A stretch of 64,000 nucleotides of DNA, taken from NCBI GenBank assembly GCA_018823325.1, contig JAHJIJ010000032.1, positions 62,001-126,000 on the forward strand, in the 5' to 3' direction. How positions within the stretch are numbered: the stretch's first letter is position 1; every line of letters begins with the position of its first letter. The notes below the pieces were generated by a model. The model ran no database searches. It was not told the DNA's origin and saw only the letters and a list, made by a program, of their open reading frames with translations. This DNA comes from Alphaproteobacteria bacterium. GTDB lineage: Bacteria; Pseudomonadota; Alphaproteobacteria; Sphingomonadales; Sphingomonadaceae. The position numbers and the translations under genes were made by a program. Below are positions 1 through 64,000 of the stretch, one piece after another.

Positions 1-33
1 AGCTATGGTGATGCAAGCCTGCTGCTGCCCTGA
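1..33 (+). CDS. C-terminal end of a gene cut by the window edge
   Basis: Frame 1 reads SYGDASLLLP and then TGA at 31-33, converging on the DUF1489 gene whose stop begins at 43. Only ten residues are inside the window, so neither the family nor the function can be named. It could also be a chance open frame, but a coding end just before a convergent gene is the usual arrangement. Confidence 0.35.
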   Translation, partial: SYGDASLLLP

Positions 34-42
34 GTCGGTGGA

Positions 43-450
43 TTACAGCAGCCCGAGCCTGCCAAGATCGGCGGCCAACTGGTCCGGGAGCACGTCTGCG
101 CCCACGCCATCGCCCATATCCGCCGGCGCATCTTCCGCCGCAAGATAGCGCCAGCCCTGATGGGCGCGCTTGGGGCGGGGAATGACCGGGATCAGGCGCG
201 GCGCGAGGCGAATCCACTGCCGCCCATCCGGCCGCTCCTCAAAGCCCAACAGCGGGCTGCGGCCGATGATCTGATGAGCAAGAATCCAGTAGAGCGAGCC
301 GCCGGCCATCTCCTCATGCCGCTTGGGCAGATAGCGCGTGGTGAGCCGGGCCTCGCCGTCCTCCCCGGGCTGCGCATGACTCTCCAGCCAGGCGCGCAAT
401 GTGGCGGCGCTCTCCGACTGGAAGGCGATCTTGGTCATGTGGAGCGGCAT
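43..450 (-). CDS. DUF1489 family protein
   Basis: A 135-residue soluble protein of unknown function. It opens with MPLHMTKIAF and carries the conserved blocks TTRYLPKRHEEMAGGSLYW and RPKRAHQGWRYL that mark DUF1489, a family I know mainly from Alphaproteobacteria. There is no signal peptide or membrane segment. The length is normal for the family. It stands alone on the minus strand, and the next gene upstream is divergent. No role can be assigned from sequence beyond family membership. Confidence 0.85.
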   Translation of the reverse strand: MPLHMTKIAFQSESAATLRAWLESHAQPGEDGEARLTTRYLPKRHEEMAGGSLYWILAHQIIGRSPLLGFEERPDGRQWIRLAPRLIPVIPRPKRAHQGWRYLAAEDAPADMGDGVGADVLPDQLAADLGRLGLL

Positions 451-624
451 GGGGATGATCTAGGGCGTTGGGGAGAATTCGCAATGGTGGGCGTGCAGTC
501 AGACTTACCCGGTTCGTCAGCACGCGAGCGGCAAGTTGAAATAGGCGGCTATGGTGCCGAAGCGAGTACGGATAGATGCGAGACTGTTCCGTAACGGCAC
601 ATCAAGGAAAATCGAAGTTGTTTA

Positions 625-644
625 GTATATACAGTGATATATAC
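625..644. promoter_or_regulatory. AT-rich perfect inverted repeat upstream of the PEP-CTERM gene
   Basis: GTATATA (625-631) and TATATAC (638-644) are perfect 7-bp arms around a 6-base spacer. They lie about 55 bases before the start at 700, in an otherwise GC-rich stretch (451-699) that holds no gene. The position fits an operator or promoter element, which is inference. Confidence 0.4.
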
Positions 645-699
645 CATCCGATGACCGAGCCTCCATTCGTCGAGCCAATCGGTTGGAGGTCAAAGTTTA

Positions 700-1380
700 A
701 TGCCAAATTATCTATCTATCGCCGTGCGCGCTGCGCTGGCCCTCACTGCCGCTGCCGGTGTTGCGACCAGTGCCAACGCCGCCACCCTGATCGTGAACAA
801 CGGCATCTTGCAGGGCGCGACGGGCGTGGATGTCGACGGTACATTGTACGACGTCGCCTTCCGCGAAGGCACATGTGCGGGACTGTTCAACGGTTGCGAC
901 GAAGCAAGCGATTTCACTTTCACGAACGAGCAGAGTGCACGCCTGGCCGCGGATGCCTTGCGCAATCAGGTATTGATCGACGGACCCTTGGGCCAGTTTG
1001 ACGCCGACCCCTCAAAAACGGTTGGGTGCCCCAGCACGGGTGCCCCATGTGGAATCTACGTCCCTTACGGCGTCGCGCTCAATTTCTTCGGGGCAGAATC
1101 GCTTGTTCTCGCACAAGGCGTTGAGAACCGGAAACCCTTACCTGGGCCGGGGGGGACCAGTCGGGACTTTGACCGTCTCTTTAGCGGTAATTTCCCCAGC
1201 GATCTGACCAATGACTTGAGCATTCGCAGTTTTGCTGTGTTCAGCAGCGCTAGTCCGGTCGCGGCGGCAGTGCCTGAACCGGGCACCTGGGCGCTGATGA
1301 TCCTTGGCTTCGGTGCAGTCGGCGGGTCGATGCGTCGTCGTTCGGCCAAAGCTTCGCGAATGCGGCTGACTTACGCGTAG
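700..1380 (+). CDS. PEPxxWA-CTERM sorting domain protein
   Basis: A 226-residue exported protein with an N-terminal signal peptide (about residues 1-28, ending ATSANAA). Its C-terminal sorting signal begins VPEPGTWALMILGFG near residue 191 and is followed by a short hydrophobic helix and an RRR cluster. This is the PEPxxWA variant of PEP-CTERM, which is thought to be processed by an exosortase in the inner membrane and linked to exopolysaccharide. The mature part has four cysteines (GTCAGLFNGC and GCPSTGAPC) that could form disulfides, and no recognised enzymatic domain. The start is set by GGAGG at 685-689. No exosortase gene is nearby, so this is a stand-alone substrate. Confidence 0.88.
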   Translation: MPNYLSIAVRAALALTAAAGVATSANAATLIVNNGILQGATGVDVDGTLYDVAFREGTCAGLFNGCDEASDFTFTNEQSARLAADALRNQVLIDGPLGQFDADPSKTVGCPSTGAPCGIYVPYGVALNFFGAESLVLAQGVENRKPLPGPGGTSRDFDRLFSGNFPSDLTNDLSIRSFAVFSSASPVAAAVPEPGTWALMILGFGAVGGSMRRRSAKASRMRLTYA

Positions 1381-1396
1381 TCAATCTACCGACCGT

Positions 1397-1435
1397 AAAA
1401 AGCACATGGGCGTGGCGCTTGCGACGCCCATGTGC
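1397..1435 (-). terminator. Rho-independent terminator of the map operon
   Basis: A 12-bp perfect stem (1402-1413 with 1424-1435) and a 10-base loop. On the minus strand it is followed by five T residues (1401-1397), 54 bases after the map stop. Read on the plus strand the same hairpin lacks a T run, so it mainly serves map but also sits just after the PEP-CTERM gene. Confidence 0.8.
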
Positions 1436-1488
1436 GGTTGGGGCAATGGTTTGCGGCCAAGGTCTAGGCGATTGGTCGCTCAAATACC

Positions 1489-2262
1489 TCACGCCGCCAG
1501 CGGCGGCTGTTCATCGCGCCGCAGCGTCAGCACTTCGACACCGGTTTTCGTCACCGCAACGGTATGCTCGAACTGGGCCGAGAGCTTGCGGTCCTTGGTC
1601 ACCACGGTCCAGCCATCGCCTTGCGTCATCACGTTGCGGGTGCCCTGATTGAGCATCGGCTCGATGGTGAAGACCATGCCCTCGCGCAGTTTCAGGCCGG
1701 TGCCGGGGCGGCCGAAATTCATGACCTGCGGTTCCTCGTGCATTTCGTGCCCGATGCCGTGGCCGCAATAGTCCCGCACGACCGAGTAACCGTGCTTCTT
1801 CGCGTGACGCTCGATCGCGAAGCCGATGTCGCCCAGATGCGCGCCGGGCCGCACTTGCCGGATGCCCTGCCACATGGCTTGCTGAGCCACGCTGACCAGC
1901 CGGCGCGCGGCGGGTGGCACCGTGCCAACGAGATAGGTCTTGCTGCTGTCGGCAATGAAGCCGTTCTTCTCCAGCGTGATGTCGAGATTGATGATGTCGC
2001 CATCGCGGATGATCCGATCCGCATCCGGCACGCCGTGGCAGACCTCCTCGTTGATCGAGCAATTGAGCACATAGGCAAAGCCATATTGACCCTTGCTCGC
2101 CGGGCGGGCGGCAAGGTCATCGACGATGAAGCGCTCGACCAGATCATTGACTTGCATGGTTGAGCGGCCGACGAGATCCTGCTCGTCCAGCATCTCGAAC
2201 ACGGCGGCCAGCAACCGGCCAGAGATGCGCATCAGCGCGAGTTCGTCCCGCGTTTTCACCAT
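1489..2262 (-). CDS. map: Type I methionine aminopeptidase
   Basis: Removes the initiator methionine from nascent proteins in the cytoplasm using a dinuclear metal centre. The 257-residue chain shows the MetAP-I metal ligands: Asp in INLDITLEKNGF, Asp in IADSSKTYLV, His in GHGIGHEMHEEP, Glu in MVFTIEPMLNQG and the final Glu in SAQFEHTVAV. The length is normal for the family. The start lies one base beyond the stop of the ParD-like gene, so the two are cotranscribed and probably translationally coupled. A strong terminator follows at 1397-1435. Confidence 0.96.
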   Translation of the reverse strand: MVKTRDELALMRISGRLLAAVFEMLDEQDLVGRSTMQVNDLVERFIVDDLAARPASKGQYGFAYVLNCSINEEVCHGVPDADRIIRDGDIINLDITLEKNGFIADSSKTYLVGTVPPAARRLVSVAQQAMWQGIRQVRPGAHLGDIGFAIERHAKKHGYSVVRDYCGHGIGHEMHEEPQVMNFGRPGTGLKLREGMVFTIEPMLNQGTRNVMTQGDGWTVVTKDRKLSAQFEHTVAVTKTGVEVLTLRRDEQPPLAA

Positions 2263-2263
2263 G

Positions 2264-2464
2264 TCAGGCGGCCTGTGCGGTCGCGCAGTCCTGACGGTCC
2301 TTTTCCATCTTCACGATCTCGTTGAACGAGAGCGTGGGATTGGCCTCGGCCAGCATGCCGATCTTCATCCAGAATTCGGCCTGCGCATTGATGGATCGGC
2401 ACATGACGGCGCTCGCGCGGCGCGCTTCCTCGTGCAGTCCGTCCTCGATCTTGACCAGTCCCAT
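2264..2464 (-). CDS. ParD-like antitoxin-family protein
   Basis: A 66-residue protein starting MGLVKIEDGLHEEARRAS, with the motif SINAQAEFWMKIGMLAEANP. This matches the ParD_like family as I know it: a short ribbon-helix-helix-like N terminus followed by a helical tail. No RelE/ParE toxin gene is adjacent. Instead the stop lies one base before the map start. The longer open frame reaching 2554 overlaps the region of a 17-bp palindrome, and the family-conserved sequence begins only at 2464, so I take that start. A regulatory role such as autorepression of the map operon is inference. Confidence 0.75.
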   Translation of the reverse strand: MGLVKIEDGLHEEARRASAVMCRSINAQAEFWMKIGMLAEANPTLSFNEIVKMEKDRQDCATAQAA

Positions 2465-2485
2465 GAAATGCTCCGTAGATGAATA

Positions 2486-2502
2486 ATATACGGATCGTAT
2501 AT
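2486..2502. promoter_or_regulatory. Perfect palindrome, likely operator of the ParD-like/map operon
   Basis: ATATACG (2486-2492), spacer GAT, CGTATAT (2496-2502). The 7-bp arms are perfect, AT-rich against a GC-rich background, and end 22 bases upstream of the ParD-like ATG. ParD-type proteins usually bind such palindromes over their own promoter. The assignment here is inference. Confidence 0.55.
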
Positions 2503-2525
2503 GGTTCATATTCTGGCGAGTCAAA

Positions 2526-3956
2526 TCAGCCGGCCAGGCCCGCCATCGTCGCAAGCCCGAGGAACGCCAGGAAGCCCATCGAATCCGTGATGGTCGTCAC
2601 GAAGATGGAGGAGGCCACGGCAGGATCGATATCGAACCGCTCGAAGAGAATCGGCACGGCAACGCCGGCCACGCCGGCCGTGACGATGTTCACGACCATT
2701 GCTGCACCGATGACGCCGCCAAGCGCCATATCGCTGAAGAACAAGGCCACGCCGATGCCGAGGACGAGCGCGACGGTGGCGCCATTGAGCAGCGCGACGT
2801 AGAATTCTCGCAGGATCGTGCGCCAGGAATTCGAGGCGGTAATCTGATTGGTGGCGAGCGCGCGCACCGTGACCGCCATGGTTTGACTGCCGGCATTGCC
2901 GCCCACGCCCGCCACGATGGGCATGAGCGCGGCGAGAACCACCATGCCGGCGATCGTATCCTCAAATGAGGCAATGATGGTTGTGGCAACGAGGGCCGTC
3001 AGCAGATTGGAGAGCAGCCAGCGCACGCGCGCCTTGTAGCTCTCCATCACCGGCTCGTTGATGTCGCCCTCACCGGCACCCGAAAGGCGCAGGATGTCCT
3101 CGCCGGCCTCTTCCTGAATGATGTGGACGACGTCATCGACCGTGATCATGCCGACGAGGCGCCCGCCCGGATCGACCACGGCCGCTGAAATGAGCGCATA
3201 TTTCTGGAAGCGCAGGGCGACTTCTTCCTGATCCATGTCGACCGGGATCAGCGTCTGCTCGCGCTTCATCACGTCCGTCATGGCGATTTCGCGCGGGCAG
3301 CGCAGCACCCAGGAGAGCTGGCAGGAGCCGATCGGCCTGTGCGCGGCATCGACGACGAAGATCTCCCAGAAATCGGAGGTCAGATCGCCGGTATCGCGCA
3401 GGAAATCGATGGTCTGGCCGACCGTCCAGTGCTCGGGCACCGCGACGAGATCGCGCTGCATGAGGCGGCCGGCGGATTCCTCGGGATAGGCCAGCGCGCT
3501 CTCGATGGCGGCGCGGTCCTCCGGCTCCATCGCGTCGAGGACGGTCTGCTGATCCGCCGCATCGAGATCCTCGATGATGGCGACGGCGTCGTCGGTATCC
3601 AGCTCACCGGCCAGCTCCGCGAGCTGCTCAAGCTCGAGCGCTTCGACGACCGTATCGCGCACATAATCGTTGAGCTCGGACAGCACCTCGGCGCCGACCA
3701 GCGAGCCCAGCGCATGGACGAGGCCGGCGCGGCGATCTTCCGGCGTGAGCTCCAGCAAGTCGGCGATGTCGGCAGGGTGCAGCGGCTCGACCAGCGCGCG
3801 TGCCTCATCGTCGTGGCCAGCCTCGACTGCGCCGAGAACCGCGGAGACGAACTCCGGGCGAAGACGATCGTCCTCATCCAGATTGGTATCGACGAGCGCG
3901 TCTTCCTCCTCGGGAGGGATCGCGCCGGGCTGCGATGCGGCCTCGGTCTCGCTCAT
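2526..3956 (-). CDS. mgtE: MgtE-type magnesium transporter
   Basis: Inner-membrane Mg2+ channel of 476 residues. Domain order: acidic N-terminal superhelical MgtE_N domain (about 40-165, for example LHPADIADLLELTPEDR), two CBS domains (about 170-300), then about five membrane helices carrying the signature GVGGNAGSQTM. The cytoplasmic domains sense Mg2+ and gate the channel in this family. The start at 3956 is preceded by GGGAGG six bases upstream. An in-frame extension to 4265 lacks family sequence and is rejected. The gene stands alone, and its 5' leader contains two hairpins (see the regulatory entry). Confidence 0.95.
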   Translation of the reverse strand: MSETEAASQPGAIPPEEEDALVDTNLDEDDRLRPEFVSAVLGAVEAGHDDEARALVEPLHPADIADLLELTPEDRRAGLVHALGSLVGAEVLSELNDYVRDTVVEALELEQLAELAGELDTDDAVAIIEDLDAADQQTVLDAMEPEDRAAIESALAYPEESAGRLMQRDLVAVPEHWTVGQTIDFLRDTGDLTSDFWEIFVVDAAHRPIGSCQLSWVLRCPREIAMTDVMKREQTLIPVDMDQEEVALRFQKYALISAAVVDPGGRLVGMITVDDVVHIIQEEAGEDILRLSGAGEGDINEPVMESYKARVRWLLSNLLTALVATTIIASFEDTIAGMVVLAALMPIVAGVGGNAGSQTMAVTVRALATNQITASNSWRTILREFYVALLNGATVALVLGIGVALFFSDMALGGVIGAAMVVNIVTAGVAGVAVPILFERFDIDPAVASSIFVTTITDSMGFLAFLGLATMAGLAG

Positions 3957-4018
3957 GCGGCGCCTCCCTTTCCGGCGGCGGCCGCCACTGGCCACGCCTG
4001 CTCTCGATAATCGCTCCT

Positions 4019-4066
4019 TTTGCCCATGCACGGGGCAAATGCAACGCCATGCAGCCTTCCCATGGC
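4019..4066 (-). promoter_or_regulatory. Two hairpins in the leader region of mgtE
   Basis: Two compact inverted repeats: TTTGCCC (4019-4025) with GGGCAAA (4033-4039), and GCCATG (4046-4051) with CATGGC (4061-4066). Both lie 60-110 bases upstream of the mgtE start. They could fold in the mRNA leader or be protein-binding sites. I cannot match them to a known Mg2+ riboswitch. Confidence 0.3.
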
Positions 4067-4158
4067 GAATGCAGCCACTATAGGAGGCCGCTCCATTCCC
4101 CCGACCGCTCTCGCCCGCGTTGCGCATGCCGGGGCGGCAGAGACAAGGAGACTGCCCC

Positions 4159-4614
4159 ATGGCCGAACAGACCCTCACACTGACGCTGGACTCCGGCGAC
4201 GTCGTCATCCAGCTGCGCCCCGATCTGGCGCCCAAGCATGTCGAGCGCATCACCGCCCTCGCCAAGGACGGCTTCTATGACGGCGTGGTGTTCCACCGCG
4301 TGATCCCGGGCTTCATGGCACAGGGCGGCGACCCGACCGGCACCGGAATGGGCGGCTCCAAGCTCCCTGACCTGCCCGCCGAGTTCAACGCCGAGCCGCA
4401 TGTGCGCGGTGTGTGCTCAATGGCACGCAGCTCGAACCCGAACAGCGCCAACAGCCAGTTCTTCATCTGCTTCGATGACGCGACCTTCCTCGACCGCCAG
4501 TACACGGTGTGGGGCGTTGTGACCGAGGGCATGGAGCATGTCGACGCGCTGCCAAAGGGCGAGCCGCCGGCAAAGCCCGGCAAGATCGTCAAGGCGACGG
4601 TCAGCGAAGCGTAA
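4159..4614 (+). CDS. Peptidylprolyl isomerase, cyclophilin type
   Basis: A 151-residue single-domain cyclophilin that catalyses cis-trans isomerisation of prolyl bonds. It has no signal peptide, so it is probably cytoplasmic (PpiB-like). Visible active-site blocks are FHRVIPGFMAQGGDPTGTG, ANSQFFICF and VWGVVTEGMEHVD. The catalytic Arg (FHR) and the Gln/Phe positions are intact. The start at 4159 has AAGGAG eight bases upstream (4145-4150). It is monocistronic, followed by a hairpin at 4683-4721. Confidence 0.95.
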   Translation: MAEQTLTLTLDSGDVVIQLRPDLAPKHVERITALAKDGFYDGVVFHRVIPGFMAQGGDPTGTGMGGSKLPDLPAEFNAEPHVRGVCSMARSSNPNSANSQFFICFDDATFLDRQYTVWGVVTEGMEHVDALPKGEPPAKPGKIVKATVSEA

Positions 4615-4682
4615 GTCAGCTTTGCCTACGCGAATGTAATACTATCGCGGAACCTTCAAGTAAAACTGAACGCCAAGTGAAT

Positions 4683-4721
4683 GGCCCTGCTGTGTAGCGA
4701 TAATGCAACAGCAGGGCCTTT
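4683..4721 (+). terminator. Probable terminator after the cyclophilin gene
   Basis: An 11-bp perfect stem, GGCCCTGCTGT (4683-4693) with ACAGCAGGGCC (4708-4718), followed by only three T residues. It sits about 70 bases after the stop. The weak T run lowers certainty. Confidence 0.55.
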
Positions 4722-4852
4722 CCACAATTGCTCCACAATTCATTCGGGAACGGTTCATGTGGCCGAGCCATTTTAGGGGCCGTGATCGACGCAAGTTGAT
4801 TACGAAATAAGGACCAGATGAGTCCTGTTCAGTTAATAGAAGGTTCAGTGTT

Positions 4853-5404
4853 ATGAAAGCTTTTCCCCTCACCCTCGCCGTTGCTCTTGCAGCGGGTCTC
4901 TCGGCCCCGGCTCTGGCACAGGAAGCGCAGGGTCTTCAGCCCTATGTCGGCGTGATGGGCGGCCTGCACGACTTCGACAACAACCAGCCTGCTGGCGGTC
5001 CCCCGAGCGGCTATCGCGGCTGGGTCGCTGAAGGCGTTGCCGGCCTAAATTATGATCTCGGCCCCGTGGTCGTCGGTGCCGAAGGCAGCCTCGCCAAGGG
5101 CTTCGACAAGGACATCGACTGGGAATATGGCGCCGCGGGCCGTCTTGGCCTCAAGGCCGGCAAGGACAGCATGTTCTTCGCCAAGGTCGGCTACCAGTGG
5201 ACCCAGTTCAATGACAGCGCAGTGCCTGCCGTGAACACCGATCGCCACTATCATGGCGTGACCTATGGCGGCGGCGTGGAGCTCTCGCTGGCCGATCTGG
5301 GTAGCACGGCGGACACGAGCAACATCCGCCTGCGTGGTCAGGTCGATACGCGCGGCAACTTCGAGAGCTTCCGCCCGATGCTGGGTGTTGTCGCGAAGTT
5401 CTGA
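4853..5404 (+). CDS. Small outer-membrane beta-barrel protein
   Basis: A 183-residue protein with a clear signal peptide (residues 1-22, ending APALAQ). Alternating hydrophobic strands fill the rest, and the last residue is phenylalanine (GVVAKF), the usual BAM recognition ending. Glycine/tyrosine-rich strands such as GLNYDLGPVVVGAEGSL resemble eight-stranded opacity/OmpA-like barrels (porin family). No catalytic motif is visible. Function is unknown. A role in envelope integrity or surface adhesion is typical of the class but is inference. The gene is monocistronic with a strong terminator downstream. Confidence 0.82.
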   Translation: MKAFPLTLAVALAAGLSAPALAQEAQGLQPYVGVMGGLHDFDNNQPAGGPPSGYRGWVAEGVAGLNYDLGPVVVGAEGSLAKGFDKDIDWEYGAAGRLGLKAGKDSMFFAKVGYQWTQFNDSAVPAVNTDRHYHGVTYGGGVELSLADLGSTADTSNIRLRGQVDTRGNFESFRPMLGVVAKF

Positions 5405-5452
5405 TCGGGTTTGCCCCGTGGTCCGGTTGATCTGATCGGGCCGCACATCAAG

Positions 5453-5486
5453 AACGGCCGGGGCCCCTCTCCCCCGGCCGTTTTTT
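5453..5486 (+). terminator. Rho-independent terminator after the outer-membrane gene
   Basis: AACGGCCGGGG (5453-5463) pairs with CCCCGGCCGTT (5472-5482), and a T run extends to 5486. This is a classical intrinsic terminator 48 bases after the stop. Confidence 0.9.
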
Positions 5487-5515
5487 GTTGCGCGGACTAC
5501 GTGCCAGAAACCCCG

Positions 5516-5612
5516 CCCGTTCGCCCTGAGCTTGTCGCAGGGCTGCTGTTCTCTTCCGGCAGACGGAGAGAAGAAGGAAGGACGGCCCTTCGACAAGCTC
5601 AGGGCGAACGGG
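5516..5612. repeat. Paired inverted REP-like repeat
   Basis: A 28-base unit at 5516-5543 (CCCGTTCGCCCTGAGCTTGT and on) recurs inverted at 5585-5612, with one mismatch. The two can fold into a long hairpin between the outer-membrane gene and ppc, which are convergent. Related copies are at 36267-36356 and 61531-61558. Confidence 0.85.
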
Positions 5613-5635
5613 TGAGAGAGTCGTCGCGGGCTTGC

Positions 5636-8323
5636 CTACCCGCTGTTGCGCAGTGCCGTTGCGACTGCGTTGATCGACAGTTCGATGCCCTCGCGGATGC
5701 GCGGGTCCGTCTCGCCGGCGCGGTGGCGCTTGAGCAGCTCGACCTGCAGCAGGTTGAGTGGCTCGATATAGGGCAGGCGCAGACGGATCGAGGCGTCGAG
5801 GGCGGGATTGTCCGCCAGCAGCCGGGTCTGGCCGGTTGCGCCGAGCAGCGTGTCGTGCGCGAGTTCCCAGCCCTCGCGGATCCGCTCGAAGATGGCATCG
5901 CCTGCGCCGCGATCGCTCACGAGCGGCAGATATTTGGCCGCGATCTCCAGATCGGACTTTGCCAGAACCATCTCCATGTTCGCCATGCTGGCGCGGAAGA
6001 AAGGCCAGGCCCACGCCATATCCTTGAGCAGCGCATCATCGCCAAAGTCGCGCAGCGCCTGCCCGACGCCATACCAGCCGGGCAGCATCACGCGCGCCTG
6101 CGCCCAGGAGAAGACCCAGGGTATCGCGCGCAGATCCTCAATGCGGTTGCTCTTGGTGCGGCTGGCGGGGCGCGAGCCGATCTTGAGGCCGCTGATTTCC
6201 TGAATGGGGGTGAGCTCGCGGAAGAACTCGCGGAAGCCCTTGGTCTCATAGACAAGATCGCGATAGGCCGCGAATGCGAGGCCGGAAATGCGCGTCATGG
6301 CCTGGGTGAAGCGCTCATTGTCCGCGTTCGAGAGCCGCTCGGGTTCCAGGCTGGCGAGCAGCGCGGCGCTGGTGACGGCCTCCAGATTGGTGCGCGCGCT
6401 CTCCGGCGTGCCATATTTGGCGGCGATCACCTCGCCCTGTTCGGTGATGCGGATGCGGCCCTGCACGGTGCCGGGCGGCTGCGCCTGAATGGCCGCGAAG
6501 GACGATCCGCCGCCCCGCCCGACCGCGCCGCCGCGCCCGTGGAAGAGCTGCATGGCCACGCCTGCCTCCTCGAACACCGGCGTGAGCGCGAGGCTCGCCT
6601 CGTAAAGGCCCCAGGTGGAGGTGAGATAGCCGCCATCCTTGTTGGAATCGGAGTAGCCGATCATCACTTCCTGATGGCCGCGCGCGCGGACCAGCGCGCC
6701 GATCTCCGGCAGGCCGAAATAGTCGCGCATGATGCCGGGGGCCATCTCGAGGTCGGCGATGGTCTCGAACAGCGGCACCGCCATGATCGGCGCATGGGGC
6801 GGCCCATCGCCTTCGGGAGCGCGCCACAGGCCGGCCTCCTTGAGGATGATGTTCACCTCCAGCATGTCCGAGACGCTCTCGGCCTTGGAGATGAGATAAT
6901 GGCTGATGCAGGCGGCGCCATATTTGCGGTGCGCCTCGGCAGCGGCTTCCACGATGCCCAGCTCGGTCGCGGTTTCTTCGCTCCAGTCCGAGAAGCGGGA
7001 TCCAAGCGGGCGATTGGTGGCCAGCTCGCGGCGCAGCAGCGCCACGCGCGCCTCTTCGTCCAGCGCCAGATAGTCCGGCTCGACACCCGCAACCTTGAGC
7101 AGCTCGGCCACGACGCGCTCATGCACGGCGCTGTTCTGGCGCATGTCCAGCGTGGCGAGATGGAAGCCGAACAGTTCGACCGCACGGATCAGCCGGGCAA
7201 GGCCACCGCCGCTGCCGAGCGCGCCATTGCCCTCCACGGCGAGGCCGCGCCCGAGCGTGGCGAGATCGGCGCGCAGGGCTGCCGCGTCCGGATATGGCTC
7301 TCCCGCAAGGCGCGAGGGGCGTGGCGGCGGCATGCCGATGAGCTTTTCATATGTCGCCGCCACGCGCGCGTAGATGCCGGCCACGGCACGCCGATACGGC
7401 TCGTCGCGACGGCTCGGCGCATCATCGCCGCTGGCGGCAGCGAGATCCCGAACGGGCGCCGGAATTGCAGCCAGCTCGCTGGAAATGGAAAGCTGCGCGC
7501 CAAGCTCGTGCAGCGCGTCCATATAATAGCGCAGGGTCGATCCGCTGGCTCGGCCAAGCGCCGTGCGTAGCTGCTCGGCTTGCACGAAAGGATTGCCATC
7601 ACGGTCCCCGCCGATCCAGCTGCCCAGCCGCAGGAAGCCGGGCACGCGCTGGCCCAGCACACGGTCCCAGCGCGCATAGAGGCTCGGCAGCACCGGCATG
7701 AAGATGTCACGGAAATAAGAGAGCGCATTGTCGATCTCGTCGCGCACGAACAGCCGCTCGCGGCGCAGCGGGCGCGTCTGCCAGAGCAAGGCGATCTGGC
7801 GGCTGATCGCTTCGTCGATCGGCTCGCCATGCTCGGTCTCAGCCGCGCCGGTATCGCGCAGCGCCATGAGATCGGAAATGACGTTGCGATGATCGATCAT
7901 CGACTTGCGGCGCACTTCGGTCGGGTGTGCCGTGAGCACCGGGACGACCAGCGCCTTTTCCAGCAGTTTCACGATATCGGACGGACCGATGCCATGTTTA
8001 CTCAGCCGCGCGACCGCACTCTCGACATCGGCGCCCGGTTCCGCCGTCACGCCCTGCCGATCCTCGGCAAGATTGGCGAGCATGGAAAACAGCATGAAGC
8101 CGCGTACGAAGGCGAGTGTATCGTCCAGCGTCAGCGCGTCGAGGCCGCTGTCCACGCCCTCAGCCGGCGCCACGCCACGCGCGCGATCGACCGAGGCTGA
8201 GCGGATATACTCGGTCTGGCGGAACAGGCGCTCGCCGCCATAGATACGAATAACGTCGCCGAGCAGGCGCCCAAGATAGCGAATGTCCGGATTTTGGGTG
8301 ATGGCGGGGCGGGTATGCGGCAT
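5636..8323 (-). CDS. ppc: Phosphoenolpyruvate carboxylase
   Basis: Carboxylates PEP with bicarbonate to oxaloacetate, replenishing the TCA cycle. The chain of 895 residues is the normal length for bacterial enzymes. The catalytic His lies in LTAHPTEVRRKS (about residue 133). GYSDSNKDGGY and FHGRGGAVGRGGG are the PEP/bicarbonate binding loops. The C terminus NSG is close to the usual (R/Q)NTG ending. The family-conserved sequence begins TQNPDIRYLGRLLGD, so I place the start at 8323. Two further in-frame ATGs reach 8374 and cannot be excluded. It lies 71 bases downstream of clpS on the same strand. Confidence 0.96.
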   Translation of the reverse strand: MPHTRPAITQNPDIRYLGRLLGDVIRIYGGERLFRQTEYIRSASVDRARGVAPAEGVDSGLDALTLDDTLAFVRGFMLFSMLANLAEDRQGVTAEPGADVESAVARLSKHGIGPSDIVKLLEKALVVPVLTAHPTEVRRKSMIDHRNVISDLMALRDTGAAETEHGEPIDEAISRQIALLWQTRPLRRERLFVRDEIDNALSYFRDIFMPVLPSLYARWDRVLGQRVPGFLRLGSWIGGDRDGNPFVQAEQLRTALGRASGSTLRYYMDALHELGAQLSISSELAAIPAPVRDLAAASGDDAPSRRDEPYRRAVAGIYARVAATYEKLIGMPPPRPSRLAGEPYPDAAALRADLATLGRGLAVEGNGALGSGGGLARLIRAVELFGFHLATLDMRQNSAVHERVVAELLKVAGVEPDYLALDEEARVALLRRELATNRPLGSRFSDWSEETATELGIVEAAAEAHRKYGAACISHYLISKAESVSDMLEVNIILKEAGLWRAPEGDGPPHAPIMAVPLFETIADLEMAPGIMRDYFGLPEIGALVRARGHQEVMIGYSDSNKDGGYLTSTWGLYEASLALTPVFEEAGVAMQLFHGRGGAVGRGGGSSFAAIQAQPPGTVQGRIRITEQGEVIAAKYGTPESARTNLEAVTSAALLASLEPERLSNADNERFTQAMTRISGLAFAAYRDLVYETKGFREFFRELTPIQEISGLKIGSRPASRTKSNRIEDLRAIPWVFSWAQARVMLPGWYGVGQALRDFGDDALLKDMAWAWPFFRASMANMEMVLAKSDLEIAAKYLPLVSDRGAGDAIFERIREGWELAHDTLLGATGQTRLLADNPALDASIRLRLPYIEPLNLLQVELLKRHRAGETDPRIREGIELSINAVATALRNSG

Positions 8324-8394
8324 GTTTGCATGCTGCATTGCAGCGCCGGACCGGTCAAGGACCGATTGCGGCATCCATTGAGGGCATCAATCCC

Positions 8395-8778
8395 TCAGGC
8401 GTGCTCGAGCGTACACTGGAGAGGGTGCTGATTTTGGCGGGCGTAGTCCATCACCTGATTGACCTTGGTCTCGGCGACTTCATAGCTGAACACGCCGCAT
8501 ACGCCGACACCGCGCTGGTGGACGTGGAGCATCACGCGGGTCGCCTGCTCGATGTCCATGCGGAAGAAACGCTGCAGCACATCGACGACGAATTCCATCG
8601 GCGTGTAGTCGTCGTTGAGCATCAACACCTTGTAAGGCGTTGGCTTGCGGGTCCGCGCGCGGGTGCGTGTGGCGACGCCGAGACCGGGATCGCCGGGCCC
8701 TTCCTCGTCAGGCCGCCCAGCCATGGCCGGCTGAATCATCATCGCGCTTTTATCGTGCATGGCATAAAAATAGGACAT
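8395..8778 (-). CDS. clpS: ATP-dependent Clp protease adaptor ClpS
   Basis: Delivers N-degron substrates to ClpAP. The C-terminal 85 residues form the ClpS fold, with the signature [20 protein letters not shown] and the substrate-pocket region [16 protein letters not shown]. The N-terminal tail (about 45 residues) is flexible and basic (RTRARTRKP). The chosen start gives 127 residues and has a GGGGGG site upstream. An in-frame extension to 8883 lacks family sequence. It is not next to clpA; its neighbours are the phasin gene and ppc. Two ClpS paralogues are common in Alphaproteobacteria, so this may be one of a pair. Confidence 0.94.
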
Positions 8779-8881
8779 CGTGCCCCCCGGTTGCAAGGGC
8801 ACAGCGACGCAATGCTCAAAAAAGCGAATGGGGCTCAAAAAAGCAAACGGACTCACACAAAAGCGGATGAGCCCATATAGC

Positions 8882-8910
8882 AAAGGCGGCCCGCCGAAGC
8901 GAGCCGCCTT
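8882..8910 (-). terminator. Weak terminator after the phasin gene
   Basis: On the minus strand AAGGCGGC (8910-8903) pairs with GCCGCCTT (8890-8883) and is followed by another T and a mixed sequence. It is located 22 bases after the phasin stop. The short T run makes it moderate evidence. Confidence 0.5.
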
Positions 8911-8931
8911 CCCTGAACCGGACCGATGCGA

Positions 8932-9783
8932 TCAGGCCGCGATCGACTTCACCTTTTCCGTCACAACCGACACGCGGTTGCTGATCGGCTGCGAAATGTC
9001 GCTCACGAGCTTGAGCATCTTTTCGCTGTTCTTGGAGGCTTCCGAAGCGAAGCTGTCCATCGTCTGGCTGAACAGCTCGCTCTGCAGCTGGAAGAACTCG
9101 GCAGGCGACTTGATGGAGGCAAAGCTCTTCATCGTCGCGCTTGACTTCTCGAAGGACTTGCGGCCGAACTCGGCAGCTTCCTGGCTCATCGATTCCATGC
9201 CCTTGGCAGCAATCTTCGAAGATTCGACCATCGCCTCAAGGTTACCGCGCGTCAGTTCGCCCAGCTCTTCGAACGCCTTGCTGGACTTCTCCATGGCGGC
9301 CTTGGTCTTCTCGTTCATCTCGGTGAAGGCACTCTGCATACGGGTCTTGGCCTCCTCGGCATAAGTTTTCGCGGTATCCATAACGTCGGTCATGATCAGT
9401 TCGCCTTTCGCTTCGGCGGACTTCCCAGTTTCGGGAAGGGGGATTTCGTCCGCCACTTCTGGGTTCGAGACAGGTGTGGTTTTGGCAGGGCTTTCCGGAG
9501 CGGCCACCGAATCGGCGGCAGCTTTCACGGGCCATTCGACTGGCGTCTTGGCCTCCGAAGCCGGAGTAGGCGTTGCCGGTGCGGCAGCGGGCACGGGTGC
9601 GGCTGGCTTCGTCTCCACCGGCGCTTTGGCAGCTACAGCAGGCTTTGCGGGGGCCGGAGCGGGTGTCGCCTCGACCTTCTTTTCCGCTGCCTTCGAAGCT
9701 TGCGTCCGGGCCGAAGTCCGAGCAGCAGACGTCGCGGACCGGGAACCGGCTTTTGACGAACGGGGCTTGCGCGGGGTTGCCAA
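8932..9783 (-). CDS. phaP: Phasin family protein with long Ala/Pro/Lys-rich N terminus
   Basis: Polyhydroxyalkanoate granule-coat protein. Residues from about 130 on form the helical phasin domain (MTDVMDTAKTYAEEAKTRMQ, then FFQLQSELFSQTMDSFASEA). The first 120 residues are low-complexity and basic, with AKP-type repeats (APAKPAVAAKAPVETKPAA). I place the start at a TTG (9783) because GAGGAG lies eight bases upstream. The conserved phasin domain could also be made from an internal ATG (MTDVMD), giving a short form. It lies directly downstream of phaC, so the pair forms a PHA operon. Confidence 0.85.
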   Translation of the reverse strand: MATPRKPRSSKAGSRSATSAARTSARTQASKAAEKKVEATPAPAPAKPAVAAKAPVETKPAAPVPAAAPATPTPASEAKTPVEWPVKAAADSVAAPESPAKTTPVSNPEVADEIPLPETGKSAEAKGELIMTDVMDTAKTYAEEAKTRMQSAFTEMNEKTKAAMEKSSKAFEELGELTRGNLEAMVESSKIAAKGMESMSQEAAEFGRKSFEKSSATMKSFASIKSPAEFFQLQSELFSQTMDSFASEASKNSEKMLKLVSDISQPISNRVSVVTEKVKSIAA

Positions 9784-9805
9784 CAAACTCACTCCTCGAA
9801 CTTTG

Positions 9806-9862
9806 CTGCGATGCAACATAGTCGAATCGGGCGTCATTCGCAAGGGAAAATGATGCAGTGCA
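9806..9862. promoter_or_regulatory. Possible PhaR-type binding sites before the phasin gene
   Basis: CTGCGATGCAA (9806-9816) and TGCAGTGCA (9854-9862) are TGC/GCA palindromes in the phaC-phasin gap. PhaR of Paracoccus and Rhodobacter is known to bind CTGC-N3/4-GCAG-like sites before phasin genes. The match is partial and the regulator gene is not in the window. Confidence 0.3.
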
Positions 9863-9904
9863 ACAAAACCGTCTTATTGGCGGCTTTCAAAGCGAAAATG
9901 CGCG

Positions 9905-11647
9905 TCAACGCTGCCTGACGTAACGTCCCGGTGCATCCTCTATCGCCGGGAGCTTGCCTTCCCCCGGTTGCCTTGCCCCTTCTGCTTCCACCTGCTCGTC
10001 GGACTGAGCGACGATCCACGCCATCCAGTCCGGCCACCAGCTACCCTTGGTTTCCTGCGCGGCCGCGCGGAAGGATGCGTAGTCATCCTGCGGCGTTTCG
10101 TTGGTCCAGTACTGATATTTGCCGGCTGCGGGCGGGTTGACGACACCGGCAATGTGGCCGGACCCCGCAAGCACGAACCGGCGCGGGCCGGAGAACTGGT
10201 CCATCAGCTTCCAGACGCTGCATGGCGGCGCGATATGATCCTCCACGCCGGCCTGAATATAGCTTGGTGTACGCACCTTGCGCAGATCGATATGGGTCCC
10301 GTCGATCTCCAGACCGCCCGGGATGACGAGGCGGTTATCCCGATACAGCTGCGTGAGATAGGCGCGGTGCCACTTGGCCGGCAGGTTCGTGGTGTCGCCA
10401 TTCCAGTAGAGCAGATCGAACTGGGGATAGTCCTTGCCGAGCAGGTAATTGTTGACGACATAATTCCAGATCAGGTCCTGCCCGCGCAGCAGATTGAAGG
10501 TGGCGGCGAGATAGCGCCCGTCCAGATAGCCATCTTTGGCGAAGCTTTCGATCAGGGCGATCTGCTCGTCATCCACGAACAGGGCGAGGTCGCCAGCTTC
10601 CGTGAAATCCACCTGCGTGGTGAAGAAGGTCGCGCTTGCAACCTTGCCGTCCTCCCCGCGCGCCGCGAGCAGGGCCAGCGTGGCGGAAAGGAATGTGCCG
10701 GCGACGCAATAGCCGATTGTGTGGACGCTGGGGACATCCAGCAGATCGCGCACGACGTCGATCGCGTCTATCTGGCCCTTGAGCATGTAATCGCCGAGGT
10801 CAAAGTCGGCCATGCTGGCATCGGCCGACTTCCAGCTCACCATGAACACGGTGAGTCCCTGATCGACCGCCCATTTGACAAAGCTCTTCTCCGGATTGAG
10901 GTCCAGAATGTAGAAGCGGTTGATCCAGGGCGGGAAGATCAGCAGCGGGGTTTTGAACACCTGCGGCGTGGTCGGCGTGTACTGGATGAGCTGGTAGAGC
11001 GGCGTTTCATGGACGACTTTGCCCGGCGTCGTGGCGATGTTCCGCCCAAGCTCGAAGGCCGATCCGTCCGTATGCGTGAGCTGGCCGCGATCGAGATCGG
11101 CCAGCATGTGCTCGAGGCCGGTCAGCAGGCTCTCACCCTTGGTCTCGATCAGCCGCTGGAGCGCGGCGGGATTGGTGAACAGGAAATTTGCCGGGCTCGC
11201 CGCCTCCACAAACCGCTCGGTGGCGAAGCGCAGCTTCTCCTTTTCCCGCACGTCGAGGCCATCGACGCTGTCAGCCAGCTGCATGAAATAGTCGGAGGCC
11301 AGCAGGTACATCTGGCGAATGAGATCGAAGACCGGATTCTCCCGCCAGCTCGGATCGGCGAAGCGGCGATCGCGATCCACGGCGACCGCGCCCTTCGGCC
11401 CATCCTCACCGCTTTCGGCCGCCCGCGCCAGAAAGGCCTGCCAGAGCGCCATGCTGCGCTCTGCAGTCTCTGACTGAATCCGCGCGATCTTCTCCAGATT
11501 GGGTCGCGCCTCATGGCCCGGAAATTTCAGTGCCTGCTCAGCCAGCTCGGCACTGCGCTCCAGGATCGCCTGCTGGGCAAGCCCCACGACCCGCGTCCAG
11601 TGCTGCATCTGGGCGAGGCCCGGCGCGTCCTTGAGTTGCTGATCCAA
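9905..11647 (-). CDS. phaC: Class I polyhydroxyalkanoate synthase
   Basis: Polymerises (R)-3-hydroxyacyl-CoA into PHA at the granule surface. It has 580 residues, typical of class I. The lipase-like box is GYCVAG with the nucleophile Cys at about residue 314. The catalytic Asp is in GVEDHIAP and the His in GSGHIAGVVNPP. The N-terminal PhaC_N domain (FADPSWRENPVFDLIRQMYL) is intact. The start is a TTG with GAGG eight bases upstream. The only early in-frame ATG (11608) has no ribosome-binding site. It is followed by the phasin gene on the same strand. Confidence 0.96.
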   Translation of the reverse strand: MDQQLKDAPGLAQMQHWTRVVGLAQQAILERSAELAEQALKFPGHEARPNLEKIARIQSETAERSMALWQAFLARAAESGEDGPKGAVAVDRDRRFADPSWRENPVFDLIRQMYLLASDYFMQLADSVDGLDVREKEKLRFATERFVEAASPANFLFTNPAALQRLIETKGESLLTGLEHMLADLDRGQLTHTDGSAFELGRNIATTPGKVVHETPLYQLIQYTPTTPQVFKTPLLIFPPWINRFYILDLNPEKSFVKWAVDQGLTVFMVSWKSADASMADFDLGDYMLKGQIDAIDVVRDLLDVPSVHTIGYCVAGTFLSATLALLAARGEDGKVASATFFTTQVDFTEAGDLALFVDDEQIALIESFAKDGYLDGRYLAATFNLLRGQDLIWNYVVNNYLLGKDYPQFDLLYWNGDTTNLPAKWHRAYLTQLYRDNRLVIPGGLEIDGTHIDLRKVRTPSYIQAGVEDHIAPPCSVWKLMDQFSGPRRFVLAGSGHIAGVVNPPAAGKYQYWTNETPQDDYASFRAAAQETKGSWWPDWMAWIVAQSDEQVEAEGARQPGEGKLPAIEDAPGRYVRQR

Positions 11648-11793
11648 TTGAGAGACCTCGTGTTGTTAACAGGACGGGGGCACTTTGTTTTGGTGGCACG
11701 ACTGTCAGTGCCAAGCTATATGCGGCATTGGCCCGCCTTTACCACTTGCAGTGTGACGCGGCCATTTCAACCCAAATGGAGATCGACATCCCA

Positions 11794-13005
11794 ATGTCCG
11801 AGGAATTCTACCGCATCAAGCGACTGCCGCCCTATATCATCGCCGAAGTGAATGCGATGCGGGCAGCGGCGCGCGCGGCGGGCGAGGACATCATCGATCT
11901 CGGCATGGGCAATCCCGACCTGCCGCCGCCCGACCATGTCATCGCCAAGCTGGTGGAAGTGGCGCAGAAGCCGGATGCGCATGGCTATTCGCAGTCCAAG
12001 GGCATTCCGGGGCTGCGCCGCGCGCAGGCGAATTATTACGGTCGCCGCTTCGGCGTGGAGGTGGACCCGGAGACCGAAGTCGTCGTGACGATGGGCTCCA
12101 AGGAAGGGCTCGCCAGCCTCGCCACCGCGATCACGGCGCCGGGCGACGTGGTGCTCGCGCCGAACCCGAGCTACCCGATCCACACCTTCGGCTTCATCAT
12201 TGCCGGCGCGACCATTCGGTCGGTGCCGACGACGCCGGACGAGAATTATTTCCGAGCATTGGAGCGCGCGATGCACTTCACCGTGCCGCGCCCGAGCATT
12301 CTGGTCGTCAATTATCCCGGCAACCCGACGGCCGAGACCGTGGACCTCGCCTTCTACGAGCGACTGGTTGCCTGGGCGAAGGAGAACCAGGTCTGGATCC
12401 TCTCCGACCTCGCTTATTCCGAGCTCTATTATGACGGCAACCCGACGCCTTCGATCCTGCAGGTGCCCGGCGCCAAGGACATCGCGATCGAGTTCACCTC
12501 CATGTCCAAGACATACTCCATGGCGGGCTGGCGCATGGGCTTTGCGGTCGGCAACAAGAAGCTGATCGCGGCGATGACGCGCGTGAAATCCTATCTCGAT
12601 TACGGCGCGTTCACGCCCATCCAGGCTGCGGCCTGCGCGGCGCTCAACGGGCCGCAGGACATCGTGGAGAAGAACCGCCAGCTCTACCACAAGCGCCGCG
12701 ACGTGCTGGTGGAAAGCTTCGGCCGCGCTGGCTGGGACATTCCCCCTGCCAAGGCCTCGATGTTCTGCTGGGCGCCGCTGCCGCCTGCGCTCAAGGAGAT
12801 GGGCAGCCTGGAATTCTCCAAGCAGCTCCTCACCCATGCCAAGGTCGCAGTCGCGCCCGGCGTCGGCTATGGCGAGGACGGCGAGGGCTTCGTGCGCATC
12901 GCCATGGTCGAGAATGAGCAGCGCCTGCGCCAGGCAGCGCGCAACGTGAAGAAATATCTGCAGTCCATGGGCGTGAACACACCGGTGACAAAAGGCGCGG
13001 CCTGA
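11794..13005 (+). CDS. alaC: Alanine/aromatic-type aminotransferase (AlaC-like)
   Basis: PLP-dependent class I aminotransferase of 403 residues. It follows E. coli AlaC closely in remembered motifs: RIKRLPPYIIAEVN at the N terminus, GEDIIDLGMGNPDLPPP, HGYSQSKGIPGLRRA, and SMSKTYSMAGWRMGF with the PLP lysine at about residue 239. AlaC makes alanine from pyruvate and glutamate. Related proteins are often labelled LL-diaminopimelate aminotransferase, which is an alternative here. The start at 11794 has GGAG upstream. The stop overlaps the next start as TGATG, so the two genes are translationally coupled. Confidence 0.9.
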   Translation: MSEEFYRIKRLPPYIIAEVNAMRAAARAAGEDIIDLGMGNPDLPPPDHVIAKLVEVAQKPDAHGYSQSKGIPGLRRAQANYYGRRFGVEVDPETEVVVTMGSKEGLASLATAITAPGDVVLAPNPSYPIHTFGFIIAGATIRSVPTTPDENYFRALERAMHFTVPRPSILVVNYPGNPTAETVDLAFYERLVAWAKENQVWILSDLAYSELYYDGNPTPSILQVPGAKDIAIEFTSMSKTYSMAGWRMGFAVGNKKLIAAMTRVKSYLDYGAFTPIQAAACAALNGPQDIVEKNRQLYHKRRDVLVESFGRAGWDIPPAKASMFCWAPLPPALKEMGSLEFSKQLLTHAKVAVAPGVGYGEDGEGFVRIAMVENEQRLRQAARNVKKYLQSMGVNTPVTKGAA

Positions 13006-13547
13006 TGCCGGTGCCGTTGCTGGACGCGCCGGAGGTCAGCCTTGTCGCGCACACGATCCAGCTGGCGGTGGCGCCGGTGTTCCTGCTCGCAGGCATCGGC
13101 GGCTTCCTCAATGTCTGCGCCAGCCGCCTCGCCCGCGTCATTGACCGGGCGCGGGCGGTGGAAGCGCTGGTGTTGCGCACCGCCGGCGCCGAGCATGACC
13201 GGCTGATCGACGAGATCCGCATTCTCGACCGGCGCATCACGGTCGTGAATGCGGCGATCTTCCTCTCGGTGCTCGCCGCGCTGCTGATCAGCGCGGTGGT
13301 CATCCTGCTGTTCGCCTCCAACCTCATCGATGTGAGCCTTGGCACGGTGATTTCGCTGCTGTTCGTGGGATCGATGACGTCGATCGCCGCAGCCTTCGCG
13401 ATCTTCCTGTATGAGACCCGGCTGGGATCGCGCGTGACGCACATCCGCAACGAAGTTCTATATCACAAGGTGGAGAGCGAGCAGCTGAGCGAAGGCCCGC
13501 GCCCCAGCAAGCCGGCCGTCCCGAAGCCCGAGGACAGGCAGCGTTAA
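13005..13547 (+). CDS. DUF2721 membrane protein
   Basis: A 180-residue inner-membrane protein of unknown function. One membrane helix lies near residues 18-36 (VAPVFLLAGIGGFLNVCASR). Two more lie near 80-105 and 112-130. The motif SRLARVIDRARAVEAL between them is characteristic of DUF2721. The C-terminal tail is charged and cytosolic. Its ATG overlaps the aminotransferase stop (TGATG). The stop is eight bases before the next gene, so it is the middle gene of a three-gene operon. Confidence 0.85.
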   Translation: MPVPLLDAPEVSLVAHTIQLAVAPVFLLAGIGGFLNVCASRLARVIDRARAVEALVLRTAGAEHDRLIDEIRILDRRITVVNAAIFLSVLAALLISAVVILLFASNLIDVSLGTVISLLFVGSMTSIAAAFAIFLYETRLGSRVTHIRNEVLYHKVESEQLSEGPRPSKPAVPKPEDRQR

Positions 13548-13555
13548 CGACGCCC

Positions 13556-14125
13556 ATGGCTGAGCCGTTTCGTCTCGTCACGCCCGCGCCTGTCTACCTG
13601 CCCGCCTATCGCGCGGCGCTGGAAGCCGGCTGGTCGCCCGATAATGTGCTCGGCAATCTCGCGGCTCATCGCGAACTGGACCGGATCGACCGCGATGCCA
13701 TCGCCTTCCTGATGTCGCTCGATGACCCCACCGCCAAGGGCCCGCCCGTGGCCATGAAGGACGGCACCACGAGGCCGCGCCTGCCGGGCTATCGGCGCTG
13801 GATGTGGGATGGCGCATTCTGCGGCAGCATCGGCTTCCGCTGGCAGCAGGGCACAAACGAGATGCCCGACTATTGCCCCGGCCATATCGGCTTCGCGGTC
13901 GTGCCGTGGAAGCGTGGCCATGGCTATGCGGCGCAGGCGCTGCGCGCGCTGCTGCCTGATGCGCGCGCCCGGGGCCTTGCCCATGTCGACCTGACCACGG
14001 ATGAGGACAACATCGCCTCTCGCCGGACCATCGAGGCCTGCGGCGGTGAGCTAATCGGCAACTTCGAGAAAGATGCGGGCGACGGCGGAGGCCCGTGCGC
14101 GCGCTATCGGATCATGCTGCGATAA
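13556..14125 (+). CDS. GNAT family N-acetyltransferase
   Basis: A 189-residue single-domain acetyltransferase that transfers acetyl from acetyl-CoA to an unknown amine. The acetyl-CoA loop region reads VVPWKRGHGYAAQALRALL, a Q/RxxGxG/A pattern. It is followed by the typical TDEDNIASRRTIEACGGEL. The tail resembles the YxxxL end of the family. It is the last gene of the alaC/DUF2721 operon. The substrate cannot be deduced. Confidence 0.85.
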   Translation: MAEPFRLVTPAPVYLPAYRAALEAGWSPDNVLGNLAAHRELDRIDRDAIAFLMSLDDPTAKGPPVAMKDGTTRPRLPGYRRWMWDGAFCGSIGFRWQQGTNEMPDYCPGHIGFAVVPWKRGHGYAAQALRALLPDARARGLAHVDLTTDEDNIASRRTIEACGGELIGNFEKDAGDGGGPCARYRIMLR

Positions 14126-14538
14126 TCATCTCACCGGAACGGCAAGCAAGCGCCGTCACCAGAAATGAGAGGGGCCGCCGGAACCTCCCATCAGAGGCGC
14201 CGAGCGGCCCATCAGCATGGTCAGCGGCCGGAAGTGCCGCCACCCGGGGATTTACGCCGCGTTTTGGTCCCCAGAGGAAACCTCCGCGCGACCCGCCACC
14301 AATGCCTTAGCGGCAGGCTCCCCGAACGGACTTGACCGACCCCATTGCTGAACCATGAGACATCGGATCACCTCCTTTCGCTTGCGTTGAAACTCTTTCG
14401 CCGGGTTGGCTGAAAGCCCTGCTTCCCTGCGATGGCCTAGGTGTGAATCATCCCGCGCTTGCGAACAAGTCTTGTAATTATCTTTTTTCGAATCATAATC
14501 ATGCGCTCGCCGATTTGGGGCGAACTCGCTGGAACAGC
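14126..14538. other. 413-base gap holding a structured minus-strand element
   Basis: No ordinary-sized gene fits here. The minus strand shows a perfect extended Shine-Dalgarno, overlapping micro-ORFs at 14307-14363, and several nested hairpins. Examples are GGGCCGC/GCGGCCC at 14210-14204 with 14178-14172 enclosing CCTC/GAGG, and a CTGGGGA/TCCCCGG pair in the part read between about 14280 and 14245. The upstream part (14400-14538) is AT-richer around 14475-14500 and may hold the promoter. It could be a small mRNA or a noncoding RNA. Confidence 0.45.
14307..14363 (-). CDS. Putative 18-codon ORF with perfect Shine-Dalgarno
   Basis: The minus strand reads AAAGGAGGTGATCC (14378-14365), the full complement of the 16S rRNA 3' tail. 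The AGGAGG core is followed seven bases later by ATG at 14363. The ORF encodes MSHGSAMGSVKSVRGACR and then TAA. A second ATG seven bases inside, in another frame (14356), opens a 34-codon ORF that looks more protein-like (MVQQWGRSSPFGEPAAKALV at its N terminus). Which, if either, is translated is unknown. I do not recognise either peptide. Confidence 0.35.
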   Translation of the reverse strand: MSHGSAMGSVKSVRGACR

Positions 14539-15117
14539 CTAGCTCCGGCAGTCCTCCACGACGCGCCCGATTTCCGAAACCACCGGCAGAATGATCCGAG
14601 GCCCGCCAGCGGGCTCGATCGACACGCGACCGCGCGAGAAGGCGATCCAGTCCAGACCCGGATCATTGGCCGGACGCGTGACGACAAGCGCGCTCGACCC
14701 GGCAATGGGCTGCTGCGTTCCGGCCCAGTCCAGCGGCCCCTTGCTAGTCCGGATGGTGACGCGCTGGCCGGTCGCTCCCGCAATGATCACCGAGACCTGC
14801 CGACTGCTCCTCTGGCAGCGCATGGCCACCAGTGGCGTGGCCGACGTGGCGCCGAAGCTGGCGACACTCCCTGTGCCCCCGCTCTCGTAGCGCCAGTTGC
14901 CGGGCGTGACCGGCGCGACCTCCCACGGATCGCCCGATTGCGGCACGGCGGGCGGCGGCGCAGGCGGCGGCGGTGCTGGGGCGGGCACGGGTGCAGGCGT
15001 GGGTTCGGGCGCCGGCGAGCGACCGCCCGTATCCGGCACGACCTGGCAACCCGCCAGAGCGACGACGATGGCAAGGGATGCCGCGAGGCGCGGCGCGATG
15101 GAACCTGCAATACGCAT
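14539..15117 (-). CDS. Putative lipoprotein with proline-rich linker
   Basis: A 192-residue predicted lipoprotein. The signal ends with the lipobox LAGC (Cys about 24). Then comes a Pro/Ala linker (about residues 35-60) and a globular domain starting PGNWRYESGG that contains a pair of cysteines (AMRCQRSS and the C-terminal VEDCRS). The linker suggests it reaches across or towards the peptidoglycan. The domain is not one I can name. Its ATG starts two bases after the proA stop, so the two are cotranscribed. Confidence 0.75.
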   Translation of the reverse strand: MRIAGSIAPRLAASLAIVVALAGCQVVPDTGGRSPAPEPTPAPVPAPAPPPPAPPPAVPQSGDPWEVAPVTPGNWRYESGGTGSVASFGATSATPLVAMRCQRSSRQVSVIIAGATGQRVTIRTSKGPLDWAGTQQPIAGSSALVVTRPANDPGLDWIAFSRGRVSIEPAGGPRIILPVVSEIGRVVEDCRS

Positions 15118-15119
15118 GA

Positions 15120-16385
15120 TCAGGGCCGGACCTGACCGGTCCCGCGCACGACCCATTTGTACGTGGTGAGCCCTTCCAGTGCCACCGGCCCGCGCGCATG
15201 CATCCGCCCGGTCGAAATGCCGATTTCCGCACCAAGGCCGAACTCGCCGCCATCGGCAAACTGCGTCGAGGCGTTCCACATGCAGATCGCGCTGTCGCAG
15301 CGGGCAAGGAATTGCTCGGCGACAGCCTGATCCTGCGTGATGATCGCATCGGTATGGTGGCTGCCATGGACGGCGATATGGCCCAGCGCTTCGTCAAGAT
15401 CATCGACCACGCGCGCCGCGATGATGGAATCCAGATATTCAGTATCCCAGTCGCCATCCTGCGCCGCTTCGACGCGAGGGTCCATCTTCGTCACAGCCTT
15501 GTCGCCGCGCACCTCGCACTGCGCATCGAGCAGAGCCGCCACCAGCGCCTCCGGCTCGGGATAGGCGCGGTCGATGAGCAGCGTCTCGGTCGCGCCGCAA
15601 ATGCCGGTGCGGCGCATCTTGGCATTGACCACGATCTGGCGCGCCATCTGCGGATCGGCGTCGGCGTGGACATAAGTGTGGCAGATGCCGTCCAGATGGG
15701 CGAGCACGGGCACCCGCGCTTCCTCCTGCACCCGCGCGACCAAGCTCTTGCCGCCGCGCGGCACGATGATGTCGATGAGGCCCACCGCCCGCAGCATGGC
15801 GCCGACCAATGCGCGATCCGTGCTCGGCACATATTGCACGGCGTCGGCAGGAAGGCCGGTCTCCGTGATGCCGCGGACCATGGCGGCGTGAATGGCGCGG
15901 TTGCTTTCCACCGCTTCAGATCCACCGCGCAGGATCACGGCATTGCCCGAGCGCAGGCCGAGTGCAGCAGCGTCCGCCGTCACATTGGGGCGGCTCTCGT
16001 AAATGATGCCGATGACGCCGAGTGGCACGCGCACCCGGCTGAGGCGCAGACCGTTGGGACGCTCGGACTCGTCGATGACCTGACCGACCGGATCGGTGAG
16101 GCTGGCGACCTGCTCCACCGCATCGGCCACGCCATTGATCCGCGCTTCATCGAGCCGCAGACGATCGAGCATGGCAGAGGAGAGGCCATTGGCAGCGCCG
16201 CGCTCCATGTCGGCACGATTGGCCTGAATGATCTTCGGCATCGCCTCGCGCAGCGAGCGGGCGGCGGCGACGAGCGCCTTTGCCTTCAGCTCGCTCGGCA
16301 CCTGCGCCATTTCCGCAGCGGCGCTGCGCGCGCGCGCGCCCATCTGGGCAATGAGCATTTCAGGCGTCTGCGTGAGATCATTCAT
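15120..16385 (-). CDS. proA: Gamma-glutamyl phosphate reductase
   Basis: Second step of proline synthesis: reduces gamma-glutamyl phosphate with NADPH to glutamate-5-semialdehyde in the cytoplasm. It has 421 residues, normal length. Visible blocks are RVPLGVIGIIYESRPNVT, the cofactor-site region GNAVILRGGSEA, the catalytic cysteine region RRTGICGATETLL and ASTQFADGGEFGLGAEIGIS. The start at 16385 fits the family N terminus. The upstream in-frame extension to 16466 is unsupported. proB is not adjacent, and the downstream partner is a lipoprotein gene. Confidence 0.96.
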   Translation of the reverse strand: MNDLTQTPEMLIAQMGARARSAAAEMAQVPSELKAKALVAAARSLREAMPKIIQANRADMERGAANGLSSAMLDRLRLDEARINGVADAVEQVASLTDPVGQVIDESERPNGLRLSRVRVPLGVIGIIYESRPNVTADAAALGLRSGNAVILRGGSEAVESNRAIHAAMVRGITETGLPADAVQYVPSTDRALVGAMLRAVGLIDIIVPRGGKSLVARVQEEARVPVLAHLDGICHTYVHADADPQMARQIVVNAKMRRTGICGATETLLIDRAYPEPEALVAALLDAQCEVRGDKAVTKMDPRVEAAQDGDWDTEYLDSIIAARVVDDLDEALGHIAVHGSHHTDAIITQDQAVAEQFLARCDSAICMWNASTQFADGGEFGLGAEIGISTGRMHARGPVALEGLTTYKWVVRGTGQVRP

Positions 16386-16528
16386 GGTACGATGCATCCT
16401 GTACGGCGGAGGGCACTCCCCATAGCATGGGGAGAGAGTCGCGCAAATGGCGGCAACCCGACGCAATGGCGGGGCGTTTGCCCTTTCAGCCGAAGGGAAC
16501 CGCCACCGGTGCCCAAAGGGAGACGAGC

Positions 16529-17482
16529 ATGATCCGACCGAGCAAAATCCTTCCTGCCGCCGCGCTGGCCCTCATCCTTGCAGGGTGCGAAGTGGCGCCT
16601 CAGGGCGAGAATGAGGCCAACGGCATGAATGCGGCGCAGGCCGATGCTGCCCTTGATGACGCGCTCAATGCGAACGATAGCAACACGAGCGCAGTTCTGC
16701 CGGAATTTATGGGCACGCTCGTTCCCCCTGCCCCCGGCGAGCCGGGTGGCTTGCCCGATGACCGTACACCGCTGAACGAGGCTGCGGCGCGCGTGCCGAC
16801 CAGCGTGGAAGCCTCCGGTGCGACGATCCAGCTCTGGGGCCTCGCGCTTGCGCAGGGGCGCTATGCGGATGCCTATCGGCTCTACGCCGATGACGGGGGC
16901 CGCAGCGGCATGACGCAGGCACGGTTTTCCACGGCGTACAACCGCTATACCGACATTCAGGTGCTGGTCGGACGCCCGGAATCTGCCGGCAATCAGACCG
17001 TGAAAGTGCCGGTGCAGATGTATGGCCGCATGCGCGAGGATGGCCGCCCGTTCAATCTGGTCGGCACCATGACGCTCGTGCGGAACGCGACCGGGCAGAA
17101 CGGCCAATCCGGGCAGATCGCCTGGCTGATTGCGGAATCAGACCTCTCGCCGCGCGGCACGGTGAAGATCATCCCGCCCGGCGGTGAGACGGGCGCGGGC
17201 GCCATCCCGCAGGCTTTCCGGGGCAACTGGTCCTCGAGCACCGCAAGCTGCGGCAGGCCCGGCGACAATATGCGGCTGGCGGTGGGTGCGGACAGCCTGA
17301 CCTTTTACGAAAGCGTCGGCAAAGTGACAGCCGCCCGCCCGCTCTCGCCAAACCGATTGAGTGTCACGGCCACCTATTCCGGCGAAGGCGAAACATGGAC
17401 GGACACGGCGGCGCTGACGCTCTCCAATGGTGGCGACGTGCTCACCATCGGTTCGGTCAAGCGGGTGCGCTGCCCGAGCTGA
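16529..17482 (+). CDS. Putative lipoprotein, hypothetical
   Basis: A 317-residue predicted lipoprotein (signal with lipobox ILAGC, Cys about residue 20) divergent from proA. The middle region (about 115-225) begins VEASGATIQLWGLALAQGRY and resembles an NTF2-like fold by pattern only. The C-terminal 85 residues contain two cysteines (TASCGRPGD and VRCPS) and beta-rich sequence. AAAGGGAG upstream supports the start at 16529. No function can be named. It converges with the esterase gene three bases beyond its stop. Confidence 0.7.
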   Translation: MIRPSKILPAAALALILAGCEVAPQGENEANGMNAAQADAALDDALNANDSNTSAVLPEFMGTLVPPAPGEPGGLPDDRTPLNEAAARVPTSVEASGATIQLWGLALAQGRYADAYRLYADDGGRSGMTQARFSTAYNRYTDIQVLVGRPESAGNQTVKVPVQMYGRMREDGRPFNLVGTMTLVRNATGQNGQSGQIAWLIAESDLSPRGTVKIIPPGGETGAGAIPQAFRGNWSSSTASCGRPGDNMRLAVGADSLTFYESVGKVTAARPLSPNRLSVTATYSGEGETWTDTAALTLSNGGDVLTIGSVKRVRCPS

Positions 17483-17485
17483 GGA

Positions 17486-19063
17486 TCAGCCGCTCCCGTT
17501 TGGCGGTCCGGCAATGGCATGTCTGGCGAGCAGCGCATATTTCTCGCCCCAGGGATCGTTGGCCGCCTTGCTTTCGAGGTTGAAGACCATCGTCTCGCGT
17601 TGCTGCGTCGTATAGGCAGGCCATTCCGGCAGACCGGGCGCATTGGGCGTGCCGGAACGGGCAAAGGCTGCCCATGCCGCGCTCATCGCATCCGCCACGC
17701 GCTCCGCCTCCGGCACACCGTCGCCGAACAGCGGGACGTTGGCCTGCACATTGTCGAACACGAGCGGCACGTCCAGCGCATGCGGCGCGCCCAGCCGGCC
17801 GCCCTGAATGGGCGTCTTCCAGGCGAGCATATAGGTGAAGGCCGGCGCGCCGGGCGCGCTTGCCCGTGCATCGGACAGGGCGCGGCTGTTGTAGCCCATG
17901 GCTTCGATGGTCGTGATGGTCAGCACGATCTCGCTGGGCGGCGCATCCGGCATCAGGCGACGAAACGCGGCGACGAGATCCGCGGGATCGCGATAGCGCT
18001 TGCCGAGTTCGCGGGCGGCATCCTCCCAATCGAATTCGAACACGCCGGCGGGCGGAAACAGAACGGACGTCTCGGTGACGGTGTGGCCGACCATCATGGG
18101 AATGTTCTGCGCCAGCGGAGGGATCTTGTGGGGCAGCATGAAGCCGGGCACGACTTCCCCGTCTGCCACCATCATCGGACTGCGCAGCACATGACCGCCC
18201 GAAATCTTGCGAAAGCCCTCAAGCAACTGCTCGTAGGTGAAGGCCCGCAAGTCATCGGCCCGGCTGACGCTCATCGCGGCCATGAGACTGCGCGCCATGG
18301 CCTCCCCCGCCTCGCGCGTGTGCGTGAGGGTGCCGAACCCGCTCTGCATGATCGCCTTGTGGAACAGGCCGCTCGCGGCCGGCATCTGCAGCAGCCCCGC
18401 CACTTTGGTGCCGCCGCCGGATTCGCCGAAGATCGTGACATTGTCAGGATCGCCGCCGAAGTGGGCAATGTTGTCGCGCACCCACTGCAGCGCCGCGACA
18501 ATATCCAGCTGCCCGACATTGAACGACTCTTCGCCCAGTTCTTCCAGATAGAGATAGCCGAAAATGTTGAGGCGGTGCGTGACGTTGACCACCACGACAT
18601 CGCGCCGCCCGGCGAGCCGGGTTCCTTCGGTTGAGGGGGCCGATCCGGACCCGGTCGCGAGCACGCCGCCGTGCAGCCAGACCATGACCGGGCGCTGGCC
18701 ATCATCGCAGGCCGGTGTCCAGACATTGAGGTTGAGGCAATCGTCGCCCTGATTGGTCGGCGAGCCCGGTCCATCGCTGAGCTGCGGGCAGGCCTGACCA
18801 TAAGCAAGGGCATCGCGCACGCCATCCCATTTCTGGACAGGCGCGGGTGGCCGAAAGCGGCGCGCGCCATCGGTGGGCGCGCCATAGGGAACGCCGAGGA
18901 AGGCGCACACGCCGTTGCGTTGCGCGCCCCGCAAACGACCGGCGTTCGTTTCGACGACGATGGCGGCCTCAGCAGCGCGCAGCGGCATAGCCGTGGCACT
19001 TGCCAGCATCGCAGCGCCGCTCATGAGCTGGCGGCGGTTCAGCGCAAAGCTTTCGGTCATCAT
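17486..19063 (-). CDS. Type B carboxylesterase, probably Tat-exported
   Basis: A 525-residue alpha/beta hydrolase of the carboxylesterase/lipase type B family. The N terminus ALNRRQLMSGAAMLASA is Tat-like (an RR motif followed by a hydrophobic stretch), suggesting periplasmic export. The nucleophile elbow is FGESGGGTK (Ser about 215). The catalytic His is likely in GAPHALDVPLVFDN. It is the last gene of the ABC-importer/GH51 operon, with an ATGA overlap with the GH51 gene. That placement suggests it removes acyl decorations such as acetyl or feruloyl groups from arabinose-containing glycans, which is inference. Confidence 0.85.
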   Translation of the reverse strand: MMTESFALNRRQLMSGAAMLASATAMPLRAAEAAIVVETNAGRLRGAQRNGVCAFLGVPYGAPTDGARRFRPPAPVQKWDGVRDALAYGQACPQLSDGPGSPTNQGDDCLNLNVWTPACDDGQRPVMVWLHGGVLATGSGSAPSTEGTRLAGRRDVVVVNVTHRLNIFGYLYLEELGEESFNVGQLDIVAALQWVRDNIAHFGGDPDNVTIFGESGGGTKVAGLLQMPAASGLFHKAIMQSGFGTLTHTREAGEAMARSLMAAMSVSRADDLRAFTYEQLLEGFRKISGGHVLRSPMMVADGEVVPGFMLPHKIPPLAQNIPMMVGHTVTETSVLFPPAGVFEFDWEDAARELGKRYRDPADLVAAFRRLMPDAPPSEIVLTITTIEAMGYNSRALSDARASAPGAPAFTYMLAWKTPIQGGRLGAPHALDVPLVFDNVQANVPLFGDGVPEAERVADAMSAAWAAFARSGTPNAPGLPEWPAYTTQQRETMVFNLESKAANDPWGEKYALLARHAIAGPPNGSG

Positions 19064-20571
19064 GATCCTCTCGGCTCAAGGGTAAACACGTTCCACGACA
19101 GGGGTGGTAAAGTGGCCGCTAGTGTTCCGTCCAGTCGGCAGGCCGGATGACTCACCGGCGAGACTTCATCGGGCCGGTCTGCAGTGTTGGTCGCCTTGAG
19201 ATCGGCGTGATGCAGCACAGAGGCGTCCTTCAGCGTCAGGCCGCCGAAGCTGCGCAGATCGACCTCCAGCGCCATCTCCTCCGAGGCATGGCGGTTGAGT
19301 GCGAACACGGTAACGGCGCCGCTGTCGGGATCATGAACTGCCGAGCAGAGGAGCAAGGGCGCGGCATCATATTTGCCGGCTGAATAGGTGCCCGCATCCA
19401 CGACCGTGCGCAGGACATTGCCGCGCGCCAGATTGGCGGCCTGCGCGAAGGGATGGAAGATCGTCTGCCGCCAGGCGGGGCCACCGGTTTGCGTCATGAT
19501 CGGGCCGATGACGTTGACGAGCTGGGCCATGCAGGCGGCCTTCACCCGGTCGGCATGGTTCATCAGCGTGATCAGCGCGCCGCCGACGACCAGCGCGTCC
19601 TCGAAATTGTAGATTTCCTCCAGCAGCTTGGGCGCCTGCGGCCAGCCCGGCTTGGCGAGATCATCGGGCGTGCGCGCCTTGTACCAGACGTTCCACTCGT
19701 CGAGCGAGAGCATGATGCGCTTGGGACTGCGGCGCTTGGCGGCGACAGCATCGGCAATGGACACGACTTCTGTGATGAAGGAGTCGAGCTTGTCGACCGA
19801 GGTCATGAAATAGCCGACATCATCCTCACCATTCTCGAAATACTGGTGCAGCGAGATGAAATCGACCTCCTCGAAGCAGGTATCGAGCACCTCATACTCC
19901 CACGCGCCATAGGTCTCCATCTCGCGCTTGGAGGAGCCGCAGGCCGCCAGCGTGAGATCCTCGCTGGTCCAGCGCATGACCTTGGCGGCTTCCTGCGCGA
20001 TGCGGCCATATTCGCGCGCCGTCTTCGCGCCGATCTGCCAGGGGCCGTCCATCTCGTTGCCGAGGCACCAGAAGCGGATGTCATGCGGCTGCTCATAGCC
20101 ATGGGACCGGCGCAGGTCCGAATGGAACGTGCCGCCGGGGTGATTGCAATATTCGACGAAGTTGCGCGCCTCGTCTGGCCCCGCCGTGCCGAGATTGACC
20201 GCGAACATCGGCTCGACATCGGCCTTGCGGCACCAGTCGACAAACTCGTTGGTGCCGAACTGGTTTGTCTCGGTGGAGAACCACGCGAGATCGAGCCGCA
20301 CGGGCCGATCCTCCTTGGGGCCAACGCCATCGCGCCAGTCATAGCCGGAGACGAAATTGCCGCCCGGATAGCGAACGATGCTGACACCCAGCTCGCGCGT
20401 GAGTGCCAGCACGTCCCCCCTAAAGCCCTGCGCATCAGCGGTCGGATGATCCGGCTCGTAGATGCCGCCATAGACGCAACGGCCCAGATGCTCGACGAAG
20501 GCGCCAAACACGCGCCGGTCCAGCGCACCGATAATGAACTCGCGATCTGCGACGACCCGCGCCTTCTGCAT
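19060..20571 (-). CDS. abfA: GH51 alpha-L-arabinofuranosidase
   Basis: A 503-residue retaining glycosidase that releases L-arabinofuranose from arabinan/arabinoxylan oligosaccharides. The acid/base Glu is in CLGNEMDGPW (residue 173) and the nucleophile in LSLDEWNVWY (residue 292). These are almost the same positions as in characterised GH51 AbfA enzymes. The first part is a TIM barrel (VRYPGGNFVSGYDWRDG), and the C-terminal part is a beta-sandwich ending in SWNVFTLEPRG. There is no signal peptide, so it acts in the cytoplasm on imported oligosaccharides, matching the ABC importer 17 bases upstream. Confidence 0.95.
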   Translation of the reverse strand: MQKARVVADREFIIGALDRRVFGAFVEHLGRCVYGGIYEPDHPTADAQGFRGDVLALTRELGVSIVRYPGGNFVSGYDWRDGVGPKEDRPVRLDLAWFSTETNQFGTNEFVDWCRKADVEPMFAVNLGTAGPDEARNFVEYCNHPGGTFHSDLRRSHGYEQPHDIRFWCLGNEMDGPWQIGAKTAREYGRIAQEAAKVMRWTSEDLTLAACGSSKREMETYGAWEYEVLDTCFEEVDFISLHQYFENGEDDVGYFMTSVDKLDSFITEVVSIADAVAAKRRSPKRIMLSLDEWNVWYKARTPDDLAKPGWPQAPKLLEEIYNFEDALVVGGALITLMNHADRVKAACMAQLVNVIGPIMTQTGGPAWRQTIFHPFAQAANLARGNVLRTVVDAGTYSAGKYDAAPLLLCSAVHDPDSGAVTVFALNRHASEEMALEVDLRSFGGLTLKDASVLHHADLKATNTADRPDEVSPVSHPACRLDGTLAATLPPLSWNVFTLEPRGS

Positions 20572-20588
20572 TCAAACAACTCCCGGTT

Positions 20589-21896
20589 CTAGAAACTCTG
20601 CAGGATTTCATCGGCCCGCCGCTGCATGTCCTGCAGCGCGCGGTCGACGGATTTCTGGCCGGTGAAGGCGGCTGATGCCTCCTCCCCGACAATGAACTCA
20701 ATGGGCGACTGGCGCCGCACGAAGCGCGGCAAAGGTTCGCCGATCTGCGTGAGCACCGCAATATCGCTCCGGTGCGGCAACGCGCGCCACGCCGCGCTCT
20801 CGATGATGGACGTGTAGGCCGGGAAATGCCCGGTGCGTGCCCACTGGAAATTATTGTCGGCAAAGAAGCGCAGGAAGCGGGCTGCGGCCTCGCGCTGCGC
20901 CTGCGTGCGGCGCTCGTCGCGCGGCATCACCCAGTTATGGCCATCGACCAGCGAGACATTGCGCTCCTTGAAGATGGCCGGGAAGGGTCGCACGGCATAG
21001 CCATCCGCCAAGGCGCTGTCCTCACGCTGCGAGGCTGCCGTGAACTGCCCCACCATCCATGTGCCGTCGATCAGCACGCCGCCCTCGCCCTTGAGGAAGG
21101 TCGAGACGGCCCCGGCATAATCCTGATTCCGCACGCTGTGGCCCTGCTGGTAGAGGTCACGCATGAAGCCGAGCGCGCGCTGGCCCTCCGGGCTGTTGAA
21201 GTTGCTGTGCCGGGCATCGCGGAAGGGCGCCCCGCCCTGCTGCATCACATACATGTAAAAGATGCGCATCGGCCCGGCGAAATCCTTGTCGGTCACCTGC
21301 ACGAGATAGGGCTTGCCGGTCCTCTCGTGGAACTGGCGGGCATGGGCATCGAACTCCTCCGGGCTGGAGGGCAGGATCGGCCGCCCGTCACGCACCAGCC
21401 CGGCCTTGCGGAACAGGTTCATGTTGATGTGCCAGAGCGGCGCCCAGACATCGATGGGCAGCCCCATGACCTGATCGCCCACCATGACGCCCGCGCGCGC
21501 TGCCGGGGTGAAGCTCTCGGGTGAGACACCGGCCTGCGCCAGCACCGGATTGAGCGGCTCCAGCAGATCGCGCGCTTCATAATCCGAGATGGCGGAGCTG
21601 TGCATTGTCACCAGATCAGGCGGACCATTGGCGGCAAGCTGCGCCGTCAACTGATCATAGCCGGGCCAGAACACGACATTCTCGACCACGCGAATGTCCG
21701 GATTATCGGCCTCGAACCGGTTGATGAGCGCGGTCATGATGCCGCATTCGCCATCCGCCTTCGTCGGGTCGTTCACCGCGCCATAATCGGCCTGACAGGA
21801 GCCGAAGAAGCGCTGCACGACCAGCTCGGTGCGGTCGTCGCTCGCACCGCAGGCGGCAAGCAGCGCCAGCAACGGCGCGAGGATCAGCCGCCTCAT
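20589..21896 (-). CDS. ABC sugar transporter, substrate-binding lipoprotein
   Basis: A 435-residue extracytoplasmic solute-binding protein (family 1, MalE/UgpB-like). The lipoprotein signal ends LLAACG, so it is membrane-anchored, which is less common than free periplasmic binding proteins in Gram-negatives. Typical features are NRFEADNPDIRV, DLVTMHSSAISDYEARDLL and FLKGEGGVLIDGTWMVGQF. The start at 21896 overlaps the preceding permease stop as ATGA. The ligand is inferred to be an arabinose-containing oligosaccharide from the GH51 neighbour. Confidence 0.9.
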   Translation of the reverse strand: MRRLILAPLLALLAACGASDDRTELVVQRFFGSCQADYGAVNDPTKADGECGIMTALINRFEADNPDIRVVENVVFWPGYDQLTAQLAANGPPDLVTMHSSAISDYEARDLLEPLNPVLAQAGVSPESFTPAARAGVMVGDQVMGLPIDVWAPLWHINMNLFRKAGLVRDGRPILPSSPEEFDAHARQFHERTGKPYLVQVTDKDFAGPMRIFYMYVMQQGGAPFRDARHSNFNSPEGQRALGFMRDLYQQGHSVRNQDYAGAVSTFLKGEGGVLIDGTWMVGQFTAASQREDSALADGYAVRPFPAIFKERNVSLVDGHNWVMPRDERRTQAQREAAARFLRFFADNNFQWARTGHFPAYTSIIESAAWRALPHRSDIAVLTQIGEPLPRFVRRQSPIEFIVGEEASAAFTGQKSVDRALQDMQRRADEILQSF

Positions 21897-22720
21897 TGCC
21901 CTGCTGCCCCGGCGACCGCGCGCACGATATATTTCTGGAAGATCAGATAGACGATCAGCGTCGGCAGACCCGCAAACACCGCCTGCGCCATCAGGAAGCC
22001 GAGCCCCTCGGCCTGCGCGAAGTTCACCTGCGTGGCGGCGATGCCGACGGTGAGCGTGTACATCTGCCCATCGGTCGCGGAGATGAGCGGCCACCAATAA
22101 TCGTTCCACGCCTGGAAGAAGGTGAAGATGCCGAGCGTCGCCTGCGCGGGAATGGTGAGCGGCAGCAGAATGCGCCAGAAGATGCGGAAGCGCGAAGCGC
22201 CATCCAGCATCGCCGCCTCATCGATCTCGACCGGGATGGCGCGGAAATATTGCGTCATCAGGAACACGCCGAAGGGCATCGACAGGCCCGGCACGACCAG
22301 CGCCGTGTAGCTGTTGTGCATGGAGAGCGCGCTGAAGATCTGGTGCCGCCCGATGATGACCGCCTGCTCAGGGATCGCGAGGCCGAAGAGCACGACCACG
22401 AACAGGATCTTGCGGCCCGGAAATTCCAGCCGCGCAAAGCCATAGCCAGCCAGCGACGAGACGATGAGCACGCCCGCCGTCATCGCCAGCGAGACGATGA
22501 CGCTGTTCATCAGCCAGGTGAAGACCTGCCCCTCGCCCATGATGTTGCGATAATTGGCGAAAGTGTAGGGCGGCACGAAGGCCGAAGCCGTATCGGCCAA
22601 GAGCGCCGTATTGTCCTTGAAGGACAGGATCAGCACCCAGAGCATCGGCACGAGCATCAGCACCGCGAGCGCGACGACGGCCACCACGGCCAGCGGAGGC
22701 GGGCGGCGCAGCGCGCTCAT
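21893..22720 (-). CDS. ABC sugar transporter permease (MalG-type)
   Basis: A 275-residue inner-membrane permease with about six helices. The cytoplasmic EAA loop reads EIDEAAMLDGASRFRIFWRI, which contacts the ATPase. It is the second permease of the importer. Its start overlaps the MalF-type gene stop by four bases (ATGA), and its end overlaps the binding-protein gene in the same way, so expression of the importer is tightly coupled. Confidence 0.93.
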   Translation of the reverse strand: MSALRRPPPLAVVAVVALAVLMLVPMLWVLILSFKDNTALLADTASAFVPPYTFANYRNIMGEGQVFTWLMNSVIVSLAMTAGVLIVSSLAGYGFARLEFPGRKILFVVVLFGLAIPEQAVIIGRHQIFSALSMHNSYTALVVPGLSMPFGVFLMTQYFRAIPVEIDEAAMLDGASRFRIFWRILLPLTIPAQATLGIFTFFQAWNDYWWPLISATDGQMYTLTVGIAATQVNFAQAEGLGFLMAQAVFAGLPTLIVYLIFQKYIVRAVAGAAGQ

Positions 22721-23625
22721 GCCGGCTCCTTCCGCGACGAGACATAATATTGCGCCATCGCAGCAATCGCGATCATCGCGAACAGCACCTGCGCGGCCGC
22801 GGCGGCATAGCCAAGCTGCCACTGCTTCCAGCCCGCCTCATAGATGAAGAGCACCACGGGGCGCGTCGAGTTGTTGGGGCCGCCGCCGGTCATGAGCTGC
22901 GCCTGCCCGAACAGCTGGAACTGCAGAATGATCTCGATGATGACCACCAGCGCAATCGTCCGCCGGATCGCCGGCAGGGTGATCGAGAACAGTATGCGCG
23001 GGCGCGAGGCATTGTCGAGCGCGGCGGCCTCATAGAGATCGCGCGGCACCTGCTGGAGCGCAGCAAGAAAGAGGACCATCGGCAGGCCGATGCCCCACCA
23101 GATGGTGGTGAGCGCGATGGCCGGCATCGCCAGCACCGGATCGCTGAGAAAGGCAATCGGCGCCTGACCGAACAGCCGGGCAATGACGGCGGCGAGGCCA
23201 CCATCGGGAATGAGGACCAGTCGCCAGATCAGCGTCACCACCGTCACAGACAGAACGGTGGATGCGAAGAACACCGCGCGCAGCACCGCCGACCAACGTG
23301 ACGCATTGTTGAGCACAAGCGCCAGCGCAAGCCCGATGATCGTGAGCGCCGGCACCGTAAGCGCGACGAAATAGAAGGTGTTGCCGACCGCTTTGAGAAA
23401 CACCGGATCGCTGAACAGCCGGGCGTAGTTCTCCAGCCCCACTTCGGCCTTCACACCAAAGAGATCGCTGCGCGTGGTGGAGAGACGAAGCCCGATAATG
23501 AGCGGCAGGATCAACATCGCCGCAAACAGCAACAGATAAGGCGCGACGAACAACAGCCCGGACCAGCGCCGCCATGGCGCGGACTGGCTGAGCCTGCTGC
23601 GCAAGGTCGCGTCGCCCATCGCCAT
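22717..23625 (-). CDS. ABC sugar transporter permease (MalF/UgpA-type)
   Basis: A 302-residue inner-membrane permease. The first helix begins LLFVAPYLLLFAAMLI. The EAA loop reads LYEAAALDNASRPRILFSIT. It lacks the long periplasmic P2 loop of E. coli MalF, as is usual for UgpA-like permeases. I take the ATG at 23625, three bases after the end of the ATPase coding region. The in-frame extension to 23682 would run into the ATPase gene. Confidence 0.92.
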   Translation of the reverse strand: MAMGDATLRSRLSQSAPWRRWSGLLFVAPYLLLFAAMLILPLIIGLRLSTTRSDLFGVKAEVGLENYARLFSDPVFLKAVGNTFYFVALTVPALTIIGLALALVLNNASRWSAVLRAVFFASTVLSVTVVTLIWRLVLIPDGGLAAVIARLFGQAPIAFLSDPVLAMPAIALTTIWWGIGLPMVLFLAALQQVPRDLYEAAALDNASRPRILFSITLPAIRRTIALVVIIEIILQFQLFGQAQLMTGGGPNNSTRPVVLFIYEAGWKQWQLGYAAAAAQVLFAMIAIAAMAQYYVSSRKEPA

Positions 23626-23627
23626 CG

Positions 23628-24719
23628 TCAGGCGCTCACGCCATGATAAGCGGTGCCATCGCGCGCGAAGAGATGCGCGCAAGCCCCTTCCATGGCGAGG
23701 CCGACCGCTTGCCCGGCCTGCACATCGGAATCGCCGCGATCCTCGGCGACCAGCATGGCGCCATCGGCGAGCCGGACATGGACAAGTGTGCGCTCGCCCA
23801 GCCGCTCGACCACGCGCGCCTCGCCGCGCGTATCGCCGCGCTCCAGTGGCGCAATGCGAATGCGCTCGGGGCGCAGACCGAGAGTCATGTCCGCCTCGCC
23901 CGGCAGGCTCACGCTCGATACGGCAGTCTCAAGAACCGTGCCGTCCCCCAGACGGACCTGCGCCGCTGCACCGGAGCGATCCACGGTAACAGGCAGCAGA
24001 TTGATCTTGGGCGTGCCGACGAAGCTTGCGACGAATTGGGTCGCCGGGCGGCGATAAATCTCCATCGGCGTGCCGATCTGCTCGATGCGCCGATCATTGA
24101 TGACCACAATGCGGTCAGCGAGCGTCATCGCTTCCACCTGATCGTGGGTCACGAAGATCATCGTGGTCCTGAGTTGCTGGTGCAGCTGCGCCAGCTCGAT
24201 CCGCGTGCGTCCGCGCAGGGCGGCATCGAGATTGGAGAGCGGCTCGTCGAACAGGAACAAGGCCGGCTGCTTCACGATGGCACGGGCAATGGCGGCGCGC
24301 TGGCGCTGGCCACCGGAAAGCTGGCCGGGCCGCCGATCCAGCAGCGCCTCGATCTCCAGACTCTTCGTCGCGGCGTCGATCCGCCGATCGATCTCGTCGG
24401 CCGGGACTCCCATGTTCCTCAGCCCGAACGAGAGATTCTTGCGGATCGTCATGTGCGGATAGAGCGCGTAATGCTGGAAGACCATCGCCACGCCGCGCGC
24501 GCCGGGCGGCAGATGATCGACCCGACGGCCATCGATGAGGATCTCGCCTTCGTCGACGCTCTCCAGACCAGCGATCATGCGCAGCAGGGTCGACTTCCCG
24601 CAGCCGGACGGCCCGAGAAAAACCACGAATTCCCCCGCCGCAATGTCCAGCGACAGCCGATCCACGATCAGAGCGTCGCCAAAGCGCTTGGTCACGCCGG
24701 CAAGCAGAACGCCAGACAC
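23628..24719 (-). CDS. ABC sugar transporter ATP-binding protein (UgpC/MalK-type)
   Basis: A 363-residue ATPase that energises the importer. Walker A is GPSGCGKSTLLR, the signature is LSGGQRQRAAIARAI, Walker B is ALFLFDEPLSNLDA, and the switch His is in IFVTHDQVEAMTL. The C-terminal TOBE regulatory domain covers about residues 240-363. It starts with GTG, and GGGGAGAGG lies just upstream. It is the first gene of a six-gene operon (importer, GH51, esterase) and diverges from an MFS transporter gene. An ATPase-first order is unusual among sugar ABC operons. Confidence 0.95.
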   Translation of the reverse strand: MSGVLLAGVTKRFGDALIVDRLSLDIAAGEFVVFLGPSGCGKSTLLRMIAGLESVDEGEILIDGRRVDHLPPGARGVAMVFQHYALYPHMTIRKNLSFGLRNMGVPADEIDRRIDAATKSLEIEALLDRRPGQLSGGQRQRAAIARAIVKQPALFLFDEPLSNLDAALRGRTRIELAQLHQQLRTTMIFVTHDQVEAMTLADRIVVINDRRIEQIGTPMEIYRRPATQFVASFVGTPKINLLPVTVDRSGAAAQVRLGDGTVLETAVSSVSLPGEADMTLGLRPERIRIAPLERGDTRGEARVVERLGERTLVHVRLADGAMLVAEDRGDSDVQAGQAVGLAMEGACAHLFARDGTAYHGVSA

Positions 24720-24870
24720 TCAGCCTCTCCCCATTAGTATGACAAGTTTTCCGGGCCGAGGCCGGTCTGCCAATGCGACAACTTTGCCCGAATCGAAATT
24801 GAATGCAATATTTTCTACCGACTTGTTTGCCCCGTCGATCCAATCTAGTCACCTGCGGCGGCGTCGATTT

Positions 24871-24884
24871 TGTCCGACAGGACA
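24871..24884. promoter_or_regulatory. Short inverted repeat in the ABC/MFS divergent promoter region
   Basis: TGTCC (24871-24875), spacer GACA, GGACA (24880-24884) lies 26 bases before the MFS start, within the 191-base divergent intergenic region. It could be an operator for a sugar-responsive regulator. The evidence is the short repeat alone. Confidence 0.25.
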
Positions 24885-24910
24885 TGCCGGGCAAATGGGG
24901 AGAGGACTCG

Positions 24911-26239
24911 ATGACGAACGCCGGTAAGCCTCTGGTCGGACGCATAAGATGGACGGTTTTGGCCGTGCTGTTCGGCGTAACCGTCATCAACTACGCCGAC
25001 CGGGCGATCCTCTCGCTGGCGGCGCCGTTGATGACGCAGGACCTGGGGATCGATCCGCTTCAGCTCGGCATCGTCTTCTCGGCCTTCGGCTGGTCCTATG
25101 TCGCCGCGCAATTGCCCGGCGGCTGGCTGCTCGACCGCTTCGGTGTGCGGCGGGTCTATCTGGTGGCCATCGTCGCCTGGTCGCTGTTTACGGCGGCGCA
25201 GGGCGCAGTGGTCTTCCTTTCCGGCGCGGCGGCAATCACAGCACTCTTCCTCTTCCGGCTAATGGTCGGCTTTGCCGAAGCACCGTCCTTCCCCGGCAAT
25301 GCGCGGATCGTGGCGAGCTGGTTTCCCTCCAGCGAACGCGGCCGGGCGACGGCGATCTTCACCTCCGCGCAATATTGCGCCACCATCGTCTTCGCGCCGA
25401 TCATGGCCTGGATCATCGGCGTGATCGGCTGGCCCGAGGTATTCCTCTTCATGGGCGTGGTCGGGCTGATCGCGGCGTTCTCATGGGCGCGCACCGTGCA
25501 TGAGCCGCATCGGCACCCGCGCATCCAGCCGCCCGAGCTTGCCCTGATCGTCGATGGCGGCGCGCTTATCGAGCAGGCCGAGCCCGCAGGCCGGCCGGAC
25601 GGCGCGACCGCACAACAGATCCGCGCCCTCATTCTCGCGCCTTCGCTCTGGGGCCTGTATCTCCACCAATTCTGCGTGAACGCGCTCACCTATTTTTTCA
25701 TCACCTGGTTCCCGGTCTATCTGGTGCAGGAACGTGACCTCTCGATCATCGAGACCGGCCTGATGACGGTCATTCCTTCCGTCTGCGGCTTCCTCGGCGG
25801 GCTGCTGGGCGGTGTCTGGTCGGACTGGTTGCTCAAGCGCGGGCACAGCCTGACCATGGCGCGCAAGCTGCCGATCGTGACCGGCATGCTCATGTCCCTC
25901 GCGATCCTGGGCTGCAATTATTCGGACACGCAGACCATGGTCATGATCTTCATGAGCCTCGCCTTCTTCGGCAAGGGCTTCGGTGCGCTGGGCTGGGCCG
26001 TGATGTCCGACATCGCCCCGCCCGGCGCGGCGGGACTGAGCGGGGGCATCTTCAACATGTTCGGCAACATGTCGTCCATCGTGACGCCCATCGCCATCGG
26101 CTTCATCCTGCAGCAGACCCAGTCCTTCGAGCTGGTGCTGATCTTCCTCGCCGGCTGCGGCTTCACCGCCGCCTTCAGCCTGCTCTTCCTCTTCGGCAAG
26201 ATCGAGCGGATGAAAGCGCCGGTGCCGGCAGGCGCCTGA
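24911..26239 (+). CDS. MFS transporter, ACS (hexuronate/aldonate) type
   Basis: A 442-residue transporter with twelve predicted helices. The sequence near the first helix, VINYADRAILSLAAPLM, and the loop GWLLDRFGVRRVYL are typical of the anion:cation symporter family that carries galactonate, glucarate or hexuronates. The start at 24911 follows GAGAGGA. It diverges from the ABC operon. The likely cargo is a sugar acid connected with the dehydratase and lactonase genes nearby, which is inference. Confidence 0.88.
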   Translation: MTNAGKPLVGRIRWTVLAVLFGVTVINYADRAILSLAAPLMTQDLGIDPLQLGIVFSAFGWSYVAAQLPGGWLLDRFGVRRVYLVAIVAWSLFTAAQGAVVFLSGAAAITALFLFRLMVGFAEAPSFPGNARIVASWFPSSERGRATAIFTSAQYCATIVFAPIMAWIIGVIGWPEVFLFMGVVGLIAAFSWARTVHEPHRHPRIQPPELALIVDGGALIEQAEPAGRPDGATAQQIRALILAPSLWGLYLHQFCVNALTYFFITWFPVYLVQERDLSIIETGLMTVIPSVCGFLGGLLGGVWSDWLLKRGHSLTMARKLPIVTGMLMSLAILGCNYSDTQTMVMIFMSLAFFGKGFGALGWAVMSDIAPPGAAGLSGGIFNMFGNMSSIVTPIAIGFILQQTQSFELVLIFLAGCGFTAAFSLLFLFGKIERMKAPVPAGA

Positions 26240-26261
26240 GCAGCGCCCGCAATAGTCAGAG

Positions 26262-27593
26262 TTATTCCTTGACCACTTCGGGCTCGGGGAGCGCGTTGGT
26301 CGGTTTGGCGCCCCACAGTGCGTAGAAGAGAACGTAAAGCTCACACGCCGCCGTCAGCAGGAAGGACGCCTGCAGACCGTAGAGATCCGCCAGCCAGCCC
26401 TGCACGATGACCAGCGCGCCACCGGCAATCGCCATGATGAGCAGGCCGGAGCCTTCCTCGGTGAGCGGCCCCAGGCCGCGGATGCCGAGCGTGAAGATGG
26501 TGGGGAACATGATCGAGTGGAAGAAGCCCACAAGAATCAGCGCCCACATCGCGACCGGGCCGGTGGTGAAAACCGTGACGAGCATTACGAGGAACGCGCC
26601 GATGGAGAAGGCTGCCAGCACCGTCTCAGCCGCAACCTTCTGCATGATCGCCGAGCCGACAAAGCGGCCGACCATCATCCCGCCCCACAGGAACGTGAGG
26701 TAGCGGCCAGCCTGCTCGTGCGTGAGATTGGCGATCTCCGGCTGGCTGACGAAGTTGACGAAGAGGTTGGCGACGCCGATCTCGGCAATCAGATAGATGA
26801 AGATCGCCGGCACGCCGAACACGAGGTTGCGGTGCTTCCACAGCGAATGGTTGCGGCGCTCCTCCTTGCTGACCCGATTGGTCGCGGACCCCATGGCCGG
26901 GAGCGGGAAGCGGGCAATGATGATCGCGAGAACGATGAGCGCCACTGCCACCAGCCCGTACGGCAAAATCACGGATTGCGCATCCGCCAGCCGCTCGGCT
27001 TCGGTGAGGATCACCCCGGCTTCCGACGTGCCGCCCTTGGACCGGCCAAGGATGAGATAAGCCCCGAACAGCGGCGCGAGCATGGTGCCCGCCGAGTTCA
27101 TGGCCTGGACGAGATTGAGGCGTGAGGACGCCGTCTCCGGCGAACCGACCACCGCGACATAAGGATTGGCCGCAACCTGCAACAGGGTGATGCCGCTGGC
27201 GATGACGAAGAGCATGAAGAGCGTGACGCCATAGGACGGCAGGCTTGCCGCGAGCATCATGCCCAGCGATCCGGCGGCCATCACCAGCAGGCCGACAACC
27301 AGCGACCTTTGATAGCCGATCCGCTTGATCAGCCATGCGGACGGTATCGAGGCAACGAAATAGGCTATGAACCAGACCGATTCGATCAGCGTCGTCTCAG
27401 TGTAATTGAGGTCGAAAACGCTACGCAGATGGGGCAGCAACGTGTTGTTGATGACGGTGATGAAGCCCCACATGAAGAACAGGCTGGCAAGCAGCGTCAG
27501 GGCCGGGGTGTAATTGATGCCCCCGCCGCCCCCGCTCGCCGTGCTCGTAACGCCCGCCTGTCCAGCCATCTTCTCAATCCCCCCGTCGACCAT
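26262..27593 (-). CDS. Sugar MFS transporter, FucP/GluP-like
   Basis: A proton/sugar symporter of 443 residues with about twelve helices, of the FHS (fucose-galactose-glucose) family. Characteristic stretches are SLFFMWGFITVINNTLLPHL, ITLLQVAANPYVAVVG and LNLVQAMNSAGTMLAPL. Starts at 27638, 27593 and 27569 are all in frame. 27593 (GGGAG five bases upstream) and 27569 (GGGGGG nine bases upstream) have the best ribosome-binding sites. It diverges from the epimerase-dehydratase operon, suggesting uptake of the free sugar oxidised by that pathway. Confidence 0.9.
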   Translation of the reverse strand: MVDGGIEKMAGQAGVTSTASGGGGGINYTPALTLLASLFFMWGFITVINNTLLPHLRSVFDLNYTETTLIESVWFIAYFVASIPSAWLIKRIGYQRSLVVGLLVMAAGSLGMMLAASLPSYGVTLFMLFVIASGITLLQVAANPYVAVVGSPETASSRLNLVQAMNSAGTMLAPLFGAYLILGRSKGGTSEAGVILTEAERLADAQSVILPYGLVAVALIVLAIIIARFPLPAMGSATNRVSKEERRNHSLWKHRNLVFGVPAIFIYLIAEIGVANLFVNFVSQPEIANLTHEQAGRYLTFLWGGMMVGRFVGSAIMQKVAAETVLAAFSIGAFLVMLVTVFTTGPVAMWALILVGFFHSIMFPTIFTLGIRGLGPLTEEGSGLLIMAIAGGALVIVQGWLADLYGLQASFLLTAACELYVLFYALWGAKPTNALPEPEVVKE

Positions 27594-27623
27594 TTGTGCT
27601 CCCATGTTCGCCGGAATGTCGGC

Positions 27624-27653
27624 TTGCGTCAATGTCATTTGTCTGACTATAAA
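27624..27653 (+). promoter_or_regulatory. Possible sigma-70-type promoter of the galM operon
   Basis: TTGCGT at 27624-27629 and TATAAA at 27648-27653 are separated by 18 bases. This would place transcription start near 27660, giving a leader of about 33 bases before the ATG at 27693. The -35 element is only a partial match. Confidence 0.35.
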
Positions 27654-27692
27654 CGCTGCATGGCGCGTTGGATGCTGCGATTGGGGGAACGG

Positions 27693-28856
27693 ATGCGAAG
27701 AGCACAAATCATCATGACGGTCATTTCCGGTGCTCTGGCCACGGCGATGCCGCCCTCGGGCGCGCTGGCTGCCGAAGCCGCCCGGTCGATCACCAGCAAG
27801 CTCGCTGACGGGACCCCGATCGAGACGATCACGCTCACCAATGCGCAGGGCGTCGAGGCAAAGATCATCACTTATGGTGCCACGCTGCAGTCGCTGCTGG
27901 TTCCGGGGCGTGGCGGCGAGCGCGCGGACGTGGTGCTCGGCTATGACGATGCCGCTTTGTATGAGGCACACCCCAATTATCTCGGCGTGACTGTCGGCCG
28001 TTTCGCCAATCGCATTGCCGGTGGCCGTTTCGCGCTCGACGGCAAGACCTATCAGCTCACGCAGAATGACGGCACCAATTCGCTCCATGGCGGCGGCAAC
28101 GGCTTCGACCGCGCGGTCTGGAAAGTCGCCTCAGTCGAGAGCGGTCCCACCGCACGAGTCGTGCTCACCCATGTCAGCGCCGATGGCGATGCGGGCTATC
28201 CCGGCAATCTGGAAGTGACGACCACCTACACGCTGGACGAGACAGGCGCGCTCGGCATCATCTTCGAGGCGAAGACGGACAAACCGACCATCGTCAACAT
28301 GACCAACCACGCGCTGTTCAACATGGCGGGCGAGGATTCCCCCGGCGGCGCGCTCGATCAATTGCTCACGATCCCCGCCAAGGCCTTCACGCCCGTCGAT
28401 GCCAAGCTCATCCCCACCGGCGAACTGCGCCCGGTCGAAGGCACGCCCTTCGATTTCCGCAAACCGCGCCGCATCGCGCAGGACATTCGCGACGGGCGCG
28501 ACGACCAGATCCGCGCCGGCCGCGGCTACGATCACAATTTCGCGCTCGACAAGGGCGTGACGGCCAAGCCCGAACTTGCCGCCCGGCTGGAAGACCCCGT
28601 CTCAGGCCGCGTGCTCGAAGTGCTGACCACCGAGCCGGGCGTGCAGTTCTATGCGGGCAATTTCCTCGACGGTACCGTCGCCGGCAAGGGTGGCCGGCTC
28701 TACCGCATGGGCGACGGCATCGCGCTGGAGCCGCAGAAATTCCCCGACGCCCCCAATCATCCGTCCTTCGTTTCCGCCCGCGTCGATCCCGGCAAGCCCT
28801 ATCGGCATGCCATGATCTACCGCGTTTCAATCCAGCAGGGCACCGACCACAAATGA
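27693..28856 (+). CDS. galM: Aldose 1-epimerase (galactose mutarotase), exported
   Basis: Interconverts alpha and beta anomers of free aldoses. It has 387 residues including a signal peptide (about residues 1-26, ending SGALAAEA), so it is periplasmic. Family blocks include [35 protein letters not shown] (catalytic His), the second His in NMTNHALFN, and the catalytic Glu in [14 protein letters not shown]. The start at 27693 has GGGGGA four bases upstream. The stop overlaps the dehydratase start by four bases (ATGA), giving a coupled pathway operon. Confidence 0.93.
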
Positions 28857-30649
28857 CAGAAAAGAAGGGTGCGCACCTGCGCTCGCGCGCATGGTTCGAC
28901 AATAAAGACAATACCGACATGACGGCGCTCTATCTGGAGCGCTACCTCAACTTCGGCCTCAGCCTTGAGGAACTGCAATCGGGCAAGCCGATCATCGGCA
29001 TCGCGCAGACCGGCAGTGATCTCTCGCCCTGCAACCGCCACCATCTGGTGCTTGCCGAGCGGGTACGCGAGGGCATTCGCGAGGCGGGCGGCATTGCGCT
29101 CGAATTTCCGGTCCACCCCATTCAGGAGACCGGAAAGCGCCCGACTGCGGGCCTTGATCGCAACCTCGCCTATCTCGGCCTCGTCGAAGCGCTCTATGGC
29201 TACCCGTTCGATGGCGTGGTGCTGACCACCGGCTGCGACAAGACCACGCCCGCCGCACTGATGGCCGCCGCGACGGTGAACATCCCCGCCATCGCGCTCT
29301 CCGTTGGCCCCATGCTCAATGGCTGGCACGAGGGTGAGCGGACCGGATCAGGCACGATCGTCTGGAAAGCGCGCCAGATGCTGGCTGCAGGCGAAATCGA
29401 CGATGCCGGCTTCATCAAGCTGGTGGCGTCCTCGGCGCCATCGACCGGCTATTGCAACACCATGGGCACGGCGACGACCATGAACAGCCTGGCTGAAGCG
29501 CTGGGCATGATGCTGCCGGGGTCCGCCGCGATTCCCGCGCCCTATCGGGACCGGCAGGAAGTCGCCTGGCGCACCGGCAAGCGCATTGTGGATATGGTGG
29601 CAGAGGATCTGAAGCCCTCCGACATCATGACGCTCGATGCGTTCCACAACGCTATCGTCGTCAATTCGGCGATCGGCGGATCGACCAACGCCCCCATTCA
29701 CCTCGCGGCGATTGCCCGCCATGTCGGCGTGGACTTGCCGCTCAAGGACTGGGAACGGCTCGGCCACAAGGTTCCGCTGCTGGTCAATCTCCAGCCGGCC
29801 GGCGAGTATCTGGGTGAGGATTATTATCGCGCCGGCGGCGTGCCTGCTGTGGTGGCGCAGCTCATGCGGCAGGGGCTGATCCGCGAAAGCGCGATGACCG
29901 TGAATGGCGCCACGATGGGCGACAATTGCCGCGACGCGCGCATCATGGACGAACGCGTCATCCACCCGTTCGAGCAGCCGCTGGTGGAAGACGCCGGCTT
30001 CCTGGTGATGAGCGGCAATCTCTTCGATGCCGCGATCATGAAGACCAGCGTCATCAGCAAGGAATTTCGCGACCGCTATCTTTCCAACCCGGATGCGCCC
30101 GGCGTGTTCGAGGGGCCGGCCATCGTATTCAACGGGCCGGAGGATTATCACGCGCGCATCGATGATCCGGCGACCGGCATCACCGATCAGACATTGCTGT
30201 TCATGCGCGGCGCGGGGCCCATCGGTTATCCCGGCGCGGCGGAAGTGGTGAACATGCGCCCGCCCGCTTATCTGATAACGGAAGGGATCACCGCGCTCCC
30301 CTGCATCGGCGATGGACGCCAGTCCGGCACCAGCGCCAGCCCGTCCATCCTGAATGCCAGCCCCGAAGCGGCAGCAATGGGCGGCCTTGCCCTGCTGCGC
30401 GACGGAGACCGTGTGCGGATGGACCTGAATGCCTGCACCGTGGACGTGCTGATTCCCGATGAGGAGCTTGCCGCCCGCCGGGAGGCGCTGGCCGCGCAGG
30501 GTGGCTATGCCTATCCCGCCTCACAGACGCCCTGGCAGGAAATCCAGCGCTCGCTGGTCGGCCAGCTCGACAAGGGCGCGATCCTGGAAGGCAGCGAGCA
30601 GTTCCAGCGCATCGCGCAGACGCAGGGCCTGCCGCGCGACAACCACTAG
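28853..30649 (+). CDS. Sugar-acid dehydratase, XylD-like (IlvD/Edd family)
   Basis: A 598-residue iron-sulfur dehydratase. The sequence follows Caulobacter XylD (D-xylonate dehydratase) closely in remembered blocks: [85 protein letters not shown] and [19 protein letters not shown]. The three cysteines of the cluster are present. The substrate could be D-xylonate, L-arabinonate or a related aldonate. The adjacent GH51 enzyme favours L-arabinonate, which would be the arabinose branch of a Weimberg/Dahms-type pathway. No partner dehydrogenase is in the window. Confidence 0.92.
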
Positions 30650-30653
30650 AGCA

Positions 30654-31511
30654 ATGGCGGACTGGCGGATCATCGAACGCGATGTGCGGGACGAGCTGGG
30701 CGAAGGGACGCTGTGGAGCGCGCGCGACAATGCGCTGTACTGGACGGACATTCTGGCCCCGGCGCTCAACCGGCTCTCCCTCGCCGATGGGCGGGTGGAG
30801 CGCTGGGCCATGCCGGAAATGCTGGGCTGGATCGTGGAGCGGGAGCAAGGCGGGTTCATCGCGGGATTCCAGAGCGGCTTTGCGCGCCTGTCACTCGATC
30901 CGCTGACGATCGAACCGATCGGCGATCCTGAACCTCATCTGCCCGACAACCGCATGAATGACGGCAAGGCTGACGCTCCCGGGACGATCTGGTGCGGCAC
31001 CATGCACAAGGATGTGCAGGGTGAAAGCGGGACGCTTTATCGGCTGACCGCGGACGGCCGATGGACGCCGATGGACAGCGGCTATGTCGTCACCAACGGC
31101 CCCGCCTTCTCGAACTGCGGCCGCTGGCTCTACCACACCGACACCGGGCGCGGGATCATCTACCGCTTCGAGCGGACCGATGACGGCAGCGTTTCAGACC
31201 GTCAGCCCTTCATCCGCTTCGGCGAGGGAGATGGCGCGCCGGACGGCATGACCGTGGACGCGCAGGACGGCCTGTGGGTCGCGCATTGGGGTGGCGGCCG
31301 GGTGAGCCGCTTCCATCCCGATGGCACGCTCGATCGCGCTATCGACCTGCCGGCAAAGCAGGTGACCAATGTCGCCTTTGCCGGCGAGAAGCTCGATCGG
31401 CTGTTCGCCACCTCCGCTGCGACCGGCTTGCCGCCTTCCGAATATGACGGCGCGCTTTTCGAGATCGAGACGGACGCGACGGGCGTCGCGCCGGGCCGCT
31501 TCCCCGGATAA
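30654..31511 (+). CDS. SMP-30/gluconolactonase family sugar lactonase
   Basis: Hydrolyses an aldonolactone to the free acid before dehydration. It is a 285-residue six-bladed propeller. Metal ligands are visible: Glu in DELGEGTLW, Asn in DNRMNDGKADAPGTIW, Asn in VVTNGPAFS and Asp in GAPDGMTVDAQDGLWVA. There is no signal peptide, so it is cytoplasmic. It starts five bases after the dehydratase stop. By position it is the lactonase of the same oxidative pentose pathway, similar to Caulobacter xylC in role. Confidence 0.92.
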   Translation: MADWRIIERDVRDELGEGTLWSARDNALYWTDILAPALNRLSLADGRVERWAMPEMLGWIVEREQGGFIAGFQSGFARLSLDPLTIEPIGDPEPHLPDNRMNDGKADAPGTIWCGTMHKDVQGESGTLYRLTADGRWTPMDSGYVVTNGPAFSNCGRWLYHTDTGRGIIYRFERTDDGSVSDRQPFIRFGEGDGAPDGMTVDAQDGLWVAHWGGGRVSRFHPDGTLDRAIDLPAKQVTNVAFAGEKLDRLFATSAATGLPPSEYDGALFEIETDATGVAPGRFPG

Positions 31512-31576
31512 AATCCGCCCTTGCCCGCTATTTGCCCGCAGCGCTAGAAGAGCCAGATCCAAACAGGAGAGGATTT

Positions 31577-33031
31577 ATGGCTTTGCTGGCACGCATATCG
31601 CGGTTCGATCTGCAATCGATTGCCAAAAGAACTTCCGTCGGCGCGCGGCATCAACGATCAGCAGTGGCCCGGTTTTGCGCCGTTCTGACGCTCAGCCTTT
31701 TCGGTTTCGGCACATTAGCCCATGGCCAGACCGCGCCCGCACAAGGCCCGCTCCGCGCTGGCGCCGCCAGGACCGACATCACCGATGCCGCGCTCTCGAA
31801 AGCGAAACCGGGGACAGCAGTGAATGACCGCGCATATGCTCGCGCCATCGTGCTGGACAATGGCAAGACCCGCGCCGCGCTCGTGGCGCTCGATCTTGGT
31901 TTCATGAGCACGGAGAACTGGTCGAAGATCAGCCAGCGCATGGAGCGCGAACTTGGCATTCCGGCCGATCAGCTCGCGCTGATGCCCTCGCACACCCACG
32001 CACAGCTCTGGGATGCTGGCCAGTATAACGACCTCATTTTCCAGACCATCGCGCAGGCTGCGAAACAGATGGTCCCGGCGACCATGCAACTCGGCACCGG
32101 CGAAGCCTATGTGAACGTCAACCGCAACATGACCGATCCGGTCACTGGCCGCTGGCGCGAAGGGCCCAATTATGACGGCCCCTCGGACAAGACCGTCTCC
32201 GTTAGCAGCTTCGCACGGCAGGACGGCACGCCCATTGCCGTGATGTACAATTATGCCGTGCACCCGGTGGTGACGGGGCTGCTCGATGAAGTGAGCGCGG
32301 ACATTCCGGGTGCCGCCTCCCGCCACATCGAGGCCTCGCTTGGCCATGATGCCGTGGCGCTCTTCTCCTATGGCGCTTCAGGGGACCAGAACCCGATTTT
32401 CTTCAACCAGACCTATGAACTGCGCGCAATCCGTATCGCGGACTATGCCAAGCAGGGGAAAGACATTTCCAACAGTCTGCCGCCCGGCGGCGAGGGGCTG
32501 GACCGGAACAATCCGCGCGTCGCCCTGCTGCTCGACCAGACCCGCGCGATGAGTGAAACCATGGGCCTTATGCTCGGCGAGGAGGTCTTGAGGGTTCATC
32601 GCTCGCAACTGGAACGGCCCGAGGATCAAATCGCAATCGACGGTGCCGTGAAGTCAATCCGTTGCCCCGGACGCGTGCGCCTCGACGAAGGCCGTGCCGG
32701 TTCACCGGGCCGCTATGAGGATGGCGATCCGGTCGACCTCAAGCTGAGCATGCTGCGTATCGGCGACCTCATGCTGAGCGGGATCGACACCGAGATCTTC
32801 ACGATGATCGCGCAGCGCCTGAAGCGGGAATCGCCCTACAAGCACACGATCGTCTCGACGATCACCAACGGTGCGGCAGGCGCAGGCCTCTACATTCCGC
32901 ACGAGGCCGCCTTTGGCTATCACACCTTCGAGGTACTGAACTCACGCATGAAGCCGGGCTGCGCGGAAGCGAGCATCGTCAACGGCTTCCTCGATCTCAT
33001 CAAGGAAGTGGACGATACGGCCAGCAATTAA
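31577..33031 (+). CDS. Ceramidase-like N-terminal domain hydrolase, exported
   Basis: A 484-residue protein with a long N-terminal export signal (hydrophobic FCAVLTLSLFGFGTLAHGQ about residues 33-51). It matches the neutral/alkaline non-lysosomal ceramidase N-terminal domain. Putative zinc ligands are in LMPSHTHAQ and NYAVHPVVTG. The loop that in true neutral ceramidases reads GDVSPN, with the nucleophile Ser, reads GDQNPI here. It also lacks the C-terminal ceramidase domain. It is therefore probably not a ceramidase but a metal-dependent hydrolase linked to sugar metabolism. It lies 65 bases after the lactonase gene. Confidence 0.8.
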   Translation: MALLARISRFDLQSIAKRTSVGARHQRSAVARFCAVLTLSLFGFGTLAHGQTAPAQGPLRAGAARTDITDAALSKAKPGTAVNDRAYARAIVLDNGKTRAALVALDLGFMSTENWSKISQRMERELGIPADQLALMPSHTHAQLWDAGQYNDLIFQTIAQAAKQMVPATMQLGTGEAYVNVNRNMTDPVTGRWREGPNYDGPSDKTVSVSSFARQDGTPIAVMYNYAVHPVVTGLLDEVSADIPGAASRHIEASLGHDAVALFSYGASGDQNPIFFNQTYELRAIRIADYAKQGKDISNSLPPGGEGLDRNNPRVALLLDQTRAMSETMGLMLGEEVLRVHRSQLERPEDQIAIDGAVKSIRCPGRVRLDEGRAGSPGRYEDGDPVDLKLSMLRIGDLMLSGIDTEIFTMIAQRLKRESPYKHTIVSTITNGAAGAGLYIPHEAAFGYHTFEVLNSRMKPGCAEASIVNGFLDLIKEVDDTASN

Positions 33032-33046
33032 AGCGGATCGGGCCGT

Positions 33047-33283
33047 TCAGCTGCCGCCATTGACCAGCAGCAGGACGGCCACGACCAGGATCGCGAGCGC
33101 CTGGAACATTACGCGGCCCATCATGGCCTTGTTCTGGCGCAGGCTCGACTGGCTGGGGCCGGTGCCGTCGCCTTTCAGTTCCGCCTCGGTCGTCTGCAAA
33201 AACGTCACGATGCCGCGCACGAGCATGAACAATGCACCGAGCATGGCGAGGACGAGCAGGATAATCATGAGGGCATTGCCCAT
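33047..33283 (-). CDS. HIG1-like twin-transmembrane protein
   Basis: A 78-residue protein with two membrane helices (about residues 4-24 and 58-76). The connecting sequence SSLRQNKAMMGRVMFQALAI resembles the RxNxMMRxRVxxQ motif of HIG1/twin transmembrane proteins. These small proteins are associated with cytochrome oxidase assembly in mitochondria and bacteria. The role here is inferred from the motif only. It is convergent with the ceramidase-like gene and lies directly downstream of the gluQRS gene. Confidence 0.75.
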   Translation of the reverse strand: MGNALMIILLVLAMLGALFMLVRGIVTFLQTTEAELKGDGTGPSQSSLRQNKAMMGRVMFQALAILVVAVLLLVNGGS

Positions 33284-33307
33284 GGGCAGTCTCCTTGTGG
33301 CCCCGAT

Positions 33308-34198
33308 CTAGGTATGTTCGAGGTGGATTCCAACCGGAAAGCGGCTAGCGCGCAAATCTTGCACCAAAGACAGCCCCTCGATGCCGGACTCGCGCAGTTC
33401 GGCAAGGCTGAGCCCGGCGGCGCGTTTGGCAAGCCGCTTTCCCGCTGCATCGACGATTAAGCGATGGTGCCGGTAGTGGGGGCTGGGTAGCTCCAGCAGC
33501 GCCTGCAGGGTGCGATGGGCATGAGTGGAGGCGAACACATCCCGCCCGCGAATGACATGCGTGATGCCCTGCGCGGCATCGTCCACCACCACGGCGAGAT
33601 GATAGCTGGCCGGGCGATCGCGGCCCTTGATGATGAGATCGCCCAGCGCATTCGGATCAACCGGCATGTCGCCGTAAAATTCATCATGCCAGCTGAGCGG
33701 TCCGGTGCGATCGAGCGCGGCCCCCATGTCCAGCCGCCAGCTGTGCGGATCGCCTGCCGCGATCCGCTGCGCCCGCTCATCCTGCGAGAGATTGCAGCAA
33801 GTGCCGGGATAAAGCGGACCGTCCGCACCATGAGGCGCATGCAGGCTCGCAGCCAGCTCGCGGGCAATGTCACCGCGCGTGCAGAAACAGGGATAAACCA
33901 TGTCCAGCGCCTTGAGCCGGTCCAGCGCTGCCTCATAAGCCGCGAAGCGCTGCGACTGGATCATCAGCCCACCCCAGCCGATGCCGAGCCAGCGCAGATC
34001 CTCATAAATGCCATCGGTGAATTCGGGGCGACAGCGGGTCACGTCCGTATCCTCGATGCGCAGCAGGAAGGCACCGCCATTTTCCCGCGCGAAGTCATAA
34101 GCCTGGAGCGCGGACCAGCCATGGCCTATATGGAGCCGCCCGGTCGGGCTTGGCGCGAAGCGGGTCACCACATGTCGTGGAGAGTCGTTTTCAGTCAT
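33308..34198 (-). CDS. gluQ: Glutamyl-Q tRNA(Asp) synthetase
   Basis: A truncated glutamyl-tRNA synthetase paralogue of 296 residues that attaches glutamate to queuosine in tRNA-Asp. It has the class I HIGH motif (TGRLHIGHGW) and LRIEDTDVTRCRPEF. The KMSKS-equivalent is degenerate (AGKRLAKRA), and the anticodon-binding domain is absent, as expected. Cysteines CFC and TCCNLSQ suggest the usual zinc site. The start at 34198 is ATG. It lies upstream of the HIG1-like gene on the same strand. Confidence 0.94.
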   Translation of the reverse strand: MTENDSPRHVVTRFAPSPTGRLHIGHGWSALQAYDFARENGGAFLLRIEDTDVTRCRPEFTDGIYEDLRWLGIGWGGLMIQSQRFAAYEAALDRLKALDMVYPCFCTRGDIARELAASLHAPHGADGPLYPGTCCNLSQDERAQRIAAGDPHSWRLDMGAALDRTGPLSWHDEFYGDMPVDPNALGDLIIKGRDRPASYHLAVVVDDAAQGITHVIRGRDVFASTHAHRTLQALLELPSPHYRHHRLIVDAAGKRLAKRAAGLSLAELRESGIEGLSLVQDLRASRFPVGIHLEHT

Positions 34199-34297
34199 AC
34201 AAGGCCTTGACGAGGACTCATCGTCTCTGCTGTCATGAGGGCGTCACGCTTCTCTTGAAAAGAGTGCGGGCGAAAACCGAAAGGGGCAAGAGCGCGC

Positions 34298-34864
34298 ATG
34301 TATCATCCCGATCGAATACGCCATCCAGAAAATTGTCCGGCGCTGGTCCTCAACGCCGACTACACGCCCCTTTCCTATTATCCGCTGAGCCTCTGGCCTT
34401 GGCAAACCGCCATCAAGGCGGTTTTTTTGGATCGGGTGGATATCGTCGCCAGCTATGAGCGGGAAGTCCACTCGCCCAGCTTCCAGATGCAGATTCCCTC
34501 GGTGATCGCGCTCAAGCAGTATGTGCGCCCCAGCGAGCATCCGGCCTTCACGCGGTTCAACCTGTTCCTGCGTGACAAATTCTCCTGCCAATATTGCGGA
34601 TCGACCAAGGACCTGACCTTCGACCATGTCGTCCCGCGCCGCGCGGGCGGACGCACGACCTGGGAGAATGTCGCCACCGCCTGCTCGCCCTGCAACCTGA
34701 AGAAGGGCGGGCGCACCCCGCGCGAGGCGCATATGCCGCTGCGCGAAATGCCGATCCGCCCGACGACCTGGCAGCTGCAGGACCATGGCCGCGCTTTCCC
34801 GCCCAACCATCTGCACGAGAGCTGGCACGACTGGTTGTATTGGGACGTCGAGCTGCTCGCCTGA
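34298..34864 (+). CDS. HNH endonuclease family protein
   Basis: A 188-residue HNH protein of the type widespread in Alphaproteobacteria. The N-terminal part starts with LVLNADYTPLSYYPLSLWPW. The HNH domain (about residues 90-145) has two CxxC zinc knuckles (SCQYCGS and ACSPCNLKKGG) and the metal-site histidine in FDHVVPRRAGG. The chain ends in an aromatic-rich tail. There are no mobile-element neighbours, so it is probably a resident nuclease rather than a homing enzyme. The biological role is unknown. AAGGGGC lies upstream of the start. Confidence 0.88.
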   Translation: MYHPDRIRHPENCPALVLNADYTPLSYYPLSLWPWQTAIKAVFLDRVDIVASYEREVHSPSFQMQIPSVIALKQYVRPSEHPAFTRFNLFLRDKFSCQYCGSTKDLTFDHVVPRRAGGRTTWENVATACSPCNLKKGGRTPREAHMPLREMPIRPTTWQLQDHGRAFPPNHLHESWHDWLYWDVELLA

Positions 34865-34926
34865 GCGGCGGAACCGTCCTCCGCCCTGCCCCTTGCACGC
34901 CGCTCGGGAGCCGCTAATAAGCCGCG

Positions 34927-36210
34927 ATGGACCGTATCCTCATTCGCGGCGGCAAGCCGCTCTCGGGCAAACTCACCATCTCCGGCGCGAAGAACGCGGC
35001 GCTTACGCTGCTGCCCTGCGCCCTGCTGACCGAAGAGCCGGTGACGCTGCGCAACCTGCCACGTCTCGCGGACGTGGACAGTTTCGGCCATCTGCTCAAC
35101 CAGCTTGGCGTCTCGACCACCATCGAGGGATCGCGGCAGGAAGATTTCGGCCGGGTGATGACGCTCAAGGCCGCGCGCGTCACCTCCTCGGTCGCGCCCT
35201 ATGACATCGTGCGCAAGATGCGCGCCTCCATCGTGGTGCTGGGGCCGCTGCTCGCCCGCACCGGCGAGGCGACCGTCTCGCTGCCCGGCGGCTGCGCGAT
35301 CGGCAATCGGCCCATCGACTTCCACCTGCGCGCCTTCGAGACGCTGGGCGCCACCATCGAGATGGCCAATGGCTATGTCCGCGCCATCGCGCCCGACGGC
35401 GGACTCAAGGGCGCGCTCGTTACCCTGCCCTTCCCCTCCGTCGGCGCCACCGAGAACACACTGATGGCCGCCGCGCTCGCCAATGGCGAGACGGTCATCG
35501 AGAATGCCGCCCGCGAACCCGAGATCGTGGACCTGTGCGGCCTGCTCGTGGCCATGGGCAGCGAGATCGAAGGCATCGGCACGGACCGGATCGTCATCCA
35601 GGGCAAGCCGCGCCTCTATGGCACCACCTACCGGGTGATGGCCGACCGGATCGAAGCCGGCAGCTATGCCTGTGCCGCGGCGATCACGGGCGGCGAGCTG
35701 GATCTGGTCGGCGCGAATGGCAACGACATGCACGCGATCCTCAAGGGGCTGCGCGATGCCGGCGTCCATGTCGAGGAAAGCAAGACCGGCATCAAGGTGG
35801 CCGCCAATGGCCCGCTCAAGCCGCTGACGCTGACCACGGCGCCGCACCCCGGCTTCCCCACCGACATGCAAGCGCAATTCATGGCGATGCTGACGCTGGC
35901 AAATGGCGCGAGCGTACTCACCGAGACGATCTTCGAGAACCGCTACATGCACGTGCCTGAACTGGCGCGGATGGGCGCGGACATCACCGTGAACGGCCGC
36001 ACCGCAGTGGTGCGGGGTGTCGAGAAGCTGACCGGCGCACCGGTGATGGCGACCGACCTGCGCGCCTCGATGAGCCTGATCCTCGCCGGCCTAGCCGCGC
36101 AGGGCGAGACGGTGGTGAACCGGGTCTACCATCTCGACCGCGGCTATGAGCGGCTGGAAGAGAAGCTGAGCGCGGTCGGCGCGGACATCGAGCGCGACAG
36201 CGACGGTTAG
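34927..36210 (+). CDS. murA: UDP-N-acetylglucosamine 1-carboxyvinyltransferase
   Basis: First committed step of peptidoglycan synthesis: adds enolpyruvate from PEP to UDP-GlcNAc. It has 427 residues. The catalytic/fosfomycin-target Cys is at about residue 123 in [16 protein letters not shown]. Lys/Asn at the N terminus ([12 protein letters not shown]) and the Asp region [15 protein letters not shown] are intact. The fold is two inside-out alpha/beta domains. It is alone on its strand and followed by a REP-like repeat pair. Confidence 0.97.
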
Positions 36211-36266
36211 GTTGCTCGGATAATCGGGATCGTCCGACTTTTAGCTAGGTCGTTTGCTACCCACCT

Positions 36267-36356
36267 CCGTTCGGGCTGAGCTTGTCGAAGCCCGTCCTTC
36301 TTCTTTGAACGTTGCGCGAGAGAAGTACGGCCCTTCGACAAGCTCAGGGCGAACGG
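36267..36356. repeat. Paired inverted REP-like repeat
   Basis: The unit at 36267-36293 (TTCGGGCTGAGCTTGTCGAA) faces an inverted copy at 36329-36356 (CCCTTCGACAAGCTCAGGGC). It can fold into a hairpin between the convergent murA and sigma-54 regulator genes, where it may end both transcripts. It is the same family as 5516-5612 and 61531-61558. Confidence 0.85.
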
Positions 36357-36394
36357 ATGTTGAGTAATGGTCGTCAAAAGCTTGAGCGGCCCGT

Positions 36395-37846
36395 TCAGGC
36401 CGCCGTATCGATGCCCAGCTCAGCCAGCTTGCGGTAGAGCGTCGAGCGCCCGATGCCGAGGCGCCGGGCCACTTCCGTCATGCGCCCGCGATAGTGGCCA
36501 ATGGCAAGACGGATCACGTCCGCCTCGATGTCGGACAGCGCACGCAAATGGCCGTTCGCTTCATAGAGCGTCACGCCGATGCCGCTCTCCTGCGCGTTGC
36601 GGACCATGGGCGTGACCTGGCCGCTTTCTCGCCGCTCCGGCTCCGCGTTGCGAAGCTGGCCGGACAGTTGCGGGAAATCAGCGGCAGTCAGTGCATCCCC
36701 CTCGCACAGCACGGCGGCGCGGAAGAGCGTGTTGTGGAGCTGGCGCACATTGCCCGGCCAATCATGCATGGCGAGCAGGTTGATCGCATCATTGGTGATG
36801 CTGAGGCTACGCATGCCCGGCTGCGCCACGATCCGCTCGAGCAGGTGGCGGGTCAGTGCGGGAATATCGCCGGCGCGCTCCCGCAGCGGCGGAATGGTGA
36901 GCTGGACGACATTCAGCCGGTAATAGAGATCTTCGCGGAAGCGGCCGGCCTCCACCTCGTTCAGCAGACGCTTGTTGGTGGCAGCAATGACGCGGACATC
37001 GACCTGGCTGGGCATGCGCGCACCAACCGGTTGGATCTCGCCATCCTGGAGGACGCGCAGCAGCTTGACCTGTGCTTCCAGCGGCAATTCGCTGATCTCA
37101 TCGAGAAAGATGGTGCCGCCATTGGCGGCGCTGAACTTGCCGATATGCCGATCGAACGCGCCGGTGAATGCGCCGCGCTCATGGCCGAACAGATCGGATT
37201 CAACGAGATTGGCAGGGATGGCGCCGCAATTGACCGTGACCATAGCGGCACGCGCGCGCGGGCTGGCAGCGTGGATCGCATGAGCGATGACTTCCTTCCC
37301 GACGCCGCTCTCTCCTTCGATGAGGATGGGCACACGGGCGCGGGCGGCCTTGGCAGCAATGGCGAGGGCAGAGCGGAAGGTGGGCGAGGATCCCACGATC
37401 TCATCGAAGCCGAGCGGCGCGCGGTTCTTCTCGGTGAGTGGGCGCAGTTCGCCCGCGCTATCCGAATGCGTGAGAGCAGACTGCAATGCGCTGAGGAAAC
37501 TGTCCGGCGCGATGGGCTTGATCAGGAAATCCTGGGCGCCCGCCCGCATGGCTTCGACAGCCCGCTCGGCCGAGCCATTGGCGGTGATAACGAGCACGGG
37601 CAGTTGCGGGCGGCGCGCGCGAATGGCCCGGATGAGATCGCTCGCCTCGCCTTCCTGCGTCCAGTCATCGATCATGACGGCGTTGACCCGCATGCCTTCG
37701 CGGGTATCGAGCAGCTCGAGTGCATCTTCCGCCGTGCTCGCAGTCAGCGAACGCCAGCCAGCGCGATGCGCCATGGCGATGTTGAGACGGCGCTGCGCCG
37801 GCTCGTCATCGACCAGCAGCAGAACGGGGGTATCTGAATCGGTCAT
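36395..37846 (-). CDS. Sigma-54-dependent response regulator (NtrC family)
   Basis: A 483-residue transcription activator. Domains: receiver (1-125) with acidic pocket [10 protein letters not shown], phosphoacceptor Asp in [17 protein letters not shown] and LIKPIAP. The AAA+ sigma-54 interaction domain (about 150-385) has Walker A GESGVGKE and the sigma-54 contact loop GAFTGA. The C-terminal Fis-type helix-turn-helix reads [20 protein letters not shown]. No histidine kinase gene is adjacent, so the signal is unknown. PrsR-like control of exopolysaccharide or PEP-CTERM genes is one possibility but unsupported here. Confidence 0.93.
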
Positions 37847-37992
37847 GCTCTCTTCCGCTCGTTGCAGCGAGGGGCATAAAGAGAGGGGGTAAAGAGGCTG
37901 TTAAGCTGACCGGACTTTGCGGCAAGCTGCTTGAGGCCGCTGCGCAATGCCGCTAGGACGATGCCCAGAGGACAACCAGGAACAGGATAGCA

Positions 37993-38115
37993 ATGGCTCA
38001 CGAACAGGACATGACCCAGGCAAGCGGCAGCTACAGCGGCTTTGTCGCGCTCATGAAATGGGGCACGATCTTCAGCGCGATCGCAGCGCTCATCGTCATT
38101 CTGATCATCGCCTGA
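37993..38115 (+). CDS. aa3-type cytochrome c oxidase subunit IV
   Basis: A 40-codon gene, short enough to be missed easily. It starts MAHEQDMTQASGSYSGFVAL, and one membrane helix (about residues 25-40) reaches the C terminus. The pattern of a polar N terminus, YSGF, MKWGT and a single helix matches the small bacterial aa3 oxidase subunit IV family. It lies 27 bases upstream of pntAA on the same strand, away from the other oxidase genes. It is most likely an accessory subunit in the inner membrane. Confidence 0.8.
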   Translation: MAHEQDMTQASGSYSGFVALMKWGTIFSAIAALIVILIIA

Positions 38116-38142
38116 CGACCTCCAAAAAAGGGGGGGAACATC

Positions 38143-39279
38143 ATGAAAATCGCAGTGGTCCGCGAGACAGCCGCAGGAGAACGGCGTGTCGCGGCATCGC
38201 CCGAGACGGTGCGCAAGTTCAAGGCGCTTGGGGCAGACGTGGCGGTGGAAACGGGCGCAGGCCTCTCTGCCAGCGTGTCTGACGCCGAGTACGAAGCCGC
38301 AGGCGCAACCGTGGCCGACCGTGCGTCCGCCATTGGCGGCGCCGGAATCATCCTGTGCGTGCAGGGTCCGGAACCGGACAGCATTGCCGGCGCGGCAGCA
38401 GGTGCAATGGTTGTGGGGGCGCTCAATCCCTTTGGCGAACGGGCGCGGATCGACGGTTATGCCAAGGCCGGGTTGGAAGCGCTGGCCATGGAGTTCATGC
38501 CGCGCATCACGCGCGCGCAGAGCATGGACATCCTCTCCTCGCAGGCGAACCTCTCGGGCTACAAGGCCGTGCTGGATGCGGCTGCCGAATATGGCCGCGC
38601 CTTTCCGATGATGATGACGGCGGCCGGCACGGTATCGGCGGCGCGCGTCTTCATCATGGGTGTCGGCGTTGCGGGACTGCAGGCCATCGCGACGGCGAAG
38701 CGACTCGGTGCGCAAGTGAGCGCGACGGACGTGCGCGCGGCGACCAAGGAGCAGATCGAATCACTGGGCGCCAAGCCGATCTTCGTGGAAGCGGTTAAGG
38801 GCATCGAGGGCGAAGGCAGCGGTGGCTACGCTACTGAAATGTCAGGGGAATATCAGAAGGCGCAGGCCGAGCTGGTTTCCAGCCATATCGCCAAGCAGGA
38901 CATCGTGATCACCACCGCGTTGATCCCCGGCCGCCCGGCCCCGCGCCTCATTTCGGATGCGCAGATCGCGACGATGAAGCCCGGCAGCGTGATCGTGGAC
39001 CTTGCTGTCGAACAGGGCGGCAATGTGGAAGGCGCGGTGCCCGGCGAGATCGCCCTGCGCCATGGCGTGAAGATCGTGGGCCACCGCAATGTGCCCTCAC
39101 GGCTTGCGGCAGACACCTCGGCGCTGTTCTCGCGCAATCTCTATAATTTCCTGTCCGCTTACTGGGACAAGGACGCCAATGCGCCAGTGCTGCCGGATGA
39201 CGACGAGATCGTGAAAGGCGTGCGCATTACCCAGGGCGGCAAAATCGTGAACGAGAGGCTGCAAGCAAGCGGCGCCTAG
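38143..39279 (+). CDS. pntAA: NAD(P) transhydrogenase subunit alpha, part 1
   Basis: NAD(H)-binding dI domain (378 residues) of the proton-translocating transhydrogenase. The Rossmann motif is GVGVAGLQAIATAKRLGAQV. RQD/QxTL-like region and ITTALIPGRPAPRLI are typical. It lacks the membrane helices found in E. coli PntA because these are in the next gene, as in the three-subunit form of Alphaproteobacteria. A GGGGGGA site precedes the ATG. It is followed 24 bases later by pntAB. Confidence 0.95.
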   Translation: MKIAVVRETAAGERRVAASPETVRKFKALGADVAVETGAGLSASVSDAEYEAAGATVADRASAIGGAGIILCVQGPEPDSIAGAAAGAMVVGALNPFGERARIDGYAKAGLEALAMEFMPRITRAQSMDILSSQANLSGYKAVLDAAAEYGRAFPMMMTAAGTVSAARVFIMGVGVAGLQAIATAKRLGAQVSATDVRAATKEQIESLGAKPIFVEAVKGIEGEGSGGYATEMSGEYQKAQAELVSSHIAKQDIVITTALIPGRPAPRLISDAQIATMKPGSVIVDLAVEQGGNVEGAVPGEIALRHGVKIVGHRNVPSRLAADTSALFSRNLYNFLSAYWDKDANAPVLPDDDEIVKGVRITQGGKIVNERLQASGA

Positions 39280-39303
39280 TCTCCAGGGGAGGGGACCAGA
39301 ACC

Positions 39304-39588
39304 ATGGACTTCATTGCCATTCTTTCCATTTTCGTGCTGGCGTGTTTCGTCGGCTATTATGTCGTGTGGTCGGTCACGCCCGCACTGCATACGCCGCTCA
39401 TGGCGGTAACCAATGCCATTTCCTCGGTCATCATCGTCGGCGCGCTGATCGCGGCGGCGGAAGCGGGCAATCCGCTGGCTGAGTGGCTGGGGCTCATTGG
39501 CGTGGTGCTGGCCTCGATCAACATCTTCGGCGGCTTTGCGGTAACCGAGCGCATGCTCGCGATGTACAAGAAGAAGGAGCGCAAGTGA
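39304..39588 (+). CDS. pntAB: NAD(P) transhydrogenase subunit alpha, part 2
   Basis: A 94-residue protein with three or four membrane helices. It carries the conserved TPLMAVTNAISSVIIVGAL and NIFGGFAVTERMLAMYKKK of the PntAB component that builds half of the proton channel. The stop overlaps the pntB start as TGATG, giving strict coupling. Confidence 0.95.
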   Translation: MDFIAILSIFVLACFVGYYVVWSVTPALHTPLMAVTNAISSVIIVGALIAAAEAGNPLAEWLGLIGVVLASINIFGGFAVTERMLAMYKKKERK

Positions 39589-41006
39589 TGCTGGCGTCCC
39601 TTCCCGTCGGGCCGCTTGCGGCCCTCGCCTATCTCATCTCGGGTGTGCTCTTCATTCTTGCCCTGCGCGGCCTTTCCAATCCGGAAAGCAGCCGGCGTGG
39701 CAATCGCTTCGGCATGCTGGGCATGTTCATTGCCGTGGGCACGACCGTTGCGACCCATGATGCGGTCGCACTGCCACGCATCGGTCTGGCGATCATCATC
39801 GGCGGCGTGATTGGCTTTGTGATCGCGCGGCGCATCGCGATGACGGCGATGCCTCAGCTTGTGGCGGCGTTCCACAGCCTTGTCGGCCTTGCCGCCGTGC
39901 TGGTGGGCGTTGCGGCGTTCGTCAGTCCCGTGTCGTTCGGCATCGCGGATGAAGTGACCGGCGCGATCCATGGCGCCAGCCGCATCGAGATGGTGCTGGG
40001 CGTTGCCATTGGTGCGATCACCTTCTCCGGGTCGGTCATCGCGTTCCTCAAGCTCAACGGCAATATGAGCGGCAAGCCAATCCTGCTGCCGGGACGGCAC
40101 ATCATCAACATCGCCATGTTGCTGGCCATTGCCTTCTTTTCCTTCGGTTTCTGGCAGGGCCAGTATCCGATCGATTTCTGGCTGGTTCTCGCCCTCGCCT
40201 TCGTCATCGGCTTCCTGCTGATTGTCCCCATAGGCGGCGCGGACATGCCGGTCGTCGTCTCGATGCTGAACAGCTATTCGGGCTGGGCGGCCGCCGCGAT
40301 GGGCTTCACGCTCGGCAACAGTGCGATGATCATCACCGGCGCGCTCGTCGGCTCGTCTGGTGCGATCCTCAGCTACATCATGTGCAAGGCGATGAACCGC
40401 AGCTTCATTTCCGTGATCGCCGGCGGCTTCGGCGCCGAAGCGGCGAGCAGCGACGGCGAGGCGAAGGAGCAGCGCCCATGGAAGCGCGGTAGCGCCGAGG
40501 ACGCGGCCTTCCTGATGAAGCAGGCGGACAGCGTGATCATCGTGCCGGGTTACGGCATGGCGGTCTCGCAGGCCCAGCATGCGCTGCGCGAAATGGGCGA
40601 CATGCTCAAGGAAGCCGGCGTGAGCGTCAAATACGCCATCCACCCGGTCGCGGGGCGCATGCCCGGCCACATGAACGTGCTGCTGGCCGAAGCGAACGTG
40701 CCCTATGACGAAGTGTTCGAGCTGGAGGACATCAACAGCGAGTTCTCGCAGACCGACGTCGCTTTCGTCATCGGCGCCAACGACGTGACCAATCCGGCGG
40801 CCAAGACGGACAAGACATCGCCGATCTACGGCATGCCGATCCTTGATGTCGCCAACGCCAAGACGGTGCTGTTCGTGAAGCGCTCGATGGGCGGCGTGGG
40901 CTATGCCGGGGTGGACAACGACGTCTTCTACATGGACAACACCATGATGCTGCTCGCCGACGCGAAGAAGATGGTGGAAGAGATCGTCAAGTCGCTCGGG
41001 CACTGA
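39588..41006 (+). CDS. pntB: NAD(P) transhydrogenase subunit beta
   Basis: A 472-residue inner-membrane protein: about nine helices (residues 1-260) forming the dII channel, then the cytoplasmic NADP(H)-binding dIII domain (about 290-472). dIII has IIVPGYGMAVSQAQHALREM, HPVAGRMPGHMNVLLAEA and VIGANDVTNPAAKTD. The complex couples proton influx to NADPH formation. The start at 39588 is set by the TGATG overlap with pntAB. A racemase gene follows 19 bases later. Confidence 0.96.
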   Translation: MLASLPVGPLAALAYLISGVLFILALRGLSNPESSRRGNRFGMLGMFIAVGTTVATHDAVALPRIGLAIIIGGVIGFVIARRIAMTAMPQLVAAFHSLVGLAAVLVGVAAFVSPVSFGIADEVTGAIHGASRIEMVLGVAIGAITFSGSVIAFLKLNGNMSGKPILLPGRHIINIAMLLAIAFFSFGFWQGQYPIDFWLVLALAFVIGFLLIVPIGGADMPVVVSMLNSYSGWAAAAMGFTLGNSAMIITGALVGSSGAILSYIMCKAMNRSFISVIAGGFGAEAASSDGEAKEQRPWKRGSAEDAAFLMKQADSVIIVPGYGMAVSQAQHALREMGDMLKEAGVSVKYAIHPVAGRMPGHMNVLLAEANVPYDEVFELEDINSEFSQTDVAFVIGANDVTNPAAKTDKTSPIYGMPILDVANAKTVLFVKRSMGGVGYAGVDNDVFYMDNTMMLLADAKKMVEEIVKSLGH

Positions 41007-41025
41007 CACACAGGACGGAGTTTCG

Positions 41026-41721
41026 ATGCGCAAGCTTGGACTGATCGGTGGCATCTCCTGGACGTCCACGGCGCGTTATTACGACCTCATCAACCGATAT
41101 GTGCAGCGCGAGCTGGGCGGGCTGCACAGCGCGACGCTGCTGATCGACAGCCTGGATTTCGCCGACGTCGCGCGCTGCGCCTCGGCCAATGACTGGGATT
41201 GCGGGGCCGGTCACATGGTCGGCGCGGCCAAGCGGTTGCAGGCTGGCGGCGCCGAAGCGCTAATGATCTGCGCCAACAGCCTGCACAAGGTCGTGCCGCA
41301 GATTCAGGCCAGCGTGGACATTCCGATCATTCACATCATCGATGAGATCGGCGCGCGGCTGAAGGCGGACAAGGTGAAATCGGTCGCGCTGGTCGGCACC
41401 AGCAATGTGATGATGGACCGGGACTATCGCCAGCAACTGGTTCAGACCGGCGGCGTCTCGCTGCTGCCCGCCGAGGCCGATCTGGCCGAGGGCATCGACC
41501 GGCTGGTCTATACCGAGCTGGCGGCCGGCATCATCACCCGCGATGCCGAGCGCTACATGAAGACCGAGTTGACCAACATCGCCAAGGAAGATGTGCAGGC
41601 CGTCGTGCTGGCCTGCACCGAGCTCGACCTGATCGTGGACGTGCACGCCAATGTGCTGCCGATCTACGACAGCACGATCATCCATGCGGAGGCCGGCGCG
41701 CGCTTCGTGCTGGGCAAGTAG
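41026..41721 (+). CDS. Aspartate/glutamate racemase family protein
   Basis: A 231-residue cytoplasmic racemase-type enzyme. The two catalytic cysteines are in MICANSLHKV and VVLACTELDLIV, both intact, and the N-terminal GLIGGISWTSTARYYDLINR matches the family. It could racemise aspartate/glutamate or be a related hydantoin or maleate-type enzyme. GGACGGAG precedes the ATG. It follows pntB closely and is probably cotranscribed with the transhydrogenase. Confidence 0.9.
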   Translation: MRKLGLIGGISWTSTARYYDLINRYVQRELGGLHSATLLIDSLDFADVARCASANDWDCGAGHMVGAAKRLQAGGAEALMICANSLHKVVPQIQASVDIPIIHIIDEIGARLKADKVKSVALVGTSNVMMDRDYRQQLVQTGGVSLLPAEADLAEGIDRLVYTELAAGIITRDAERYMKTELTNIAKEDVQAVVLACTELDLIVDVHANVLPIYDSTIIHAEAGARFVLGK

Positions 41722-41810
41722 CCGGGCCGCTTTGGGCTTGTGCGCTTGCGCATCAGGGGCGATACATGCGCTCCTAATGGTTTGAAAGACCAATCGAGAG
41801 GATGTGCCCG

Positions 41811-42407
41811 ATGAGAATCTCCCCGACCAAGATCTCGTTGCCTTTGATCGCCGCCGCGCTGCTGCTGAGCACCGCGCCCGCTCATGCCCAGATGCGGGCG
41901 CTCAACGACGCGGTGGTGGCGCATCCCGACCCCGAATCGCTGTTCACCAGCCCCGACCCCAAGCTGCACCGCAACAAGCAGACCGCGCTCAAGATCGTGA
42001 AGGAGCTGCTGGAGGCCAATCACTGGGACCGCGCGCCGCTCTACCTGACCGATCGCTACATCCAGCATAATCCGATGGCTGGATCGGGCCTGAAGCCGGT
42101 GATGGACTTCTTCATGAAGGTCGCCAAGCGGACGCCGACCCCGATCCCCGAGAAGATGAAGACGCCGGTGGTTGCGGTGCAGGCGGAAGGCGACTTCGTG
42201 ACGGTGAGCTTCGTACGCGAAGTGCCGTATCCGGACGACCCGACCAAGACCTACACCACGACATGGTTCGACATGTGGCGCTTCGTCGATGGCAAGGCCG
42301 ACGAGCATTGGGACCCGGCGACGCTGCCCGCCTCCCCGCCTCCGGCACCTGCCCCGGCAGCCGCGCCCGCCGCGCCGACCCAGCCCGTACCGCCGCCGGC
42401 CGGTTGA
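41811..42407 (+). CDS. Exported NTF2/SnoaL-like protein
   Basis: A 198-residue protein with signal peptide (residues 1-26, ending APAHAQ), a SnoaL/NTF2-like domain (about 50-165) and a C-terminal Pro/Ala tail (SPPPAPAPAAAPAAP). Family features are RAPLYLTDRYIQHNP and TWFDMWRFVDGKADEHWD, seen in SnoaL-type ester cyclases. GAGAGG nine bases before 41811 sets the start. An ATG at 41802 is in frame but has no spacing. It belongs to a cluster with a second NTF2-like protein and a VOC protein. Confidence 0.82.
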   Translation: MRISPTKISLPLIAAALLLSTAPAHAQMRALNDAVVAHPDPESLFTSPDPKLHRNKQTALKIVKELLEANHWDRAPLYLTDRYIQHNPMAGSGLKPVMDFFMKVAKRTPTPIPEKMKTPVVAVQAEGDFVTVSFVREVPYPDDPTKTYTTTWFDMWRFVDGKADEHWDPATLPASPPPAPAPAAAPAAPTQPVPPPAG

Positions 42408-42430
42408 GCCGAAGAAACAGGAGGGTACAG

Positions 42431-42964
42431 ATGAAGACCGCAACCCTGACCGGCGCGGCGCTGAGCGCGCTCGTGCTGATCTCGCAGCCGGGCACAGCAT
42501 CCGCGCAACATGCCGATCATAACCAGCATGCCGACCATAGCCGCCTCTTGCAGGAAGTGCAGGACCGCACCCAGATCGAGAAGCTGATGTGGGACTATGT
42601 GCGGGCGGCCGACAGCCTGAATGCGGACGCCTATGCGGCGCAGTTCACGCCAGACGGCGCGTTCAACGACGTGAAGGGCAGCGAGGCGCTGCGCAAGATG
42701 ATCACGGACATGAAGGCCAGCCAGGACGCGCGCCGCGCCAAGGGCGAGCATATCGGCGCGATGCATCACATGATGAGCAACCAGACGATCACCTTCATCG
42801 ACCGCGACCATGCGCAGGTGAATTACTACTGGCAGACCATCTTCGCTGACCGCACCCTCAATCCCCCGCCCCGGCTGGCCGCCGCGGGACGTGGCCGCGA
42901 CGACGTGGTGCGCGTGAATGGCAAGTGGCTCATCCAGCTGCGCAATGTCGCGGTGAAGGACTGA
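42431..42964 (+). CDS. Exported NTF2/SnoaL-like protein
   Basis: A 177-residue protein with signal peptide (about residues 1-25, ending GTASAQ), a short His-rich segment (HADHNQHADHS) and one SnoaL/NTF2-like domain. It has the typical RTQIEKLMWDYVRAADS and AYAAQFTPDGAFND. It lies 23 bases after the preceding NTF2-like gene. The His-rich segment could bind metal, which is speculation. The substrate is unknown. Confidence 0.82.
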   Translation: MKTATLTGAALSALVLISQPGTASAQHADHNQHADHSRLLQEVQDRTQIEKLMWDYVRAADSLNADAYAAQFTPDGAFNDVKGSEALRKMITDMKASQDARRAKGEHIGAMHHMMSNQTITFIDRDHAQVNYYWQTIFADRTLNPPPRLAAAGRGRDDVVRVNGKWLIQLRNVAVKD

Positions 42965-42987
42965 CGCCCAAGCAAGGAGAGAGCGCC

Positions 42988-43416
42988 GTGCAGCAGCAGA
43001 TCGCCGTCGTCACGCTGGGCATCGGCGATCTGGCGCGTGCCCGCCGCTTCTATGGCGAGGGCTTCGGCTGGGCACCGGTGTTCGAGGGCGAGGACATCCT
43101 CTTCTACCAGATGAACGGCTTCGTGCTCGGGCTCTGGGCGAAGGCGGCGCTTGCGCAGGACATGCAGCGCCCGGTGGCGGGCGACGGGTCCGCCGCTCCA
43201 TTCGCGCTGGCGCATAATGTCGCGACGCAAGCCGAGGTGGCGCCGCTGATCGACCGGCTGGTCGAGGCCGGCGGCCGCCTGCTGCGCGCCGCCGATGCGC
43301 CGCCCCATGGCGGCATGCGGGGCTATGTCGCCGATCCGGACGGCCACGCCTGGGAGATTGCGTGGAACCCGGCCTGGCCGATCGATGCCGAGGGGCGGGT
43401 GACGTTTGCGCTTTGA
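42988..43416 (+). CDS. VOC (glyoxalase/bleomycin-resistance) family protein
   Basis: A 142-residue vicinal-oxygen-chelate fold protein: VVTLGIGDLARARRFYGEGF at the N terminus and GYVADPDGHAWEIAWNP at the C terminus, with the paired beta-alpha-beta-beta-beta units between. The start is GTG at 42988, with AAGGAGAG eight bases upstream. Family members isomerise, lyse or bind small molecules, so the activity here cannot be fixed. It is the third gene of a cluster with two exported NTF2-like proteins. Confidence 0.87.
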   Translation: MQQQIAVVTLGIGDLARARRFYGEGFGWAPVFEGEDILFYQMNGFVLGLWAKAALAQDMQRPVAGDGSAAPFALAHNVATQAEVAPLIDRLVEAGGRLLRAADAPPHGGMRGYVADPDGHAWEIAWNPAWPIDAEGRVTFAL

Positions 43417-43445
43417 GTGTGAGTTAAGCTGTCTGTGCGCACCTT

Positions 43446-43471
43446 AGCCCCTCCCCTGAAGGGGAGGGGCT
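43446..43471. repeat. Strong hairpin between convergent genes
   Basis: AGCCCCTCCCC (43446-43456), loop TGAA, GGGGAGGGGCT (43461-43471): an 11-bp perfect stem. Neither strand has a T run, so it is not a textbook terminator. It may be a dispersed repeat or a factor-dependent stop between the VOC and lon genes. Confidence 0.6.
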
Positions 43472-43480
43472 GATGAAAGG

Positions 43481-45924
<2,444 letters not shown>

Positions 45925-45925
<1 letters not shown>

Positions 45926-46341
45926 TACCAGCGGCCTCCATTGACCTTGCTGAGCGTCACCAGCAGGCAACCATTTACAGCGGAGCGGCGGACGCCATCA
46001 TATTGGCCGCCGGGGAGCGGCAGGCGGCGCTCGAAGCGACCCTGCGGAAGCTCAAGGCGGTGAATGCGGGCGGTGCGCAGTTCCGGCGGGAGAATGCGCT
46101 GGCCGCGCACGATGAGCACGCCATCCTCGATGAATGCCTCGGCATGATCGGGGTCGACGCCCGGCAGCGCGAGAATGACGAGCACCTCATGCTCCGTTTC
46201 TATCATATCGGCAGGCGGCTCCCAGGCCGGCGGGCCGCTCGCCGCGCGCACGGGGGCATAGCTCTGCTGCTGCAAACGCTGCATGCGATCCAGCAGGTCG
46301 ACCGCATCGGCCCACATCCAGTGCCTGTTCCGCGAGTTCAT
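45925..46341 (-). CDS. Hsp20/alpha-crystallin family chaperone
   Basis: A 138-residue small heat-shock protein that holds unfolding proteins. The alpha-crystallin domain covers about residues 45-130, with EPPADMIETEHEVLVILALP and ELPQGRFERRLPLPGG. The N-terminal arm is short (MNSRNRHWMW), and the C-terminal I-x-I/V tail is not evident. The start at 46341 matches the family. A sigma-32-like promoter lies 50-81 bases upstream. The stop overlaps the lon ATG, pairing a holdase with a protease. Confidence 0.88.
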
Positions 46342-46390
46342 GCGCGTCCTCTTCCCCGATGGATTGCCGGGCTGAATGCGCGGCGTGCAA

Positions 46391-46422
46391 CCAATAAGGT
46401 CGCTCACCGCACGGATTTCAAG
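46391..46422 (-). promoter_or_regulatory. Possible sigma-32 heat-shock promoter of hsp20-lon
   Basis: On the minus strand CTTGAAA (46422-46416), a 16-base spacer, and CCTTATTGG (46399-46391). The -35 element matches the sigma-32 consensus exactly. The -10 is a partial match to the CCCCATnT type. It would give a leader of roughly 40 bases before the hsp20 ATG. Confidence 0.5.
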
Positions 46423-46454
46423 ACCGGCGGAATGCGCCGAGAGGCAGGGACGGA

Positions 46455-48035
46455 TCAGCCGCCGGGCAGATGCACCGGCGCATTCGGCCCGAGTGGCAGG
46501 TCAAGCAGCGTCCAGCCGGCAAGCAGCGCACAGCCGAACACCAGCAGCCAGAGCGAATAAGGCAGCATCATCGCGGCCAGGCTGCCGAGGCCGAAGCTCG
46601 GCACCCAGCGCTGACAATAGATGAGGATCAGCGGGAAATAGACCATCAGCGGCGAGATGATGTTGGTCGCGCCATCGCCGACGCGATAGGCCGCCGTCGT
46701 CGTCTCCGCACTGACACCAAGCAGCATCAGCATCGGCACCAGCACCGGGGCGAGCAGCGCCCATTTGGCACTGGCCGAGCCGACGAAGAGATTGAGCACG
46801 GTGGTGAGCAGCACGATGAGCAGCAGCAGCACGGGCGTGGGCAGCGCGACCGCCTGAAGACCGCTCGCGCCATGGATCGCGAAGATGAGGCCAAGGTTCG
46901 ACCAGCCGAACATCGCCACGAAATGCGCGGCGGCGAAGGCGAGGACGAGATAGTATGCGAGATCGCCCATCGCCCCGCTCATCATCTTCACCACATCGCG
47001 ATGGTCCGCGATGGTGCCCGCCGCCTTGCCATAGGCCCAGCCGCCGGCGAGGAAGAGCAGGAAGAAGCCGGCGACAAGCGACTGGTAGAAGGGCGTCATC
47101 CGTGCTTCCGGCGTGGCGTCGGCATCGATGAGCGGCGCGCCGGGCATCAGCGCCATGACGGCCCAAAGCGCGACCACGGCCAGCATGGCAAGGCCGCCCC
47201 GTCGCAGGCCCTTGCGCTGGGCCGGGGTGAGGCCCTGTCCGGCAGCGGCATCGGGCGTGCCCGCGATCATCGCCGCTTCGCCCTGTGGCACATAGTTGCC
47301 AAGGCGCGGTTCGATGATCCGGTCGGTCACATACCAGATGACCGGAATGTAGAGGATGAGCAGCACGGCCATGAAGAACCAGTTGCCGGCAATGTTCATC
47401 TGCCAATCGGCATCGAGCAGTTGCGCGGCCTCCTGCGTGATGCCGAAGAGCAGGGCATCGAGCTGGCCGGGCAGGAGATTGGCCGAAAAGCCGCCCGAGA
47501 CGCCGGCAAAGGCCGCAGCGATGCCGGCGACGGGATGGCGGCCGGCGGCGGCATAGATGATGCCGGCCAGCGGCACGAGCACGACATAGGCAGCGTCGGC
47601 GGCGAGATTGCCCATCATGGCGACGAGCGCGACCATAGGCGTCAGCAGCATGGCGGGCGCATTGGCAACGCTCGCGCGCATGGCGGTGCCGAACAGGCCC
47701 GAGCGCTCGGCCACGCCGGCGCCCAGCATGACGACGAGCACGTAGCCAAGCGGGTGGAAATGGGTGAAGGTGGCCGGCATCTCGACCCAGAGGCGGCGGA
47801 TGTTCTCGGCGGCAAGCAAGCTCTGCGCGGTAATGGTGACCGGGGCGCCGGTTTCCGCATCTACCTGCGTCGGGTGCACGGCCGACGCGCCGGCCAGCGC
47901 CGCAATCACCGAGATAACGATGAGCGCAAGGATCAGGTAGAAGAAGATGAACACGGGATCGGGCAGCTTGTTGCCCGTTCGCTCGACCCAGCCGAGAATG
48001 CCCCTTTGTGCGCTGTCCGTCCCGGTCTGTGCCAC
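46455..48035 (-). CDS. AbgT family transporter
   Basis: A 526-residue inner-membrane protein with about eleven helices. E. coli AbgT takes up p-aminobenzoyl-glutamate, and other members export sulfonamide drugs. The N terminus reads ILGWVERTGNKLPDPVFIFF. Conserved blocks include NLLPGQLDALLFGITQEAA, VLLTTVLNLFVGSASAKWAL and YRVGDGATNIISPLMVYFP. The start is GTG with GGGGG upstream. It stands alone, with its stop 33 bases before the hsp20 promoter. Import or export direction cannot be told. Confidence 0.92.
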   Translation of the reverse strand: MAQTGTDSAQRGILGWVERTGNKLPDPVFIFFYLILALIVISVIAALAGASAVHPTQVDAETGAPVTITAQSLLAAENIRRLWVEMPATFTHFHPLGYVLVVMLGAGVAERSGLFGTAMRASVANAPAMLLTPMVALVAMMGNLAADAAYVVLVPLAGIIYAAAGRHPVAGIAAAFAGVSGGFSANLLPGQLDALLFGITQEAAQLLDADWQMNIAGNWFFMAVLLILYIPVIWYVTDRIIEPRLGNYVPQGEAAMIAGTPDAAAGQGLTPAQRKGLRRGGLAMLAVVALWAVMALMPGAPLIDADATPEARMTPFYQSLVAGFFLLFLAGGWAYGKAAGTIADHRDVVKMMSGAMGDLAYYLVLAFAAAHFVAMFGWSNLGLIFAIHGASGLQAVALPTPVLLLLIVLLTTVLNLFVGSASAKWALLAPVLVPMLMLLGVSAETTTAAYRVGDGATNIISPLMVYFPLILIYCQRWVPSFGLGSLAAMMLPYSLWLLVFGCALLAGWTLLDLPLGPNAPVHLPGG

Positions 48036-48168
48036 GAGCCCCCGCTATGTAATTGTGATCGCTTGCCTTGTGCTAGCCCGGCGGGACGCAAGGGGCAAGG
48101 TGAGGGACTGAGGTGAGGCTAGGCCTGACCCTCCGTGGGAGAAAGCGGAACCCTGAACGGGCAGGACC

Positions 48169-50655
48169 TTAGTAGCGATAATCCACCGCAATGCGCACGG
48201 TGCGGGGGCGCTGGGGAGTCGTGTAGCCACCGCTGTTCGCATCGAAGGGCGTGCCGAGGGCGAAGCGGTTGCCCGTCGTATCCAGCAGGTTGGTGACCGA
48301 GAGCGAGACGCCGCGCCGGGCGTCGCCATAGCGCGCGGTCAACCCGGTATCGAGATAGTCGCCCTGCTCGTCGCCCAGCACGGGGCCGATGCCGAGCCGC
48401 GAGGGGCCGACATATTTGAGCCACCCAGCCAGACGCAGATCCGCCGCGCCCATGGGCACGCGATAGTCGACGCTCGCCTGCACGGCATATTCGGCGACAT
48501 TGGGAATGCTCCCCGGCGCCGCATCAGGGCTGAGCTGGCCGAGCGAGCCCAAGGCGGGAAGATCGACAAAGGCGTTCGTCACCGGCAGATTCGAAGGACG
48601 CAGCGATGCCAGCCGGAACACCTCGGGCGTAAGAGCAATCACCCGGCTGTGATTGTAGACTGCATTGAGATCGATCTGCAGCCGATCGAGCGGGAACAGC
48701 GAGAGGCTACCGGCAATCGAGGTGATGCGTCCGTTACCGATATTGGCGGTGGTCGGCAGACCAGTGCCGTCGATGAAATCGGCCTGAATGTCGCGCCAAT
48801 AGGCATAGGCTGCCGAAAGGCTCGCGGCGAACCCATAATAGGGACTGCCAAGCCGCACGCCGCCCTCGATGCTCTGGATATGGTCGTTGCGAAAGCGGCG
48901 GACGAACTGGCCCTCGATGGCAAGGCCGCCGGGGCGGAAGCCTTCCTCATAGCGCGCGTAGAGCGACAGGCCGGGCACGAGATGCACCAGCGCTTCAGCC
49001 GAGGGTAGCAGCTGCGTCTCGGTGCGGCTGGCGGTAATCTCCGAGCCGGCGGCAGCGAACAGCGGCTGCACGTCCTCCGCGCTGCCCCCGAGCCGGCTGT
49101 GGGTAATGCGGCCACCGCCGCTCAGCAGAATGCCCCGCGAGACCTCGAGGCTGAGCTTGCCATAGCCGGTTAGCTCGGTAACGCGATTGGTCACGCCGGT
49201 CGCGGTCGCGCGCAGCAGCGTGCGGGCATAGACGCGGCGCTGCTCGGTCTCGTTGTCGATGGCGCTGACGCCGAGCACCCAGCCGAAACCATCCTCGACC
49301 GGGCGCCACAGCCGCGTCTCACTGGTCAGCATCCGGGTGCGGTTGCGCTGCTCGAACACGCGCGGCACATCATCCGCCCCGGTCGCGTCGAAGCGCTCAT
49401 CCAGGCCATGGCTCACAAAGGCATTGGAGGACTGGAAGCGCAGATCGCCGAAGTCCTTGCGCACAACTAGCGTAGCCATGCCGTAATCGGCATTGGCATC
49501 CTCGACCACCGCACTGCTGCGGGTAAGCGGCGGAGCGTCGCGATCGGCATATTGGGAATCGTCGATGACGGTCGTCTGATAGATACCGCCGACATCCACG
49601 GTCCACGCATTGCCAAGGTCCAACCGCAGTACCGCGCGGCCCCCGGCGATGCGGGTCCAGTTGACGTCATTCTCCCCGCTCACGGGATTGTCGATATAGC
49701 CGCCGTCCGTGATGCCATAGCCGGTCAGGCGCAGTGCATGGCCGCCCTTCCCCACCGGCATGTTGACCGTCGCCGCGATGTCCGCGCCCGGCTGGCCATG
49801 CTGGGTGAGGCTGAAGCCGGCGCTGGTTTCCAGCGCGAAGCCGTTCGGATCGGGATCGTTGGGGACGAGCCGGATGATGCCGCCGAGCGAGCCCGCGCCG
49901 TAGAGCGTGCCCTGCGAGCCTTCCAGCACCTCGACATTCTTGATGTCATGCAGCCGCAAGTCCGGGTCCGGCGCATTATAGGTGAGGCGCAAGTCGCCGA
50001 GATACTGGCCGACCGTCGCCTGCGTCGGCCCGGTGAAGCTGGAATCGGCAATGCCGCGAATGAACAGCTTGTTACGCCCCGAACCGAGATGCGTCGAAGC
50101 CACGCTGGCGAGGCGGGAGGCGATCGAGTCCGTGCCGCGCTCGCCGCCCAGCCTGAGATCGGAACCATCGAGGATGTGCACCGCGCCGGGATAGTCCTCA
50201 TAGGCCTGATCCAGCTTGCTGGCCGTGACGATCACGGCTTCCTCTGCCGGGGGTGGCGGAGGCGCCACATCAGGCGGAGCGCGCCTCGCCCGCGCGACCT
50301 GCGTCGGCGCCGCTGCAGCCTCGATCCGCCAACTCGTCGCACTGAGTTGCACCGCCCGACTATGGGTTCCAGCCAACATCCGCGCGATGGCCTCGCCGGG
50401 TGTCATGGTGCCGCGCACCGGCTTCACCTTCGTGCGCCAGAGCTTATCGCTGGTGACGCTGATGCTGATGCCCGCCTGCCGCGCCAGCTGCGGCACCCGA
50501 TCGGACAGGCGGCCTCCCGCCACGTCGATGGCGCGCGGCTCCACCGCTTGCGCGCGCCACTGGGGCGCCTGCGCGCGCGAAGACGCGGCGGCGCACAGCA
50601 GCGCAGCCGTGGCGATCAGGGCCAACGGGGCACGGGCTATCTTGAGAGCGTCCAA
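48169..50655 (-). CDS. TonB-dependent receptor with STN signalling domain
   Basis: An 828-residue outer-membrane receptor. Signal peptide about 1-28, then an STN domain (about 45-112: AGISISVTSDKLWRTKVKPV) that touches FecR in the periplasm, a plug (about 140-270, VEVLEGSQGTLYGAGSLGG) and a 22-strand barrel ending TVRIAVDYRY. The start is a TTG with AAAGGA upstream, overlapping the end of the fecR-like gene. The ligand may be a siderophore or a glycan. The operon order sigma-FecR-receptor makes it a cell-surface signalling receptor. Confidence 0.93.
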   Translation of the reverse strand: MDALKIARAPLALIATAALLCAAASSRAQAPQWRAQAVEPRAIDVAGGRLSDRVPQLARQAGISISVTSDKLWRTKVKPVRGTMTPGEAIARMLAGTHSRAVQLSATSWRIEAAAAPTQVARARRAPPDVAPPPPPAEEAVIVTASKLDQAYEDYPGAVHILDGSDLRLGGERGTDSIASRLASVASTHLGSGRNKLFIRGIADSSFTGPTQATVGQYLGDLRLTYNAPDPDLRLHDIKNVEVLEGSQGTLYGAGSLGGIIRLVPNDPDPNGFALETSAGFSLTQHGQPGADIAATVNMPVGKGGHALRLTGYGITDGGYIDNPVSGENDVNWTRIAGGRAVLRLDLGNAWTVDVGGIYQTTVIDDSQYADRDAPPLTRSSAVVEDANADYGMATLVVRKDFGDLRFQSSNAFVSHGLDERFDATGADDVPRVFEQRNRTRMLTSETRLWRPVEDGFGWVLGVSAIDNETEQRRVYARTLLRATATGVTNRVTELTGYGKLSLEVSRGILLSGGGRITHSRLGGSAEDVQPLFAAAGSEITASRTETQLLPSAEALVHLVPGLSLYARYEEGFRPGGLAIEGQFVRRFRNDHIQSIEGGVRLGSPYYGFAASLSAAYAYWRDIQADFIDGTGLPTTANIGNGRITSIAGSLSLFPLDRLQIDLNAVYNHSRVIALTPEVFRLASLRPSNLPVTNAFVDLPALGSLGQLSPDAAPGSIPNVAEYAVQASVDYRVPMGAADLRLAGWLKYVGPSRLGIGPVLGDEQGDYLDTGLTARYGDARRGVSLSVTNLLDTTGNRFALGTPFDANSGGYTTPQRPRTVRIAVDYRY

Positions 50656-51635
50656 CCTCCGCTTTCCTTTGTGGCAGAGGTGCCGGAGAGCGCCGCCAGA
50701 TCGCTGACCAGCCGCTCCTCCGGAAGGTCCGTGCGCAAGGCGCCACGGAAGAGGACACCGGAGGCGGCAGGCGCGGCGCGCAGGGCGATGCCCGTCGTGC
50801 GCGAGACTTCCGCCGCGACATCGCCGAGGCGCACGCCATCATAGATGAGCTGCCCGCCTCGCCAGCCGCCGACAGCGGCCGGGCTGATCGCCGTCATATC
50901 GGTCGCGCTGCCATCCTCGCGCGCGGTGAAGCGATAGCCGGCGTCGATGCGCAGATTAGCGGCCTGTGGATTGTAGACCACCGCGCCTTCGGACACGGCG
51001 ACGCTGATGCGCCCGTCATTGCGGGTCACGTCGAACACGGTCCCGACATCGACCAGTTCGGCGCCACCGACCGACACACGGAACGGGGCCGTGTCGCTAT
51101 GCACGACGGTGAGCAATACCTGCCCGTCCTCCAGTTCCACGCGACGCGGATCGCTGCGGCTGAGCTTCACGGAAGAGCCGCCATTCACCGCAATTTCGCT
51201 GCCATCGGCGAGCTTCACGACCTGCGGCTGGCCCATGGCCGTCTGCACTCGATAACTGTCCGATGGCGATTGCATAACGCCGATGCCGATGATGCCCGCC
51301 ACCGACGCCGCAATCGCGCCGCCGATCCACGCACGGCGGCTGACCCGATGCGGCGGGAGAGGCGTGACATTAGGCTGCGGATCGGGCGTGATAGGTGCGG
51401 GCGCCACGGGTGCTCCGTGCGTCTCAGGCCAGATATCCTCGGAGCGCGCCGGCAGGGCCTGCAGATCCGCATCGAGCGCGGCGAGCTCATGATAGGCCTC
51501 CTGATGGGCCGGATTCGCCGACAGCCAGTCGGTGAAAGCCTCCCAGTCGTTGAACGCCGGATCGCGCTGGCGCATCAGCCAGTCCAGCGCCGCGGTTTCG
51601 GCTGCGCCCATGGCCGCGCTCGGGTCATGCGTCAT
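50637..51635 (-). CDS. FecR-type anti-sigma factor
   Basis: A 332-residue single-span inner-membrane regulator. The N-terminal cytoplasmic DUF4880-type region (ALDWLMRQRDPAFNDWEAFT) binds the sigma factor. The membrane helix is about residues 100-118 (AWIGGAIAASVAGIIGIGVM). The periplasmic FecR domain includes VKLADGSEIAVNGGSSVKLS, followed by a short STN-like C terminus. It overlaps the sigma-factor stop and the receptor start, forming one transcription unit. Confidence 0.92.
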   Translation of the reverse strand: MTHDPSAAMGAAETAALDWLMRQRDPAFNDWEAFTDWLSANPAHQEAYHELAALDADLQALPARSEDIWPETHGAPVAPAPITPDPQPNVTPLPPHRVSRRAWIGGAIAASVAGIIGIGVMQSPSDSYRVQTAMGQPQVVKLADGSEIAVNGGSSVKLSRSDPRRVELEDGQVLLTVVHSDTAPFRVSVGGAELVDVGTVFDVTRNDGRISVAVSEGAVVYNPQAANLRIDAGYRFTAREDGSATDMTAISPAAVGGWRGGQLIYDGVRLGDVAAEVSRTTGIALRAAPAASGVLFRGALRTDLPEERLVSDLAALSGTSATKESGGWTLSR

Positions 51636-52155
51636 CGGATTGTCTCCTCGCGGCCAGCAAGGCGGCATAAGCGCGGCGCAAATCGCTCTCCACAGTGCTC
51701 AGGCTCACGCCCAGTTCGGCGGCGATCTGCCGCTGCGGAATGCCCTCCAGGCGGTAAAGCCGGAAGCAGCGCGAGGCGCGTTCGCCCAACGCGTCCAGCG
51801 CCTGATCGAGCCGCCGCAAGTCCTCGCGCGTGATCATCTGTTCCTCGGCCGTGGGCTCGGGCGCGGTTTCGCTCAGCCCGCGCGCTTCCGTCCAGGCCTG
51901 ATCGCGCGCCCGGGCCTGCCGCTCGGCGCGATAGCGATCGACCATGAGATTGTTCGCCGCGCGATAGAGATAGCCCAGCGGATTGCCGATCGGGCCGGTG
52001 GGGCGCTGGGTGACGCGCATCCACAGCTCCTGAAACAGGTCCTCCGCCGCATCGCCGGCGCCATGGGCCTCCAGGAAACGGATGAGCTGCGCGCGATGCG
52101 CCAGCAGCACGCCATCCATACCCTGTCCGGCATCGGGTCCGGGCTCGCCTCTCAT
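51625..52155 (-). CDS. ECF sigma factor, FecI-like
   Basis: A sigma factor of about 176 residues. Region 2 includes DLFQELWMRVTQRPTG and LYRAANNLMVDRYRAERQAR. Region 4 carries the helix-turn-helix IPQRQIAAELGVSLSTVESD. It would direct RNA polymerase to the receptor operon when FecR relays a ligand signal. Starts at 52188, 52155 and 52119 are possible, and 52155 gives the usual family length. It is the first gene of the sigma-FecR-receptor operon, whose upstream region also carries the inverted repeat at 52373-52423. Confidence 0.9.
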   Translation of the reverse strand: MRGEPGPDAGQGMDGVLLAHRAQLIRFLEAHGAGDAAEDLFQELWMRVTQRPTGPIGNPLGYLYRAANNLMVDRYRAERQARARDQAWTEARGLSETAPEPTAEEQMITREDLRRLDQALDALGERASRCFRLYRLEGIPQRQIAAELGVSLSTVESDLRRAYAALLAARRQSDDA

Positions 52156-52372
52156 TGTCTGCCTGTCCGGGCTTTCCTGTGCTCTCATCGCGCCCGGCTC
52201 CGCTTCCCCCGAGGAGCCTTGCAAGAGCGCGGGATATACCGCGCAGCGCCCAGCGCGCAAGGGCAGTGCATCGGCCGCGCGGCCGCCCCACGGCGCGCGC
52301 GGGCACGCCGGGCCGGGTCCATCGAGGCAGAGACTGATCGCACGCGCTGGCATCTCCGTTCATCTCCGGGGT

Positions 52373-52423
52373 GGGCAAGAGGGAGCCGGGTGGTGGTGGG
52401 GCACGTCGTTCTCCCTCTTGCCC
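52373..52423. repeat. 13-bp inverted repeat between the autotransporter and sigma genes
   Basis: GGGCAAGAGGGAG (52373-52385) and CTCCCTCTTGCCC (52411-52423) are perfect arms with a 25-base spacer. They lie 23 bases after the autotransporter stop and upstream of the sigma-factor gene. No T run follows on either strand. It may be a transcript-end hairpin or an operator. Confidence 0.6.
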
Positions 52424-52445
52424 TCGCATCGGTTCCAGGGAAAGC

Positions 52446-55400
52446 CTAGAGACCGACACGAAGACTGGCACGCAGCGACAGGCCCCAATTGCCCTGATGC
52501 TGCTCCGCGCCCAATTCGCCGCCAATCTGGAAGCCGCTGTTGCCAGCAACACCGCGCAGGCGGCCAACCCAGCCACTTTCGCGCTCATCGGGCAGCAGCG
52601 TGAAGTCGTCGCCATCCGCGAAGTGCGCAATCGTGTTGCCGAGCTTGCCGCTCACGATCTCGCGCCGACCTGCCTCGATCTCGATCCGCGACCAGCCGGA
52701 CCACTGGTCATAGCCGCCCATGTCGAGCCCGAGGACGGCGCTGCCGGTGACGGCCAGCTCATCGCTGGTGCGCGAGCGCACGACGAGGTTCATGGCATCG
52801 CCGCCGCCCGTCTCGGTGTAGCCATTTTCCTTCAGGCGGAAATAATCGAGCGAGAGAACGGGCCGGAAGGAGATGCCACCTTTCGACACCCAATCGTAGG
52901 AGACGGTGCCCATGGCCGAGTAAAGCCTGGCACTGCGATCGCTGTTTGCGGTGAGCGTCACGGCCTCGCCATCATCCAGCCCCTCGAAGCTGCGCTTGCC
53001 TTCCAGATCGACGAAGCCCATCGACCCGCGCGCCGTCGCCCGGAAGCGGCCGGACTTGAAGCGCCAGTAGCCGGCCAGCTCGATCTGGTTGGCCGTGATC
53101 TGATTGGCCGTCTCGCCATCGCGGTTGCGACCCCACAGATAAGCAACCGAGGCGCCGAAGCTGCCAAGACCGGTCTTGATCTCGCCGCCGCCGCCGATGC
53201 CCCAGCCAGACGTCTCATAGGCTGCGGTGTCGCCGCGCCCCTTCTCGACGCCCCAGACGATCTGGTTGATCCAGTAACCCCACTTGCCTTCATCCTTGAA
53301 CGGCCCGGTGGGATCGTCCAGCATCCGCCCGAAGGTGCGTGTGCCCTGGGTGACAGCCTGGAAGGTGCCGCCGGCATGATCAGGCAGCAGCTGGCGCAGG
53401 CTGGTGCGGAAATTCTCGCCGTCCGTGATGCCGAGGAACGCGCTTTCCACCCGCTCGTCGCTGGAGAGCGCCGCATAGACAGCGTCGAACGCCGCGGCTT
53501 CCGAGCGGTTAAGCTCCATCTCGGTTGCTGTCTTGCGACCCAGTGTGACGTTGACGGTGTTGGCGGTGCTGCTGACTGTCGCCTTGTAGAGATAGGGCAC
53601 CAGCGCAGTTTCTGCATCGATGTTGTCCGCGCCCGTGAGCGTGCCGGCGCTCACCACAAGGTGGTTGCCCACTGCATTTTCGATATCGCTCACCCGCAGC
53701 ACCAGCCGCGAATCCGCCGCAAAGCTCGCCGTGCCCGCGACCGAAAGATAAGGCGTGGTGTTGCCTGCCGCGCCCAGGGTGATACCCAGCGCACCCTTGT
53801 CGGTGACGGCCAGGCTGCCGATGCTCGCCGGACCGGAGAGGTCGAGCCCGCCACCGGCGACGCTGACGGCGAGCTGGCCGGCATTAGTGAAGGTGCCGGA
53901 GAAGACGGAACTGCCCCCGATCGAGAGCGTGCTTGCCGTGCCGCCGAAGTCGGCCGTGCCATTGAAGCGCGACGTACCGGCGAGGCTCATGGCGCCGCTG
54001 CCGGTGCCGAAGGCGACATCGCCGGTATAGACCGCATCGCCGAGCAGCCGGAGCGTGTCCGCCCCCGCGCCGAAGCTGGTGTTGCCGGTCATCGTGCCAT
54101 CCGCGATCTCGAAGACGTCATTGCCGCTGCCCAGCAGCACATTCCCCACGATGCTCGGCGCGGTGGCGGTGGAGGCCACTTGCGTCTGCTTCACGGTAAC
54201 CCCGCTGGTGTTGGCGGTGAGATCGATGGCGATGTTGCGGCCGGAGTCCGCCTTGGCGCCAGTCGCGGAGATCGTGCCGCTATTTTCGATGAGCGTCAGG
54301 CCGCCCGAGCGATCAATGATCGCGACGGCGCTTCCTGCCTCGCCGGTCGTGGCTTTGATGGTGCCGGCATTGCGGATGGTGGGGAGGCTGGCGCCTGCAT
54401 CGACGCGCACGGCCGTGGCGGTCGTGCCGTCCTTGCTCGTGCCGGTCGCCTCGACCTTGCCGGTGACATGCAGCACAGGCGTAGAGGCGCCAGCGCCGAG
54501 GCGCAGGGCCGTGGCCGATGCACCGTTGGCCGTCGCGTTGACGCTGCCGCTGATGCCGATACCGCCAGCGATGGTCACTGCGCCGCCTTGGCCGCCGACG
54601 AGCAGGCCATTGCCCTCGACGCCGGTGTAAAGGCCGCTGCCGGTGACGGTGCCGTCAATGATCAGGCCATAGCCGTTGCCCGTCGCGGGAACGGCGCCAA
54701 TCACGATATCCCGCCCGGCCGCGCCGATCCGCATCGCCGGTGCCGCGCCGTAGGAGCGCACGACCGCAGAGCCTTCCTCGCTGTCCTTGATGCCGTCCTT
54801 GTCCTCATCGTCATCGGTGGTGCTCGCGTCCTTGGGGGGCACGGCGAGAATGATGCCACCGGCGACATCGCCTTCCACGACAACCGCCGAACCACCTTGT
54901 AGCAGATCATCGGCATCCAGCTTGGATGTGTCGGACGGCGGGGTCGTGTACCGATACCCGCTCGACGAGATTGCTCCCTGGATGGTCAGCGTGCCGCCGA
55001 TGTCGCCTAGGAATGCCGCGCCGATGGCATCGACGCCCTGAGCGCCCACCGTGCCGGCCAGACGGACGTTGCCACTGATATCCCCTGCCTGCACACCGAT
55101 CGCCCGGTCACCGAGCACGCTGGTGGTGCCATCATGCGAGAAGGCGCCGGTGAGCGGCCCGCCCAGCCGAATGCCGAAGGAATCATTGCCCTCGATCTGG
55201 ATGGTCGCCCCGCGCGCCACGGTGATGTTGCCCGCATAGGCACCCAGCGTGCGAATGCCGTGGCGGCCCGTGCCGACGGCGAAGGGACCATCGAGATCGC
55301 CATCATTGTCACCGTCGGTGGGCGTGTAGGTCTCATCGACGACAATCTTGCCACTGTGGACGATCCCGCCGGACGTGCCGGCGTTGGCGACGATGCCGGC

Positions 55401-55655
55401 GGCATTGTCCGCATTGCCGATCTGGATCCTGCCTTCGTTGGTAATCTTGTTCGCACTGTTGACAGTGACGGCGACACTGCCCGCCCCGGTCAGCTCGATC
55501 GATCCGGCCGAGCTGATCTTGATGTCGTCGGCCGCGCCATTATTGGCGGTGGCCGTGCTGATCGGGGTCGTCCGCTTGGTCGTGATCGAGGTTTCCGCCG
55601 AGGCCGCGCTGGCAAGGGCGAGAGCACAGGTGGAAGCGAGCAGGAAATGGCGCAT
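52446..55655 (-). CDS. Autotransporter with C-terminal beta-barrel
   Basis: A 1069-residue type V secreted protein. Signal peptide about 1-21 (MRHFLLASTCALALASAASA). The long passenger of beta-helix-like repeats (residues 22 to about 780) includes the sequences ATPISTATANN-like and many short GxxI/GxxV repeats. The autotransporter barrel fills about the last 290 residues, ending SLRASLRVGL. Two acidic DxDxDG-type loops (residues 114-123 and 281-295) look like calcium-binding sites. GGAG lies before the start. The function is probably adhesive or surface-structural, by class. Confidence 0.9.
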   Translation of the reverse strand: MRHFLLASTCALALASAASAETSITTKRTTPISTATANNGAADDIKISSAGSIELTGAGSVAVTVNSANKITNEGRIQIGNADNAAGIVANAGTSGGIVHSGKIVVDETYTPTDGDNDGDLDGPFAVGTGRHGIRTLGAYAGNITVARGATIQIEGNDSFGIRLGGPLTGAFSHDGTTSVLGDRAIGVQAGDISGNVRLAGTVGAQGVDAIGAAFLGDIGGTLTIQGAISSSGYRYTTPPSDTSKLDADDLLQGGSAVVVEGDVAGGIILAVPPKDASTTDDDEDKDGIKDSEEGSAVVRSYGAAPAMRIGAAGRDIVIGAVPATGNGYGLIIDGTVTGSGLYTGVEGNGLLVGGQGGAVTIAGGIGISGSVNATANGASATALRLGAGASTPVLHVTGKVEATGTSKDGTTATAVRVDAGASLPTIRNAGTIKATTGEAGSAVAIIDRSGGLTLIENSGTISATGAKADSGRNIAIDLTANTSGVTVKQTQVASTATAPSIVGNVLLGSGNDVFEIADGTMTGNTSFGAGADTLRLLGDAVYTGDVAFGTGSGAMSLAGTSRFNGTADFGGTASTLSIGGSSVFSGTFTNAGQLAVSVAGGGLDLSGPASIGSLAVTDKGALGITLGAAGNTTPYLSVAGTASFAADSRLVLRVSDIENAVGNHLVVSAGTLTGADNIDAETALVPYLYKATVSSTANTVNVTLGRKTATEMELNRSEAAAFDAVYAALSSDERVESAFLGITDGENFRTSLRQLLPDHAGGTFQAVTQGTRTFGRMLDDPTGPFKDEGKWGYWINQIVWGVEKGRGDTAAYETSGWGIGGGGEIKTGLGSFGASVAYLWGRNRDGETANQITANQIELAGYWRFKSGRFRATARGSMGFVDLEGKRSFEGLDDGEAVTLTANSDRSARLYSAMGTVSYDWVSKGGISFRPVLSLDYFRLKENGYTETGGGDAMNLVVRSRTSDELAVTGSAVLGLDMGGYDQWSGWSRIEIEAGRREIVSGKLGNTIAHFADGDDFTLLPDERESGWVGRLRGVAGNSGFQIGGELGAEQHQGNWGLSLRASLRVGL

Positions 55656-55801
55656 GAATACTCCGCTGGTCCGATGTTCCGGGGGAGTTTCCTTCCCCCC
55701 CCTTTGACCAGCATGACGGAGCCGAGGGCACGCAGCCTTGGTCCGCCAGCATCATTCCGCGACAAGATTTACGCCGGAAGGCCGGTCGGCCTCCGCTCGC
55801 T

Positions 55802-56161
55802 TTATTCCGGCTTGGCCGCAGCGCTCAGAATGTAAGCCGCGACATCATTGATATCCTTCTCGCTCAGCTGGGCAGCGTAAGGCGGCATGGCACCCGCGCC
55901 GTTGGCGACGCGATCTACGATGAAGGCGTGCGTGAGATTGGCATTGTTGTCCAGTGAGGGGCCGATGGGGCCGGTCGCGTCCGCAGCCGCCAGCACGTGG
56001 CAGGCGCCGCAGACCGAATTCTCGAACACCAGCTTGCCGTTGGCCAGATCACCCGCCGCAGCCGCACCGTCCTGCGCATTGATTTGAGCCAAGGGCAGCG
56101 CGGCCAGCGTTACGGCGATGCCTGGAATGCTCCATGTCTTTGCGGCCTTTGCGAGTGTCAC
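55802..56161 (-). CDS. Class I c-type cytochrome
   Basis: A 119-residue periplasmic cytochrome. Signal peptide about 1-29 (ending AQINAQ). One haem-binding CGACH is at about residues 54-58, and the axial Met is likely in GAGAMPPYAAQLSEKDI. The start is GTG with a strong GGAGG seven bases upstream. It resembles short cytochrome c5/c552-type carriers that move electrons between periplasmic partners. It is transcribed towards the autotransporter gene, 146 bases away. Confidence 0.92.
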   Translation of the reverse strand: MTLAKAAKTWSIPGIAVTLAALPLAQINAQDGAAAAGDLANGKLVFENSVCGACHVLAAADATGPIGPSLDNNANLTHAFIVDRVANGAGAMPPYAAQLSEKDINDVAAYILSAAAKPE

Positions 56162-56350
56162 GAGAATTCCTCCGTCCGAATCATTGCAATTCTAATCATC
56201 CGCGCCCTAATTCAGCGGCAGCAGAAAAGTCCAGAACCCCGCCGGGCGATCCAAGGCTTACGCCCTCCGGCTGAACGGAGGCTGACGGAGCACGGCGAGC
56301 AGACCCGCCCGACCGGCGGCGGCGATTAGGACAAGCGGAGGAACGCGTCG

Positions 56351-56764
56351 ATGACCGAAATGGAAACAGCTCGCTTCCCGCAGACGGGCGGTTGCCAATG
56401 CGGGGCCGTGCGCTACGAATTGCGGGAACCGCCGATGGGCATCTGGGCCTGCCATTGCAGCCTGTGCCGCAAACAGAGCGGCAGCGCCTTCGGGCTCTCG
56501 ATGGGCGTGGCGATCGATGCGCTCATCTTCACGCACGGGGAACCTGCGATCTGGACCCGCGAAACCGAGTCCGGTCACACGCTGGATTGCCTGTTCTGCG
56601 CGCAATGCGGATCACGGCTGATTCATCGCCGGCACCAGCACGAAGGGCGCCAGACACTCAAGCCGGGGACGCTTGACGACACGAGCTGGGTCGTGCCCGG
56701 CCGACATTTCTTCACGGAGAGTGCGCTGGACTGGGTGAAGCCGCTGATCGCCCAGGACCGCTGA
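56351..56764 (+). CDS. GFA (glutathione-dependent formaldehyde-activating) family protein
   Basis: A 137-residue zinc-binding protein of the GFA/CENP-V family. Zinc-site cysteines are visible in GGCQCGAVRYEL, CHCSLCRKQSGSAF and CAQCGSRLIH. GGAGG lies before the ATG. Despite the family name, most members have no proven formaldehyde activity, so no substrate is claimed. It stands alone, divergent from the cytochrome gene. Confidence 0.9.
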   Translation: MTEMETARFPQTGGCQCGAVRYELREPPMGIWACHCSLCRKQSGSAFGLSMGVAIDALIFTHGEPAIWTRETESGHTLDCLFCAQCGSRLIHRRHQHEGRQTLKPGTLDDTSWVVPGRHFFTESALDWVKPLIAQDR

Positions 56765-56844
56765 GGGTCACGCATGCATCCATCGTCCGCTTCCGGTCAT
56801 CTGCTGCACTTGCCAAGCACTTTGACGAGGCTCATGGGGTAAGA

Positions 56845-57066
56845 ATGCTTTCGCTGCTTTCCATTCTCATCGGTGCGGTCGCGCTGATCCTGGCCATTCC
56901 CGCCATCATTCCCGGCCTTGGCTGGGCCAATTGGCTCATCGTGCCGATGGCTCTCTTCGGGGCCCTGATCGGCCAGTTCGCGACAGGAACGGGCGCACGC
57001 AATTTCTGCCTCGCCGTCGCGGCATTCGGCATGCTGCGCCTGTGGATGGGCGGCGGGTTGCTCTGA
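56845..57066 (+). CDS. Small two-helix membrane protein
   Basis: A 73-residue hydrophobic protein of unknown function. Two or three helices are predicted (about 3-24, 28-46 and 54-70), with glycine-rich stretches (IPGLGWANWLIVPMALFGAL). It ends 14 bases before the rarD start, so the two are probably cotranscribed. I do not recognise the family. Confidence 0.6.
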   Translation: MLSLLSILIGAVALILAIPAIIPGLGWANWLIVPMALFGALIGQFATGTGARNFCLAVAAFGMLRLWMGGGLL

Positions 57067-57080
57067 GCGGCGGCCGTGCG

Positions 57081-57998
57081 ATGAGCGGAAATCAGGAGGC
57101 CGAAGAGGCCGCGCAACGGCGCGCGGGGCTGCTCGCGGGCGTGGGCGCCTATGCGCTCTGGGGCCTGATGCCGCTCTACTTCAAGCTGCTCGGCCATGTC
57201 TCACCGTTCGAGATCGTGGCGCACCGGGTGATCTGGTCAGTCGCGTTCCTCGCCATCGTGCTGGCAGCGATGCGGCAATATCCCGTCTTTCTCGCCATCT
57301 TCCGCCAGCCGCGCATTCTTGCCGCGCTGGCGGCAAGCGCGGTGCTGATCGGCATCAACTGGCTCGTCTATATCTGGGCGGTCGATACCGACCATATCGT
57401 CGCGGCGAGCCTTGGCTATTTCCTCAACCCGCTGGTCAATGTGCTGCTCGGTACGCTGATGCTGAAGGAAGTGCTGCGGCGGCGACAGGCGATTGCCATC
57501 GGCATCGCAGCAGTGGGCGTCGCGCTGCTCGCCATCGGCGAATGGCAGACCCTGTGGATCAGCCTGGCGCTTGCGATCAGCTTTGCCTTCTACGGGCTGG
57601 TGCGCAAGCTGACGCCGGTGCCCTCCACCTCTGGCCTGGCAGTCGAGACGATCGTGCTCGCCGCCCCCGCGCTGGCGCTGGTGGGCTTTTATGCGGCGCA
57701 GGGCACTCTGGCGTTCGGCGACGATGCCTGGGTTACGCTCGGCCTGATCGGCACCGGGGCGATGACCTCCATCCCGCTCATTCTCTTCGCCATTTCCGCG
57801 CGCGCCCTGCCGCTCGTCACGCTGGGGCTGATGCAGTACATCGCGCCCTCGCTGCAATTCCTGTGCGGCGTGTTCCTGTTCGGCGAGCCGATGTCCGCCG
57901 GGCGCTGGGGCAGTTTCCTGCTGATCTGGGTGGCGCTCGCGCTGTTCGTCTGGGACAGCCTGCGCGGCGCGCGCGAACGCCGGCGCGCCATGGCATGA
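57081..57998 (+). CDS. rarD: EamA family transporter RarD
   Basis: A 305-residue membrane protein with ten predicted helices. The RarD signature near the N terminus is GAYALWGLMPLYFKLLGHVS, followed by EIVAHRVIWS. The second EamA half includes LGYFLNPLVNVLLGTLMLKE. RarD is tied to chloramphenicol sensitivity in E. coli, but the substrate is unclear. The ATG at 57081 follows the small membrane gene. Its stop overlaps the next start (ATGA). Confidence 0.93.
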   Translation: MSGNQEAEEAAQRRAGLLAGVGAYALWGLMPLYFKLLGHVSPFEIVAHRVIWSVAFLAIVLAAMRQYPVFLAIFRQPRILAALAASAVLIGINWLVYIWAVDTDHIVAASLGYFLNPLVNVLLGTLMLKEVLRRRQAIAIGIAAVGVALLAIGEWQTLWISLALAISFAFYGLVRKLTPVPSTSGLAVETIVLAAPALALVGFYAAQGTLAFGDDAWVTLGLIGTGAMTSIPLILFAISARALPLVTLGLMQYIAPSLQFLCGVFLFGEPMSAGRWGSFLLIWVALALFVWDSLRGARERRRAMA

Positions 57999-58951
57999 GC
58001 AGCACTGCCGACGGACGGACGCCGAAGCTGGCGCAGGCCCGGCAGGACCGGCCGCTGTTCGCGATCATGCTGCGGTTGCTGGCGATGATGATGATCGGCG
58101 CGACCTATGCGATCGGCAAGCTGCTCATCGAGCGCGGCGCCAATCTGGCGGAAATCGTCTTCTACCGGCAGCTCTTCGCCTTTCCCGTCGCGGCCGGATG
58201 GGCTCTGGCGCTCGTCGGCCCGGCGCTGCTGCCGCAGGCGCCGATGCGCACGCACGTCACGCGCACAAGCCTCGGCATGATCGGGATGCTGCTCAATTTC
58301 GGCGCGGTGGCGCTGCTGCCGCTCGCCGAGGCGACCTCCATCGGCTTTACCATGCCGATCTTCGCCACGATCCTCTCGGCCCTGCTGCTGCGCGAGCAGA
58401 CCGGCATCCACCGCTGGAGCGCGGTGCTGGTCGGCTTCGTCGGCGTGCTCATCATGACGCACCCGGAGTCGGGCAATTTCGCTTCCGCCGGGGTGTTCGT
58501 GGCGCTGGCCGGGGCGCTGGTGACGGCGCTGGTCGCCATCGTGCTGCGCGACCTCAGCAAACAGGAATCCGCACCGGTGATCGTCTTCTGGTTCACCCTG
58601 CTATCGCTGCCGCCACTCGGCGTGCTGCTGATCTGGTACGGGCAGATGCACGATCCCGTCGCCTGGCTGCTGTTCATCGGCCTGGGGCTGACCGGCGGCG
58701 CGGCGCAATTGTTCATGACCTCGGCGCTGCGCTACGGGCCGGTCTCCATCGTCATTCCAATGGATTACAGCCAGATGATCTGGGCGACGCTGGCGGGCTG
58801 GCTGCTCTGGTCCACCTGGCCGCAGCCCTCGACCTGGGCGGGCGCGGCGCTGATCGCGGCGAGCGGGCTCTACATCGCCTGGCGCGAGCATGTCCGCCGA
58901 CGCGCGCCGACCATTAGCCCGGCCGAGGACCGCGGCGGAAGATCAGGCTGA
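57995..58951 (+). CDS. DMT/EamA family transporter
   Basis: A 318-residue membrane protein with two EamA repeats (about ten helices). Conserved stretches are ATYAIGKLLIERGANLAEIV, EATSIGFTMPIFATILSALL and GPVSIVIPMDYSQMIWATLA. It probably exports a metabolite, but the substrate is unknown. Its ATG overlaps the rarD stop by four bases. The 3' end overlaps the convergent DUF938 gene by 38 bases. Confidence 0.9.
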   Translation: MSSTADGRTPKLAQARQDRPLFAIMLRLLAMMMIGATYAIGKLLIERGANLAEIVFYRQLFAFPVAAGWALALVGPALLPQAPMRTHVTRTSLGMIGMLLNFGAVALLPLAEATSIGFTMPIFATILSALLLREQTGIHRWSAVLVGFVGVLIMTHPESGNFASAGVFVALAGALVTALVAIVLRDLSKQESAPVIVFWFTLLSLPPLGVLLIWYGQMHDPVAWLLFIGLGLTGGAAQLFMTSALRYGPVSIVIPMDYSQMIWATLAGWLLWSTWPQPSTWAGAALIAASGLYIAWREHVRRRAPTISPAEDRGGRSG

Positions 58952-59573
58952 GATTGTTGGCCGGCATCTCGGCCACGCGCTCGAGCGCGAAGCCCTCGCC
59001 AGTGGCGGCCGCCTCGACATCATGGGCCCAGCGCAGGCCCCAGGCGGGATCGCGCGCGCGCAGCGATTCGTCGAAGGCGAGATTGCTCGGCGCCGTCTCG
59101 ACATCGCGGCGAAAATAGGGGCCGTAGAGAAAGAGCGGCGCGCCTTGCGGCAGCAGCATCGCCGCGCCGTGGAGCAGGCCGAGGGTCGCGGCCCAGGGCG
59201 CGATATGCACCATGTTGATGCACAGAAGCGCATCCGCCTCGCCGATGGGCCAGGCTTCCGGATCGGCCGCGTCGATCTGCAAAGGTGGCGACACATTGGG
59301 CAGCGCCGATTCGTCCGCCCACGCCGTGATGGAAGCCAGTGCGGCGGGATCAGGGTCGCTCGGCAGCCACCGCAGTGCGGGGAAGCAGCGCGCGAAATGG
59401 ACGATATGCTCGCCCGAACCGCTCGCAATCTCCAGCACCAGGCCAGAGGCAGGCAGCGTCTGGGCGAGAATCTGCGCAATGGCATCGCGGTTGCGCGCAG
59501 TCGCAGGCGCGTGGCGCTTGCCGCCCGCTGGGCCGCCATCGCCAGCCAACCATGGCCTAGACCTGTCATCCAT
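58914..59573 (-). CDS. DUF938 SAM-dependent methyltransferase-like protein
   Basis: A 219-residue Rossmann-fold protein. The SAM-binding motif I reads VLEIASGSGEHIVHFARCFP, followed by PSDPDPAALASITAWADE. INMVHIAPW and FLYGPYFRRD are typical of DUF938. The start at 59573 has AGGGAG nine bases upstream, better than the ATG at 59594. The methyl acceptor is unknown. It overlaps the convergent transporter gene at its 3' end. Confidence 0.88.
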   Translation of the reverse strand: MDDRSRPWLAGDGGPAGGKRHAPATARNRDAIAQILAQTLPASGLVLEIASGSGEHIVHFARCFPALRWLPSDPDPAALASITAWADESALPNVSPPLQIDAADPEAWPIGEADALLCINMVHIAPWAATLGLLHGAAMLLPQGAPLFLYGPYFRRDVETAPSNLAFDESLRARDPAWGLRWAHDVEAAATGEGFALERVAEMPANNLSLIFRRGPRPG

Positions 59574-59658
59574 TGATGCGTGCTCCCTGATCAACCGGTG
59601 GCCAGTATAGCAGACTGGCGTCGGCAGTGGGCGTTGAATGCGCTCCGCCGTCCCGCCC

Positions 59659-60645
59659 TTAGCGCCAGATCATGACCGTCTTGCCGATGAGGCGGCCTGC
59701 CTCCAGCGCGGCGTGCGTCTCGCGCAGCGTCTCGACGCTGGCGGTGAGCGTTTGCGTGCGGGTGGAGACGAGCGTGCCGGCATCGACCAGCGCCGCGACC
59801 TGGCGGAGCACCGCCTGCTGCTCGGCCATGCGGAAGCCATGGGCGGACTTGGCGAACATGAATTCCCAATGCACCGACACCGCCTTCTGCTTGAACGGCA
59901 GAATGTCCAGCGCAGCGGGATCGTCAATGACCATGAGATGGCCGAAGGGGCGCAATAGCGCGGGAATCACCGGCAGATAGGCGTCTGTATGCGTGGTGCT
60001 GAACACGGCATGGAGATCGCGCAGGCCGAGCGCTGCCAGCGCGCGCTCCACGTCGCGGCCGATGACATGATCGGCGCCCATGCGCTGCGTCCAGGCGACC
60101 GTCTCCGGCCGGGACGCAGTGGCGATGACGGTGGCGGGCGTGAGCGCCTTCATGAGCTGGATCGCCATCGAGCCGACGCCGCCGGCGCCGCCGATGACCA
60201 GCACGCGGCTATCGGCATCATAGACAATGCCGCGCTCCAGCATGGCCTCATAGGCGGTGAGCGCGGTGAGCGGCAGCGCGGCGGCGTCCGCGAAATCGAG
60301 GCTCGCCGGCTTGCGCGCGACGAGGCGGTGATCGACCGCCTGCAGGCGGGCATAGCTGCCCGGCCGGTTGAGATCCCCGGCGTAATAGACCGCATCGCCC
60401 ACGACAAAGCCCTGCACCTGCGCGCCGACCGCCTCGACGATGCCGGCAGCGTCCCAGCCGAGCACGACGGGCGCGTCGGCCGTGCCGCTGCGCCGCTGGC
60501 GAACCTTGGTATCGACCGGATTGAGCGCGAACGCCTCGACCCGGACCAGCAGATCCTGCGGACCCGGCACCGGATCGGGCAGGTCGTGCAGGGTGAGCGC
60601 AAAGTCGGTCAGGGCGTGGGCGGCGTCATAAGCAAAGGCCTTCAT
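59659..60645 (-). CDS. Zinc-binding-type alcohol dehydrogenase / quinone oxidoreductase
   Basis: A 328-residue MDR-family NADPH-dependent oxidoreductase. It has the GroES-like N domain (VRVEAFALNPVDTKVRQRR) and the Rossmann motif VIGGAGGVGSMAIQLMKAL. The structural zinc cysteine cluster of true alcohol dehydrogenases is missing, pointing to a quinone-reductase/zeta-crystallin-like enzyme that reduces quinones or enones. It stands upstream of the DUF938 gene on the same strand. Confidence 0.9.
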   Translation of the reverse strand: MKAFAYDAAHALTDFALTLHDLPDPVPGPQDLLVRVEAFALNPVDTKVRQRRSGTADAPVVLGWDAAGIVEAVGAQVQGFVVGDAVYYAGDLNRPGSYARLQAVDHRLVARKPASLDFADAAALPLTALTAYEAMLERGIVYDADSRVLVIGGAGGVGSMAIQLMKALTPATVIATASRPETVAWTQRMGADHVIGRDVERALAALGLRDLHAVFSTTHTDAYLPVIPALLRPFGHLMVIDDPAALDILPFKQKAVSVHWEFMFAKSAHGFRMAEQQAVLRQVAALVDAGTLVSTRTQTLTASVETLRETHAALEAGRLIGKTVMIWR

Positions 60646-60682
60646 CGCGGTTCGACTCCTGGGAGCTGGATTGGGGCGGTCC

Positions 60683-61456
60683 TCAGTCCCTCAGGCGGAC
60701 CCAGACGGGGGCGTGATCGCTGGGCTGCTCGCGGCCGCGATAGGCCTTGTCGACCTGCGCATCGACCAGCCGGTCGGCGGCGACCGGGGACAGCAGCAGA
60801 TGATCGATGCGGAAGCCCGCGTCGCGCTGCCAGGCACCAGCCTGATAATCCCAATAGGTCCACACCCCGCCGAGCGGATGGCGCGCCGCCAGCGCGTCGG
60901 TCCAGCCATCATTGAGCAGGGTCTTGTAGGCGGCGCGGCTTTCCGGCTGCATCAGCGCGTCGCTGGCCATGGCCGGGGGCGACCAGACATCGCGATCGAA
61001 CGGGATAACATTATAGTCGCCGGCGAGGACCGCGGGCACTTCCTCCGCCCAGATCTGCGCCGCACGGGCGCGCAGCCGCGCCATCCAGCGCAGCTTATAC
61101 TCGAACTTGGGGCCGGGCACGGGATTGCCATTGGGCAGATAGATGGAGGCGATGCGCACGCCGTTCACATCCGCCTCGATATAGCGGCTGTGCTCGTCTT
61201 CCGGCTCGCCCTCCAGCCCGCGCGTCACTTCCTGCGGGGTCGCGCCCTTGGCCAGAATCGCGACGCCATTGAAGCCCTTCTGGCCGTGCCAGATGGCGCC
61301 ATAGCCAGCCGCCTCGATATCCTTGATCGGAAAGCCTTCGTCCTGCGTCTTGATTTCCTGCAGGCAGGCGACGTCCGGCTGGGTTTCGGTCAGCCACTCG
61401 ACCAGGCGCGGCAGCCGCGCCTTGATGCCGTTGATGTTGAAGGTGGCGATGCGCAT
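60683..61456 (-). CDS. xthA: Exodeoxyribonuclease III
   Basis: A 257-residue Mg2+-dependent AP endonuclease and 3'-exonuclease for base-excision repair. Catalytic motifs are FNINGIKARLPRLVEWL, CLQEIKTQDE (metal Glu), AGDYNVIPFDRDVW (Asp/Asn) and the terminal SDHAPVWVRL (Asp-His). The length is standard. It lies downstream of erpA on the same strand, separated by a 118-base gap with a REP-like repeat. Confidence 0.96.
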   Translation of the reverse strand: MRIATFNINGIKARLPRLVEWLTETQPDVACLQEIKTQDEGFPIKDIEAAGYGAIWHGQKGFNGVAILAKGATPQEVTRGLEGEPEDEHSRYIEADVNGVRIASIYLPNGNPVPGPKFEYKLRWMARLRARAAQIWAEEVPAVLAGDYNVIPFDRDVWSPPAMASDALMQPESRAAYKTLLNDGWTDALAARHPLGGVWTYWDYQAGAWQRDAGFRIDHLLLSPVAADRLVDAQVDKAYRGREQPSDHAPVWVRLRD

Positions 61457-61530
61457 CGGGGCTCCCGTTCAAAACAAACCCGTTCGGGCAAAGGCTCTCG
61501 ATGCCCTGCCTGCGTCTTTGAAAGAAGAAC

Positions 61531-61558
61531 GGCCCTTCGACAAGCTAAGGGCGAACGG
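61531..61558. repeat. Single REP-like repeat copy
   Basis: The 28-base unit (GGCCCTTCGACAAGCTAAGG and on) matches the inverted copies at 5585-5612 and 36329-36356 except for one base. It lies between erpA and xthA. A convincing facing partner is not visible; only a short CCCGTTCG near 61479 is present. Confidence 0.75.
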
Positions 61559-61574
61559 AACGGAGAAAAAGCCT

Positions 61575-61898
61575 TCAGACCGAAAAGCTTGTCCCACAGC
61601 CGCAGCCGGCGGTGGCATTGGGATTCTCAACCTTGAAGGCCGCGCCACCGAGATTGTCCACGAAGTCGACAACTCCGCCGCGCACCAGATCCAGGCTCAT
61701 CGAATCGACCACCAGCTTCACGCCGTTAGTCTCCACGACGACATCGTCTTCCTCAGGCGCCTCGGCGAGGCCAAAGCGATACTGGAAGCCCGAGCAGCCC
61801 CCGCCTTCCACCGCGAGGCGGAGAACGGCCGGTTTGCTCTGTCGCTCGGCAATCCAGGCGACACGGGCGGCGGCAGCGGGCGAAAGGGCAATGTCCAT
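61575..61898 (-). CDS. erpA: Iron-sulfur cluster insertion protein ErpA
   Basis: A 107-residue A-type carrier that hands Fe-S clusters to apo-proteins. The three conserved cysteines are in EGGGCSGFQYRF and AGCGCGTSFSV. The start at 61898 (MDIALSP) fits the family, and the longer open frame to 61964 does not. SufA or IscA-like identity is possible, as these paralogues are hard to tell apart by sequence alone. It is far from any suf operon in this window. Confidence 0.9.
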   Translation of the reverse strand: MDIALSPAAAARVAWIAERQSKPAVLRLAVEGGGCSGFQYRFGLAEAPEEDDVVVETNGVKLVVDSMSLDLVRGGVVDFVDNLGGAAFKVENPNATAGCGCGTSFSV

Positions 61899-62005
61899 GC
61901 TGGCTAGATAAGGTGCGAGCGCCCCAACGGCAAGCGGCGGCCCGAGAAGACCGCCGTGTTGCATGTATCGATGTCAGTAGATGTCAGCTCCGAAGAGCCG
62001 CGCGA

Positions 62006-62752
62006 TCAACGATCGCGATTGTCGGTCGGACGATTGGCTTCCGGACCACCCATGGCGACCTGACGCTCGCTGTGCTCCTTGGCCTCAGCCAGAGCCAACT
62101 CGTAATTCGTGCCTTCAAGATAAGGCATTGGGTTCACGGCGCTGCCGGCGATGCGGACTTCATAGTGAAGGTGGCTGCCCGTGGAACGACCGGTGGAGCC
62201 CATCAGGCCGATAAGCTGGCCGCGACGGACGCGCTCATTGGGCTGCGCGACAAGCTTGGAGAGGTGCGCGTAGCGCGTCTCGAGGCCATTGCCATGATTG
62301 ATTTCGACGAGATTGCCATAGCCGTTCGCCCATCCGGCGCGACGCACAATGCCGTCAGCCGTGGCGTAGATCGGCGTGCCGATCGGGCCTGGAATATCGA
62401 TGCCCTGATGCATACGGGCGCGGCCATTGAACGGATCGCTGCGTGTGCCGAACGAGGAGGTCAGGCGCACGTCGTCGACGGGCTGACGCGATGGGATCGA
62501 GGCGCTCGTCTCGGTGCTCTGCTCGGTGGGCTGTTCCATCTGGACCATCGCCGAGAACAGCGAGGCGAACTGCGCATCGTGGCCCTCATCAGCAAGGGCA
62601 GGAGAGGCAATCATCAGGCCGGCAATCGCCAGAACCTTCGCTGCAACTTTGAGGATACCCTCTTTGGCGAAGGCAATGGCGTTGGACTCGATCATGCGGA
62701 CCCCGTGATGGGCCCTGCGCGGCCCTTCCGTGTTTTTCTGTTTCCGGCTCAT
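62006..62752 (-). CDS. M23 family metallopeptidase (LytM domain)
   Basis: A 248-residue exported peptidoglycan hydrolase-type protein. A hydrophobic signal (about residues 35-53, ending SPALADE) is followed by the M23 domain (about 95-215). The domain has the zinc ligands in GRARMHQGIDIPGPIGTPIY and TGSHLHYEVR, plus RYAHLSKLV. The catalytic histidines are intact, so it may be active rather than a degenerate EnvC/NlpD-like activator. Starts at 62752 and 62695 are both possible. The latter has GGGG upstream and gives a conventional signal peptide. Confidence 0.88.
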   Translation of the reverse strand: MSRKQKNTEGPRRAHHGVRMIESNAIAFAKEGILKVAAKVLAIAGLMIASPALADEGHDAQFASLFSAMVQMEQPTEQSTETSASIPSRQPVDDVRLTSSFGTRSDPFNGRARMHQGIDIPGPIGTPIYATADGIVRRAGWANGYGNLVEINHGNGLETRYAHLSKLVAQPNERVRRGQLIGLMGSTGRSTGSHLHYEVRIAGSAVNPMPYLEGTNYELALAEAKEHSERQVAMGGPEANRPTDNRDR

Positions 62753-62787
62753 GTGATCCGGCTGGGGCTTTTCGAGCGAATAACGGG

Positions 62788-63594
62788 TTAACGCGCAAGA
62801 GCCGCGTAGAAATCACGCGTCAAACCGGCCTGACCGCGCGCTGAGTCGTTGAACGGCGGCTTAACGGCACCGCGAAAGTGCCGCCGCACGAGCGACTGGT
62901 AGGTTTTCTGCGGGTTTGCGCCGGATCGATTCATCGACCACAAAAACCATTTCGTCCCTGCGGCGACATGACGAACTTCGTCGTCAACGATTCGTGTGAG
63001 CATCAGCGCAGTCCGCTCGTCGTTGAAATGCCTGAATCGCACGATGGTTTCCGGCGTGATGTCGAGCGCGCGGGCTTCCAGCATCATCGGGACGATGGCG
63101 AGCCGCGCGGCCACGTCGTGCGCCGTCTCCAGCGCGGCTTCCCACAAACCGTCATGCGCAGGCAGATCACCATAGGCGCTGCCCAGCTCTTCCAGCCGGC
63201 GCGCAAGCAGCGCGAAGTGCATGGCCTCGTCCGCGCCGACGCGCAGCCAGTCGTCGGCAAAGTCAGGCGGGAAGTCGGCGCCGAAGCGCGCAAGCAAGTC
63301 GAAGGCGAGGTCGATCGCGACGAACTCGATATGGGCAAGCGCGTGGATCATGGCGATGCGCGAACGCTCCGATCCGCCCTTGCCACGCTTGGGCATGCGG
63401 TTGGGCGGGAGAAGCTCCGGCCGGTCGGGGCGACCGGGCCGTTCCGGTGGCGGCGTGTCGAAGCGGTGGACGAGTCGCCCCAGCCGCCAGTCGCGCGCGG
63501 CCTTGCGCGCCGCCATCACCTTCTCCCGCGGATTGCTGCATTGCAACACGGCATTGCAGGCATCGCCCAGTGTTGCGCCGCAGCTCACATCCAT
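62788..63594 (-). CDS. DUF455 ferritin-like protein
   Basis: A 268-residue protein of the DUF455 ferritin-like family. Possible di-iron ligands are ALAHIEFVAIDLAFD, DEAMHFALLARRLEEL and RIVDDEVRHVAAG. The basic N-terminal region includes PERPGRPDRPELLPP, typical of the family. The function is unknown. The start at 63594 overlaps the stop of the upstream exporter gene by ten bases, so the two are coupled. Alternative: some relatives are annotated as tRNA hydroxylase-like, but the evidence here is only the fold. Confidence 0.85.
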   Translation of the reverse strand: MDVSCGATLGDACNAVLQCSNPREKVMAARKAARDWRLGRLVHRFDTPPPERPGRPDRPELLPPNRMPKRGKGGSERSRIAMIHALAHIEFVAIDLAFDLLARFGADFPPDFADDWLRVGADEAMHFALLARRLEELGSAYGDLPAHDGLWEAALETAHDVAARLAIVPMMLEARALDITPETIVRFRHFNDERTALMLTRIVDDEVRHVAAGTKWFLWSMNRSGANPQKTYQSLVRRHFRGAVKPPFNDSARGQAGLTRDFYAALAR

Positions 63595-64000
63595 TCCAGT
63601 CCCGCTTTCACGATATACAGTGCGCCGATCCCAGTGACGATCCATGCGGTGTAGCGCCGGAAATTGCCATCGCTGATCCTGTCCAGCACCAGCCCGCCAA
63701 ACATGGTGCCAAGCATGGAGAGCGGAATGGCCACGGCAAAGACCCACCAGGGCGGCATGCCATCGCCACCCGCGATCAGCAGCGGCGTGCCGAACACCGC
63801 AATCTTGCCGACATGGCTGAAAACCTGCCCTGCCGCCTTGGTCGCGACGATCTGGTGGCGCGTCAACGCGGTGCGCACGAAGAACACGTCCATCATCGGC
63901 CCGGCGACGCCCGCCGTGAGGTTGAGGCCCGAGACGGTGAAGCCGGCGAGAAAGGCATGAGCCGGGCGAGACGCATCGAACGCGACCCAGCGGCGTGGCA
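63585..64000 (-). CDS. TauE/SafE sulfite exporter family protein (5' end beyond the window)
   Basis: A membrane exporter cut by the window edge, with about 138 residues visible. The frame stays open to the edge and reads AGFTVSGLNLTAGVAGPMMD upstream of the first ATG seen. Helices include WWVFAVAIPLSMLGTMFGG and a C-terminal IVTGIGALYIVKAG. The sequence HQIVATKAAGQVFSHVGKIA is typical of the second half of TauE/SafE proteins. The stop overlaps the DUF455 start, so the two form an operon. The cargo may be sulfite or an organosulfonate. Confidence 0.85.
   Translation of the reverse strand, partial: PRRWVAFDASRPAHAFLAGFTVSGLNLTAGVAGPMMDVFFVRTALTRHQIVATKAAGQVFSHVGKIAVFGTPLLIAGGDGMPPWWVFAVAIPLSMLGTMFGGLVLDRISDGNFRRYTAWIVTGIGALYIVKAGLEWM

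Follow-up and report, generated by a model that had tools for sequence, protein, structure and literature searches.

The window, the whole stretch of 64,000 nucleotides that was analysed, contains a GNAT gene (13556–14125, Pfam match) and, on the minus strand, a lipoprotein-like ORF without a Pfam match (14539–15117). The minus strand from 14163 to about 14440 has the layout of a small free-standing RNA gene (Table 1), in the order GAAAGGAGGTGATCC (14379–14365), one base, the ATG at 14363, 18 codons, a TAA that ends at 14307 and structured RNA down to about 14163. The GNAT gene lies antisense to this RNA. No co-directional gene follows the RNA here, as had been noted in the sequence-only reading of this DNA. 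Folding of the strand from 14440 to 14155 gives a better structure than shuffled sequence (z −2.41), which two of 200 shuffles equalled. Judged by its layout, the minus-strand unit may, at about even confidence, be a structured regulatory RNA that stands on its own and resembles a small mRNA, approximately 200–280 nt long, with predicted ends. The tRNA/tmRNA search returned nothing. The end of a 16S rRNA gene was dropped as the identity of the element because the match is only 14–15 nt long and the window has no Rfam match at the gathering cut-off.

Table 1. Features of the minus-strand RNA gene and of its putative promoter, in window coordinates
Feature	Position	Strand	Remark
Palindrome ACAAGACTTGT, CTTG as −35-like element	14465–14475	−	upstream part of putative promoter
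TGATTCAC with GANTC (CcrM-type site)	14443–14450	−	−10 region of putative promoter
15-nt Shine-Dalgarno (SD) GAAAGGAGGTGATCC	14365–14379	−	full complement of the 16S rRNA 3' tail GGAUCACCUCCUUUC; predicted pairing
18-codon ORF MSHGSAMGSVKSVRGACR	14307–14363	−	length kept in sphingomonad relatives; stop TAA
Helix P1, 5' strand CATGGTTCAGC	14347–14357	−	codons 3–6
Helix P1 extension, 5' strand GGTCGG	14336–14341	−	codons 8–10
Helix P1, 3' strand CCGGCCGCTGACCATG	14216–14231	−	CGCTGACCATG near-universal in relatives
Terminator-like hairpin GGGCCGC...GCGGCCC, tail CTCTCATTT	14163–14210	−	hairpin and T-rich tail in relatives

The early set of relatives comprised 234 loci from the named-genome scan, 80 further regions and the search loci, with some places doubled. 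One locus (L031, genome G353), which opens a different kind of ORF, 58 codons long, was excluded from the sphingomonad counts, giving 233 loci, of which 227 fit the gapless pattern and the other six have a 1-nt deletion in the SD. All counts given here are inflated by kinship among the sequences, which are not independent. In all 214 distinct sphingomonad loci the frame is 15–20 codons long, with 18 codons in 192 and 15, 16, 19 or 20 in the rest, and it ends with TAA (130), TGA (60) or TAG (24). Codon 19, taken from 212 distinct loci, is TAA in 118, TGA in 55 and TAG in 17; the remaining 22 have another sense codon with a stop close by, and TGG never occurs. Outside the sphingomonads, 55 distinct sequences were collected that match the SD-start pattern exactly or with one change, and 53 of them have 14–31 codons in frame 0 (the two exceptions have 56 and 58), versus 12 in frame 1 and 12 in frame 2. 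The same SD and start block opens an ORF of 56–58 residues with a signal-peptide-like start in loci L240 and L237 (G643, G353); the L240 peptide has no Pfam match, and in family f58 the block apparently serves a real small protein.

The peptide itself does not follow this pattern. In a sample of 60 sequences no in-frame stop was found, whereas shuffles contained 22 on average and just 2 of 200 were free of them; however, a purifying signature on the peptide was sought in codons 7–18 by entropy and by a substitution test, and none was seen. Across 147 distinct 18-codon ORFs, the entropy at codon positions 1, 2 and 3 is 1.11, 1.13 and 0.82, the third being the least variable, and substitutions, scored in 60 sampled sequences, are not more conservative than those of column shuffles (−0.645 vs −0.418, sd 0.383). 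By eye, the peptides are variable and mostly polar. The frame and its stop are thus kept and the peptide is not, with the predicted rod supplying part of the constraint; structure alone might hold some of the frame in place. In 106 of 177 loci the stop is no more than 3 nt from a predicted hairpin loop, compared with at most 7% when it is shifted two or more codons upstream; since shifts of +1 to +3 codons still leave 46–68% within 3 nt, the stop is near the apex and not at a fixed point. The sequence-only reading had also described a second ATG at 14356 with a 34-codon ORF. This frame is present, running to 14252, but its length is not kept in relatives (quartiles 7, 24 and 33 codons in 212 distinct sphingomonad loci; 32–36 codons in 24 and at most 10 codons in 58), and it was dropped as a conserved gene.

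As RNA, CAUGGUUCAGC..GGUCGG (codons 3–10) pairs with CCGGCCGCUGACCAUG, just 5' of the 3' hairpin, to form the predicted helix P1, which corresponds to codons 3–5 throughout the class and reaches codon 10 in the sphingomonads; Caulobacter-type members have CAUUGUC with GACAAUG at this site. CGCTGACCATG was found with at most one error in 223 of 227 loci and exactly in 210, and in the four misses the fetched stretch ends before the site. In the class-wide alignment A1 (37 sequences), 95% of 222 P1 cells are paired, versus 12–53% in slid controls. Changes on both sides were found in four of the six pairs, which 6 of 500 shuffles matched, and the covariation score was matched by none of 500; the predicted helix is supported by these compensatory changes across the class. 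In a cruder duplex test of 36 non-sphingomonad sequences, P1 beats shuffles (p ≤ 0.05) in only 18 and three more had no hairpin, an outcome that is read here as coming partly from wrongly chosen hairpins.

RNAalifold on 15 sphingomonad sequences predicts two further helices, P2 between the region of codons 12–16 and the stretch 5' of the 3' strand of P1, and P3 around the stop. Double changes occur in 11 of the 34 RNAalifold pairs, all of them in P2 and P3, and P3 pairs are broken or gapped in 2–5 of the 15 sequences. Of the comparison that the sequence-only reading had recommended among sphingomonads, the covariation of stems was found, but codon-type substitutions in codons 7–18 of the first ORF were not. 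Its proposal that the minus strand encodes a small mRNA, or an RNA of dual function, agrees with the conservation of the SD, the first ORF, the covarying helices and the 3' hairpin. A strict terminator scan gave no hit in this genome, where the T tail is weak; T tails are better in relatives. Near the 3' end, the micro-ORF MLMGRSAPLMGGSGGPSHFW was rejected, as its pattern meets similar frames in just 3 of 217 loci and it sits in the terminator-like arm.

A gene for a micropeptide, in which a peptide of 14–31 residues acts and the RNA structure just tunes its synthesis, would account for the invariance of codons 1–4 and 9 (Ser) and the near-invariance of codon 5 in the 147 distinct ORFs, as well as for the many homologues elsewhere that start with VSHCH or MSS. 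However, the invariant codons are fixed at their wobble positions too, and codons 3–6 and 9 fall within P1, which points to a constraint at the RNA level; the remaining codons vary freely, and by eye the peptides of different families have little in common. This alternative is considered improbable. Type I toxin mRNAs such as hok also have a short ORF and long-range 5'-3' pairing, in which the present RNA resembles them, but a conserved hydrophobic toxin peptide is absent here. The dual-function small RNAs Spot 42 (with a 15-residue protein, according to a title cited in PMC10117765) and rnTrpL likewise have a very short ORF in a small RNA; their peptides are reported as functional, whereas here there is no sign of selection on the peptide.

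The anti-16S SD, the ATG at 14363 and the 18-codon ORF, all placed by the sequence-only reading on the minus strand, were confirmed at these coordinates: AAAGGAGGTGATCC occupies 14378–14365, and one base more gives GAAAGGAGGTGATCC. The block is the sole match in the window at up to two mismatches (0.23 expected by chance) and the sole exact copy in this genome assembly. GGATCACCTCCTTTCTA was found at up to one mismatch in just two of nine genomes, both times at the RNA's own loci, so the searched genomes appear to have masked 16S genes or to lack them; the letters of the tail were therefore taken as printed for an oligonucleotide in excerpts of an S. meliloti 16S study (PMC6943124). In the literature search, the RNA letters GGAGGUGAUCC were met only in passages of that same paper, as oligonucleotides. 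Among 4197 ATG/GTG sites in the window, none is predicted to pair with the 16S tail as strongly as the ATG at 14363 (about −28.5 to −28.8 kcal/mol); the overlapping ATG at 14356 follows with −23.9 and the best unrelated site with −17.4 (mean −5.55, sd 2.52 kcal/mol). In predicted folds the SD is only partly open, with a mean unpaired probability of 0.42 and 0.30 in the core (120 of 177 loci). Extended SDs near the start have been described as functional in S. aureus (PMC13009471).

Such a block could also serve as a ribosome decoy, as the sequence-only reading had suggested: the 15-nt complement would capture 30S subunits or cover the 16S tail while the ORF and the rod only set stability. This would fit the complementarity to the whole tail, a start that no other in the window approaches, and the recurrence of AAAGGAGGTGATCCNRTGTCTCAT across the class, in 39 of 386 genomes at up to one mismatch (none for the reversed control). 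Nevertheless, a decoy could do without an in-frame stop at a defined distance and without an ORF that fits the rod, it requires a high RNA copy number, and the 15-nt complement is not absolute: single changes occur in some loci, and the six of 233 with the 1-nt deletion keep the 18-codon frame and score 83–98 bits with the model R2 described below. A decoy is considered unlikely.

A permissive search with RF01867, the Rfam family of the Caulobacter small RNA CC2171, gave a full-length match on the same strand (14172–14387, minus; model 1–159 of 159) with 30.4 bits, below the gathering cut-off of 75. The E-value is 5.8e-5 (271 bases), or 1.9e-4 for the whole genome, where the next match has 0.109. 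In an alignment that includes loci above the RF01867 cut-off, the P1 column pair 37/210 is G-C in 18, U-A in 17 and other in 2 of 37 sequences, a helix shared by the two forms. The predicted RNA is a diverged homologue of CC2171, its sphingomonad form, a homology to a described small RNA that the sequence-only reading had missed. The two share the strand, the order of parts, the SD block, the start region and a P1 that joins the codons after the start to the pre-terminator region; they differ in the start codon, ATG here and GUG in the Rfam consensus, and the sphingomonad form has a longer P1 and a CAAGnCTTG/GANTC block upstream. CC2171 is filed as a small RNA, and the Rfam family output names no ORF. 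Its source is reportedly Landt 2008. The literature search returned no paper with both CC2171 and Caulobacter or with both RF01867 and Caulobacter; the string 2171 is not in the main text of PMC11005374, PMC5988900 or PMC12559287, nor CC2171 in PMC8959179. CC2171 is already known as a small RNA, and its wide reach, length-fixed frame and predicted rod are unreported in the literature searched.

The Rfam filing of the Caulobacter homologue would suit an ordinary trans-acting small RNA with an incidental ORF and the SD-like block as its seed; however, the retention of frame 0 over the other two frames in the non-sphingomonad sequences and the alternative stop codons at the same place speak against an incidental ORF, and this explanation is considered quite unlikely. 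The RNA is widely distributed. In the class sample of 289 genomes, RF01867 reached E ≤ 0.001 in 66 and exceeded its cut-off in 10; with the other 56 falling below, the cut-off is evidently narrow. Among 14 control genomes at the same E-value it was found in Caulobacter vibrioides alone. The model R2, which contains 37 sequences of both the sphingomonad and the Caulobacter-type form, scores the window at 96.9 bits, with the same place (L001) being one of its rows. At E ≤ 0.001, R2 matched 104 of 397 genomes of the phylum, 103 of them in its own class and one outside (G1038); within the order it matched 61 of 64 genomes of its own family and none of 83 from other families. Of the weak R2 matches (approximately 32–40 bits), 20 regions were inspected. 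By blastn, 14126–14540 has a match in 173 of 199 genomes of the family, and no plasmid relatives. The exact-pattern scan found at least 120 stretches, 80 of which were listed by genome name; Sphingomonas, Sphingobium, Novosphingobium, Erythrobacter and Qipengyuania are among the matches listed. Rfam at gathering cut-offs, run on 40 related loci, reported only RF01867 (3 loci), tRNAs and one small SRP RNA.

Upstream, CAAGnCTTG is present in 150 of 177 non-redundant sphingomonad loci and CTTG-N12-18-GANTC in 123, the next best N-centred palindrome reaching 25. Where the full CAAGnCTTG is found, the spacing is exactly 16 in 106 of 110 loci (N is C in 47, T in 46 and A in 17). A generic sigma-70 scan gave no minus-strand promoter here. 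The sequence-only reading had considered an anti-SD RNA on the plus strand, by analogy with anti-SD small RNAs of Rhodobacter; this gained no support here, as the CC2171 model, the frame, the helices and CTTG-N16-GANTC all fit the minus strand, but the plus strand has a sigma-70-like match at 14472–14499, over the same intergenic region, and antisense transcription is possible. Outside the sphingomonads GANTC is not clearly enriched (11 of 40), and two GC-rich control motifs score higher. GANTC is the site of CcrM, and GcrA binds methylated GANTC, with activation proposed at YGAKTCK in C. crescentus, according to passages of PMC7987155. The sphingomonad site suggests expression tied to CcrM methylation; as these sites are followed by A and often have C in the middle, which does not fit YGAKTCK, control by GcrA is only a suggestion.

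In 195 of 220 sphingomonad loci the lipoprotein-like ORF precedes the RNA on its strand and, by this gene order, is a stable neighbour of the predicted RNA. Downstream, a crude ORF rule applied to 159 loci gave 82 co-directional, 71 opposite and 6 undecided ORFs, so that the direction looks random, as expected without a fixed partner. An opposite DUF2721 homologue follows in 27 of 220 loci and GNAT in 4, and since the largest downstream ORF cluster holds 71 loci, no constant partner was seen. A relic or standby leader (attenuator) of a downstream gene is very improbable: its layout would be like that of the S. meliloti uORF attenuating a DUF1127 gene (excerpts of PMC12218461), and co-directional ORFs follow in some relatives, with clusters of 68 and 45 loci, but the downstream gene here is antisense and the neighbours elsewhere are often opposite and not constant. 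The S. meliloti system remains similar in having a short translated frame whose RBS and first codons are able to pair, and ribosome availability is proposed, in the same passages, to be read through such a frame; its uORF, however, regulates a downstream gene, and here there is none.

Here it is proposed, with roughly equal confidence for and against, that the selected trait would be translation of the RNA and not its peptide, and that ribosome loading would compete with the closing helix. The very strong SD and a start one base later would load a 30S subunit, and the sphingomonad frame would then climb the 5' arm of the predicted rod and stop near its apical loop. By the size of the 30S footprint, a subunit at the start would cover the 5' strand of P1 (codons 3–5), so ribosome loading and P1 closure would exclude each other. 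Translation would open the rod, the ribosome ending near the apex and leaving the 3' arm single-stranded. Since neither a constant gene downstream nor selection on the peptide was seen, an RNA switched by ribosome availability or translation is the natural reading. Its output would lie in what becomes of the opened RNA or in what it pairs with, and not in a peptide or a downstream gene; this output may be sensing, a decoy effect or the freeing of the 3' arm. More tentatively, and with clearly lower probability, the RNA could be a trans-acting sensor of ribosome supply across the Alphaproteobacteria, in which capture through the full anti-16S-tail complement and translation of a meaningless, length-fixed frame would open the rod and free the 3' arm; the signal would be translation itself and not a metabolite, a peptide or a downstream gene. 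Rfam's Caulobacter small RNA family reaches many families of the class and has a frame that is conserved in length and stop but not in peptide, so that translation as an input to a free-standing small RNA can be tested directly on it.

Some members of the family have unusual contexts. The SD-start block occurs in two viral contigs, and one of them (IMG/VR; L295:3866-3889) carries a Caulobacter-type copy in which the P1 strands form a local hairpin, CATTGTC-ACTC-GACAATG; from this copy, the RNA gene might be an integration site. Three genomes of the sphingomonad genus g91 (G091, G291, G293) have two matches each, and G091 has one sphingomonad-type copy and one Caulobacter-type copy (MSHCHALNAASGTTVIASAGWLRA followed by a stop; L280, G091:C1:805104-805255). 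The sole member outside the class (L345, G1038:C34:59793-59982) carries AGAGGAGGTGATCCA and ATGTCTAGTGAGATA, with a matching AATCTCAC ahead of the hairpin; its SD has one change, its ORF is 26 codons long and, by eye, its P1 is formed by GTGAGAT and ATCTCAC.
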